A stretch of 41,728 nucleotides of DNA from Phycisphaerae bacterium (GTDB lineage Bacteria > Planctomycetota > Phycisphaerae > Phycisphaerales > SM1A02). Position 1 is the first letter of the stretch; every line of letters begins with the position of its first letter. Where the stretch lies: positions 1-41,728 of the forward strand of contig NZFX01000028.1 in the NCBI GenBank assembly GCA_002689385.1, written 5' to 3'. Below the pieces are notes generated by a model that worked only from the letters and a program-made list of their open reading frames with translations, searched no databases and was not told where the DNA came from. The position numbers and the translations under genes are program-made. Of the stretch, positions 1 to 41,728 are shown piece by piece.

Positions 1-393
1 ATCCTTTGGGTTATATCGAGCTTTATGAAGAAGTGTAGTAATGTAACTATCATAAAAAGCCGCTGCTTCCTCTTGTGTCATAGGCGTTATCTTCAACAAC
101 GCATCTTGCAATTTATGCAAATAGGCAAGGTTGTTTGGCTCTTTATTTGTAGCGCGCCCATACGACTTGTATGCCTTTCGGAACTCGCCGCTAGCCATGT
201 ATTCGTCCGCAATCGAAATGTTTCTGATTGCGCTCTTGAGATTCATATAGAACACGCCTGCAAGTGCGCCGCCGCCAATAATGGCTGCAACACAAAGAAT
301 TATTATAAGTTTTTTGTTTGCCCTGCTTCCTTTAGCAGGACTTTTTCGTGTCTTGTTCTTTTTATGGATTGACTTGTATTTTTTCTTTGCCAT
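1..393 (-). CDS. TPR-like membrane-anchored protein, N-terminal part (cut by window edge)
   Basis: An open frame of 131 codons starts at ATG 393-391 and runs off the left edge without a stop. The protein begins with a Lys/Arg-rich stretch (MAKKKYKS, then many K/R), followed by one hydrophobic helix at about residues 35-55. The remainder is helical and looks like the start of a tetratricopeptide repeat (ADEYMASGEFRKAYKSYGRA). This is a type II membrane topology with a repeat domain outside the cytoplasm. It lies 29 bases downstream of the exosortase gene on the same strand, so it is probably the third gene of the export operon. An AGGA element lies about 11 bases before the start. Function unknown; a scaffolding role in polysaccharide or exosortase processing is an inference from context. 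Confidence 0.75.
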   Translation of the reverse strand, partial: MAKKKYKSIHKKNKTRKSPAKGSRANKKLIIILCVAAIIGGGALAGVFYMNLKSAIRNISIADEYMASGEFRKAYKSYGRATNKEPNNLAYLHKLQDALLKITPMTQEEAAAFYDSYITTLLHKARYNPKD

Positions 394-422
394 GATCTCA
401 CGATTCCTAAGTAGGTATAGGG

Positions 423-2183
423 TTATTCAGTATCTTTTTCATCTACGACTTCTGCCCAATCAGGCAAACATCGCATTATTTCTGGTAGTGCGCTTGATAA
501 CAAATCAGAAGCGAGTTTATTAAATTGTTCCATCGTAAACTGGCTGCCCCCACGAGTAGTAAACTGAACCTTGCAATAGTATGCAAATTTTTCCGATGGA
601 TCAAATGCAATCATTCTGATTCTCTCTGGGTACGCTGTAGTTTTTCCATTTGCAACGAATAGATATCCTGCGAAAATATGTTCGTCACCTAACTTAGGAT
701 GACTAAACTCAGTTGAGCGTAACTCAAAATCTCCGATAGGAAGACGAATTGTTTCCGTTGATTCTCGAAGCGCATCCCAATGTTCAACCACAGGATAAGC
801 CACGCCGTCAAGTGTTTCGATTTCGTCTGTTCCCCACGCGGACATGTCAATCTTCATCGGAAGCGTAATGGGCTCTGCGGTCAGAGGGACATACCCGCCA
901 GCGACCATACATCTGTCTGGAACGTGAGGAACTGCATCCACTTGACCAGTGTAATACGCTAGGTGTAATTGCATCGGAGGATTTGATGTACCTTCCTTGG
1001 TGTATGCTCGTGTGAGATACAAATCTGTACCGAGAGCCTCAACACCAGAAGCGTCAAACCGTGCGTCCTCACCGATTCGTTTCCAATCACCGATCGCTGA
1101 TGGTAGCACTGAAAAATCTTTACGTGGATAAACAGGCACTTTCTTCAAATATACATTTAAAGCACCCACTCCAATCTGTAGAGCAACCGCTGAGACTGAA
1201 AGAATTACAACCGCTGTAACAAAACCACGTGTTGCAGAACCGTTGAATTGAACGGCTGGCAATTCTTCGTCTGCACCTGATTCCTCTTGGTCTTCTTCAA
1301 TGACAAGATTTTTTAGAATCCATACTATGCCAAGGTAAATCAAGAACGCAGGAATCAACCAAAGTGTGCCAACGAACGTATGGAAATCACCCGATGAAAA
1401 ACCACTGTCAGCAATACTTAGCAAACCGAGCGACATCACTCGAAGAATGTTTACAAACACCGCCGTTGGCAAAGCAAGCACAACCAGTGTGACTCGTTGC
1501 CAGAGGTGAGGCAATCCTGTGTATGCCATTGCTACCCCAAGTGCTAAAAATGCCATCAACATCCGCATTCCAGAACAAGCTTCTGCAATATTCAGGGGAT
1601 AGGAAACATCGTTATAAAAAATTTCAAGCGTGTTCCCCGCGCGAGTCACATCTAAACCCAAAAGCGTAAGACCATAGAAAGAACCCACAGAAGCTACATC
1701 TTGCAACTTGAACGTCACGATTTCCATAAAACGATCAGAAATAGATTGTCCAAAAACAAACAAGTACAACAAAGGGAACCAAAGATACCGCATGGAACGC
1801 CATCCAAACAGGTAAAGGAATATGCCTGCAATCGACATCGAAACGCCGAACCCCATCAAGTTATGGTGATGCAGAGCGGCGGGGCCGAGTGCACAAATTG
1901 AATACCAAACCAAACCAAGAACGAGAAGAAGAATGCCGGATTTTGCACGAGTAAAGGGTTGGCTGAGCAATTTTCCTCGACAAAGCCAAATGAAATAGCC
2001 CGAGATAAATGGAATGATGAGCGTGTGCCCCCAATCAGCTTGTTGCTGAATCGCAAACATGACTTGCCTTTGGAGAAAATCCCAAAATATCCATGCAAAC
2101 GCAACAAAAATGACTATTGACCAAAACAATAGTCTCTGAGGTTGGCAAACCTCGGCATTTTGCGTTTTTACTGTGCTAGACAT
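423..2183 (-). CDS. Exosortase (XrtA/EpsH-like) with fused C-terminal EpsI domain
   Basis: Multipass membrane transpeptidase of the exosortase family, expected to cut C-terminal sorting signals of exported proteins at the inner membrane. The first 300 residues hold about eight hydrophobic helices. The family catalytic residues are visible: Cys203 in EACSGMR, Arg248 in NILRV and His268 in DFHTFVG. After an acidic linker (about 293-310) and one more membrane helix, residues 340-570 form an EpsI-type soluble domain with the typical start VYPRKDFSVLPSAIGDWKR and a PDRCM motif. Length 586 agrees with exosortase-EpsI fusions. It lies 138 bases downstream of the Wza-like gene, so exopolysaccharide and sorting functions are probably linked. 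No protein with a recognisable PEP-CTERM-type tail occurs in this window, so its substrates are elsewhere. Confidence 0.93.
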   Translation of the reverse strand: MSSTVKTQNAEVCQPQRLLFWSIVIFVAFAWIFWDFLQRQVMFAIQQQADWGHTLIIPFISGYFIWLCRGKLLSQPFTRAKSGILLLVLGLVWYSICALGPAALHHHNLMGFGVSMSIAGIFLYLFGWRSMRYLWFPLLYLFVFGQSISDRFMEIVTFKLQDVASVGSFYGLTLLGLDVTRAGNTLEIFYNDVSYPLNIAEACSGMRMLMAFLALGVAMAYTGLPHLWQRVTLVVLALPTAVFVNILRVMSLGLLSIADSGFSSGDFHTFVGTLWLIPAFLIYLGIVWILKNLVIEEDQEESGADEELPAVQFNGSATRGFVTAVVILSVSAVALQIGVGALNVYLKKVPVYPRKDFSVLPSAIGDWKRIGEDARFDASGVEALGTDLYLTRAYTKEGTSNPPMQLHLAYYTGQVDAVPHVPDRCMVAGGYVPLTAEPITLPMKIDMSAWGTDEIETLDGVAYPVVEHWDALRESTETIRLPIGDFELRSTEFSHPKLGDEHIFAGYLFVANGKTTAYPERIRMIAFDPSEKFAYYCKVQFTTRGGSQFTMEQFNKLASDLLSSALPEIMRCLPDWAEVVDEKDTE

Positions 2184-2321
2184 GGTTCTCTATAATCGGT
2201 CATGATTCACGTGCTCTCTATACTAAAAATGAGCATTCTCTCTTGCTCACCATAGGCCTGAACAATACGCCAAAACCTCTAAGATTGTTCAGTAAATCAC
2301 GATTCTTCTGAGTCACGCGTT

Positions 2322-4007
2322 TTATGGAGGGCTTCCAAAGACATCATTGCCAAAGTTGCGATCAAGAAGGAATCCAAAACCATATGTGGCTCTAAACCCG
2401 TTTCTGATAATCGCCATTGGGGTTGCACCCCAAGTTGTACCAATACTTATATGGTCATTTGGTTTTAAGAAAATGTCAGGCTCTGTGCGCTGAAGAATCG
2501 CCGCATAATTAAGCGTGACGGTTGCTTGCACATCTCCAAAACGCCGAGTCAGGCTCACCTTTTCTGGGACCGCAATGGGGCCCAAGTCACCAGCAGACGT
2601 AATGAACTCAGAAAGTGTAATTTTTTCGCCCGACCGTGGGTAATCATACACGCCTGGGCGACCAATCTCGCCGCGAATATAGAGGTTGCCCCGTGGAACT
2701 TCTTCTACATACACTCTGTCTTTAGGACGGATAACGATGTTATAAGAACTGTCACCCTCTCTAAGAAGCTGCCATGGGATTCGTATGATTCGTTCAAGTA
2801 CTGCGGGGCCAGCCGTTGATCCATCTAGTGCTGTTTCTTTCTTTTCAATCGTCTTGCTTGTTGAATTCACGCTGACGGGTACCCACGAGTCACTTTCTGG
2901 AACATAAATGAATGCAGAGCCCGTTGGAGCAGAAGTTTCGGGTGCAATGAGTTCATCCACATCGACTGGCAACTTTGCTCGCTGATATGGTTGCGGACCC
3001 GCATTTCTAGCGGGAACAAGATCATCTATATCAATCAACTCGGGGCTACCCGTTTGAATGATACCTGGCGAAACGTTGTGATTTGCGCTTGTTGCACTAT
3101 CACCAATATCAAGTTGATTAATAAGATCGTCTATGCTTGCATCGCTTGGGCTTGAATCAGCCGTCGGCACTTGCGAGCTATCTTCACGAGGCATCCCATC
3201 CGTTTCACCGACGTTCAACTGTTGAATAAGATCTTCAATAGTTGTTTTTGGTGCCTGCGATGAGTCGTTGGGCGATTCTTTCGGCGGGAGTTGAATTGAG
3301 CCGCCAATATTCCTTGCTGCGTTGTCTTTGTTCCATGATGGCAAAACGGTGTCACTAATTTCGAGTTGCCGAATAACATAGATATCTTGTGTCGATAGTG
3401 GAACACCGCCGGCGAGCGCAAGCACTTCCACAAGGCGCAAGTCGGGGTTGTGTAAAGTAAATACTCCCCAGCGTGCAAGCCCGCCATAGACGGTGTACGT
3501 CAATGCTGTTTGGTCAACAACATCGAGCTGTGCACTCGGGTGTGTCATGACCTTCTTGCCAAGCTCGCGGATAATTAAATCTTGTGCACTTTGTACAGTT
3601 AAACCCGCAACAAGCACGTCGCCTAGTTCCGGGACACGAAAATAGCCTGTAATGTCCACACGGCGAGTAACTGGATGATGTTGGTTGGTTTGATACAAAC
3701 CAAATATTTTTAATTCAAGGATATCACCGGGGTTTATTCTGTACGCCAAGTCTGATGGCATCAAGTCTAACTGCGTGACCTTCGAATATTTTGGCCAAGC
3801 TTCCGGCTCTTCAATAATGTCAATTCGGTCCAGAATTGGAATGGTGGTTGGTGTCGGCTTGTAATAGCCCTGTGCACCCGGGTCGCCCATCCACGCATTC
3901 GAATTGCAGCCGAGTTGCGCAAAACTTACAAAAATCGCAAGGCAAATGCCCAGGAGTGTCTTTGCGCAACATGTTACTTTTATCTTTTTCCAGTCAATCA
4001 AGGTCAT
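2322..4007 (-). CDS. Polysaccharide biosynthesis/export lipoprotein (Wza-like, SLBB domains)
   Basis: Outer-membrane polysaccharide export protein. The signal peptide ends in a lipobox (QLGC, Cys34). A Poly_export domain starts near residue 88 (YRINPGDILELKIFGL) and is followed by a first SLBB-like segment (about 170-215). Residues about 225-375 are a low-complexity, disordered-looking insertion that repeats a short acidic motif (IEDLIQQLNVG, IDDLINQLDIG, IDDLV, VDELI). A second SLBB segment covers about 434-520 (LYIRGEIGRPGVYDY). At 561 residues it is longer than Wza (about 380), mainly because of this insertion. It is the first gene of the minus-strand operon with the exosortase. A purine-rich AAGAAGG lies immediately before the start, closer than an ideal Shine-Dalgarno sequence. 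Confidence 0.9.
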   Translation of the reverse strand: MTLIDWKKIKVTCCAKTLLGICLAIFVSFAQLGCNSNAWMGDPGAQGYYKPTPTTIPILDRIDIIEEPEAWPKYSKVTQLDLMPSDLAYRINPGDILELKIFGLYQTNQHHPVTRRVDITGYFRVPELGDVLVAGLTVQSAQDLIIRELGKKVMTHPSAQLDVVDQTALTYTVYGGLARWGVFTLHNPDLRLVEVLALAGGVPLSTQDIYVIRQLEISDTVLPSWNKDNAARNIGGSIQLPPKESPNDSSQAPKTTIEDLIQQLNVGETDGMPREDSSQVPTADSSPSDASIDDLINQLDIGDSATSANHNVSPGIIQTGSPELIDIDDLVPARNAGPQPYQRAKLPVDVDELIAPETSAPTGSAFIYVPESDSWVPVSVNSTSKTIEKKETALDGSTAGPAVLERIIRIPWQLLREGDSSYNIVIRPKDRVYVEEVPRGNLYIRGEIGRPGVYDYPRSGEKITLSEFITSAGDLGPIAVPEKVSLTRRFGDVQATVTLNYAAILQRTEPDIFLKPNDHISIGTTWGATPMAIIRNGFRATYGFGFLLDRNFGNDVFGSPP

Positions 4008-4134
4008 ACCTTCTTGTGTTCAATAATCCAACTTACAGCCCCCACATGAGTGATATGCGGGATGGTATCGGACTTCATCGACTGATGCACAGTACAAAGT
4101 TGAGCGATTACCTTTATGCTCAGTTTGATAGAAT

Positions 4135-5145
4135 ATGGAAGTTATGAATAAATCTTCTCCATCTTCTCCCAGGCACCCCAAACCACTCGGTGGTGATACG
4201 GCTCGCCATACAAGAAGTTCACTCGTTGTTGACTTGAGTTCGCAAGTACTCAATAACGATGATGGATCGCAATCATTAATGATGCAAAAGAAGCCCTCTT
4301 GGATCCGTGCTCAAATTCCTGGCGGTGACGCGTATGTCGCAATGCGCGAAAATATGGAAAAACACAACCTAAACACGGTTTGCCAAGAAGCCTCCTGCCC
4401 AAACATTGGTGACTGCTGGACTCGAGGCACTGCAACAATCATGATCCTTGGTGATACATGCACTCGCTCTTGCGGTTTCTGCAATGTAAAAACCGGTCGG
4501 CCCAAGGCGCCCGACTACGACGAGCCATTAAATGTTGGTAAATCAATTGCATTAATGGGATTACGCCATATTGTCATAACGTGTGTTGATCGGGATGATT
4601 TGCCTGACGGCGGTGCACATATTTGGGCAGAAACCATCCAGGCAGTGCATACAATGGCGCCAGAAACATCTGTGGAAGCGCTTATTGGCGATTTAAAGGG
4701 TGACGCAGGTGATTTAGCCACCATAATTCAATCAAAACCCGAAATACTTGCGCATAACCTTGAAACCGTTCCTCGAATGCACGGCGCTGTCCGCCCACAA
4801 GCAACTTATGACCGCTCAATGGAGGTGCTTCAGCGTATATCCGAGGCGGGGCTTGTGACTAAAACCGGAATCATGGTTGGTATTGGCGAAACCGATGAGG
4901 AAGTGGTCACCATGCTCGCAGATATTAGAGCAAAAACGAATACTGAAATTATTACTATTGGCCAATACCTTCAGCCGAGCAGAAACCACCTGCCTATCGA
5001 TCGCTGGGTACACCCTGATATCTTTGCAATGTACAAAAAAGAAGGCATTAAACTTGGTTTTCGTGTTGTGGAATCAGGCCCCTTAGTCAGAAGTTCTTAC
5101 CATGCGGAAGAGCAGGTAAGAGCATTTGAACAAAATCGTAATTAA
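4135..5145 (+). CDS. lipA: Lipoyl synthase
   Basis: Radical SAM enzyme that inserts two sulfurs into octanoyl groups on carrier domains of 2-oxoacid dehydrogenases and the glycine cleavage system. Both cluster motifs are present: the auxiliary [4Fe-4S] motif CQEASCPNIGDCW (about residues 80-92) and the radical SAM motif CTRSCGFC (about 107-114). The conserved C-terminal RSSYHAEEQ is also present. The 336-residue length is slightly above E. coli LipA (321) because of a variable N-terminal tail of about 50 residues before KPSWIRAQIPGG. The start is uncertain: ATG 4135 and ATG 4144 are both possible, and neither has a strong ribosome site. It diverges from the Wza-like gene across 127 bases. No lipB is seen nearby. 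Confidence 0.97.
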   Translation: MEVMNKSSPSSPRHPKPLGGDTARHTRSSLVVDLSSQVLNNDDGSQSLMMQKKPSWIRAQIPGGDAYVAMRENMEKHNLNTVCQEASCPNIGDCWTRGTATIMILGDTCTRSCGFCNVKTGRPKAPDYDEPLNVGKSIALMGLRHIVITCVDRDDLPDGGAHIWAETIQAVHTMAPETSVEALIGDLKGDAGDLATIIQSKPEILAHNLETVPRMHGAVRPQATYDRSMEVLQRISEAGLVTKTGIMVGIGETDEEVVTMLADIRAKTNTEIITIGQYLQPSRNHLPIDRWVHPDIFAMYKKEGIKLGFRVVESGPLVRSSYHAEEQVRAFEQNRN

Positions 5146-5195
5146 TTCTATTACAAGTAGTTAAGTCGCCTCTGAAACAGGTCGATTCCTATTTT

Positions 5196-5519
5196 ATGAT
5201 TCACGATTCAAACATCAGCCCTAGCAATTCCACCGCAAACGATAACCGTCGAGATAAAACGAGAACGCAATACAGCGGCGAAGCTGTCCTGCGGTGGAGT
5301 CACGATTTTGACACCCCAGTCAGGTACCGTGTTGTTGATCGGAGCGAAGGCGGAATGCGCATAGTTTCCCAATTTCCTCTTTCTGAGGGCATGACAGGCA
5401 TTATTACTCGCTATTTACCCGAAGGCACTGCCGTCCACCAGCCAATGATGGTTGCCTGGAGCAGCAATACCGCTGATGATGATGGCTACCATTGCGGTAT
5501 ATGGTTCTTCGGTAGTTAA
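5196..5519 (+). CDS. PilZ domain protein (probable c-di-GMP effector)
   Basis: A small 107-residue protein consisting almost only of a PilZ domain. Both c-di-GMP contact motifs are visible: an RxxxR element (RDKTR, about residues 20-24) and the D-x-S-x-x-G element (DRSEGGM, about 50-56). The rest has the beta-strand pattern of PilZ and ends with a GIWF strand. An N-terminal tail of about 17 Ser/Asn-rich residues precedes it. It lies 50 bases after lipA on the same strand and close to the export genes. PilZ proteins often control exopolysaccharide or motility machinery; a link to the Wza-like operon is inference. No clear Shine-Dalgarno sequence precedes ATG 5196. Confidence 0.85.
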   Translation: MIHDSNISPSNSTANDNRRDKTRTQYSGEAVLRWSHDFDTPVRYRVVDRSEGGMRIVSQFPLSEGMTGIITRYLPEGTAVHQPMMVAWSSNTADDDGYHCGIWFFGS

Positions 5520-5553
5520 CATGTACACAATTTTACGTCACCCGAGACCTAAG

Positions 5554-5568
5554 TAATTCCTCAGAGAC
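5554..5568 (+). repeat. 15-base dispersed repeat, copy 1 (second copy at 30764-30778)
   Basis: The sequence TAATTCCTCAGAGAC occurs identically here and at 30764-30778. Both copies follow a plus-strand gene: 34 bases after the PilZ stop here, and overlapping the TAA stop of the antiporter-like gene there. In both places CAGAGAC or AGAGAC is followed downstream by an inverted GTCTCT (5638-5643 and 30798-30803). This may be the end of a small repeated element, but the similarity does not extend visibly further. Confidence 0.4.
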
Positions 5569-5649
5569 TTTATCTGGTTTTTTGATCGGGCAACCCTGTA
5601 TTATCAAAGTAGATAAAAACAAATGATGCACATAATCGTCTCTGGGGAA

Positions 5650-5665
5650 CGTTTAGCTCTAAACG
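5650..5665. repeat. Short inverted repeat (7-base arms, 2-base centre)
   Basis: CGTTTAG and CTAAACG flank a central CT. It directly abuts the longer hairpin at 5666-5698, so the two palindromes sit back to back. Confidence 0.55.
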
Positions 5666-5698
5666 CCGCAAGCCCACGCTTGAGGCGTGGGCTTGCGG
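5666..5698. repeat. Perfect 14-bp stem-loop (REP-like palindrome)
   Basis: Left arm 5666-5679 (CCGCAAGCCCACGC) pairs perfectly with 5685-5698 (GCGTGGGCTTGCGG) around a TTGAG loop. No T-run follows closely on either strand (a 27-base purine tract intervenes on the plus strand), so a simple intrinsic terminator is unlikely. The form is that of a REP-type extragenic palindrome. Confidence 0.75.
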
Positions 5699-5737
5699 GG
5701 GAGAGAAGAAAGAAAGAGAGAAGAGTTTTTTAGTAAG

Positions 5738-5755
5738 GGTGGCTTCCGTGCCACC
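5738..5755. repeat. Short hairpin (GGTGGC / GCCACC)
   Basis: Six-base arms GGTGGC (5738-5743) and GCCACC (5750-5755) flank a TTCCGT loop. It is the third palindrome of the cluster upstream of the sigma region 4-like gene. Confidence 0.45.
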
Positions 5756-5861
5756 AACTAGACAACTCTGCCAAATGGTGATCTTTTCATTCTTTCTCAA
5801 TTTTTTTACATTTTGTTTTTTTTGAATGAAACTGAAGCGAGTACCCCTTATCAACTATAGA

Positions 5862-5878
5862 CCCAGCGGAGTGCTGGG
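5862..5878. repeat. Short hairpin (CCCAGC / GCTGGG) upstream of 5904 gene
   Basis: Six-base arms 5862-5867 and 5873-5878 flank a GGAGT loop. The GC-GGAG-GC core resembles the apex of the hairpin at 28212-28256. It lies 25 bases before the start of the next gene, within its likely leader. Confidence 0.45.
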
Positions 5879-5903
5879 CTCATAACAAGACAGGAAGTCG
5901 CCC

Positions 5904-6215
5904 ATGATCGCCGACACATCACCAATTGGCCATATTGGACCAAAATCGTTACCCACGAACAAAACAAATAACCTCAGGTTGCAAACCGACCAGTTCAACG
6001 ACAAACTTGGAACATTTTTTTCCAACCTGTCATGGACTGACCGGCAAGTACTCGCATTGCATTTCGCAGAACGCCTTTCACCTTGGGAAATTCATGTAGT
6101 GCTCAATATGTCTATGAGCGATGTACTTTGCAGGATTCAAAACTTGCAAAAAATCGCACGTCAATCCATGCGTGGATCACGCCGCCCTACTACTCCAGAG
6201 CTCTCGCTGAAATAA
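5904..6215 (+). CDS. Orphan sigma-70 region 4-like DNA-binding protein
   Basis: A 103-residue protein whose residues about 45-90 look like a stand-alone sigma region 4 helix-turn-helix: LSWTDRQVLALHFAERLSPW, then EIHVVLNMSMSDVLCRIQNL. The first 35 residues are polar and variable. No region 2 or 3 is present, so it is not a complete sigma factor. It could act as an adaptor or transcription regulator. A good Shine-Dalgarno sequence (AGGAAG) lies 7 bases before ATG 5904. The last 55 bases overlap the end of the convergent CLC gene. The family assignment rests on pattern only; a LuxR-type helix-turn-helix is the main alternative. Confidence 0.6.
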   Translation: MIADTSPIGHIGPKSLPTNKTNNLRLQTDQFNDKLGTFFSNLSWTDRQVLALHFAERLSPWEIHVVLNMSMSDVLCRIQNLQKIARQSMRGSRRPTTPELSLK

Positions 6216-7477
6216 CTGCTCGCTAAAGCGACGTAAATTGAGCAAGTACAAATCCGTTTTGAAATGGCAAACGCAATAAGTGCACCCGCCAACATAGGTA
6301 ACGTTGCATGCACATTATTTGTCATTTCCACCATTATGATGACCGCCGTCACTGGGCTTTGCACTACGCCTGCAAAAAAACACGCCATTGCAACCATCAT
6401 GATTAATTTTTGATCAACGCCTGCACCCCATTCAAATTGATGTGCCATGTTTGCAATCCATTGACCAAAACCGGCTCCAGCTGAAAGCGAAGGGTCAAAT
6501 AAACCGCCCGGTATTCCACTTAGTAATGTGAGTGCTGTAGCAACTAAGCGAAGAGGTGCGTAATACCAATCCGACTGCTCTGAATGCATGAGCATACCTT
6601 GCGCTTCTAAAAAACCCGTGCCAAGTGTTTGTCCAGAAGACAACCAGCCGAGAAAACCAATCGAAAGGCCAATCAACATCGGCACAAGAATTGGACGCCG
6701 AAACATGACGCGCATGACTTGTGGATACACGCGCACGATAAAGTGCGAGAAAACTCCGCCGAGTAGCCCCATGCAAATTGCGACCAAGGGAACAAGTGCC
6801 CAGTCAACGTTCGAAACTTTCTGGATATATACATCACCATAAAACCAGTAATTACCAAACAAACCAATGCAAACACAGCAAGCAACCAGCACTGTTGCAA
6901 TCAGAACAGAAAGGTTGCGCTTGTCAAAGGTTCTTCCTATCTCCTCAATTGAAAACACAATGCCAGCAAGCGGAGCGTTAAATGCCGCGGCAATGCCTGC
7001 GGCGCCCCCGGCAATGATGAGCCCGCGTTGAGCCAAATGATGGGGAATTGCAACGAGTTTTCGCAAGTAAAACATGATGCATGCAGCAGCCTGCACCGTC
7101 GGCCCTTCCCTTCCCATTGAAGCACCACTAAAAAGAGCCACCGTTGTAAGCAAAATCTTTCCAAACAAAATTTTCGGCGACAACAAATTTTCTTTTTGAT
7201 ATTCATCCTCTATTTGCAACGATGCAATTGTTTGAGGAATTCCAGTACCTTCCGTCCCTTGAAAAAATCGAACTCGTAACAAGGTAATTGCAGTTAAACC
7301 GATTGCAGGCAACAAAAATACAATCCATGCCATTCGTTGCATAAGGAATGCACGCGCCTGTTCCGATTGCTCGCCAGCGAACGCAAAGTAGTAAGCAATA
7401 AGCCCAACGAAGAACGCGCCTGCTAGTACACCCAACCACCCAACAAAAGAAAGATGTTTATTCGTTGCGCAATTCAT
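6161..7477 (-). CDS. CLC-type chloride/proton antiporter
   Basis: A 438-residue membrane protein of the CLC family that moves anions across the inner membrane. Signature motifs are in order: GTGIPQ (77-82, canonical GSGIP), GREGP (122-126, gating Glu124), a FSIEEI segment whose second Glu corresponds to the proton glutamate of E. coli ClcA (Glu203), and GGLFDPSL. Both glutamates point to H+-coupled exchange. The filter is not standard: Ser107 of ClcA is Thr here, and Tyr445 (in EMTDNY) is Val (EMTNNV). The start ATG 7477 is 3 bases after the stop of the HdeD-like gene, so the two are probably translationally coupled. No CBS domains are present. Confidence 0.93.
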   Translation of the reverse strand: MNCATNKHLSFVGWLGVLAGAFFVGLIAYYFAFAGEQSEQARAFLMQRMAWIVFLLPAIGLTAITLLRVRFFQGTEGTGIPQTIASLQIEDEYQKENLLSPKILFGKILLTTVALFSGASMGREGPTVQAAACIMFYLRKLVAIPHHLAQRGLIIAGGAAGIAAAFNAPLAGIVFSIEEIGRTFDKRNLSVLIATVLVACCVCIGLFGNYWFYGDVYIQKVSNVDWALVPLVAICMGLLGGVFSHFIVRVYPQVMRVMFRRPILVPMLIGLSIGFLGWLSSGQTLGTGFLEAQGMLMHSEQSDWYYAPLRLVATALTLLSGIPGGLFDPSLSAGAGFGQWIANMAHQFEWGAGVDQKLIMMVAMACFFAGVVQSPVTAVIIMVEMTNNVHATLPMLAGALIAFAISKRICTCSIYVALASSYFSESSGVVGRRDPRMD

Positions 7478-7480
7478 GCA

Positions 7481-8011
7481 TCAATGCGCTGGCGCATGGC
7501 GGAAAAACCAACCCAACGAAAACAAGTATGAACCACTAAGGAGAAAATTTATTCCCAAAAGCAATCCAATAATTTCAAACGATGTCGGCCATGAAGTGAG
7601 CATTATGACTCCGAGCATTATTCCAAGGACACCACTAAAGAAGGCCATGCCCCAGTGGTTGGAGTTTCCCCCTAATGACCGAAGCGCCATCGAAGCAGAA
7701 ATTTCTGTAAAGCCTGTAAGTAAAAAGAAAATTGCCAAAATAATAGTAATCGTTGCAAGCGCTGGTGCTGGTAATAAAAGGAAAATCATGCCGAAGATTA
7801 ACGCAACTAAACCACCTCCGAGAGAAGCAGGTTTTCGAGGCCCCGCCTGGGAAGTAATGCCCCCGAATAATGCAATGCCGCCGACAAACAATAGAAGCCA
7901 CCCTATGAGTGAAACTATCGCTTCAGCAGCGATGCCCGGTCGTGCAATTGCAAAAATACCCAGTGCAATGAGGACGGTGCCTTCAACGATAAACCATTTC
8001 CATCTATTCAT
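7481..8011 (-). CDS. HdeD family membrane protein (DUF308)
   Basis: A 176-residue protein with six predicted membrane helices in three hairpin-like repeats, typical of the HdeD/DUF308 family (start [20 protein letters not shown]). E. coli HdeD is linked to acid resistance; the molecular role of the family is unclear. I chose ATG 8011 rather than the longer frame to 8068, because the extra 19 residues are not family-like and would overlap the divergent threonine aldolase start. A TATTAT hexamer lies 8 bases before this ATG, consistent with a leaderless transcript. Coupling to a CLC antiporter suggests a shared acid or ion stress function (inference). Confidence 0.85.
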
Positions 8012-8061
8012 AGTAAACAATAATACACAGAACTCGCGCCATATGCATACAATCGGTATGT

Positions 8062-9105
8062 ATGACAACGAAACCGATTGATTTACGCAGTGACACGGTC
8101 ACGCAGCCAACAGCTGCGATGCGAAGTGCAATGATGGATGCGCCACTCGGCGATGATGTTTGGGGAGACGATCCCACTGTCAATGCCCTGCAAGAGCGAT
8201 GTGCCTCAATGTTTGGGAAAGAAGATGCGTGCTTTGTTCCAACTGGAACGATGGCAAACCAGGTTGCTATTCGAGCACAAACACAGCCCGGTGACGAAAT
8301 TATTATTCACGGCGAGAGCCACATAGTCCGTTATGAAGGCGGTGGCGCAGCGGCACTGAGTGGCTGTAGTTTTGCTATCGCGCAAGGCGATCGTGGCTTT
8401 TTCGCATGTGAAGATGTGCGCAATCTCGTTCGACCTGAAGATTTCCATTTTGGAACAAGTCGGCTACTCTCTCTCGAAAACACGCATAACCGGGGCGGCG
8501 GGTCAATCTGGCCGCTTGGTCAACTTCAGGATGTTTGTAACACTGCACATGATTTTGGTTTACACACACATCTCGATGGTGCGCGAATTTGGCACGCCAT
8601 CGTCGGCTCTGACGTTGACGCCAAAACATGGTGTGCGCCATTCGATTCTATTTCTGCGTGCTTTTCTAAAGGGCTCGGTTGCCCTGCTGGATCAATCGTC
8701 GCTGGCAATAAACAGACCATAAACGCGGTACGAAGGTTCAGGAAAATGTATGGTGGCACAATGCGGCAATCCGGCATTCTTGCTGGCGCCGCCCTTTTTG
8801 CACTCGACAACCAACTCGAGCGCCTACAGGAAGACCACTACAATGCCAAAAAACTCGCATTAGGCCTTAATTCTATTGAGGGCGTTTCATGTGATGCACA
8901 AACAACAGATACTAACCTCGTATTCTTCAATATTGACAAAATGCTTGGAAATGGTGCCTCGTTATGCCGAAAATTAGGGGAGCGCGGCGTTCTTGCTGAA
9001 GCACTTGATTCACAACGAATCCGATTCGTCACACACCTTGACGTAACGGCCGATGAAGTTGAAAGGGCTATTCAAATTACAGCCGACATCTGCAAACATG
9101 TTTAG
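8062..9105 (+). CDS. ltaE: Threonine aldolase (PLP-dependent)
   Basis: PLP fold-type I enzyme splitting L-threonine or L-allo-threonine to glycine and acetaldehyde. The family start [12 protein letters not shown] is clear, followed by the substrate/cofactor region ([10 protein letters not shown], 60-69), HLDGARIW (170-177) and the PLP lysine Lys203 in [11 protein letters not shown]. Length 347 is normal. The symbol ltaE is by family; stereospecificity cannot be read from the sequence. The start ATG 8062 has no Shine-Dalgarno sequence, but TACAAT lies 8 bases upstream. The gene overlaps the following gene by 8 bases. Confidence 0.93.
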
Positions 9106-9952
9106 AATTAACACCATCCTACTCACTCTCTTTCTCGCAACAACACAAGCCACTGCGATTAGCTCAACGCATACTTCATTTGTATGGAACGACATCAACA
9201 CAAGAGAAGTGATTCGGTGGGAAGGTGACATTGCTGTCGTGCAACAAGGTACTTCAATGCAAGAACTTTCTTGCAGAATAAAAATCGACGACTCCGACGT
9301 AGATTTTGCCATTCATTCTTTTGGAATACCAAAAAGTTGGACATCATTTTCCTACCAAACAGACGAAGAACTTGTGCAAAAACAAAAAGAGTTAAAACAA
9401 AACGCAGCGAAGCACGGAATAAGCATGCACGATGACGGCAACCGATTCAGCGTGCACTACGACTGGGTTATTTCAAAAAGCAAGCGTTCGCTTCAAGACG
9501 CAGCAAAAACAATTCGTTCAAGCGCAAGACGGAATGGATACAGAAGCAAACGAGAGTTGGTTGGAGCTTTTACAGCGTTTGTGCAATCACTTACCTACAG
9601 AATTCCCGCTGATCATCGAATGAACGACGAGGGCGAAAAAATTCTTACTGCTGGTGCCATGATGCCACTTGAAACTTTATCGAAACAATGGGGCGATTGT
9701 GATTCGAAGTGCATGCTCTTCGCATCACTCGTTCAATCGATTGACCTTGTGGATGTTTGCTTTATCGTGATAAACGATCATATTTTTGCTGGAGTACAAA
9801 TGCGTGCACAACAGGACGACCACGTAGTCCGGTACAAAAATAAAGATTGGATTCTTGTTGAGCTTACCGATTCATGGCCAATTGGCCGCGTGCCAACGAA
9901 TCACCTTAACGGAGTTATCCTTGGCAATTACGAAGTCGTAGAATTACAATAA
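9098..9952 (+). CDS. Exported transglutaminase-like cysteine peptidase family protein
   Basis: A 284-residue protein with an N-terminal signal peptide ([20 protein letters not shown]). A transglutaminase-like core near the C-terminus has a complete apparent triad: Cys201 in WGDCDSKC, His228 in NDHIFAG and Asp258 in ELTDSWP. Residues 85-155 are helical and charged. Members of this fold cleave or form amide bonds, often in the periplasm. The start at ATG 9098, overlapping the threonine aldolase stop by 8 bases, gives the signal peptide directly; a longer in-frame start inside the aldolase gene does not. The natural substrate is unknown. Confidence 0.8.
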
Positions 9953-9968
9953 AGAAAGATTGCACCCC

Positions 9969-11126
9969 TTGAAGATTTTGCATTATTTTCCAACGACCCT
10001 GCTCAGTGAAGGTGGCACTGTTCGAGTTGCAATTGATATGTGCGCCGTACTTGCAAACCGTGGCCACGATGTTACTTGGCTAACGTGCGACTGTACCGAC
10101 GTGCCAGAATCGTGGAAGCAAGATTCGCCAAACACGCCGACAGTAGTACACCTAGGCGCGTTTGAAAAATCTGGCAAGCGACTCACTAAGGAGCAATGCA
10201 CAATTGCAAAAGAAACCATTTGCAACATGGACGTTGTGCACGTGCACGCCATGTGGGACCCGTCAAACCCTCAGATTGCGCACGCATGCGACAATACTAA
10301 CACTCCTTGGGTGCTTAGCGTCCACGGCATGCTTGATGACTGGAGCATGAAACAACGCACACTTAAAAAACGCGTGTACTTATCGACGGTAGGTCGGTGC
10401 ATGGTGCGAACTCCAGCCGTATTTCACACAACCGCTGAAGCAGAAAACAAGCAAGCTTCAAAATGGTTCAAGCACAGAAACACTGCCGTTGTGCCTTGCA
10501 TCGTTGATTTAGATCCATACGCTAATGTTCCAAATCCAGCCGAGGCGCTCGAGGTTTATGGTGAATCCGACAAACCAACAGTGCTTTTTCTAAGTCGAGT
10601 GCACGAAAAAAAATCTATTGAAACACTCATCGACGCTACGAAAATCCTCAAAGATGCAGAGTCACCTATCAGACTTTTCATAGCTGGAACTGGCGAAGAA
10701 GCATATGCTAAAACACTCAAAGCAAGAGCCCAGTCCATTGGCGTAGAAGAGCATGTTTCATTCCTTGGCATGGTTGTTGGCAGTTTGAAACTTTCGCTCT
10801 ATGCGATGGCTGATATATTTGCCCTGCCCACACAGCAAGAAAATTTTGGGCTCGTCTATGCAGAAGCGATGCTTTGCGAAACAGCTATCATTGGTACAAA
10901 GGGTACTGACATCTGGCAGGAACTCGAAGAAGGTGGCGCAATCATTAAAGAAAGAACTCCGGAAGCATTTGCTGGCGCTATCAAAAAACTTACCGAGGAC
11001 AAAGAGTTGCTTCAAGCAAAGGGCGCCGCTGGAAGAAAACACGTTTTGCATTGGCTAAACACCGACACCGTCGCAAAGGGCTACGAAGCGATGTATAAAC
11101 AAGCCGTCAGTGGACAGAAATCGTAA
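9969..11126 (+). CDS. Glycosyltransferase family 4 (GT-B fold)
   Basis: Retaining GT4 glycosyltransferase, expected to use a nucleotide-sugar donor for glycan or exopolysaccharide assembly. The N-terminal acceptor domain starts KILHYFPTTLLSEGGTVRVA and the donor domain holds the conserved ENFGLVYAEAM segment with the E-x7-E motif. No ATG fits the conserved start. Two in-frame TTG codons (9960 and 9969) are possible; I chose 9969, since the purine-rich AAAGAAAGA is then about 9 bases upstream and the protein starts MKILHYF. It lies 16 bases after the transglutaminase-like gene. The last 20 bases overlap the convergent inhibitor gene. Confidence 0.9.
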   Translation: MKILHYFPTTLLSEGGTVRVAIDMCAVLANRGHDVTWLTCDCTDVPESWKQDSPNTPTVVHLGAFEKSGKRLTKEQCTIAKETICNMDVVHVHAMWDPSNPQIAHACDNTNTPWVLSVHGMLDDWSMKQRTLKKRVYLSTVGRCMVRTPAVFHTTAEAENKQASKWFKHRNTAVVPCIVDLDPYANVPNPAEALEVYGESDKPTVLFLSRVHEKKSIETLIDATKILKDAESPIRLFIAGTGEEAYAKTLKARAQSIGVEEHVSFLGMVVGSLKLSLYAMADIFALPTQQENFGLVYAEAMLCETAIIGTKGTDIWQELEEGGAIIKERTPEAFAGAIKKLTEDKELLQAKGAAGRKHVLHWLNTDTVAKGYEAMYKQAVSGQKS

Positions 11127-11505
11127 AAGAAACTACTTTTGTCGGCGGAGCTTTTTCTTCCCAAGGGCGCTGATACGAAAACATAAGCACTGTCTCACCT
11201 TTTCCAATTGCTCGAAGCGTCCAAGTCGTACTACCTCCAACGCCAACTCGACCACTAACATCAGAAATGAATGTATTCGCTACGTTTTTTATGACTGATG
11301 AATCGTGCACATCAAGCGACCAGGAATACCCCGTCGTTGGATTACTTGGCAACACAATTTCAAAAGTCCGACCCAAAGAAAGAACAATATTGCGATCGCT
11401 GTCAACTGCAGAAAATGGCCGGTTGATAACTACGGTGCCGTCCTTTGTTGCCGCAGTACAAGACGACAGAAGCATGAGTAAAAGAAATGGAATAAGTAGT
11501 TTCAT
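11107..11505 (-). CDS. Chagasin-type (I42) cysteine protease inhibitor lipoprotein
   Basis: A 132-residue protein with a lipoprotein signal (LLMLLSSC, Cys16) and an inhibitor I42 domain. All three inhibitory loop motifs of chagasin are recognisable: NPTTGYSW (about 56-63), the GGSTTWTLRA strand region (about 90-99) and RPWE (about 113-116). Family members bind papain-like cysteine proteases, so this may protect the periplasm or act on external proteases. It lies 18 bases downstream of the second permease gene and may be read through from the metal operon, but it also has its own good promoter at 11512-11540. Confidence 0.88.
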   Translation of the reverse strand: MKLLIPFLLLMLLSSCTAATKDGTVVINRPFSAVDSDRNIVLSLGRTFEIVLPSNPTTGYSWSLDVHDSSVIKNVANTFISDVSGRVGVGGSTTWTLRAIGKGETVLMFSYQRPWEEKAPPTKVVSFTISVH

Positions 11506-11511
11506 GCTTTC

Positions 11512-11540
11512 AGGATACCACTTTTATAAAAGCGTGTCAT
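11512..11540 (-). promoter_or_regulatory. Sigma-70-like promoter for the chagasin-type gene
   Basis: On the minus strand, ATGACA (11535-11540) is separated by exactly 17 bases from TATCCT (11512-11517), which lies 6 bases before the ATG at 11505. The spacer contains the perfect 12-base palindrome CTTTTATAAAAG (11521-11532), a possible operator. The promoter overlaps the 3' end of the permease gene. The short distance to the start implies a leaderless or nearly leaderless mRNA. Confidence 0.5.
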
Positions 11541-12816
11541 CTGGAACCCTCCTTCCATGTGGATCCTTCTTTGCATCTCCAAGCTTTGATTGCATTTCTG
11601 GAGTTGTCACATGCTCCAACCGCTCAGCAGCTTGATGTACCTGATGGACATCTTGTGGGTAATGTTCATCAAGATAGACTTCCCACAGACGATGCATTCG
11701 AACTAATTTTGTCGCCTTCTCGCGACCCTCTTTCGTAAGCGTCCAATACATCGTCGTTTTTTCAACCGCATTCGTTTTTTGCAAACCAAACAAAGCAATA
11801 TGAACAAGTAATGAGTGCGCCCCAATAGCTTCAGTTAACTGCGTTGGCACAACTGTCTTTTTACCACGCTCTTCTAATCTCCATAGTACGCCAAGAATAT
11901 CTTCCCGCAACACGAGTAAACGAACGGAATTACGTTGCCATTGTTTTGCGATGATGCCTTGGCTTGGCGAGCCAACCCAAGCAAGGATAAAGAACGCGCC
12001 CGCTGCCACTGCCATGGCACCAGCAGTGCTCGTTCCAGAGAAACCAAACCAAGTAGGAATAGTAATTGCAGAAACATGCCCAACAGCTGCTGATGCTATT
12101 GCAATACTAATTGCTAAAACAAACATCATGCCATATCTGTTCGTAAGTAAATACGCTGTTGCTGGTGGAACAATAAACATCGCAACGACAAGAATCGAAC
12201 CAACTGTTTCAAAAGCAGAAACTGCTGTGGCGGCAGTCATTGTCATCAGTAAATAATGCATAAACGATGGATGTATGCCCTGTGATTTCGCAAATGCTGG
12301 GTCGAATGATGTGATTTTAAGTTCTTTATAAAAAAGAAACATAACAAACAGGTTTGCAAGAAGCATGGCGCCATTCACAATCGCCCCGCGCGGGATACCA
12401 AAGCCATCAGGGTCTTGGTCAAACCATGCTAATTCAATCGAGCCATACAACACGCAGTCTGGGTCAATGTCAACATGGTCAACCGCTTGACGCATCAGGA
12501 CTAGACCAAAGGCAAACAAGACCGTGAACACAATCCCCATAGATGCGCCCGCTTCTACATTGCCGAGCGATTGAATAACCTGTACAAGAAATGCCGTGAG
12601 TAATCCAACTACTACTGCACCGATTAACATTGCCATTGGATCTCGGCTTCCCGTCAGCAAAAACGCAATTGCAATTCCTGGAAGTACTGTGTGGCTAATC
12701 GCATCTCCCATTAAGCTCATTCTTCGCAGAACAAGAACTGTGCCAGGAATTGAACACCCTGCTGCACAAAGTGCGCCAATGATCACGATCCATGTATCGA
12801 TAATGGACCACGTCAT
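11524..12816 (-). CDS. troD: Metal ABC transporter permease fused to DtxR-like regulator domain (second permease)
   Basis: Residues 1-290 form an ABC-3 family permease (Tro/Znu/Mnt type) with about eight membrane helices, including the coupling region RRMSLMGDAISH. Residues 298-430 are a cytoplasmic DtxR/MntR-like module: a winged helix (about 300-372) and a dimerisation/metal segment with HRLWE (His375, Glu379), VHQAAERLEH (His394, Glu398, Glu401, His402) and a DPHG tail. These match metal ligands of MntR/DtxR. ABC-3 permeases usually end at about 280-300 residues, so this is a true fusion. It overlaps the preceding permease by 4 bases (ATGA). Role: import of Mn, Fe or Zn with possible metal sensing on the transporter itself (inference). 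Confidence 0.9.
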   Translation of the reverse strand: MTWSIIDTWIVIIGALCAAGCSIPGTVLVLRRMSLMGDAISHTVLPGIAIAFLLTGSRDPMAMLIGAVVVGLLTAFLVQVIQSLGNVEAGASMGIVFTVLFAFGLVLMRQAVDHVDIDPDCVLYGSIELAWFDQDPDGFGIPRGAIVNGAMLLANLFVMFLFYKELKITSFDPAFAKSQGIHPSFMHYLLMTMTAATAVSAFETVGSILVVAMFIVPPATAYLLTNRYGMMFVLAISIAIASAAVGHVSAITIPTWFGFSGTSTAGAMAVAAGAFFILAWVGSPSQGIIAKQWQRNSVRLLVLREDILGVLWRLEERGKKTVVPTQLTEAIGAHSLLVHIALFGLQKTNAVEKTTMYWTLTKEGREKATKLVRMHRLWEVYLDEHYPQDVHQVHQAAERLEHVTTPEMQSKLGDAKKDPHGRRVPDDTLL

Positions 12817-14165
12817 GTTGAAGTACCTACAGCATGAGGGCTCTTTGGTATATCCGTTGCTTTAAGAAGTTCTTCAAGTTGCGAAACAAGATTTCTCCCA
12901 AGCACATGCTCAATCATATCTGCATCTCGATCGACATGCGAAGGAGCGATATCAGCGTACGTTATTAAATAGACTTCCCATAAGCGGTGATTCCTTACAA
13001 CCCGTGACGCTTCTGCAGAACCTTTTTCAGTCAAACGCCACATCGAATTTGGTTCCCGAGTTGCTACGTGCTGTTTTGCGCATCGACGTAGTAATTTTTC
13101 AACGGCACGCTTACTCCATGATCGAACATACACAATGTCTTCGATGGTGAAAGATGACGACTGTGTATCTTCACACACTTCCCACATTGCCCGGAGAATA
13201 TGTTGCAGTGAAATACGGCGCTGTAAACGAATACGAGTCAACTGCCGAATAAACAACCCATTGTTCGGACCAAAAACAAAACTCACAATGAACCAAAATC
13301 CACAAATCAAGACAATGACAGGACCTGTTGGCATTCGTGGAACAAGCGCGCTTGCTACCGCGCCAAGCCAACCACTCAAACAACCAATCAGAGCTGCTGC
13401 CATCAACATCGTTATTATTTTTGTTGTCCAATACCGAGCGCACGCTGCAGGAATAATAAGCATCGCAACTGCAAGAACAAGACCAACCGATTGCAATGCA
13501 ATAACTGTCACAATAGCAACCATCGCCATCAAAACAACATCGAGCAAAAGTGTCGGGCAACCTTGCACTGCGCCGAATTTTTCATCGAAACAAAGCAACG
13601 TCCACTCTTTATGGAGTGCAATTGTGACAATCACAATCCCTAGGGCGACTCCTGCCATAATTAGCGCATCGGATGCAACCATAGACGATGCTTTGCCAAA
13701 AATAAAACCACTTAACCCTGCTGCACTGCCTGTTGGTAACTCTGTTGCCATTCGCAGTAAGCACAGACCAAGCCCAAACAAAACACTCAAGACGATTCCA
13801 ATAGCGGCATCATCCTTTAATCGCGTAGTTTTTCGAATGCCGAGTATTCCAAGAACGCCAATACAACCAAACACAAACGCACCGAGCAACAAACCCGCAA
13901 GCGCCTTGCCATCACTTCCAAATGCAACCATGACCATAAACGCTGCGGCAATGCCTGGCAATGTTGCGTGGCTTAATGCATCGGCTGTGAGCGCACGTTT
14001 CCTCAGAAGTAAAAATGTGCCAATCAATCCAGAAGCGGTCCCGAGTGCCATAACACCTAGCACTACAACACGAGTGTTGTAGTCTTCAAGCGAAAATACC
14101 CGAACAATTTGTTCGAGTGAAGGCAACGCCATACTTGCATCAGAAATGGAATGCGAAACAATCAA
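12813..14165 (-). CDS. troC: Metal ABC transporter permease fused to DtxR-like regulator domain (first permease)
   Basis: Residues 30-305 are an ABC-3 permease (LLLRKRALTADALSHATLPG contains the conserved D-A-x-S-H coupling motif). Residues about 318-450 form a second DtxR-like module: winged helix (318-390), then NHRLWEVYL (His393, Glu397) and DADMIEH (Asp416, Glu419, His420). The eight residues HRLWEVYL are identical to those in the other permease, so both fusions share an origin. Compared with that copy, the His of the VHxxA motif is replaced by Asp and the DPHG tail is degenerate (SPHAVG). The two permeases probably form a heterodimer that brings both regulator modules together below the membrane. 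It overlaps the ATPase gene by 4 bases. Confidence 0.9.
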   Translation of the reverse strand: MIVSHSISDASMALPSLEQIVRVFSLEDYNTRVVVLGVMALGTASGLIGTFLLLRKRALTADALSHATLPGIAAAFMVMVAFGSDGKALAGLLLGAFVFGCIGVLGILGIRKTTRLKDDAAIGIVLSVLFGLGLCLLRMATELPTGSAAGLSGFIFGKASSMVASDALIMAGVALGIVIVTIALHKEWTLLCFDEKFGAVQGCPTLLLDVVLMAMVAIVTVIALQSVGLVLAVAMLIIPAACARYWTTKIITMLMAAALIGCLSGWLGAVASALVPRMPTGPVIVLICGFWFIVSFVFGPNNGLFIRQLTRIRLQRRISLQHILRAMWEVCEDTQSSSFTIEDIVYVRSWSKRAVEKLLRRCAKQHVATREPNSMWRLTEKGSAEASRVVRNHRLWEVYLITYADIAPSHVDRDADMIEHVLGRNLVSQLEELLKATDIPKSPHAVGTST

Positions 14166-14938
14166 TGGCGAGCAAGTCGGTCCACTGCTTCTGACAGAAG
14201 CGTCAATCGGCCGCCGTATGTTTTCTTCAAGTTCTCATCTGTGAACACTTCGTCAACAGGCCCATGCGCCACAACGCGCATGTTCAACAAGATTACGTGG
14301 TCAAAATATTCACGAACCGTCTGTAGGTCATGATGGACAACGATGACCGTTTTTCCCGTAGACCGCAATTCGGCCAGAACGTTTACAATCGCTTTTTCGG
14401 TGGCCGCATCAACACTAGCAAATGGTTCATCCATAAAATAGATGGAAGAGTCTTGCGCGAGTGCTCGTGCAAGAAACACACGCTGTTGCTGCCCACCAGA
14501 GAGTTGGCTTATCTGCCGGCGTGCATAGTCTGCCATGCCAACTCGGTCGAGTGCATCCATCGCTATTTGCGCGTCTTGCTTGCGTAACGGCTTGCACCAA
14601 CCAATACTTCCATACCTTCCCATTGCAACAACGCCGAGTGCGTCAATTGGAAAATCCCAATCGACTGACTCGCGCTGCGGAACGTACGCAACCAATTTGC
14701 GTTGTTTCCTAAATGGCTTACCGTAAATCATTACCTTGCCAGATGCTTTTGGCACAAGGTCCATGACTGCTTTTATAAGCGTACTTTTACCTGCGCCATT
14801 TGGTCCAACGACGGCAATGAGTTTGCCCTCTGGGATGTCGAGGTCAACATCCCACAACACAGGTTTGCGATGGTAAGCAACCGTTAAATCGTGAATCGAA
14901 ACAGGCGAAGTTGAAGAGTGTCCTTCCTCCATTCGCAT
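14162..14938 (-). CDS. troB: Metal ABC transporter ATP-binding protein
   Basis: A 258-residue ABC ATPase that powers import by the two permeases. Visible motifs are Walker A GPNGAGKST (about 45-53), the signature LSGGQQQR (about 147-154), Walker B SIYFMDEP and the switch His in VIVVHHD. It has the YVPQRESVDWDFP segment of Mn/Zn/Fe-type ATPases. The start codon shares one base with the stop of the substrate-binding protein (TAATG) and the end overlaps the next gene by 4 bases, so this is a tightly coupled operon. Confidence 0.95.
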   Translation of the reverse strand: MRMEEGHSSTSPVSIHDLTVAYHRKPVLWDVDLDIPEGKLIAVVGPNGAGKSTLIKAVMDLVPKASGKVMIYGKPFRKQRKLVAYVPQRESVDWDFPIDALGVVAMGRYGSIGWCKPLRKQDAQIAMDALDRVGMADYARRQISQLSGGQQQRVFLARALAQDSSIYFMDEPFASVDAATEKAIVNVLAELRSTGKTVIVVHHDLQTVREYFDHVILLNMRVVAHGPVDEVFTDENLKKTYGGRLTLLSEAVDRLARH

Positions 14939-15882
14939 TACTCTTCTCCCGGTGCACTAATTATTTCGGTAAATCCTTGCTCTGGAACCATTCCACCCAG
15001 CGCTTGCGCAATAGTGGTGATGTTATGGTCAAGCATGCCGATGTATGTTCCTTCGTACGTACCGCCCTGACCCATCGCATCGGAATACAATCGCCCACCG
15101 ATTGCAACGGTGTGCCCTTTTGCTTTTGCGCCTTCAATAAGAGCGAGCACATTTCGATCGGAGACACTTGACTCAACGAATACGGCAGTGATTTCTTTGT
15201 CAACCAACATTGTCACAAGCCGGTTCACATCTTCAATGCCTGCTTCAGATTCTGTCGACAACCCCTGAATACCAACCACTTCGATGCCATACGCTCGGCC
15301 AAAATAATTAAACGCATCGTGCGCAGTAATTAACACACGTTGGTTTTTGGGGACAGACGCAATTGCGCCAATCGCGTACTCGTGCAACGCCATTAACGTT
15401 TCGCTGTACGCTTTTGCATTCGACTGGTACTCTTTACAATGCTCAGGGTCTTGTTTGCAAAGCGCTTCTGCTACCGCATCGACCGCTCGGGCCCAAGCCG
15501 AAACATCCATCCATACATGCGGATCCCAGTGCCCTTCAAACTCTGGCGGCTCAAGCAAATACGTTTCTTCAATGAGTTCTGTTACAGGGAATACTACTTT
15601 TCCTAAACGGGAAGCTTTAAAAAAAGTATCAGTCATTCGACCTTCAAGCATCAAGCCGCTATAAAAAATCATGTCCGCGTTCATTATCTCACGAGCATCT
15701 GATGCGGTTGGTTTATACAAATGAGGATCAACGCCCTCGCCCATGAGCGCCGAGACTTTCCCATGCTCACCTACAACTTGCCTTGTAATATCCGCAACCA
15801 TGCCGGTGGTTGCAACAATAGTTAGTTCAGCAGTAGCTATTCCCGCAAAGGCAAAAAGCATAATCATTGTTTTTAGTAGCAT
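14938..15882 (-). CDS. troA: TroA-type metal-binding protein of ABC importer
   Basis: Periplasmic solute-binding protein of cluster A-I, 314 residues, with a signal peptide ending near Ala18. Metal ligands match TroA: His54 (VDPHLYKP), His122 (WDPHVWMD), His188 (ITAHDAFNYFGRAYG) and Asp268 (LYSDAMG). His at the third position, where PsaA-type Mn proteins have Glu, favours the TroA/Zn-Mn group. It lacks the His-rich loop of ZnuA. The start is fixed by a strong Shine-Dalgarno sequence (AAAGGAG, 15889-15895, 6 bases upstream). It is the first gene of an operon with ATPase, two permeases and perhaps the chagasin-type gene, and diverges from the DtxR-type regulator. Confidence 0.94.
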   Translation of the reverse strand: MLLKTMIMLFAFAGIATAELTIVATTGMVADITRQVVGEHGKVSALMGEGVDPHLYKPTASDAREIMNADMIFYSGLMLEGRMTDTFFKASRLGKVVFPVTELIEETYLLEPPEFEGHWDPHVWMDVSAWARAVDAVAEALCKQDPEHCKEYQSNAKAYSETLMALHEYAIGAIASVPKNQRVLITAHDAFNYFGRAYGIEVVGIQGLSTESEAGIEDVNRLVTMLVDKEITAVFVESSVSDRNVLALIEGAKAKGHTVAIGGRLYSDAMGQGGTYEGTYIGMLDHNITTIAQALGGMVPEQGFTEIISAPGEE

Positions 15883-15896
15883 AAAAGACTCCTTTT

Positions 15897-15936
15897 GATT
15901 AGCCAAAAGTTTAATCTGTGGTATGCTATAAGTCAA
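15897..15936 (-). promoter_or_regulatory. Divergent promoter region with inverted-repeat operator for tro operon / DtxR gene
   Basis: The 57 bases between the divergent starts contain a minus-strand promoter, TTGACT (15931-15936) and TAAACT (15908-15913) with a 17-base spacer, leading into the TroA gene. An inverted repeat GATTA-N10-TAATC (15897-15916) covers the -10. For the plus-strand regulator gene a TATAAG (15927-15932) lies 7 bases before its ATG. This arrangement fits repression of the importer by the metal-loaded regulator, with autoregulation. The binding site is inferred, not a match to a published consensus. Confidence 0.6.
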
Positions 15937-15939
15937 GCC

Positions 15940-16596
15940 ATGCTTTCAAGTACCGTCGAAAATTATCTCAAATCGCTCTTTCTGCTTGATCCTCGAGGCG
16001 AAAAAGAGGTTGCCACAGGCGAACTCGCAAAATCGCTGGAAGTCACCCCTGGTTCTGCTACTTCAATGATTAAAACGCTTGCACAAGCAGGACTCGTTGA
16101 GCATCGCCCGCACTACGGCGTTCGGCTTACCAGTCAAGGCAGAACGCTCGCTGTACACGTAGTTCGGAGGCACCGAATTGTCGAGTTGTTTCTAGTAAAT
16201 GTACTCGGCATGGATTGGAGCGAAGTACATGAAGAAGCAGAGCAACTCGAACATGTAGTCTCTGATGAAGTCATTACACGAATGGATGATTTACTCGGGC
16301 ACCCAAGTCATGACCCACACGGTGACCCAATTCCCTCTGCGGATGGGACACTGCCAACACGCACGCTGCAAACACTTTCATTCTGTAATGAAGGTGACAA
16401 TGTATCTATCGCACGTATTGGAAACCAAAATACCGAGTTCTTAAAGTTCGCAGAAGATAATGGACTATTGCTTGGAAGAACGATCACCATTAAAAACAAA
16501 AATGAAATTGCAGACTCCATAACAATTACAACTCACGAAAAAGAAGTTGTTCTTGGCTTAGCTGCTGCTGGAAAAATTGAAGTTGAACATGTATAA
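15940..16596 (+). CDS. DtxR/MntR family metal-dependent transcriptional repressor
   Basis: A 218-residue regulator with a winged helix (1-72), dimerisation/metal domain (73-140) and C-terminal FeoA/SH3-like domain (145-215), so DtxR-length rather than MntR-length. Ligand positions His78 (RRHRI), His97, Glu101, Glu104 and His105 (VHEEAEQLEH) are kept. In the N-terminal helix (TVENYLKSLF) the positions of MntR Asp8 and Glu11 are Asn8 and Lys11, so the metal site must be altered. ATG 15940 was chosen because the family begins with this helix. It is divergent from the Tro operon, its likely target. The stop overlaps the M28 peptidase start by 8 bases. Confidence 0.92.
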   Translation: MLSSTVENYLKSLFLLDPRGEKEVATGELAKSLEVTPGSATSMIKTLAQAGLVEHRPHYGVRLTSQGRTLAVHVVRRHRIVELFLVNVLGMDWSEVHEEAEQLEHVVSDEVITRMDDLLGHPSHDPHGDPIPSADGTLPTRTLQTLSFCNEGDNVSIARIGNQNTEFLKFAEDNGLLLGRTITIKNKNEIADSITITTHEKEVVLGLAAAGKIEVEHV

Positions 16597-17479
16597 ACGT
16601 ATTTTAATTGGCCTGTTATTGTCTTGTTCAGCATGTACGACTGCACACAAAAATCCTGTTGCAACCATCACACAACAAAAAATACTTCAAGATGTCACTT
16701 GGCTTGCCTCAGACGAAATGCAAGGCAGGCATTACCGATCGTTAGAAGCAAAAAAAGCAGCGCGCTCTATTGCTGACGCATGGAAACGCGCGGGTCTTAC
16801 ACCGTTGCCCTCCAAAACATCGATGTATCTCCCAACCGATGACATGCGAGACGCTCCAAATGTTGCATGTATGCACAAAGGGACTGGCGATTCTTTTGTG
16901 CTCATCACTGCGCATTACGATCATCTAAAACCCCGGCGCTCTGGAAAAGATCGAATTTACAACGGCGCAGATGACAATGCTTCTGGTACTGCGGCGCTAC
17001 TGGCGATTGCAAATGCGCTTGCTCAACTCGAACACCCATTGCAAAGTTCGATTGTGCTCGTTGCTTTCACTGGCGAAGAAGCGGGCCTTGTTGGCTCTGA
17101 ATATTTCGCAAACAATTCACCAATTCCCCTTAGAAAAATCCGTGGTCTTTTCAATCTAGACATGATCAGTCGCGGTGATGCCAACACCATTTTTCTTGAA
17201 GGTGCCCCTGATGCTCCACGTATCAACTTGGCTATTCAAAAAGCAAATAAGAAAATTGGACTGAACATCATCCGAAATGCCCACACGGATTGGCTTTCGC
17301 GAGGCGACCAAGCTCCTTTTATTGACAGAGGTGTCCCTTCAGTTTTTCTCAGCGTAGAAGATCACGAAGATTATCACAGAGTTTCAGACCATACCGACAA
17401 AATCATTCCAGAACTTGCAGCAAAAACTGCACAACTCACATTCCTTGCTGCAATTGAGCTTGCCCATCCTGTACCCTAA
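16589..17479 (+). CDS. M28 family zinc aminopeptidase, lipoprotein
   Basis: A di-zinc peptidase of family M28 exported as a lipoprotein (LLSC lipobox, Cys13). All metal ligands are visible: His109 (TAHYDH), bridging Asp128 (NGADDNASG), catalytic Glu163 and ligand Glu164 (FTGEEAG), Asp191 (NLDMISR) and His263 (DYHRVSDHTD). At 296 residues it is essentially the catalytic domain with no PA insertion. The start at ATG 16589 overlaps the regulator gene by 8 bases; a TTG at 16577 is a weaker choice. It probably releases N-terminal residues from peptides in the periplasm. Confidence 0.92.
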   Translation: MYKRILIGLLLSCSACTTAHKNPVATITQQKILQDVTWLASDEMQGRHYRSLEAKKAARSIADAWKRAGLTPLPSKTSMYLPTDDMRDAPNVACMHKGTGDSFVLITAHYDHLKPRRSGKDRIYNGADDNASGTAALLAIANALAQLEHPLQSSIVLVAFTGEEAGLVGSEYFANNSPIPLRKIRGLFNLDMISRGDANTIFLEGAPDAPRINLAIQKANKKIGLNIIRNAHTDWLSRGDQAPFIDRGVPSVFLSVEDHEDYHRVSDHTDKIIPELAAKTAQLTFLAAIELAHPVP

Positions 17480-17485
17480 TAGAAT

Positions 17486-18451
17486 ATGAAACTCACACAT
17501 TTGACGTCACTTTTCGTATGCGTGCTTTTTGGTTGCAATGATGCTCCAAGCCCACCTACTGAACAAAAAAAGCACGCTTCAATCGCAACTGAAACCGACA
17601 CTGAAACCGGCAAGGATATGTACATGTTGTACTGCGCACAATGCCACGGTCCTACTGGTGATGGAAAAGGATTTATTGAGCTCGACAGACCCGCACGAAG
17701 TTTTATTGACGGAGGTTTTTCGTTCGGCAATACAGTACACGCAATTTCGAAGACTACATCTTCGGGCATACCAGGCACACCCATGCCGCCATTTGCTGAC
17801 ATTTTGAACGCAGAACAAATAGAACGCATCGCAAAGCACGTCCGGTCTTTTGCGCCTACGCTAAAAGAAGCAACAGCATCGGAGACTGAAATGGTTGTCG
17901 GGGAATCTCCACTTGTTGTTCGGGGGATGATTCCGCCTGTGCAGGATGGTGAGAAGTTGCACCCTCGAGGTCTTGTCATTGGAAACCCTGATGGATTCAG
18001 TTACGAGTACAGAGCGGACGATGTTCGACTGCTCGCCATAAGGCAAGGACGATTTATTAGTAGAGAAGATTGGGGCGACCGCGGTGGTTCGCCGTTAAAA
18101 TTACTCGGAAAAATTACCGTTCTGGTACAAGGTGGCGACCCTGACTCGATGTTCAAAACGACTGATGGAGAACATTTGCGCGCGCAACTTAAAGCAACAA
18201 GTACCGTCAGTGAGTACGGCACCGTTCGATACATACTCTTAAACGAAAGTGGAGAAGTCTTCGCAACTATTTCTGAATATTGCAAGCCAACGACTGGTGC
18301 GCGCGCGCTTGTCGAACAACAATTTGCTATCGAAGCCCTGCGACCTTTCACCATGACTCCATTACGGGGCACAGTTATGAATGGGGACCAACTCGTTTCA
18401 ACAGGCATTTCGAATCGCACAGTTATTCACGCAACAAAAGGGAGTGAATAA
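17486..18451 (+). CDS. Cytochrome c domain lipoprotein
   Basis: A 321-residue lipoprotein (lipobox LFGC, Cys17) with one mono-heme cytochrome c domain: CAQCH (Cys50, Cys53, His54) and a probable axial Met in GTPMPPF. The C-terminal 190 residues are beta-rich and not recognised. The stop TAA shares its last base with the ATG of the following propeller gene, so the two proteins are probably made together as electron acceptor and dehydrogenase-like partner. It lies 6 bases after the M28 gene. Confidence 0.85.
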   Translation: MKLTHLTSLFVCVLFGCNDAPSPPTEQKKHASIATETDTETGKDMYMLYCAQCHGPTGDGKGFIELDRPARSFIDGGFSFGNTVHAISKTTSSGIPGTPMPPFADILNAEQIERIAKHVRSFAPTLKEATASETEMVVGESPLVVRGMIPPVQDGEKLHPRGLVIGNPDGFSYEYRADDVRLLAIRQGRFISREDWGDRGGSPLKLLGKITVLVQGGDPDSMFKTTDGEHLRAQLKATSTVSEYGTVRYILLNESGEVFATISEYCKPTTGARALVEQQFAIEALRPFTMTPLRGTVMNGDQLVSTGISNRTVIHATKGSE

Positions 18452-20832
18452 TGCTCCAATTGATATTCACCACTGCAATCACACTCATCTCCGCTCAACC
18501 ATGGACCATTGATTATCTAACGCCACCCAGCGGCGCCGTTCTCGAAGTTGGCGGCATAGGATTTATGTCCGACGGTGACCTTGTTGCAAGTACAAGGCGC
18601 GGCCAAGTATGGAGAGTCGATAACCCAAACGCAGAAAACCCTAACGATGCAACATTCACCTTGATTTGCGAGGGGCTCCATGAAGGGCTGGGTCTTTCAG
18701 TCATTGATGATGCGATTTACGTCATGCAACGAGGTGAAATTTCTCGATTGGTCGATCTTGACAACGACGAAATCATCGATGAGATACATACTGTCACACA
18801 AGACTGGGGAATGAGCGGGAATTATCACGAATTTGGTTTTGGACTGCCCACCGACAAAGATGGGAACATGTACTTTTCATTGAACCTTGGCTTTTGGAAT
18901 CCTCATTGGTGGCATGGCAAATCGCGCGCACCGTTTCGAGGTTGGGTTTTAAAAGCTGCGCCCAATGGCGAAGTTACACCAATTGCCGGCGGGTTACGTA
19001 GCCCGGCTGGTCTTGGGCTAATGGAAGATGGAACACTCCTTGTTACGGATAACCAAGGTGACTGGATGGCCGTTTGCCCAGTGTACGCTATCAAAGAAGG
19101 TGCGTTCTACGGGCACCCCGCTTCGCTTCGCTGGTATGAGGACCAACCAAATATTGAGCCAAGCGATACGCAACCACATTCAGAAATAAAAAGGGAACAT
19201 CCCGTTTTATGGCTACCCTATGAATGGTCAAGGTCAACTGGCAACATTATTCAAGACAAAACGGGTGGCCCCTTTGATGGCCAATATTTACTTGCCGAGC
19301 TGACCAATGGACAAGTACTTCGAGCTGACTTTGAAGAGATCGATGGCGTTTTGCAAGGCGCTTGCTGGCTCGCGCACACAAGAGTTGGTTCGGCATACCA
19401 CATTGAATACGGTCCTGACGGAATGCTGTATGTCGGTATGACAAACCGCGGCTGGGGTGGGTTGGCTCCAGGCAATGGTATTGCACGAGTTGCATACAAC
19501 GGCGAACTGCCGCTTGAAATTAAACGTGCACACCTTGTCGAAGATGGATTTGAAATCTCTTTCACCAAGCCCCTGGATTCGACACCAAGTGTTTCAGGTC
19601 AAAAATATGACTATAACTATTGGTGGGAATATGGATCGCCAAAGCAACATGTTGAAGACTTATTTATCCCCAGCGTTGCGCTTTCAGAAGATGGACGCTC
19701 GGCAAAAATCTCAATTGGAAACTTAGAATCGGGCAAGTGTATCATGCTGAAATTTGAACATGCAAGAAGCAAGGACGGCCAACAGCTTTTGCACAACGAA
19801 ATGTCTTACACCATCAACAAAATGCCAGGCGGTGAACTTGTATATGTAGCAAAACAAGTCACGCCACCAATTGAACGTGGGGAGGAAGTCGATGGCTGGC
19901 TCTACCTCACATGGGCTGATGCATTTGACATGTGGCATAACCACGGCGTCGAACTCCACGATGCAGAACTCGATGTTGCGACTCCGACACAGTTCAAAAC
20001 TTCTCCAGGCATGGGCGCACTCGTAGCGCAAGAAGGCGAATCAATGGAAACAATGTTTTCGGTGTTGGGCGGGGAAATAAAGTTAGCATATATGCTTGCC
20101 CAAGGAAGCAAAGCCGAGGTACAGTTGCCCAATGGACTCACAGTGCCGCTTGTGGATCACCAAGTCGGTGGGTATTTAGGTGCTGGCATTTGGCATGACC
20201 TTCAAATCAATTTCACTTCAACACCGCCATCGATAACAAAGGTTGAGATAAACAGTGTGCCAACAACAGTCTTACATAGCGATGCAAACAGCATCCCAAT
20301 GCCAGGTCCGATTGCGATTGCTTGCATAAAAGGCAACAGTGCTTTTGGCGATATTCGTTACCGTAAAACTAACAAGCCACCTCTATCCGCTGATTGTTCA
20401 TCGCTCTCGTTTGAAAGCAGTGATATTCAACAAGAAGGTGACGTACATCTAACCGTTTCTGATGGTGGCGACTTTGTCGTGTCAGGCAACGGCGTGGTGC
20501 GCATTCCTCACGAGGAACTTTTTGAGTCAGTGCAATTTGATGCCAAGATAAACGGCCCGGGAGTTGGAAAGATTACTATCGGCGACCTTGATGTTTACGT
20601 AGCAACAAAGGGTGATACAAAAACAGGCAGCACAACCTCCCATCCAGTCAAGGCAAATCTAGTTGACCAAAATGAGTGGTGCACGATTAAAATCCAGCAG
20701 GAACTTGGCACAACCGTGCTCTTAAACGGAATCCCATTAGTTGTGGGCGAAGCTTCGTCGATCAAAAACGGCGCCCTGAGTATCACTACCAACGATGCTG
20801 AACTCTCCCTCCGCAGAATCATCATCAAATAA
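18451..20832 (+). CDS. Exported beta-propeller protein (PQQ/sorbosone dehydrogenase-like) with C-terminal beta domains
   Basis: A 793-residue protein with a short signal peptide (cleavage near Ala15). Residues about 20-350 form a six-bladed propeller like soluble glucose/sorbosone dehydrogenases (GIGFMSDGDLVASTRRGQVW, GLRSPAGLGLMEDGTLLVTD, YHIEYGPDGMLYVGMTNRGW). The rest is beta-rich, and the end (about 660-793) looks like a DUF1080-type jelly roll. It has no CxxCH heme site; that function is on the neighbouring cytochrome lipoprotein. The pair looks like a split version of the fused protein at 23955-26927. Oxidation of a sugar or alcohol is inferred; cofactor residues cannot be confirmed. 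Confidence 0.8.
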   Translation: MLQLIFTTAITLISAQPWTIDYLTPPSGAVLEVGGIGFMSDGDLVASTRRGQVWRVDNPNAENPNDATFTLICEGLHEGLGLSVIDDAIYVMQRGEISRLVDLDNDEIIDEIHTVTQDWGMSGNYHEFGFGLPTDKDGNMYFSLNLGFWNPHWWHGKSRAPFRGWVLKAAPNGEVTPIAGGLRSPAGLGLMEDGTLLVTDNQGDWMAVCPVYAIKEGAFYGHPASLRWYEDQPNIEPSDTQPHSEIKREHPVLWLPYEWSRSTGNIIQDKTGGPFDGQYLLAELTNGQVLRADFEEIDGVLQGACWLAHTRVGSAYHIEYGPDGMLYVGMTNRGWGGLAPGNGIARVAYNGELPLEIKRAHLVEDGFEISFTKPLDSTPSVSGQKYDYNYWWEYGSPKQHVEDLFIPSVALSEDGRSAKISIGNLESGKCIMLKFEHARSKDGQQLLHNEMSYTINKMPGGELVYVAKQVTPPIERGEEVDGWLYLTWADAFDMWHNHGVELHDAELDVATPTQFKTSPGMGALVAQEGESMETMFSVLGGEIKLAYMLAQGSKAEVQLPNGLTVPLVDHQVGGYLGAGIWHDLQINFTSTPPSITKVEINSVPTTVLHSDANSIPMPGPIAIACIKGNSAFGDIRYRKTNKPPLSADCSSLSFESSDIQQEGDVHLTVSDGGDFVVSGNGVVRIPHEELFESVQFDAKINGPGVGKITIGDLDVYVATKGDTKTGSTTSHPVKANLVDQNEWCTIKIQQELGTTVLLNGIPLVVGEASSIKNGALSITTNDAELSLRRIIIK

Positions 20833-20926
20833 CCAAAACAGCACTTCCCCCCCAGTTGCTTTTCGTTTTTAGGCAAAATATGCACCTTAAACACTAAAGA
20901 AACTGAATATTTGCTTGGCGTGTATC

Positions 20927-21958
20927 ATGCTGAACATGATTACCACATGCCTATTTGCGACTGTTTTGTTTGCCCAATCTGCTTCATGGACACCACTGTT
21001 TACGGGTAAAAACCTCGATGGCTGGTCTATCGTCAACGGCGACGCATCCACTTGGTGTGCAAAGGATAACATGCTTGTAACAACGGGCAAGCCAATCGGC
21101 GTCATTCGTACCGACAAAATGTACGAAAACTTTATCCTTGAACTTGACTGGCGACATATGGTTAAAAATGGAAACGCTGGACTCTTTGTTTGGTCTGATC
21201 CAATTCCAGCTAAAGGCGTACCCTTCACTCGATCTATTGAAGTTCAAATCATGGACGGCAAAGAACTTGACTGGTACACAACCCACGGCGACATATTTTC
21301 CATATGGGGTGCAAAAATGACGCCAGACAGACCTCACCCGCTTGGCGATCATGTGCAACGATGCCTACCAAGTGAACGAAGATCTAAGCCAGCCCCAGAA
21401 TGGAATCATTACATCGTTACTTGTATCGATGGCACCATCAAACTTAACGTAAACGGCAAGGTTGTTTCTGGGGGTTTTGATGTCAGCCCTCGAAAGGGCT
21501 ACATCTGTTTCGAAGCTGAGGGCACACCTGCTCAATTCAAAAACATCCGCATTAAGGAACTACCGAACGCGATACCTGAAGTTCCTGCTGATGAAATTGC
21601 CAATGAGGCTATCGGATTCCACACGCTCTTTAATGGATTGAATTTAACTGGGTGGACGACAGAGGATACTACTGCTTGGTCTGCCGGCGGCAATGTTCTG
21701 TTTTGCAAAAAAGAAAGTGGTGTGTTAACCACGGCAAATACCCACGATGCATACGAACTCATGTTTGATTACAAGTACAACGATGCATTGAGCACTGCGT
21801 ACATCGTAGTCAATGGAGATAAAACCGAGTTACCCAAAGGCGAAATTGGCACATGGTCCCGATTCACCATCCAAGGCGAAGGTGCAACCATTGGGCTTGG
21901 CGGTTCAGACACAAATTTTACGAACATTTTTGCCCGAAATCTGAAAACTGACGAATGA
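20927..21958 (+). CDS. 3-keto-disaccharide hydrolase domain protein (DUF1080)
   Basis: A 343-residue exported protein with a signal peptide (MITTCLFATVLFAQSAS). Residues about 20-215 are a clear DUF1080 domain: WTPLFTGKNLDGW, ENFILELDWRHMVKNGNAG, RSIEVQIMDG and the strand KLNVNGKVVSGG. A second, shorter copy starts near residue 228 (FHTLFNGLNLTGWTTEDTT), so the protein is a degenerate tandem. DUF1080 members hydrolyse 3-keto glycosides made by sugar 3-dehydrogenases. The start is ambiguous among ATG 20927, ATG 20936 and TTG 20915. It follows the dehydrogenase-like pair, which suggests one pathway. Confidence 0.87.
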   Translation: MLNMITTCLFATVLFAQSASWTPLFTGKNLDGWSIVNGDASTWCAKDNMLVTTGKPIGVIRTDKMYENFILELDWRHMVKNGNAGLFVWSDPIPAKGVPFTRSIEVQIMDGKELDWYTTHGDIFSIWGAKMTPDRPHPLGDHVQRCLPSERRSKPAPEWNHYIVTCIDGTIKLNVNGKVVSGGFDVSPRKGYICFEAEGTPAQFKNIRIKELPNAIPEVPADEIANEAIGFHTLFNGLNLTGWTTEDTTAWSAGGNVLFCKKESGVLTTANTHDAYELMFDYKYNDALSTAYIVVNGDKTELPKGEIGTWSRFTIQGEGATIGLGGSDTNFTNIFARNLKTDE

Positions 21959-21982
21959 TATTGCATTGTCTACTTTGCAGAC

Positions 21983-22771
21983 ATGCCGAATCAACCCGAG
22001 ATAATCGTCAACACGACAAAACCGCTTTCACTCTCTGAGGAGAATGCGGTTCTTCGCATGCAATTGCACAAAGAGCAAGAAGCACGTATTGAAGCTCAAA
22101 CCGAACTACTCATGGTCGATTTAGCACAAGAAAACGGCGACCCTCCGCCATCACGCATGGCGATGATTGTCGGGCTTGCAAAACTTGCTGAATCTCGTGA
22201 TGATGAAACCGGCACCCATCTTGCAAGGATTAAACAATACACAACAATCATTGCCAATACCTTTGCAAAGAAGCATCCCGATTTACTACCCTTAGGCGAA
22301 GTATCCATCATTGGCGCGGCATCAATGCTGCATGACATAGGCAAGGTGGGCATAGTAGATGATGTTCTCCTTCACCCTGGCTCATTTAGTGAGGCGCAAT
22401 TCTCATCGATGAAACAACACACAAACATCGGCGCGGACATCTTGCTTGCACTTTCCGAAGAACTTGGCAGTGACCCCTGGATTAATACTTCTATTCAGAT
22501 TGCTCTTAGCCACCACGAACGTTGGGACGGCACAGGATACCCCTTTGGGCTCGCTGGCGAAGGCATTAATTTACCTGCTCGAATTGTAGCTGTAGCAGAT
22601 GTGTACGATGCACTTACTTCGGCACGTGTTTACAAACCCGCAATGTCACACAATGCTGCTATCGAATTGATAAGGAATGATTCCGGCACGCACTTTGACC
22701 TAAACGTCGTCAATGCCATGGTTACTCAAGAAGCAACCATGAACAAGGTACGCGACCGCCTTAGTCATTAG
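21983..22771 (+). CDS. HD-GYP domain cyclic-di-GMP phosphodiesterase-like protein
   Basis: A 262-residue cytoplasmic protein with a coiled-coil start (about 15-50) and a full HD-GYP domain. Motifs are intact: DDETGTH (73-79), HDIGK (117-121), MKQHT (143-147), HHERWDGTGYP (177-187), ARIVAVADVYDALTS (199-213) and GTHFD. No receiver domain is attached, so it may be regulated through its coiled coil or a partner. The GYP motif indicates breakdown of c-di-GMP. Together with the PilZ protein at 5196 it shows c-di-GMP signalling in this organism. TACTTT lies 6 bases before ATG 21983. Confidence 0.93.
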   Translation: MPNQPEIIVNTTKPLSLSEENAVLRMQLHKEQEARIEAQTELLMVDLAQENGDPPPSRMAMIVGLAKLAESRDDETGTHLARIKQYTTIIANTFAKKHPDLLPLGEVSIIGAASMLHDIGKVGIVDDVLLHPGSFSEAQFSSMKQHTNIGADILLALSEELGSDPWINTSIQIALSHHERWDGTGYPFGLAGEGINLPARIVAVADVYDALTSARVYKPAMSHNAAIELIRNDSGTHFDLNVVNAMVTQEATMNKVRDRLSH

Positions 22772-22915
22772 ACTGATTTTTAGCGTCTGCGAAACACAAT
22801 AAACACCAACCAAGGAGAAACGCAAGCCATAAACCGTTTGTGATGAGTACTGTTAGCATGCGGGAAATTATACACAATCCCTCGCAGTTTGCGAATATCG
22901 GGGTATGATTCGTCT

Positions 22916-23971
22916 ATGGCAGAACGAACTACCCTTAGAATTATAGATGGGCACTGGAGCTGGATTATCCCACTGCTGCTTCTCATCGCACTCATCGCAA
23001 ACATCCTTGGGCTCGTGCTTCCTTTTTTGGAAATAGATGAGGCCTTTCACGACAAAGTAATCTACAGTTTGCCGCATTCTGTGGAGTTAATGTGGCAACG
23101 CAAACTGCATTTCGTCTCCCTCCTGATTCTCGTCTTTTCAATAATTTTCCCATTCGTGAAACTTTTTTCACTCATAGCCGTTTGGTTTTTGCCATGGAAA
23201 GCAAAAAATAGAGAACGCTACTTGCATGTCATAGAACTTTTAGGCAAGTGGTCTTACTTGGACATTTTTGTGGTCATCCTGCTTCTTTCGCTTACGAGTG
23301 ACCAAGCCAATATTGCCTCGACGGTGCACCCTGGTGTCTACTTCTTTATTGGCGCGATTACGTTAAGCATGGTGACTTCAGAAATCATCATGACACTCAC
23401 AAGAAAGCAATGCGAAGCTGAGTTACCCGAGAGGATTTATTCAGCAAAAAGAAAATGGATGTTGATCGACAATATCTACCTCAGCTGGATTGTGCCAGTC
23501 CTCGTGTTCGCTTCCGCCATTGCCCTCATTGAATCACTGCATGCAACGTTTTTGCGAATCAGCCAAATGTTCCTTGTCTCGCACTCATACTCCATTAATC
23601 AGATTGGCATTGTCTTACAAGAAGAAAAACATTGGGTTTTGCTTATTGTCTTAGTTTGCACGCTACTGGTCGTCCCAATGTTGCGCCTTGCTCTGCTGCT
23701 GGGCGCGTGGACAATTCCACTGCGAGAACAAACACATGTTAAAGTAAAACAAATCCTCGACGTCCTTTCACGTTGGTGCATGCTTGATGTGTTCGGACTC
23801 GCACTCTTTCTCATTACAACTGAAGGCAAAGACCTTGTCAAAACTGAAATTCAACCAGGACTATACGTTGTAGTCTCTGCCATCGGTTTAAGTTACATTC
23901 TAGGTGTCATGGCTATCATGTTAAATAAAGCAATGATTGCGAAGGCAAATCGTGCTACTCAAGCGTCTTGA
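22916..23971 (+). CDS. PqiA-like membrane protein, two tandem domains
   Basis: A 351-residue membrane protein built from two homologous halves of four helices each. Each half has the PqiA hallmark near its third helix: LLGKWSYLDIFVVILLL and LSRWCMLDVFGLALFLI, each followed by HPGVYFF or QPGLYVV. PqiA works with MCE proteins (PqiB/C) in lipid transport across the envelope. The cysteine zinc fingers of E. coli PqiA are absent and no MCE gene is adjacent. ATG 22916 was preferred over TTG 22889; TATGAT lies 6 bases before it. The end overlaps the convergent PVC gene by 17 bases. Confidence 0.85.
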   Translation: MAERTTLRIIDGHWSWIIPLLLLIALIANILGLVLPFLEIDEAFHDKVIYSLPHSVELMWQRKLHFVSLLILVFSIIFPFVKLFSLIAVWFLPWKAKNRERYLHVIELLGKWSYLDIFVVILLLSLTSDQANIASTVHPGVYFFIGAITLSMVTSEIIMTLTRKQCEAELPERIYSAKRKWMLIDNIYLSWIVPVLVFASAIALIESLHATFLRISQMFLVSHSYSINQIGIVLQEEKHWVLLIVLVCTLLVVPMLRLALLLGAWTIPLREQTHVKVKQILDVLSRWCMLDVFGLALFLITTEGKDLVKTEIQPGLYVVVSAIGLSYILGVMAIMLNKAMIAKANRATQAS

Positions 23972-26927
23972 GATATGCAAGAACATCGCGAATTTCACGA
24001 TCGCTTAACAGCACGCCCATAGATGGCATTGCGGAATAATCACCAAAACCCTCAGCTACATCCACATTTGGCAACAACAATGCCTCGAGTAGTTGATTAC
24101 TATCCAAGCGAAGCGCGACTCCGTCTAAAATTGGACCAGCGACACCGCCCTTGCCATCTACTTTGTGGCAACGTAAACATTCACTGCGACTATTTTCAAA
24201 CACAACGCGCTTGCCCACCACTGGGTTCCCGCCGACCAACAACCACGGTTGCTGAACATCTGCGTTCATAGCTTCTGCATATTCCAACTGAACTTCATCG
24301 CGAAGAACCACTTTGTTTATTTTTGAAAATGCTTGTGGAAAACCGGCGAGTGTTTTTATCGCTTCTTGGGCTTCAAATACTTCGCCATTATTAATCGCTT
24401 CAAGTAGCAACTGTTCTGCAACTTGATCATGTTTTTTCATAAGCACATCACGCGCGCCCGCACGCAGTTGCCAATGTGGACTACCTAGTGCAAACTCGTA
24501 CAAACGTTCGTTTGTACTTTTTTGCAAGGCATACGCTCGTATTTGCATTGACATTGCTTCATCAAGGACTAACTCCTCGCAGAGTGCCTCGGGGATTGTC
24601 TTATTGTGCTCGTGTGCAAAACGAAGCACTTCTATTAACAAATCGCCAGTTGCGTTGGATAACAATTCCTTCAACGACTCCTCGATTCCTTCAATGCACA
24701 CAAGAGTCATATGGCCCAGAGGAATAATTCTCCCCTCAACAATATCTCTATTGCCTTGAACCGAAGGGCTCCAATTTCGCAACGCTTGCATTGCAAGGAT
24801 ACGCATGGATTCTGGCTTGCTTGTGTCCGCTGCAAATTCCGCAACGCGGACACTTTCATCGCAATCATGCTCCATTTTGTTAGCGCTTATTGCACGTTTT
24901 TGCCATGGGATTGTTCTTGCTGCTGAAAGCGATTGGGCAAGCCTGTCCATAGATCCTTCGTTGTCGCCAAACCCACTGCTTTTGATTCGGCCGTCGTGAA
25001 TAGCTCTTGCCGCTTCAGTTGCAACTTGATCGTCTAGATCCTCAAGAAAGTCCGCAATAAATGGCGAATCCATTCTTCGAAGAACAAGCACGGCAGCAAG
25101 TCGGACGGCTTGACTTGGATGTGTTTGCAAATTTGCCATTGTTGCCGCGTACTGCGATTTTGCGAGTGCCACGACGCCAGCGTGTCGAAGATATACATCT
25201 TCATTATTGTTTCGATCTAGCATTGTGATGATGGCGTCCTTCGCATTGCCAAGATCACCCGTTGCCATAGTTGCGAAGTACGAAACGCGGGAGTTCGCAT
25301 CGTCAATCAACGATACAATTTTTTCGAACGCTTTTGTATAATGCGCTTCTCCTAAAATTTTGCACGCTTGTGCGCGTATTTCAGGGTCTTCGTCATCAAG
25401 CAGTGGAAGTACATGGAGCATTTGAGCACTCGGTGAGTTCCGTTGAATCATCGCCAAGCCCCACATTGCATGAATTCGAGCGAGTTGATTTTTCGAATCC
25501 AATTCGCCAGCGAGTTCTTTCCCCGCCATTCGATTTGCTAATTCGTACTGTGCACGAATGCGAACGCGCCTGTCAATGTGCGCCAACATGCCAATCAGTG
25601 TTTCTGTCGATTGATTTGCAAATCCATCTTGAAAGATAGCAGACACGTCGCCGTCAGCGAGATGTTTTTCATCCCAAACTGAATACAGCCGGCCTTCTTC
25701 ATTACCCGTCCAGCCCTCTCCCCAGTCGCTAATGACCATCTTGCCTTCGTAGCTAAAGTCAACATCTGTACACAAAACTTTTTTAACAAATGGGTGTAAG
25801 TCAACAAGTTTGAAGTGCGCGCCATCCTGCTCAACTGCAAAAGAAAGTACGTTTGAATACTCCGCGCCACCACGAAAGTCGCACATAAAAAAATGGTCGT
25901 TGTACCGTTCTGGAAACCCCGCCCCAGGATATGCAACTAATCCAGAAGGACCCGAACCAATAATGTCTATCGCAGGAAGAATCCAAGCAGGTCTATCTTC
26001 TGCATGCGGGTCCCATCCGTTTTCGGTGACCCATGGACCACGTTCATTCGCACCTTCTAACGTTTGGTATTCCATTCGCCAACCAGTTTCGCCACCTTCA
26101 ACACAGTAGACCAACCGAGCCTTATCTATTGCGTCTGAGTTGTTGTCTCCTGTAAACAAGTTTCCATACGTATCAAAAGCAAGTTCTTGTGGATTGCGCA
26201 AACCGTGGTGAAACACTTCAAGGTCAATACCATCGAGTTCGCTACGAAAAACCGCACCTTCGCCCGGACTATGCAGCACTTCCCCATTTTCAAGTTCAAT
26301 GTGGTACCCACGATCGCCAATCGACCAATACAATCGCCCGTCTAAACCCAGCGCAAGTCCATGCATGTCGTGACCGCGTAACGCTGTACGCACGCCAAAA
26401 CCGCCGCCAAACATAGATATTTTTTCGCCATTGCTGTCTAACTTCCAGACATGCGGGATGCATGTGTAATACACCGTGTCACTGATTGCTAAAACGCCCG
26501 ACCCTGTGCCATCGAGTGGTTCATTAAACCCCTCGGCGAAAATGGTTGCCGTTTCAAACACACCATCACCATCAATATCCTGCAACTTGCGAATGCGATC
26601 TTCAAACTCGGAGTAATAGTCCATCCCGTTCTTGCGGTACCCTGCAAAATGTTTGTACATTTGCAAGCGACTCTCTACCGATTGCAAACCCAAATCCCAA
26701 TCAAGCCAAAATGGACTTGAACGATTGTCTTCAACTCCTTGCTCTTGTCGAAATGATTCGGCAACAAGAATATTTCCATCATCATCAAAACAAAACGCAA
26801 CAGGATCCATAATCTGGGGTTCAGACGCGATTAACTGTTTTGTAAAACCTTCTGGAACTTCCAGAATTTTGAAGGACGAGTCCGGCGAAATTACAAACAA
26901 TACAAGTGCAATAGAAATTATTCCCAT
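23955..26927 (-). CDS. PVC-type heme-binding propeller/HEAT-repeat/cytochrome c protein
   Basis: A 990-residue exported protein of a family expanded in planctomycetes. After a signal sequence (MGIISIALVLFVI), residues about 25-400 form a membrane-bound-dehydrogenase type propeller (VPEGFTKQLIASEPQIMDPVAF, RDH-like loops). Residues about 450-700 contain HEAT-like helical repeats (e.g. DPEIRAQACKILGEA, NSRVSYFATMATGDLG). The C-terminus is a cytochrome c domain with CLRCH (about 917-921) and a probable Met ligand in SMGVLLSD. It probably oxidises sugars or alcohols and passes electrons to its own heme. The gene overlaps the M24 peptidase by 10 bases. Confidence 0.9.
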   Translation of the reverse strand: MGIISIALVLFVISPDSSFKILEVPEGFTKQLIASEPQIMDPVAFCFDDDGNILVAESFRQEQGVEDNRSSPFWLDWDLGLQSVESRLQMYKHFAGYRKNGMDYYSEFEDRIRKLQDIDGDGVFETATIFAEGFNEPLDGTGSGVLAISDTVYYTCIPHVWKLDSNGEKISMFGGGFGVRTALRGHDMHGLALGLDGRLYWSIGDRGYHIELENGEVLHSPGEGAVFRSELDGIDLEVFHHGLRNPQELAFDTYGNLFTGDNNSDAIDKARLVYCVEGGETGWRMEYQTLEGANERGPWVTENGWDPHAEDRPAWILPAIDIIGSGPSGLVAYPGAGFPERYNDHFFMCDFRGGAEYSNVLSFAVEQDGAHFKLVDLHPFVKKVLCTDVDFSYEGKMVISDWGEGWTGNEEGRLYSVWDEKHLADGDVSAIFQDGFANQSTETLIGMLAHIDRRVRIRAQYELANRMAGKELAGELDSKNQLARIHAMWGLAMIQRNSPSAQMLHVLPLLDDEDPEIRAQACKILGEAHYTKAFEKIVSLIDDANSRVSYFATMATGDLGNAKDAIITMLDRNNNEDVYLRHAGVVALAKSQYAATMANLQTHPSQAVRLAAVLVLRRMDSPFIADFLEDLDDQVATEAARAIHDGRIKSSGFGDNEGSMDRLAQSLSAARTIPWQKRAISANKMEHDCDESVRVAEFAADTSKPESMRILAMQALRNWSPSVQGNRDIVEGRIIPLGHMTLVCIEGIEESLKELLSNATGDLLIEVLRFAHEHNKTIPEALCEELVLDEAMSMQIRAYALQKSTNERLYEFALGSPHWQLRAGARDVLMKKHDQVAEQLLLEAINNGEVFEAQEAIKTLAGFPQAFSKINKVVLRDEVQLEYAEAMNADVQQPWLLVGGNPVVGKRVVFENSRSECLRCHKVDGKGGVAGPILDGVALRLDSNQLLEALLLPNVDVAEGFGDYSAMPSMGVLLSDREIRDVLAYLKTLE

Positions 26928-28066
26928 GTCAATCCTTCAGGAAGCGTATTAAAGTTTTCGCAACCGCTTTTTGTTACGAGCACCATATCTTCCACCCGAA
27001 CACCGCCAATAGCATGGCTATACAAGCCAGGCTCAATGGTGACAACATCACCTATGAGTAGTACCGCTCCATTTCTATCAAGCAGTGGTGGTTCGTGCAC
27101 ATCAAGTCCAATTCCGTGCCCCGTTCCGTGCGGCATGGAGCAAAAAGTTACTGCATCTGTTTCAGCCGGAAGCCCTTCAGTGTAGCCATGGTCTAGCAAC
27201 ACACCCACGGTTGCAAGGTGGACTTCTTCTCCTGAAACGCCGGCCTTTGTCGCGCATATTCCTGCACGCTTTGCAGCAACGACTGCATCGTGCATTTTTT
27301 GTATCTCTTCTGGAATTTCTCCGTGCACGACTGTGCGCGTGCAGTCACCGTTGTACATAGAATTTTTATTCAGTGGAAAAATATCGATGATGACTGGCTC
27401 CCCAGTGCGAAGCGGTCCACTGCCTAGTTCATGGCAATCACCACCGTCGCTTCCGCCTGCGACAATGCACGGCGGATTAAAAAAGTTTCGTTCTAACAAA
27501 AAAGAGTCGATGTCCGTGCGAAGTCGCTCGCTTGTGAGCACTTCATCGTTTACAAAAAGCACACCATCGCGGTCTGCTGTTGCATGCGCAACCATTTCAC
27601 AAGCCATACGCATAACCTCCTCGGTCACTTTTTGTGCTTGTTTCAAATGTGCAATTTCTTCGAGATCTTTTACTCGCCGGTCCATAACACCCATTTCGTT
27701 ATCTAGTTCAACAATGATTCCTGATGCTTGCATTTCATCGACATAAATCAGAGGTAACGTCCGGTCCCCTATAACATTTGTAATCCCATTTCGACGAAGG
27801 CACTCGGCTGTTGATTGTGCGGCAGCCGTTTCTCTATCTCCTGAAAGCCCACTGCCTGGAGTGAAATCGGAATAGCCATACACACGGTCCGCACGTGCGT
27901 GTTTTTTCGCTCGATCCATTTCAATCTCTCGAAGTATCAGCGATCGTGTTCCGTCTGGCAAATCAATTGCAATCATTGCATCGTGCACCATAAAACGTAC
28001 TGCTCTGTACAACGATTTATTTGTAAATGGATTCCCCGCCATTACTCGAGCTGTTTTAGTTTGCAT
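26918..28066 (-). CDS. M24 family metallopeptidase (Xaa-Pro aminopeptidase-like)
   Basis: A 382-residue pita-bread-fold peptidase. The five metal ligands are all seen: Asp in VIIDIFP, Asp in GDCTRTVVHG, His in PHGTGHGIGLDVHE, Glu in TIEPGLY and Glu in VRVEDM. The N-terminal creatinase-like domain (1-150) is of the aminopeptidase P type. It has no signal peptide, so it is cytoplasmic and probably trims peptides with Xaa-Pro ends. It is the first gene of a two-gene minus-strand operon with the PVC heme protein. TAAACT lies 6 bases before ATG 28066, with no Shine-Dalgarno sequence. Confidence 0.92.
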   Translation of the reverse strand: MQTKTARVMAGNPFTNKSLYRAVRFMVHDAMIAIDLPDGTRSLILREIEMDRAKKHARADRVYGYSDFTPGSGLSGDRETAAAQSTAECLRRNGITNVIGDRTLPLIYVDEMQASGIIVELDNEMGVMDRRVKDLEEIAHLKQAQKVTEEVMRMACEMVAHATADRDGVLFVNDEVLTSERLRTDIDSFLLERNFFNPPCIVAGGSDGGDCHELGSGPLRTGEPVIIDIFPLNKNSMYNGDCTRTVVHGEIPEEIQKMHDAVVAAKRAGICATKAGVSGEEVHLATVGVLLDHGYTEGLPAETDAVTFCSMPHGTGHGIGLDVHEPPLLDRNGAVLLIGDVVTIEPGLYSHAIGGVRVEDMVLVTKSGCENFNTLPEGLTWE

Positions 28067-28211
28067 TGATGTAGTTTACAGTCCAGGCACGCGTAGAAAA
28101 GTTGTCGTCACTCTCAAAATAATGCAAGCAGAGTGGTCGACTACCTTACTTGCGACTCACAGTAGTGACATCCACAATTTTCCGACACACGGTTTCGCGT
28201 CTGTTTCGTTA

Positions 28212-28256
28212 GGGTCAGGCAACACCGCATTGCTCCGCAATGCTTGTGCCAGACCC
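28212..28256. repeat. 45-base long imperfect hairpin downstream of tRNA-Ala
   Basis: Nested arms pair across the element: GGGTC (28212-28216) with GACCC (28252-28256), GGCA (28218-28221) with TGCC (28247-28250), and GCATTGC (28227-28233) with GCAATGC (28237-28243), around a TCC apex. It starts 14 bases from the 3' end of the tRNA gene. No T-run follows, so it is not a standard terminator. GTTTCG occurs on both sides (28203-28208 and 28257-28262). It may be a small mobile palindrome or a processing signal. Confidence 0.65.
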
Positions 28257-28269
28257 GTTTCGAAGCAAG

Positions 28270-28342
<73 letters not shown>

Positions 28343-28362
28343 ATGCGCCCCCAAAAAATTAT

Positions 28363-28680
28363 CTACATTGCTGCATCGATTGCTTGTGCAAGTTCATCTT
28401 TTGATTTAATGCCAACGAACTTGCTCACCACTTCGCCGTTTTTAAAAATGATGATGCTTGGAATAGATTGGATCCCATACTGAACAGCAGCATCACGATT
28501 GTTATCGATGTCAACTTTGCCAACTTTTGCTTTGCCGTCGTACTCTCCAGCGAGTTCGTCAATAACGGGACCGAGCATTTTGCATGGTCCACACCATTCT
28601 GCCCAAAAGTCAACAAGGACTGGTTGGTCTGCGTTTAATACTTCATCTTGAAAATTAGCATCTGTAAATTCTAGTGCCAC
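28363..28680 (-). CDS. trxA: Thioredoxin
   Basis: A 105-residue thioredoxin that reduces protein disulfides in the cytoplasm. The active site WAEWCGPCK has Cys30 and Cys33, and the cis-proline segment is SIPSIIIFKNGE. The length is standard. The start codon is GTG (28680-28678), supported by a Shine-Dalgarno AGGAGA (28689-28694) 8 bases upstream and by the usual family start. It follows folP by 32 bases on the same strand and precedes the tRNA gene. Confidence 0.97.
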   Translation of the reverse strand: MALEFTDANFQDEVLNADQPVLVDFWAEWCGPCKMLGPVIDELAGEYDGKAKVGKVDIDNNRDAAVQYGIQSIPSIIIFKNGEVVSKFVGIKSKDELAQAIDAAM

Positions 28681-28712
28681 GGGGTCTATCTCCTACTTTC
28701 GTGATTGCTCTA

Positions 28713-29579
28713 TTAGTTCGTGTTCTCGTGAGGTTGGGATTGTAGCACTCGAAGATGGCTTGCAACATTATGTACACGAAAAATTTGTGCACCACCGGCT
28801 GCCATCCGCTCAGCGACTTCAGCCGATGCCTCATCGCGAAGCGCTGGCTCGTCTATTTCATGCGTAACACCTAGAAACCGCTTCCGGCTTGCACCAGTAA
28901 ATACAGGGAATCCAAGTTCGACAAACCGAGCTATTTCCTGCACAATCTGCCAATTTTGTTCAACGCTTTTTCCAAAACCAAGCCCTGGGTCAATTGCAAT
29001 TGCTTCCCGTTGTACTCCCTGCTCAACAGCAATGGCTATTCGCTCAATGAGCCAAGCAGAAATTTCCTGCACAACATCATCAGATGTTGGTTCCACCTTG
29101 TACATATCGCAATACGCATCTAATTCAGGCGCAAGACGTCTATGCATAAGAATAAGTCCCGCGCCCGTTTGCGCCGCTACAGAAAACATCGCGGTATCTT
29201 CCATCCCCGCTGACACATCGTTAATAATGGTTGCGCCCGCATCTATTGCACCCTGCGCGACTTGTGAACTTGTCGTGTCTATCGAAATCAGTACGCTGCT
29301 TTGCTTTCGAATCCCTTCGATGACCGGCAATACCCTGTCGAGTTGTTCTTGAGTGCAAATGCGGCTGGCGCCTGGACGTGTTGATTCTCCGCCAACATCA
29401 ATAATTTCCGCTCCTTGCGCTTCCATTTCAAGCGACCAGGTAACTGCTTTTTCTTGCGAGAGAAAGTTGCCGCCATCGCTAAAACTATCAGGCGTTGCGT
29501 TCAAAATGCCCACAAGCACAGGTGTTTCCAACGATACTACACGTTGTGCGCATTTCCAAGATGTGGCAATTTGATTCAT
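28713..29579 (-). CDS. folP: Dihydropteroate synthase
   Basis: A 288-residue TIM-barrel enzyme of folate synthesis joining p-aminobenzoate to dihydropterin pyrophosphate. Signatures are ILNATPDSFSDGG (about 25-37), DVGGESTRPGA (about 61-71), the IINDVSAG strand, DPGLGFGK and the GASRKRFLG loop. Its start is only 20 bases from that of the divergent antiporter-like gene, so both promoters share this gap and the opposing gene ends. TACTTT (29585-29590) lies 5 bases before the ATG with no Shine-Dalgarno sequence. Confidence 0.96.
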   Translation of the reverse strand: MNQIATSWKCAQRVVSLETPVLVGILNATPDSFSDGGNFLSQEKAVTWSLEMEAQGAEIIDVGGESTRPGASRICTQEQLDRVLPVIEGIRKQSSVLISIDTTSSQVAQGAIDAGATIINDVSAGMEDTAMFSVAAQTGAGLILMHRRLAPELDAYCDMYKVEPTSDDVVQEISAWLIERIAIAVEQGVQREAIAIDPGLGFGKSVEQNWQIVQEIARFVELGFPVFTGASRKRFLGVTHEIDEPALRDEASAEVAERMAAGGAQIFRVHNVASHLRVLQSQPHENTN

Positions 29580-29599
29580 TTGTGAAAGTAGAGTAATCG

Positions 29600-30766
29600 A
29601 TGCAAGAACTCGTTATCAATAGTACCGTCCAATACACTTTATTACTGTTTATTCCGCTCTTATTTGCATTTATCTTGAAACAAACCCGAATTCGTAGTTG
29701 GGCGATGCTCGGTGGGGTTGTAGGTGGTGTGCTCCTGGGTCCCGCAATTTTCGGAGCAGTCGCTCCTGATTATTGGGAAGATGTTTTTCAAGGAGGCGCC
29801 GTTGCCCATGAAAAAGTAATTCGCCTTGAAAGGCAACAACAAGCCGACACACTTGCCGCCACAACGCTTGGCGTCGACGAAACGAGCATTCTTCAAATGC
29901 GAGCCGATCAACACGTTGCGCTATCTAAAAAAATCGAGGAATGGGAAACTGCAAAATGGAAATCCCAGGTCACGTTGCGTAATTATGCGATGTTATTCAT
30001 TGTGCTCATCCTCCTTAGTGGCTCCATGCGGTGCAGAGCAAAGGGCACTGCGCCACCGGCAATGTCACTTTCGGTTGGTGTCTGGGCTTCCATCATCCCA
30101 GGTGGCCTGGCGACTTTGATTCTGGTGTTGGTCACAGACATGCCGCTGGCATCGGTCCTCGCGTTAGGTGCATGCTTGGGCACGGGGCCCTGGACGCTTG
30201 CCGCTTGGGAACAAAATTCTCCAGATTCTTCTGAACAAGACGGTGCGCTTCTCATGTCACGGTGTGGACGTGTTGCATGGCTTGTTTCGAGTATTGCTGC
30301 GGTGTATGCAGCATGGACCGTGCAAGGCATGATGTCGCTTGTCTGGATACTGCCGCTGTTACTTTTGCCATTCCTTTGGCTTTTCCCAGCAAAACCGTGG
30401 CGATGGCTACACCTTTTTGTTGATTATGCCGCAATTCCAAGTGTGATGGCAACATCGTTGGTGCTCATACAGCCATTGGAAAATCTGCACGTTTGGGCCA
30501 TTTTAGTTGTGATTCTTTTTTGTGCTGATGCGAGGTGGCTCGGCGGCATGATCGGCCTTGGGCTTCTAGGCGGGCGGAAGAGTGGCGAAGCGATGCGCCT
30601 TGCTATTCCATTGGTCGATGCAGGCGTTTCCCAACTCTGCATGGCTTCGTTACTTATTGGCGCTGGTGTGCTTCCTGCCCCATTCGCTATTGCAGCCCTT
30701 GCTGGCGCAGTGTTCCTTGAGTGCACCGCCCCAATTCGCCTCAAAATTTCAAAAAGTAAAAATTAA
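29600..30766 (+). CDS. Antiporter-like membrane protein with internal coiled coil
   Basis: A 388-residue protein with about ten membrane helices. The start resembles CPA2/Kef-type exchangers (FAFILKQTRIRSWAMLGGVVGGVLLGP). Between the second and third helices is a soluble, strongly helical segment (about 65-125, EKVIRLERQQQADTLAATTL and a second heptad-like run), unusual for these exchangers. Later GACLGTGPWTLAAWEQN could be the discontinuous helix region, but no clear ion-binding Asp pair is seen. Function uncertain: a cation/proton exchanger fold is my best reading, not secure. No Shine-Dalgarno sequence; TAGAGT lies 5 bases before the ATG. Confidence 0.7.
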   Translation: MQELVINSTVQYTLLLFIPLLFAFILKQTRIRSWAMLGGVVGGVLLGPAIFGAVAPDYWEDVFQGGAVAHEKVIRLERQQQADTLAATTLGVDETSILQMRADQHVALSKKIEEWETAKWKSQVTLRNYAMLFIVLILLSGSMRCRAKGTAPPAMSLSVGVWASIIPGGLATLILVLVTDMPLASVLALGACLGTGPWTLAAWEQNSPDSSEQDGALLMSRCGRVAWLVSSIAAVYAAWTVQGMMSLVWILPLLLLPFLWLFPAKPWRWLHLFVDYAAIPSVMATSLVLIQPLENLHVWAILVVILFCADARWLGGMIGLGLLGGRKSGEAMRLAIPLVDAGVSQLCMASLLIGAGVLPAPFAIAALAGAVFLECTAPIRLKISKSKN

Positions 30767-30778
30767 TTCCTCAGAGAC
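30764..30778 (+). repeat. 15-base dispersed repeat, copy 2
   Basis: Identical to 5554-5568. It begins on the stop codon of the antiporter-like gene. An AGAGAC/GTCTCT inverted pair (30773-30778 and 30798-30803) encloses 19 AT-rich bases. Nothing else is recognisable between here and the end of glmS at 30932. Confidence 0.4.
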
Positions 30779-30931
30779 CTTTTACATTTGAATATACGTC
30801 TCTAGACTTATTTGTCGCCTAAAAATACTATCTATTGACCCTGAGACAATTGAATAAACGTGCTCAGTGTCAGTAAATTTCGCAGCAAAAACGTTTCTGG
30901 GGGCAGGGGTAAAAACGACCCGCGGGATTGT

Positions 30932-32767
30932 TTATTCCACGGTGACTGATTTGGCGAGGTTACGAGGTTTGTCAACATCTTTACCTCGAAGTACCGCAGC
31001 GTGATACGCCAAGAGTTGCAGTGGAATCACGGTCAACAGGGGTTGGAGTGGCTCGGGCACATCAGGAACGTAAAACACATCATCGCAGTGTGCTTTGATA
31101 TTCGTGTCGCCCTCTGTCGCCACAGCAATCACATGACCACCTCGCGAACGTACCTCTTCCATATTACCGATGACTTTTTCGTATTGGCTGCCTTTGGTTG
31201 CAACAATAACAACTGGCATGCCCTTATCAATCAAGGCAATTGGTCCATGCTTCATTTCCGCAGCGGGCATACCCTCTGCATGTATATAACTAATTTCTTT
31301 TAGCTTCAAGGCGCCTTCAAGCGCAACTGGATAATTTGTGCCTCTTCCAAGGAAGAGCCAGTTGTCCCGATCTACAACACCTTTTGTCACTTCAAGAATA
31401 TGGTCAGATTGTTCAAGCACAGTCGCAATGTGGTCTGGGATTTGTTCAAGCGATGAGAGTAATTCTGAAACTTCTTCTCTGCTGAGTTGATGTCTTCGAC
31501 CAATATAGGTTGCAAGCATTGTCAAAACAGCAACTTGCCCAATGAATGCCTTTGTTGAAGCAACGCCGATTTCAGGTCCAACGCGCAAATACACGCCTGC
31601 ATCGGTCTCACGAGAAATGGTTGAACCAACAACGTTCACAGCGCCAAACGTCAAAGCGCCCCTTCGCTTTGCTTCCTGTACTGCTGCAAGTGTGTCTGCC
31701 GTTTCTCCTGATTGACTTACGGCAATGGCAATGGTTCCCTCTTCCACGATTGGATTTCGATAGCGAAACTCACTTGCGAATTCCACTTCCGTAGGGATGC
31801 CCGCAAGTTTTTCAAAAAGATATTCGCCGATCATCGCTGCGTGTAATGCCGTTCCTTGGCCGAGTAAAAGAATTCGTTTTGCTTTGACTATTTCATTTTC
31901 AAAATCCGTCACGCCACCGAGCACAATTTGCCTGCTCGCTGCATCAATACGACCTTGAATACACGTCCGGAGCGTGTTGGGTTGCTCGTAAATCTCTTTC
32001 AGCATGAAGTGGTCGAAATTACCAAGTTCAATTTGCTCAAGAGTGAATTCCAGTTCTTGGATTTCTGGTGTCAATTCAACATTCTCAACGGTGGTCGTTC
32101 TAAACGAATCATGAGTTAATCGAGCAACAGTTTCATCGTCTAACAAAAATGCTTGCGTAGTATGAGCAACAATGGCGCTTGAATCTGAAGCAACAACGTA
32201 CTCGTCTTTGCCTACGCCAACAAGTAATGGCGAGCCCTTCCGTGCCACAACCAAAATGTCTGGTTCTTGTTTACAAACAACTGCAATTGCATACGCACCA
32301 GTTACTTCTCGAAGTGCAGACTGCACTGCTCGCTCCAAGTCGCCGTCGTACAATTCGCCAATCAAATGTGCAAGCACCTCGGTGTCTGTGTCGCTTGTGA
32401 AAACATGCCCTTTGCCTATCAGATATTTTTTCAACGACACATAATTTTCAATGATGCCATTGTGCACCAACTGAATTCCATGACCGTTCTTTTCGTCATC
32501 ACTGTGGGGATGTGCATTGCGTTCCGAAGGTTCACCATGCGTTGCCCAGCGAGTATGTGCAATACCAATCGTCCCATCAAAGCCCGCATCTTTCGTCACT
32601 ATTTCTTCAAGTCCCGCAACCCGTCCCATCGAGCGCGCCACATTGACCTTACCGTTAATAACCGCTAGTCCGGACGAATCATATCCGCGGTATTCCAGTC
32701 GCTTCAATCCTTCAAGAAGGAGATCGCGCGCCGGCTTTGTTCCAATATAAGCAACTATTCCACACAT
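30932..32767 (-). CDS. glmS: Glutamine--fructose-6-phosphate aminotransferase (isomerising)
   Basis: A 611-residue enzyme making glucosamine-6-phosphate for peptidoglycan and lipopolysaccharide. It begins MCGIVAYIG with Cys2 as the glutaminase nucleophile. RLEYRGYDSSG and HTRWATHGEPS are conserved. Two SIS domains follow (about 290-430 and 460-600) and the end is PRNLAKSVTVE as in the family. Length is normal (E. coli 609). The upstream sequence shows no room for a glmS ribozyme (94 bases to the divergent rarA). TATTCT (32776-32781) lies 8 bases before the ATG. Confidence 0.98.
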   Translation of the reverse strand: MCGIVAYIGTKPARDLLLEGLKRLEYRGYDSSGLAVINGKVNVARSMGRVAGLEEIVTKDAGFDGTIGIAHTRWATHGEPSERNAHPHSDDEKNGHGIQLVHNGIIENYVSLKKYLIGKGHVFTSDTDTEVLAHLIGELYDGDLERAVQSALREVTGAYAIAVVCKQEPDILVVARKGSPLLVGVGKDEYVVASDSSAIVAHTTQAFLLDDETVARLTHDSFRTTTVENVELTPEIQELEFTLEQIELGNFDHFMLKEIYEQPNTLRTCIQGRIDAASRQIVLGGVTDFENEIVKAKRILLLGQGTALHAAMIGEYLFEKLAGIPTEVEFASEFRYRNPIVEEGTIAIAVSQSGETADTLAAVQEAKRRGALTFGAVNVVGSTISRETDAGVYLRVGPEIGVASTKAFIGQVAVLTMLATYIGRRHQLSREEVSELLSSLEQIPDHIATVLEQSDHILEVTKGVVDRDNWLFLGRGTNYPVALEGALKLKEISYIHAEGMPAAEMKHGPIALIDKGMPVVIVATKGSQYEKVIGNMEEVRSRGGHVIAVATEGDTNIKAHCDDVFYVPDVPEPLQPLLTVIPLQLLAYHAAVLRGKDVDKPRNLAKSVTVE

Positions 32768-32861
32768 ATATGGGAAGAATACACCACATCCCCGCCATTG
32801 AGAAACAAAAAACCAATTTCAATTTATTATCGGAGCGCCCAGTTGCGTTTACAATCTAATA

Positions 32862-34016
32862 ATGGCCAATCTATTTTCAGAAAAAGCAAAAAAACAACGC
32901 GATGGTGTCAGGCCCCTCGCTGACCGTTTTCGCCCAAGCACACTCAATGAGGTCGTCGGACAAACACACATCCTTGGCGAATACGATTTACTACGGCGAA
33001 TGATAACAAGCGACACGTTACGTTCCGCTATTTTCTGGGGACCTCCAGGGACAGGCAAGACTACATTGGCGCATGTCATTGCGAATGAATCAACGTGTCA
33101 TGTTGAATCTTTTAACGCTGCGATGATTGGGGTTGCCGACATTCGCCGGATCATCGAAGAAGCACGCAACCGCATAGAACAAAACGCTGAAAGAACTATC
33201 TTGTTTCTTGATGAGATTCATCGGTTCAGCCGAAGTCAACAAGACGTGTTGCTTGAGGCGGTTGAACATGGTGTCATAATTTTGATAGGCGCGACAACAG
33301 AAAATCCCGCGTATACCGTAAACAACGCACTCATTAGTCGATCCACGCTCTTTCAACTTGAACCGCTTACGAAACAAGAAATAGAAACTGTCTTACGTTC
33401 TGCAATTTCAGAAACAAGAGGCCTTGGGTCACTTGATATAACATGCGAGGACGAAGCAATACAACACTGGTCACTCGTTGCAGACGGCGATGCGCGGCGT
33501 GCATTAAACGCACTTGAAATTGCCGTTGGCAGCTGCGGAAGCAATTGCATTACACTTGAAGATGCCCAACAATCTATACAGAAAAAAGCTGTTCGATATG
33601 ACCGTAAAGGCGATGGGCATTACGACCATGCAAGTGCGCTCATTAAATCTATCCGCGTGAACGACACAGACGCCGCACTGTATTGGCTTGCAACTATGCT
33701 CGAGGCAGGAGAAGACCCCCGTTTTATCGCACGACGTATGTCGATTTTTGCGAGTGAAGATATTGGCATGGCAGATCCTCGAGCGATAGAACAAGCAGCG
33801 TCCGCATGGCTCATTATTGAACGAGTCGGCATGCCTGAATGCCAACTAACGCTCAGTCAACTTGTCATGTATTTAGCAAAAGCAAAAAAGTCTCGAGCTG
33901 TCGACAATGCGATTTGGCAAGCACGGGATGCTGTCAAAAATCATCGCACAGTCATCGCGCCAACGGACCATGATCCACAAAAACTTCCAGCCATAACTGC
34001 GAAGTATGACGAATGA
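32862..34016 (+). CDS. rarA: Replication-associated recombination protein A (RarA/MgsA AAA+ ATPase)
   Basis: AAA+ ATPase acting at stalled forks. It starts MANLFSEKAKKQRDGVRPLA and has Walker A GPPGTGKTT (about 60-68), Walker B LFLDEIHRF, sensor GATTENPAY and the C-terminal MgsA segment (DAALYWLATMLEAGEDPRFI, SEDIGMADPRA). At 384 residues it is about 50 shorter than most members: the usual GYGKGYKYPHD...QYLP tail is missing and the protein ends LPAITAKYDE. The next gene starts at the stop (ATGA overlap), so no hidden frameshifted tail remains. TACAAT lies 6 bases before the start. Confidence 0.94.
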   Translation: MANLFSEKAKKQRDGVRPLADRFRPSTLNEVVGQTHILGEYDLLRRMITSDTLRSAIFWGPPGTGKTTLAHVIANESTCHVESFNAAMIGVADIRRIIEEARNRIEQNAERTILFLDEIHRFSRSQQDVLLEAVEHGVIILIGATTENPAYTVNNALISRSTLFQLEPLTKQEIETVLRSAISETRGLGSLDITCEDEAIQHWSLVADGDARRALNALEIAVGSCGSNCITLEDAQQSIQKKAVRYDRKGDGHYDHASALIKSIRVNDTDAALYWLATMLEAGEDPRFIARRMSIFASEDIGMADPRAIEQAASAWLIIERVGMPECQLTLSQLVMYLAKAKKSRAVDNAIWQARDAVKNHRTVIAPTDHDPQKLPAITAKYDE

Positions 34017-34576
34017 ACAAAGCATCGATGCGCACAACAATCAAACGTGCTGTAAAAAATATGTCGTCTACATGTAAGCAAAAAGCAAGCGGTGCTATCT
34101 GCGAGCGTCTCACTTCGATTGCTTCTGTTGCAACTGCTGATTCTGTTTTTGCTTACCTCCCCCTTGCAGATGAAGTGAACTTACTGCCACTACTTTCGTT
34201 GTGGATTGATGAATCAAGAACTGTCTGCGTACCCCTCATTGACTGGGAAAACAACACCATGCGAGGTGGTCTGCTTACTTCCCTTGAAGCAGGCGCTTTG
34301 AGAGAAACGAGACATTCGATCCAGGAGCCCGTTGCGCGCCACCCTTTGCCATCCGACTGTATCGACGTCATACTTGTGCCTGGTCTTGCGTTTGACAAAG
34401 CAGGTGGCCGCCTTGGACGTGGCGGCGGTTTTTATGATCGTTTTCTAGAGCAAACGCGACCACCCATTGTTATTGGCGTCTGCTTTGACGAGCAAATCGT
34501 TGATTGCATTCCTCGGGAAGCACATGACCAAGAAATGAATGCCATTGTTACGCCAACTCGCACCTACTTTGAGTAG
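34013..34576 (+). CDS. 5-formyltetrahydrofolate cyclo-ligase
   Basis: A 187-residue ATP-dependent enzyme converting 5-formyl-THF to 5,10-methenyl-THF. The family signature is clear: ILVPGLAFDKAGGRLGRGGGFYDRFL (about 121-146; the loop GRGGGFYD binds ATP), after a region with YLPLADEVNL. The length is standard. It overlaps rarA by 4 bases, indicating translational coupling. With folP at 28713 it represents folate metabolism in the region. Confidence 0.93.
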   Translation: MNKASMRTTIKRAVKNMSSTCKQKASGAICERLTSIASVATADSVFAYLPLADEVNLLPLLSLWIDESRTVCVPLIDWENNTMRGGLLTSLEAGALRETRHSIQEPVARHPLPSDCIDVILVPGLAFDKAGGRLGRGGGFYDRFLEQTRPPIVIGVCFDEQIVDCIPREAHDQEMNAIVTPTRTYFE

Positions 34577-34609
34577 TCACGGAATCGCATAATCTGTACA
34601 ATCCCTTAC

Positions 34610-35743
34610 ATGGCATTACCAAGTCAAGGCGGATTTTCATCAACACGACGCGGCAGTATGTACCGACGAAAGCGCGGGCGACGAACCTTCTCGTGGTTCA
34701 TTGTTTTCGTAACCGGTGCTGGAATCACTTGGATGCTCTGGCCAACCGGCGCACCGGATGATGCACTTGAAGAAGTTGCCGAGACAACACCTGTTATTGA
34801 AGTGAAAAGTATTGCGATGCCTCCTGCTATCATTGATAACAATGAAAAGCCTGTTGTTGCAAAAGCAGTTCCTGTTACACCAGCTCCAGCGCCGATTGTT
34901 ACTCCTCGCCAAACCGAAGAAATTATCGCCATTGCAGAGAAGTCTCCTGTTGCAAAACCCATTATGCTTGCTGCAACTACTTCTGTAAATCTCGAAGAAG
35001 GACTGCATTTACTTGATAGCGGTCGAAGCGTTGAAGCGAGAGCGCAACTTTCTGCCCTGCTTCGAAGTGGGTCACTGACAGAAACTGAAGCGGCCCAAGC
35101 TCGCGGTGTTCTTACAGACATTTCTGACTCTTTAGTGTTCTCCCGCGAAATCGCCAGCGGCGACCCATATGCCATCGAATATATTGTTCGAGGCGGTGAC
35201 ACACTAAGTGGCATTGTGAAAAAAATGGGGCTGAACGTTGACTGGCGATTTATTCAACGAATCAACCACATCAAATCTGCTTCAAGTATTCGACCTGGGC
35301 AAAATATCAAACTCGTCACTGGTCCATTTCATGCGAAAGTCGACAAAGCGACGTATCGCATCGACTTGTACGAAGGTGATGGTAATGAACAAGTGTTCGT
35401 TCGTTCGTACCGTGTTGGCCTTGGCGAGTTTAACTCCACGCCAACTGGTCTTTTCCGGGTACGGCAAAACTCAAAATTGATGAATCCAACATGGATTAAC
35501 CCGCGAACTCGTGAGTTTTTCAACGCTGACAATCCTGAAAATCCTATCGGCGAACGTTGGATTGGCCTAGAAGGCATAGAAGAGCGCACAAGCGACCTAT
35601 CTGGCCTTGGCATCCACGGCACAATTGCACCTGAATCAATCGGCACGCAATCATCAATGGGTTGTGTCCGCATGGGCTCAAACGATGTTGCGCAAGTTTA
35701 CGAAATGCTCTCAGAGGGTGTTTCCACCATCGAAATCAACTAA
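34610..35743 (+). CDS. L,D-transpeptidase with LysM domain, membrane-anchored
   Basis: A 377-residue cell-wall enzyme. A basic cytoplasmic tail (RRKRGRR) precedes one membrane helix (about 28-44). A Pro/Val/Ala-rich linker (60-120) and a short helical repeat (about 127-175) lead to a LysM domain (about 190-236, VRGGDTLSGIVKKMGL). The YkuD catalytic domain (about 242-376) has His336 in GIHGT and Cys352 in SMGCVRM. Such enzymes cross-link peptidoglycan or attach lipoproteins to it. This supports a peptidoglycan wall in the organism. TACAAT lies 7 bases before ATG 34610. Confidence 0.93.
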   Translation: MALPSQGGFSSTRRGSMYRRKRGRRTFSWFIVFVTGAGITWMLWPTGAPDDALEEVAETTPVIEVKSIAMPPAIIDNNEKPVVAKAVPVTPAPAPIVTPRQTEEIIAIAEKSPVAKPIMLAATTSVNLEEGLHLLDSGRSVEARAQLSALLRSGSLTETEAAQARGVLTDISDSLVFSREIASGDPYAIEYIVRGGDTLSGIVKKMGLNVDWRFIQRINHIKSASSIRPGQNIKLVTGPFHAKVDKATYRIDLYEGDGNEQVFVRSYRVGLGEFNSTPTGLFRVRQNSKLMNPTWINPRTREFFNADNPENPIGERWIGLEGIEERTSDLSGLGIHGTIAPESIGTQSSMGCVRMGSNDVAQVYEMLSEGVSTIEIN

Positions 35744-35754
35744 TTTTTTATACA

Positions 35755-35777
35755 CCCAAAAAGGCTTCCCTTTTGGG
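35755..35777 (+). other. Stem-loop after L,D-transpeptidase gene
   Basis: CCCAAAAAGG and CCCTTTTGGG pair (one mismatch) around CTT, 11 bases after the stop codon. No downstream T-run follows on the plus strand, so termination is possible but not typical. Confidence 0.4.
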
Positions 35778-35817
35778 GTTGAAATAAAACTACCCCGAGT
35801 AATACCCTAAACGCAGC

Positions 35818-35848
35818 CCGTTGTATCAACCGCAGGTAGATACAACGG
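35818..35848. repeat. 31-base near-perfect palindrome between convergent genes
   Basis: CCGTTGTATC (35818-35827) pairs with GATACAACGG (35839-35848). Inside, ACC (35829-35831) pairs with GGT (35835-35837), leaving one A-A mismatch and a GCA loop. It lies 18 bases past the stop of the last porin gene and may end that transcript, though no T-run follows on the minus strand. Confidence 0.6.
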
Positions 35849-35866
35849 TGTGTGTAAAGGGTGTGT

Positions 35867-37321
35867 TTAAAAGGCAAGTTGGAGTTGTGTTCTGAAGAGC
35901 CACTGCGAGTTTTGCTCTGAAGTTGCACGCCAGCCCACCATAAAGTTTTGCATACCAGTACTGATTTCGCCAAAACTCCATCCAATGTCGCTTGTTACCT
36001 TGAGCCCCTGCCCATCTAAGTACCAGTTAGCGCCGGTTGTCAAGATATGCACGTCGTCACCACCCACGCTGTTTTGGCGAACACCACCGCCTTCAAATCG
36101 CATAAACAGCTCCGTTGTATCCGTCATATAGGTACTCGCTTGGGCAACATAGCCAACCCAGTCTGCGTTTGGAATCGCCGCAGAAACGTTTTTCTGATTG
36201 TGTACAGTGCCAGAAAGAAAGAATGACATCCCATCAAAATTCATCGAAAGATCTGCTGTTACGCCATATTGGTCTTGCTTCCGCCCAGTATTGCCTGTGC
36301 GTTCGCCTTGTTGTCCATGAACAGCGACACCCACCATCGTTGCGTTTTGGCTGCCAATCGGTGAAGTGAATTGATTAAATTGACTCCAATCACCTTCAAG
36401 CAAGAATTCCGAACGCGCTGTGAATGACCATTCGGCATCTTGCGCAAGTCCTCCCCAAGGTGGTGTTGGGTTACTCCTCGCTGCCGGAATGCCGTTTGTT
36501 GGGTAGGAACCATTCGATGTGGATAGAAAAACACGCGTGCCTTCACGCGCCCATGTAAACTCTATACCTTGTGACCGTGCAAGACCAAGTCGATAGTCAA
36601 TAAGGGATCGATCGACTGCCAGTTGGTACTTGTCAGAAACCAGCGATTCACGAGTAAATGGCAACATAAAAACACCCAATTTTGCTGACCATTCTTCGTT
36701 AAGTTTGAACTTTATCCATGAATCCCACAACCGAGCGCCGATTCGAAGAAGTGGCGCATTTGAAATCGCATTTGGGTCGAGATAGCCCCAGCCCGCTTGC
36801 ACAAGGAATGTTGTGTCTTTATCAAAAATATGCCCGCCGATATCAAGACGTGTTCTTGTATTTTCAAGACCGCCTCGCCAGCGATCATCAAGCGAAACAA
36901 ATCCATCTCGTTGATGGTTCATCAAATAGCGTTCTTGCATAAGGCCGCCAATGGTCAGTTTAAATCGACCGTCGCTACTTGCAAGAAAAAACCCGTTTGA
37001 CCAACCACCAAGGACACCGTCACCCATAAGAGACGTCCGACTATCCGCATCGGCTAAGACGTTATGCACAAGCAATTGGATTTCGTCCGCGCGTTCTTCC
37101 GTCAACCAATCCTCATTTGATTCTGCCCGTAATTCATCAAGAGATTGGCGCATTTCATTCGTATGTTGCTGTACATCATCAAGGCGATTTCGGAGCAAGT
37201 CAAGTTGGTGCTGGACATCGTCAGCACGCACTGCCCCCACACATGCAAACATGACCAAGACAACTGCGGTATGGAACGCGATTATTCTTGGTGTAGTTAT
37301 ATGAATGCGTTGTTTCTTCAT
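35867..37321 (-). CDS. Outer-membrane porin (phosphate-selective O/P type), paralog 1
   Basis: A 484-residue outer-membrane beta-barrel protein. A signal peptide (cleavage after VRA, residue 33) is followed by a coiled coil (about 36-66, HQLDLLRNRLDDVQQHTNEM) and a conserved helical block (70-100, WLTEERADEIQLLVHNVLAD). Amphipathic strands then run to a terminal Phe (LQLAF), as expected for BAM-dependent folding. The QFNQFTSPIGSQ strand is shared with its paralogs. It starts 11 bases after paralog 2 with a Shine-Dalgarno AAGGAAAG, so the two form an operon. The coiled coil probably forms a periplasmic stalk. Substrate unknown. Confidence 0.85.
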   Translation of the reverse strand: MKKQRIHITTPRIIAFHTAVVLVMFACVGAVRADDVQHQLDLLRNRLDDVQQHTNEMRQSLDELRAESNEDWLTEERADEIQLLVHNVLADADSRTSLMGDGVLGGWSNGFFLASSDGRFKLTIGGLMQERYLMNHQRDGFVSLDDRWRGGLENTRTRLDIGGHIFDKDTTFLVQAGWGYLDPNAISNAPLLRIGARLWDSWIKFKLNEEWSAKLGVFMLPFTRESLVSDKYQLAVDRSLIDYRLGLARSQGIEFTWAREGTRVFLSTSNGSYPTNGIPAARSNPTPPWGGLAQDAEWSFTARSEFLLEGDWSQFNQFTSPIGSQNATMVGVAVHGQQGERTGNTGRKQDQYGVTADLSMNFDGMSFFLSGTVHNQKNVSAAIPNADWVGYVAQASTYMTDTTELFMRFEGGGVRQNSVGGDDVHILTTGANWYLDGQGLKVTSDIGWSFGEISTGMQNFMVGWRATSEQNSQWLFRTQLQLAF

Positions 37322-37332
37322 TACTTCTTTCC

Positions 37333-38838
37333 TTAAAACATCAACTGTAATTGGGTGCGAAAAACCATCTGATTTCGACGTTCTTGATCACCTATCCAGC
37401 CCGTTTCTGTATTCGCCATGAAATTACTTACTTCGCCAAAACTAAAGCCGAGGTCGGCAGTTATTTTCATGTCTTGCCCATCAATGTAGTGGTTCATGCC
37501 CACTGTTAAAATATCTAACTGGTCGCCACCGGCGCCTTGCTCATCAGGGCCTCCGCGTTCCCATCGCGCAAACAGTTCTGTTTGGTTCGTTACGTAGGTG
37601 CTTCCTTGCACAACTAAAGACAAAAAGTTGATTCGAGGCAACACTGGCGAAAAATCGATCAGCCGTTCATAGATGATGGATGCAAAAAGCGATGCCCCGT
37701 CATACTGCATCGTTATATCACCCGTGATTCCCCAAAAAACTACATCAGGAAACCCGCCGACTGGAACGGGTGTATCTCGTTCTGTATTCTGCCTATGACC
37801 AGCAAGGCCGATCATGATGCCACGTTCACTTCCTGGGGGACTTGTAAATTGATTAAATTGATCCCAATCGCCAAGGAGTTTCCACTCGTGGCGCATGGTG
37901 ACGGAATAGAGCGTATCTTTTTCTAAAGCAGGCCATGGAGCAACTGGATCAAACGCTCCCCAAAATGGTGCTTGGAAAATTGCAGGCGAGCCATTTGAAA
38001 GAGCAAGTGAAAACCGGCTGTCTTTTTGTTCCCAATCAAATTGCACTGCGGCCGCTCGTTCTAGGCCCATTCGGTATTCAATAACAGAAGGAAACACTGC
38101 CATTTGGTACGGCGCTTCAATCAATGCTTCTCGGGTGAAAGGCAACATGAACTGCCCTGCTTTTATGGACATTTCCGAATTCAAACGAAACTTCAGCCAT
38201 GCATCCCACATGCGTGCTGTGAAGAACGACCCTTGCCCAGTTAAATTATAAGGATCAGCCCTTCCCCAACCCATTTCCATGTAGTACTCAAGTCCAGAAC
38301 CAAATGCTGTTCCGCCAAAATTCAGTTGTGCCCGAGACATACCAAAGCCCCAACGCCACTGGTCATAGTTATTCCCGCCAACCGTGTTTACGCCCAGCCA
38401 CCTAGACATTGTTTGGGATTGCACGAGCCCGCCGATGTTCAATCTAAATTGACCGTCTGCACTTGACAGATGAAAACCATCGGACCAGCCCATCATGACA
38501 CCGTTGCCTCGTAAGTTGTTTCGCGCACTGCTGTCAGCGAGGACATCTTCTACAAGCAGCGCAATCGATGCCGCGCGTTCTTGGTTTAGCCATTCGTCAT
38601 TAGTAACATTTGCTTTCGCTTCATCAAGTTCAAGGCGAACCGCGTTGTTTGCTGCTTCGGCGCTGTCGAGTTGGCTACGAAGTGCATCAAGTTGTGACTG
38701 GACTGTTGCAGGGTTTACATTGCCCGAACGGTTCGAGCTGAGTTGCTCGCTTGAATCAGCACAGACGACAGCGATGTTTGCAAACACTGTTAGTGTCGCA
38801 AATGAACGTGCAATCCATTGCTTCATCATATGATCCAT
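37333..38838 (-). CDS. Outer-membrane porin (phosphate-selective O/P type), paralog 2
   Basis: A 501-residue paralog of the preceding protein with the same plan: signal peptide (cleavage near Ala27), coiled coil (about 45-75, VQSQLDALRSQLDSAEAANN), conserved block (80-112, WLNQERAASIALLVEDVLAD), barrel with QFNQFTSPPGSERG, and terminal Phe (LQLMF). ATG 38838 is preferred over two close in-frame ATGs because AAAGG lies 7 bases upstream. First gene of the two-porin operon; a terminator for the third porin lies just upstream (38946-38977). Confidence 0.86.
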   Translation of the reverse strand: MDHMMKQWIARSFATLTVFANIAVVCADSSEQLSSNRSGNVNPATVQSQLDALRSQLDSAEAANNAVRLELDEAKANVTNDEWLNQERAASIALLVEDVLADSSARNNLRGNGVMMGWSDGFHLSSADGQFRLNIGGLVQSQTMSRWLGVNTVGGNNYDQWRWGFGMSRAQLNFGGTAFGSGLEYYMEMGWGRADPYNLTGQGSFFTARMWDAWLKFRLNSEMSIKAGQFMLPFTREALIEAPYQMAVFPSVIEYRMGLERAAAVQFDWEQKDSRFSLALSNGSPAIFQAPFWGAFDPVAPWPALEKDTLYSVTMRHEWKLLGDWDQFNQFTSPPGSERGIMIGLAGHRQNTERDTPVPVGGFPDVVFWGITGDITMQYDGASLFASIIYERLIDFSPVLPRINFLSLVVQGSTYVTNQTELFARWERGGPDEQGAGGDQLDILTVGMNHYIDGQDMKITADLGFSFGEVSNFMANTETGWIGDQERRNQMVFRTQLQLMF

Positions 38839-38945
38839 CCATAGACCTTTCTATTGCGGAGCATACCATAATGGCATCTATGAAGAATGGGTTTTGATTG
38901 CATGCGACGGCAAGAGGATGTCAGACACCCTGAAAATGCATGCAT

Positions 38946-38977
38946 AAAAAAACAGGCCGACTCAAAGAGCCGGCCTG
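38946..38977 (-). terminator. Rho-independent terminator of porin paralog 3
   Basis: On the minus strand an 11-bp stem (CAGGCCGGCTC with GAGTCGGCCTG, one G-U pair, TTT loop; 38953-38977) is followed directly by seven T (38952-38946). It starts 38 bases after the stop of the porin gene at 39016. This is the only textbook intrinsic terminator I see in the window. Confidence 0.93.
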
Positions 38978-39015
38978 CGATTGTCTAACTAAAGACACTT
39001 CGAATGAACTTTAAC

Positions 39016-40191
39016 TTAGAAGTAAAGTTGAATCTGTGAAGTGATAGTTGTTGTATCACCATTATCAGCATCGTTCATATGAAGTTCTGTTGTCCACTTA
39101 GCATTTTGACCTGCCCAGTAGTTGTTCACGCCGATTACCCATAGTGGATCATCGCGATCTGAGTCGTCCATGTACTGAACGTAAGCTTCCCAGTCTGCAT
39201 CAAGATACATACCGTATGCAACATAAGTTGTGTCGCTGTCTTCGCCATCGTCATCGCTGTCTTCAGTGTATGCGAAGTAAAGGTTTGAACCACCAAATTG
39301 CATTTGGCCATCAAGAGTCCATGTTGAATCTCCGTCTTCAGCACCATCTGAATTTGTTGTCATGTATGAGAAACCGAGTAAAGTTCCTGCTGCACCGCCG
39401 TCAGCACTGGTGAATTGGTCAAATTGACCCCAGTTACCTTCAACCATATATTCAAGACGACCATTGAAGTCGTATTGACTATCGTTACCTGCACCGTCAC
39501 CGTCGTTGTTAAATATCTGTAACCATGCACGCATGTCATCACTAGCGTAGCCAAGTGTAGCGCCGTTTTCAACATCATAGACTTCATCGTTAATGCCAAG
39601 TTGATTTTGGTCATCAATTAATGCAATACGAGATGAAGCAACTTTTTGTGTACCCATGGTCAAATTCCAACCATCAGCGATACCGAAGTGGACGTTTGCC
39701 CATTCGAGGTCGCTTGCTTCACCGAGGAAGTTGGTTCCATCCCAGTTATAACGAACGTTATAATGGTAGTCGCCAGCGACAGTACCGGAGAAGTTCATCC
39801 AGGAGTTGACTGCATCAAAACCCCAACCGTCAGTGTCTGCTGCTTCATCGTCAACGTTGGACCAGCTTGTTTGAACAAGGCCGTTCATTTTCAATGACCA
39901 GTTGCCGTCTGCGCTACCGACTGTGAAACCACCGTTGTAACCAGCTGTTGAGCCTGAGCCCTGCAAGCTAGCACGGTTGTCTGCGTCAGCGAGAACGTCG
40001 TGTACGAGGCTACGGATTTCGTCGGAACGAGTATCGTTTAGCCAGTTATTGTTAGTAGCAGCTGAAAGTTCGTTAATACGAGCTTCAGCGGCCTCGAGGC
40101 GAGCTTGCAGGTCAGCGTTCGTGTCGCTACCGGCAAAGCCAGCACTTGTGAGCGTCAGTGTTGCGACGCCGAGAAGGTAAAGGTGACTCAT
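39016..40191 (-). CDS. Acidic outer-membrane porin, paralog 3
   Basis: A 391-residue porin related to the two preceding ones. The signal peptide ends near Ala20; a short coiled coil (24-44, DLQARLEAAEARINELSAA) and the conserved block (50-82, WLNDTRSDEIRSLVHDVLAD) follow, then about a dozen amphipathic strands and a terminal Phe (IQLYF). QFDQFTSADGG matches the paralogs. The loops are very acidic (EDSDDDGEDSD, NNDGDGAGNDS), unlike paralogs 1 and 2. The gene has a strong Shine-Dalgarno AGGAGA (40201-40206), its own terminator and a palindromic upstream region, which suggests a highly expressed, regulated major porin. Confidence 0.86.
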   Translation of the reverse strand: MSHLYLLGVATLTLTSAGFAGSDTNADLQARLEAAEARINELSAATNNNWLNDTRSDEIRSLVHDVLADADNRASLQGSGSTAGYNGGFTVGSADGNWSLKMNGLVQTSWSNVDDEAADTDGWGFDAVNSWMNFSGTVAGDYHYNVRYNWDGTNFLGEASDLEWANVHFGIADGWNLTMGTQKVASSRIALIDDQNQLGINDEVYDVENGATLGYASDDMRAWLQIFNNDGDGAGNDSQYDFNGRLEYMVEGNWGQFDQFTSADGGAAGTLLGFSYMTTNSDGAEDGDSTWTLDGQMQFGGSNLYFAYTEDSDDDGEDSDTTYVAYGMYLDADWEAYVQYMDDSDRDDPLWVIGVNNYWAGQNAKWTTELHMNDADNGDTTTITSQIQLYF

Positions 40192-40261
40192 TGTGTCATC
40201 TCTCCTGTGTTTTTCGAACGCATCAACCGACTCCCGTGGCGTCGCGTTCTAACCATCCATC

Positions 40262-40299
40262 CGTCCGCTTCATTCCAACCTACACGGTTGGAACGGACG
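40262..40299 (-). promoter_or_regulatory. Hairpin in the leader region of porin paralog 3
   Basis: TTCCAACC (40273-40280) and GGTTGGAA (40286-40293) form a perfect 8-bp stem with loop TACAC. CGTCC (40262-40266) and GGACG (40295-40299) extend it beyond an asymmetric internal loop. It lies 71 bases or more before the porin start, so it is either a 5' leader structure or an operator. Confidence 0.5.
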
Positions 40300-40312
40300 A
40301 TTGTTCCCTATC

Positions 40313-40326
40313 GGTCAACGTTGACC
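40313..40326. promoter_or_regulatory. Perfect 14-base palindrome upstream of porin paralog 3
   Basis: GGTCAACGTTGACC is a perfect dyad, 121-135 bases before the porin start. A dimeric regulator could bind here; each half also offers a TTGACC -35-like hexamer, but no convincing -10 follows at 16-18 bases. No other gene lies in the 256 bases between the porin and radA. Confidence 0.5.
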
Positions 40327-40447
40327 AAATAGTTGAAGGCGGAATCATAACCATTTGTGAGAGTTTGGCTACACCGCCTGATAAAAAGAGTAAAAAAAAC
40401 AGCACATTTTATACGAAATGGCTCGCAAGTGCTTGTAAACACATTAC

Positions 40448-41728
40448 TTATTGCCAATTTATTATCCCTTCTTTTTTGCCGTCCGATAACCTCGTTTTGG
40501 ACGGTAAAGAATTTGATTTTTTTTGAAAATAACCGTGACAATCCCTAATTGAAGCCATTCCAACAGCATTTTCGCCGGCAACCGACACTTGCGTTATCGG
40601 AACCAATATTCTTTTGTAGCCCCTTCGCCTTGCTTGGGCTACTCTTTGCTCGAGTTGCGTAACCGTTCGAAGCTCGCCGCCAAGACCTACTTCGCCGATT
40701 GCGCACACGCCCTGCTGTAAAACCTCATCGTTGTACGCACCAATAATAGACAGACAAAGCGCAAGGTCCACCGCCGGTTCAGTCAGTTTCAATCCGCCTA
40801 CCGTGCTTACATATATATCTTGGTCCGCAAGTTTTAATCCAGCATGTTGTTCAAGCACGGCGGTCAACATAGTAAAACGATTACCGTCCAGCCCCGAAGC
40901 GCGCCTTCGCGCTTGCCCAATGTTCCCCTGCGTCACCAATGCTTGCGTTTCGATCAATAAACAGCGCGACCCATGCATGGCGGGGCAAACCACAGCGCCA
41001 GCACGGGGCGGTGCATCTGGATCAAGAAACGCCGCTGCATCAACAACTTCTTGTAAACCGTGTTGCCCCATTTCGAATAAACCTATTTCAAGCGTGGTGC
41101 CGAAACGATTTTTCACACCACGAAGCCCGCGAAGTGCATAGTGGCGATCGCCCTCGAAGTTTAAAACGACATCAACAAGATGTTCAAGCACACGCGGGCC
41201 TGCAAGTTGCCCATCTTTTGTAACGTGCCCAACAATCATGATTGGCATATGCAAATGCCGTGCAAGGTACACCAACTCAAGACAACACCTGCGTATTTGG
41301 GAAACACTCCCAGGCACTGATTCCATATCACTTCGATAGACCATTTGAATTGAATCAACCACAAGTAACTCTGGGCGGAGTTCAAGCGCTTGCGCTGTGA
41401 TTCGTGCTAAATCGGTGTCTGCTAAGACATAGAGCGTGTCGAGACCGTGTTCACCTGATTGCTCACCTTCAAGAAGTCGTTCCGCGCGCAATTTGCATTG
41501 ATACGCTGATTCTTCGCTTGTGGCATAGAGGACGCGCTTACCGCTTGACGCTGCGCCAATTGCGGATTGCATCATTAATGTTGATTTTCCAATGCCAGGG
41601 TCACCACCAACGAGGACGACGCTTCCAAGTACCAGACCACCACCAAGCACGCGATCTAGTTCGCTGATACCTGTTGTCATTCTTCCAATAGCCGGCGTTT
41701 CAATGTCAAGGATTTGAATCGCCTCGGA
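40448..41728 (-). CDS. radA: DNA repair protein RadA, N-terminus beyond the window
   Basis: RecA-like ATPase with Lon-like domain acting in recombination intermediate processing. The frame is open to the right edge, and 16 codons before the first in-window ATG still match the family (SEAIQILDIE...RMTTGISELDRVLGG), so the zinc-finger start lies outside. Visible are Walker A GGDPGIGKST, Walker B LLVVDSIQ, the RadA-specific KNRFG motif, and the Lon-type domain (AVVCPAMHGSRCLLIETQAL onward). The C-terminal tail (about 30 residues after MASIRDC) is basic and variable. 426 residues are present. Confidence 0.95.
   Translation of the reverse strand, partial: SEAIQILDIETPAIGRMTTGISELDRVLGGGLVLGSVVLVGGDPGIGKSTLMMQSAIGAASSGKRVLYATSEESAYQCKLRAERLLEGEQSGEHGLDTLYVLADTDLARITAQALELRPELLVVDSIQMVYRSDMESVPGSVSQIRRCCLELVYLARHLHMPIMIVGHVTKDGQLAGPRVLEHLVDVVLNFEGDRHYALRGLRGVKNRFGTTLEIGLFEMGQHGLQEVVDAAAFLDPDAPPRAGAVVCPAMHGSRCLLIETQALVTQGNIGQARRRASGLDGNRFTMLTAVLEQHAGLKLADQDIYVSTVGGLKLTEPAVDLALCLSIIGAYNDEVLQQGVCAIGEVGLGGELRTVTQLEQRVAQARRRGYKRILVPITQVSVAGENAVGMASIRDCHGYFQKKSNSLPSKTRLSDGKKEGIINWQ

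Follow-up and report, generated by a model that had tools for sequence, protein, structure and literature searches.

A predicted manganese or iron ABC importer with a DtxR-like domain on each permease: a candidate metal-sensing valve

What does a domain otherwise known from metal-dependent gene regulators do at the end of a membrane permease, and why should both permeases of one importer carry it? These questions are raised by a locus in the window, namely, the whole stretch of 41,728 nucleotides from a Phycisphaerae bacterium that was analysed here. The answer suggested below is that such domains act on the transporter rather than on DNA.

The operon and the two fused domains

The locus comprises an operon of four genes and a divergent regulator gene, as follows.

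14938..15882, minus strand: binding protein (SBP) of the zinc/manganese type (ZnuA family), first gene of the operon (PF01297, 1.8e-76)
14162..14938, minus strand: ABC ATPase of the importer (PF00005, 8.8e-29)
12813..14165, minus strand: permease A, the first permease, ABC-3 with a C-terminal DtxR-like domain (PF00950, 1.5e-54; PF02742, 7.1e-15)
11524..12816, minus strand: permease B, the second permease, ABC-3 with a C-terminal DtxR-like domain (PF00950, 5e-46; PF02742, 3.9e-15)
15940..16596, plus strand: soluble MntR/DtxR-type regulator with a FeoA domain, divergent (PF02742, 7.3e-33; PF01325, 1.2e-11; PF04023, 7.1e-12)

With PF00950 in both permeases and a ZnuA-type binding protein and an ATPase encoded alongside them, the operon is best explained as an ABC importer of the ABC-3 type, with Mn2+ or Fe2+ as the predicted substrate. 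The top NCBIfam match of the ATPase is to a manganese/iron importer ATPase, at a score under the cut-off of that model. This protein of 258 residues contains a single ABC_tran stretch (30-174), with no regulatory domain of the kind found on the ATPases of MetNI and ModABC. In the case of the binding protein, the longest ORF reaches 15936, although the ATG at 15882, with AAAAGGAG upstream, reads as the likelier start. The longest ORF of the soluble regulator, whose closest solved structures are 5zr4 and 8pvt, opens with TTG at 15895, while its ATG lies at 15940. A search for operators around the 57-bp gap between these two genes (15883-15939) returned only two 7-nt inverted repeats, with arms 38 and 78 nt apart.

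In permease A (450 residues), Pfam matches above cut-off were obtained for ABC-3 over residues 32-298 and for Fe_dep_repr_C over residues 379-436; in permease B (430 residues), the corresponding matches, likewise above cut-off, span residues 11-278 and 361-425. PF01325, the N-terminal DtxR domain, is listed in the soluble regulator but in neither permease at E values up to 1, such that the completeness of the sensor domain rests on structure. The two domains, supported by structural alignment to DtxR, are as follows.

12816..13223, minus strand: DtxR-like domain of permease A, residues 315-450
11527..11925, minus strand: DtxR-like domain of permease B, residues 298-430

When compared to a solved DtxR structure, 128 residues of the A tail (residues 315-446) were aligned with a Z score of 16.0 and an rmsd of 2.1, and 131 residues of the B tail (residues 299-430) with a Z score of 18.3 and an rmsd of 2.0. 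The AlphaFold models have a pLDDT of 90 for A and 92 for B, and the membrane domains align with PsaBC with Z scores of 34.4 and 32.3, respectively. It is thus confirmed that both permeases end in a two-domain DtxR/MntR core, the N-terminal winged-helix domain of which is recognised in both tails by fold and not by PF01325. Neither permease has a Pfam match to the FeoA/SH3-like domain that the soluble regulator carries as its third domain. A preliminary description of this DNA, made from the sequence, had proposed a complete DtxR-like domain on both permeases, and this is borne out by PF02742 matches over cut-off and by the structural alignments, the fold being present after residue 290-318 in both AlphaFold models. 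The motifs quoted there, namely, HRLWEVYL in both tails, VHQAAERLEH and HVDRDADMIEH, were correctly read. It also counted three sensor modules in the locus, correctly, and the whole 1.94-Mb, 87-contig genome has no PF02742 match over cut-off beyond these three.

Junction, metal site and winged helix

In the AlphaFold models, each sensor is joined to its membrane domain by a helix.

11869..11955, minus strand: junction helix of permease B, residues 288-316 (block pLDDT 93-96)
13164..13256, minus strand: junction helix of permease A, residues 304-334, arranged as in B (block pLDDT 92-95)

The helix of B follows the last membrane helix, becomes sensor helix 1 and bears D306. The spacing from G287 to D306 is 18 residues in all 45 permease B rows compared, and that from G303 to L324 is 20 residues in each of the 59 permease A rows. 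The distance between the exit glycine and sensor helix 1 also took one value in all rows that have both marker letters, 111 of the 126, of a set of fused tails not chosen by the HR[LIV]WE pattern (set 1). By contrast, the winged-helix stretch behind the junction varies in length, from 56 to 67 residues in B and from 37 to 89 in A. Because the same fixed spacing is seen in the YtgR-like clade, termed Chlamydiaceae-like on the strength of genome size and sequence, junction length does not separate gating from repression.

The ligand roles of positions in the tails, which we take to be those of the MntR, ScaR and DtxR structures, were assigned by alignment in the present analysis. The B tail keeps the full set (D306, H375, E379, H394, E398, E401, H402 and D418). 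The A tail retains H393, E397, E419 and H420, with H322 at the helix-1 position, D412 in place of His and D416 in place of Glu, i.e., three positions replaced by His or Asp, in agreement with the earlier remark that ligands are better kept in the second permease. D306, H394, E401, H402 and D418 are invariant in the 45 permease B rows, the window's own included, these having been drawn from the best-scoring 80 loci and kept if the tail scored well and contained HR[LIV]WE; given this choice of rows, the constancy of H375, E379 and W378 is a product of selection by that motif. In set 1, all four core ligands (His, Glu, Glu, His) are present in 20 of 20 single-permease tails, 38 of 50 A tails and 37 of 56 B tails, with at least one missing in 12 A and 19 B tails; some fused tails are degenerate. 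The keeping of these positions points to selection on the metal site of the tails.

The winged helix behaves differently. At 60-80% identity in the dimer domain, winged-helix identity among fused tails was 0.339 (A), 0.362 (B) and 0.333 (single), with 0.280 in Bacteroidota and 0.344 in Chlamydiota outside the YtgR-like clade, as opposed to 0.472 and 0.520 in soluble regulators and 0.534 in the YtgR-like clade, a value favoured by the way in which this last group was picked, namely, through a winged-helix motif. When the Chlamydiaceae-like group was instead picked on genome size alone (12 distinct sequences), identities of 0.49 (60-70% bin) and 0.57 (70-80% bin) were obtained. The bootstrap ranges of the fused tails outside the YtgR-like clade do not overlap with those of the soluble and YtgR-like classes. 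Duplicates and rows lacking an HR-type motif are left out of these counts, as are soluble rows of the short MntR type, which lack DPHG; one winged-helix comparison omits the 23 fused rows (of 126) that have no Glu-His pair, and L084_R_5766 (fused tail in the wrong frame), L113_A_5590 and L097_B_3299 were dropped. With winged-helix identity serving as a proxy for binding, the fused sets thus show no conserved DNA-recognition region such as that of DtxR/MntR repressors. Low conservation would still be compatible with DNA binding at varied operators, yet the comparative evidence suggests gating rather than DNA tethering. In five Chlamydiota tails (L207, L210, L213, L221 and L222), the winged helix is partly missing and the dimer segment retained; no second copy of the DtxR domain was found in four of these five genomes.

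Distribution and descent of the fusions

Of 80 fetched regions, 33 have the fusion on both permeases, 13 more have a single tail (10 A-only and 3 B-only) and 14 have no tail reaching 30 bits. Fusion of A alone is seen in Bacteroidota, Chlamydiota and gammaproteobacterial loci where both permeases are visible. Since many transporters have one tail, pairing of tails within one transporter cannot be general and, given the tail-less regions, missing core ligands and degenerate tails, the device is dispensable.

An unfused copy of the domain was assigned to 35 of the order's 39 fusion genomes under a rule that treats as fused any domain beginning downstream of a same-strand ABC-3 match at a distance of up to 900 nt. 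Hand checking raised this to 37 of 39, because the short regulators of G270 and G319 are ORFs of their own (L068 and L070) that had been misassigned as fused; the remaining two genomes, G400 (78% complete) and G406, have no such copy. In Chlamydiota, a second copy is present in 9 of the 82 genomes with the domain. A parallel that fits with gating is offered by apparently membrane-anchored DtxR-FeoA proteins, which lie 2.1-2.4 kb from a FeoB in eight of eight genomes inspected (four checked by Pfam).

A quick-method tree of 100 rows, built on few columns, unites the 21 soluble rows in one group with a support of 99 and keeps A tails largely separate from B and single tails; the labels require 10 changes in total, and the deep forks are weak. 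This grouping speaks for old, separate descent of the A, B/single and soluble domains, and against the idea that one permease recently acquired its domain from the other or from the soluble regulator. The tryptophan of HRLWE was considered as a mark of fusion, being found in 99% of 103 fused rows (those without the Glu-His pair again left out) and in 4% of 23 soluble planctomycete rows, and was rejected because it also occurs in 11 of 12 soluble regulators shown for Bacteroidota.

Possible roles and comparison with known systems

We lean, if only slightly, towards reading the importer as a metal-sensing valve subject to trans-inhibition, with a DtxR-fold sensor on each permease and with metal binding and gating as its presumed properties. 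Gating by cytoplasmic metal had been put forward in the preliminary description, and it draws indirect support from the kept metal positions, the helical junction of constant length, the lack of a trace of selection on DNA reading and the presence of a separate soluble regulator. With enough metal in the cytoplasm, each tail would bind it between the dimerisation helices and sensor helix 1, which carries D306 in B and H322 in A, and the two tails would pair beneath the transporter as DtxR subunits do. Closing of the tails would then move or lock the interface between membrane domain and ATPase, an action proposed because sensor helix 1 continues the post-membrane helix, and import would stop. 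Control of transcription would fall to the distinct soluble regulator at 15940, and Chlamydia YtgR would be this device put to a special purpose by a lineage that mostly lacks another such regulator. More tentatively, the widespread permease-DtxR fusions may be mainly allosteric valves on Mn/Fe importers rather than repressors stored in the membrane, with a transcription-factor fold taken over as a rigidly coupled metal sensor, doubled in many Planctomycetota, with YtgR of Chlamydiaceae as a derived exception, a generalisation that is plausible but held with some doubt.

It is unlikely that the tails serve instead as receivers or buffers that capture ions at the cytoplasmic mouth and pass them on with no gating. 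Conservation of ligand positions but not of DNA recognition fits such a role, as does a site directly behind the membrane exit in the AlphaFold models, yet this role leaves unexplained why the tails retain their two-domain fold, with its dimerisation segment, and a junction of one exact length. Cleavage of the tails to yield soluble, metal-dependent repressors of their own or other operons has the architecture of Chlamydia YtgCR behind it, for which cleavage and iron-dependent repression are described in those parts of the reports drawn on. Here, however, a soluble regulator adjoins the operon, most of the order's genomes with a fusion also have an unfused copy, the winged helix is not conserved as it is in the YtgR-like clade and two tails would be redundant, making this quite unlikely. 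Invariance of metal positions across large, diverse sets renders it improbable that the tails are structural clamps that just stabilise the permease pair, or decaying remnants, even if some lineages have degenerate tails or none. That paired tails would keep operator DNA at the membrane as an anchored transcription factor, the preliminary description's alternative to gating, matches their DtxR fold, winged helix included, but is very improbable because soluble regulators and the YtgR-like clade conserve that helix far better, the junction is a fixed-length helix and not a loose tether, and a soluble regulator is present.

Were most relatives to use the tail as a valve, a large class of Mn/Fe importers would be under protein-level substrate feedback and one fold could be traced from the switching of genes to the gating of transport. 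The YtgR-like clade provides a natural contrast with the remaining carriers.

In the logic proposed, the valve resembles MetNI (C2 domain) and ModABC (C-terminal domain of ModC), where, according to the portion of the source drawn on (PMC10710835), cytoplasmic, dimerising, substrate-binding domains halt transport at high substrate. Those domains belong to the ATPase and differ in fold, whereas the domains considered here are DtxR-like and found on the permeases, with inhibition being presumed. The Streptococcus pneumoniae manganese importer PsaBC (7kyo/7kyp) shares the membrane domain fold (Z 32-34), yet its solved permease chains (258-290 residues) stop where the sensor starts here. Soluble MntR, DtxR, IdeR, SloR and DR2539 share the two-domain core fold and metal ligand positions, but not the fusion to a permease, the poorly conserved winged helix or the lack of a FeoA/SH3-like domain seen in the window's tails.

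The closest precedent for the fusion, which the preliminary description had treated as new, comes from Chlamydia trachomatis, in which YtgCR (CT069) joins a permease to a repressor and is reported to be cleaved, yielding YtgR, an iron-dependent, DNA-binding repressor. In the sections of the literature on such fusions drawn on, this one intracellular pathogen is the organism studied, with the fused part freed as a gene switch, and a review, in the part drawn on, places YtgCR-type orthologues in 11 phyla. As in YtgCR, a C-terminal DtxR-like domain is borne by an ABC permease in a metal-importer operon, and the junction length equals that of Chlamydiota homologues, whose fused domain sits on the first permease. 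Unlike in Chlamydiota loci, where only that permease is fused, both are fused here, the winged helix lacks YtgR-like conservation and a soluble regulator is found in the locus, at 15940, while 73 of the 82 Chlamydiota are without a second copy; having no other DtxR-type regulator is the usual Chlamydiota state, lies outside the published definitions found and does not apply here. As such, permease-DtxR fusion is already known, and the combination of two fused permeases with an adjoining soluble regulator is a variant of it.

Domain make-up of the importer permeases

The importer operon encodes a ZnuA-family binding protein, an ATPase and a pair of ABC-3 permeases, arranged head to tail on the minus strand with overlapping ORF ends, while a soluble MntR-like regulator is encoded divergently. 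The features considered are:

12813-14165, minus strand: permease A (450 aa), with a C-terminal DtxR-like tail
11524-12816, minus strand: permease B (430 aa), with a C-terminal DtxR-like tail
15940-16596, plus strand: soluble MntR/DtxR-type regulator with a FeoA domain
11107-11505, minus strand: protease inhibitor of the chagasin family (PF09394, 3.6e-26); its start resembles that of a lipoprotein, and it lies immediately downstream of permease B

Both permeases scored above the Pfam cut-offs for the ABC-3 domain and for the DtxR metal-binding/dimerisation domain. In sequence searches against solved structures, the membrane parts matched PsaBC-type manganese permeases, and the tails matched SloR, ScaR, DtxR, IdeR, MntR and further regulators. 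AlphaFold models built with 44 (B) and 58 (A) homologues (pLDDT 92.2 and 89.9, respectively; pTM 0.85 each) were compared with known folds using Foldseek and VIA-align, which recovered both halves of each protein (PsaBC, Z 32.3 for B and 34.4 for A; DtxR, Z 18.3 for B and 16.0 for A). The absence of a DtxR fold, named in the preliminary description as a refuting outcome, was seen in neither tail, and the DtxR-like domain claimed there for each permease is borne out by Pfam and by structural alignment to DtxR. The claim of three sensor modules in one locus likewise holds, the two tails and the soluble regulator being the only DtxR-type domains above cut-off in the source genome.

Distribution of the fusion and of separate regulators

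The permease-DtxR fusion is real and widespread. Permease B found matches, many of them full length, in 166 of 392 genomes of the window's phylum. When 80 regions from this search were considered, one per genome and spanning the whole score range, both permeases were fused in 33 (the window being an additional case), permease A alone in 10 and permease B alone in three; one permease with a fused tail was seen in 20, some being contig ends or having an unparsed partner, and no tail reached 30 bits in 14. A scan of GTDB (one genome per species) for the conserved stretch RxHR[LI]WExYL yielded at least 572 relatives, the best 80 of which include records labelled Planctomycetota, Verrucomicrobia, Kiritimatiellae, Chlamydiae, Bacteroidetes and Pseudomonadota. 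Among these best 80 loci, both permeases were fused in 42, one of two in 32 and a single permease in four, with none parsed in two; the first permease alone was fused in those Bacteroidota, Chlamydiota and gammaproteobacterial (Thiomicrorhabdus, Thiotrichales) loci containing both.

In seven loci (L075-L078, L081, L087, L110), the permease B tail is only winged-helix-sized (77-90 aa) and permease A bears a full canonical sensor, a one-sided loss between the two permeases. Single-permease operons (L096, L098-L103, L105, L106, L109, L111) encode fused tails of about 212-249 aa with an extra C-terminal stretch. Four of the proteins were scanned, and in two this stretch showed a weak FeoA likeness that stayed short of the cut-off (E 0.012 and 0.0014); the tails are possibly full three-domain DtxR proteins on a homodimeric permease.

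Within the window's order, the fused domain was detected by a distance rule in 39 of 61 genomes, 35 of which also contain an unfused copy by this rule (37 after two were checked by hand). Both kinds were also present in the one Bacteroidota and the one gammaproteobacterial genome checked. Six of 61 Bacteroidota genomes hold the domain in an open frame at least 400 aa long, and each has another copy of 220-255 aa; of the six, permease fusion was seen only in G423, the genome holding locus L134. A DtxR-type domain is present in 82 of 92 Chlamydiota genomes, mostly within open frames 393-474 aa long (the permease part being checked in some); nine of these 82 genomes carry a further, short copy, which in three contains an internal stop.

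A second DtxR device (L245, L247, L250, L252; genomes G410, G303, G529, G352) presents an N-terminal hydrophobic helix by eye, followed by DtxR dimerisation and FeoA domains according to Pfam scans of the four proteins. In all eight genomes looked at (these four plus G404, G413, G394, G416), a FeoB_C match is located 2.1-2.4 kb away. This second device suggests that the DtxR fold has been recruited repeatedly to metal importers.

Metal site and membrane-to-sensor junction

Across 45 permease B sequences, window included, picked for a well-scoring tail, D306, H394, E401, H402 and D418 (permease B numbering), all outside the selecting pattern, are invariant. In 59 permease A sequences, the positions equivalent to H394 and E398 of B covary (D/D in 32, H/E in 25, mixed in two), a switch that may reflect one event, since the sequences are related. 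Permease A of the window is of the D/D type, with His322 in helix 1 and S-P-H replacing D-P-H. In a set not chosen by pattern, all four core ligands are retained in 38 of 50 A, 37 of 56 B, 20 of 20 single and 23 of 23 soluble sequences. The ligand roles are presumably those of the MntR, ScaR and DtxR structures, transferred to the tails by alignment. One lineage (L079, L083, L085, L089, L090, L094, L095) has permease A tails of kept length but with most ligands gone; in L090, Pfam matched the B tail (1.2e-10), with the A tail falling below cut-off.

In both models, a single helix (B, 288-316; A, 304-334) begins right after the last membrane helix and goes straight on into sensor helix 1; no linker of low confidence separates the membrane domain from the sensor. 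The distance from the conserved membrane-exit Gly to this helix is the same in 45 of 45 B and 59 of 59 A sequences, the latter including Chlamydiota, Bacteroidota and gammaproteobacteria, and in 111 of 126 sequences not chosen by motif pattern, the 111 being those with both marker letters. In 50 Chlamydiota proteins, the distance was 20 in 43 by pattern and in the other seven by eye. The junction is as constant as the domain core (G364 to H375, 10 residues in 45 of 45 B sequences); the winged-helix stretch behind it varies (56-67 residues in B, 37-89 in A). Such constancy suits mechanical coupling rather than a loose tether. Junction length alone does not, however, exclude a repressor role, being common to the Chlamydiaceae-like sequences.

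Winged-helix conservation and a putative mode of action

Whether the tails act as DNA-binding repressors was addressed by comparing winged-helix identity between pairs with 60-80% identical dimerisation domains.

Winged-helix identity (bootstrap range, over sequences and not over phylogeny). The A, B and single sets comprise Planctomycetota and other loci outside the named groups.
Fused A: 0.339 (0.318-0.360)
Fused B: 0.362 (0.329-0.400)
Fused single: 0.333 (0.294-0.361)
Bacteroidota fused: 0.280 (0.229-0.318)
Chlamydiota fused, among the best 80 of at least 572 GTDB relatives: 0.356 (0.338-0.375)
Other Chlamydiota fused, genome survey: 0.344 (0.329-0.358)
Soluble regulators: 0.472 (0.423-0.523)
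Bacteroidota soluble: 0.520 (0.481-0.544)
YtgR-like Chlamydiaceae set: 0.534 (0.499-0.570)

The YtgR-like set serves as positive control, since its fused domain, a reported DNA-binding repressor, has a winged helix conserved like that of soluble regulators. Joint and one-alignment-per-class versions gave the same direction. Five Chlamydiota fusions (L207, L210, L213, L221, L222) lack parts of the winged helix but retain the whole segment for metal binding and dimerisation. No further DtxR domain is present in four of these genomes; in the remaining one, G501, there is a short copy interrupted by an internal stop. Judged from sequence conservation, these results are evidence that the fused sensor outside the YtgR-like clade does not face the constraint that a DNA-binding repressor would be expected to show.

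Instead, metal binding may close the tail and the tails may pair with each other, with the helix common to sensor and membrane domain transmitting the closing, such that import would stop. In A-only systems, there must be either one tail per transporter or pairing between transporters. From relatives of the regulator and ATPase, our guess is that the imported metal would be Mn2+; Fe2+ is possible. MetNI and ModABC offer precedents for the logic of import stopped by substrate, as described in a review from 2023 on how bacterial transporters are controlled post-translationally (PMC10710835). A term search of that review gave no match to DtxR or YtgC, and a term search of a 2025 paper on PsaBC/MntBC allostery (PMC11779740) gave none to DtxR or trans-inhibition.

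Permease-DtxR architecture is not new, since orthologous fusions have been described, as has YtgCR, a Chlamydia trachomatis protein in which an ABC permease is joined to the DtxR-like repressor YtgR. According to the published accounts, YtgR is cleaved during infection and, with iron, represses ytgABCD and trpRBA (PMC5599777, PMC7755916, PMC6504234); one of these, a review, credits a 2012 study with detecting orthologues of the fusion in 11 phyla (PMC5599777). Literature searches for YtgR led to the Chlamydia papers; among the papers listed by searches in general wording, none was recognisable as addressing such a fusion in bacteria other than Chlamydia. The fusion considered here is of the same kind as YtgCR; by contrast, the winged helix is poorly conserved outside the YtgR-like clade.
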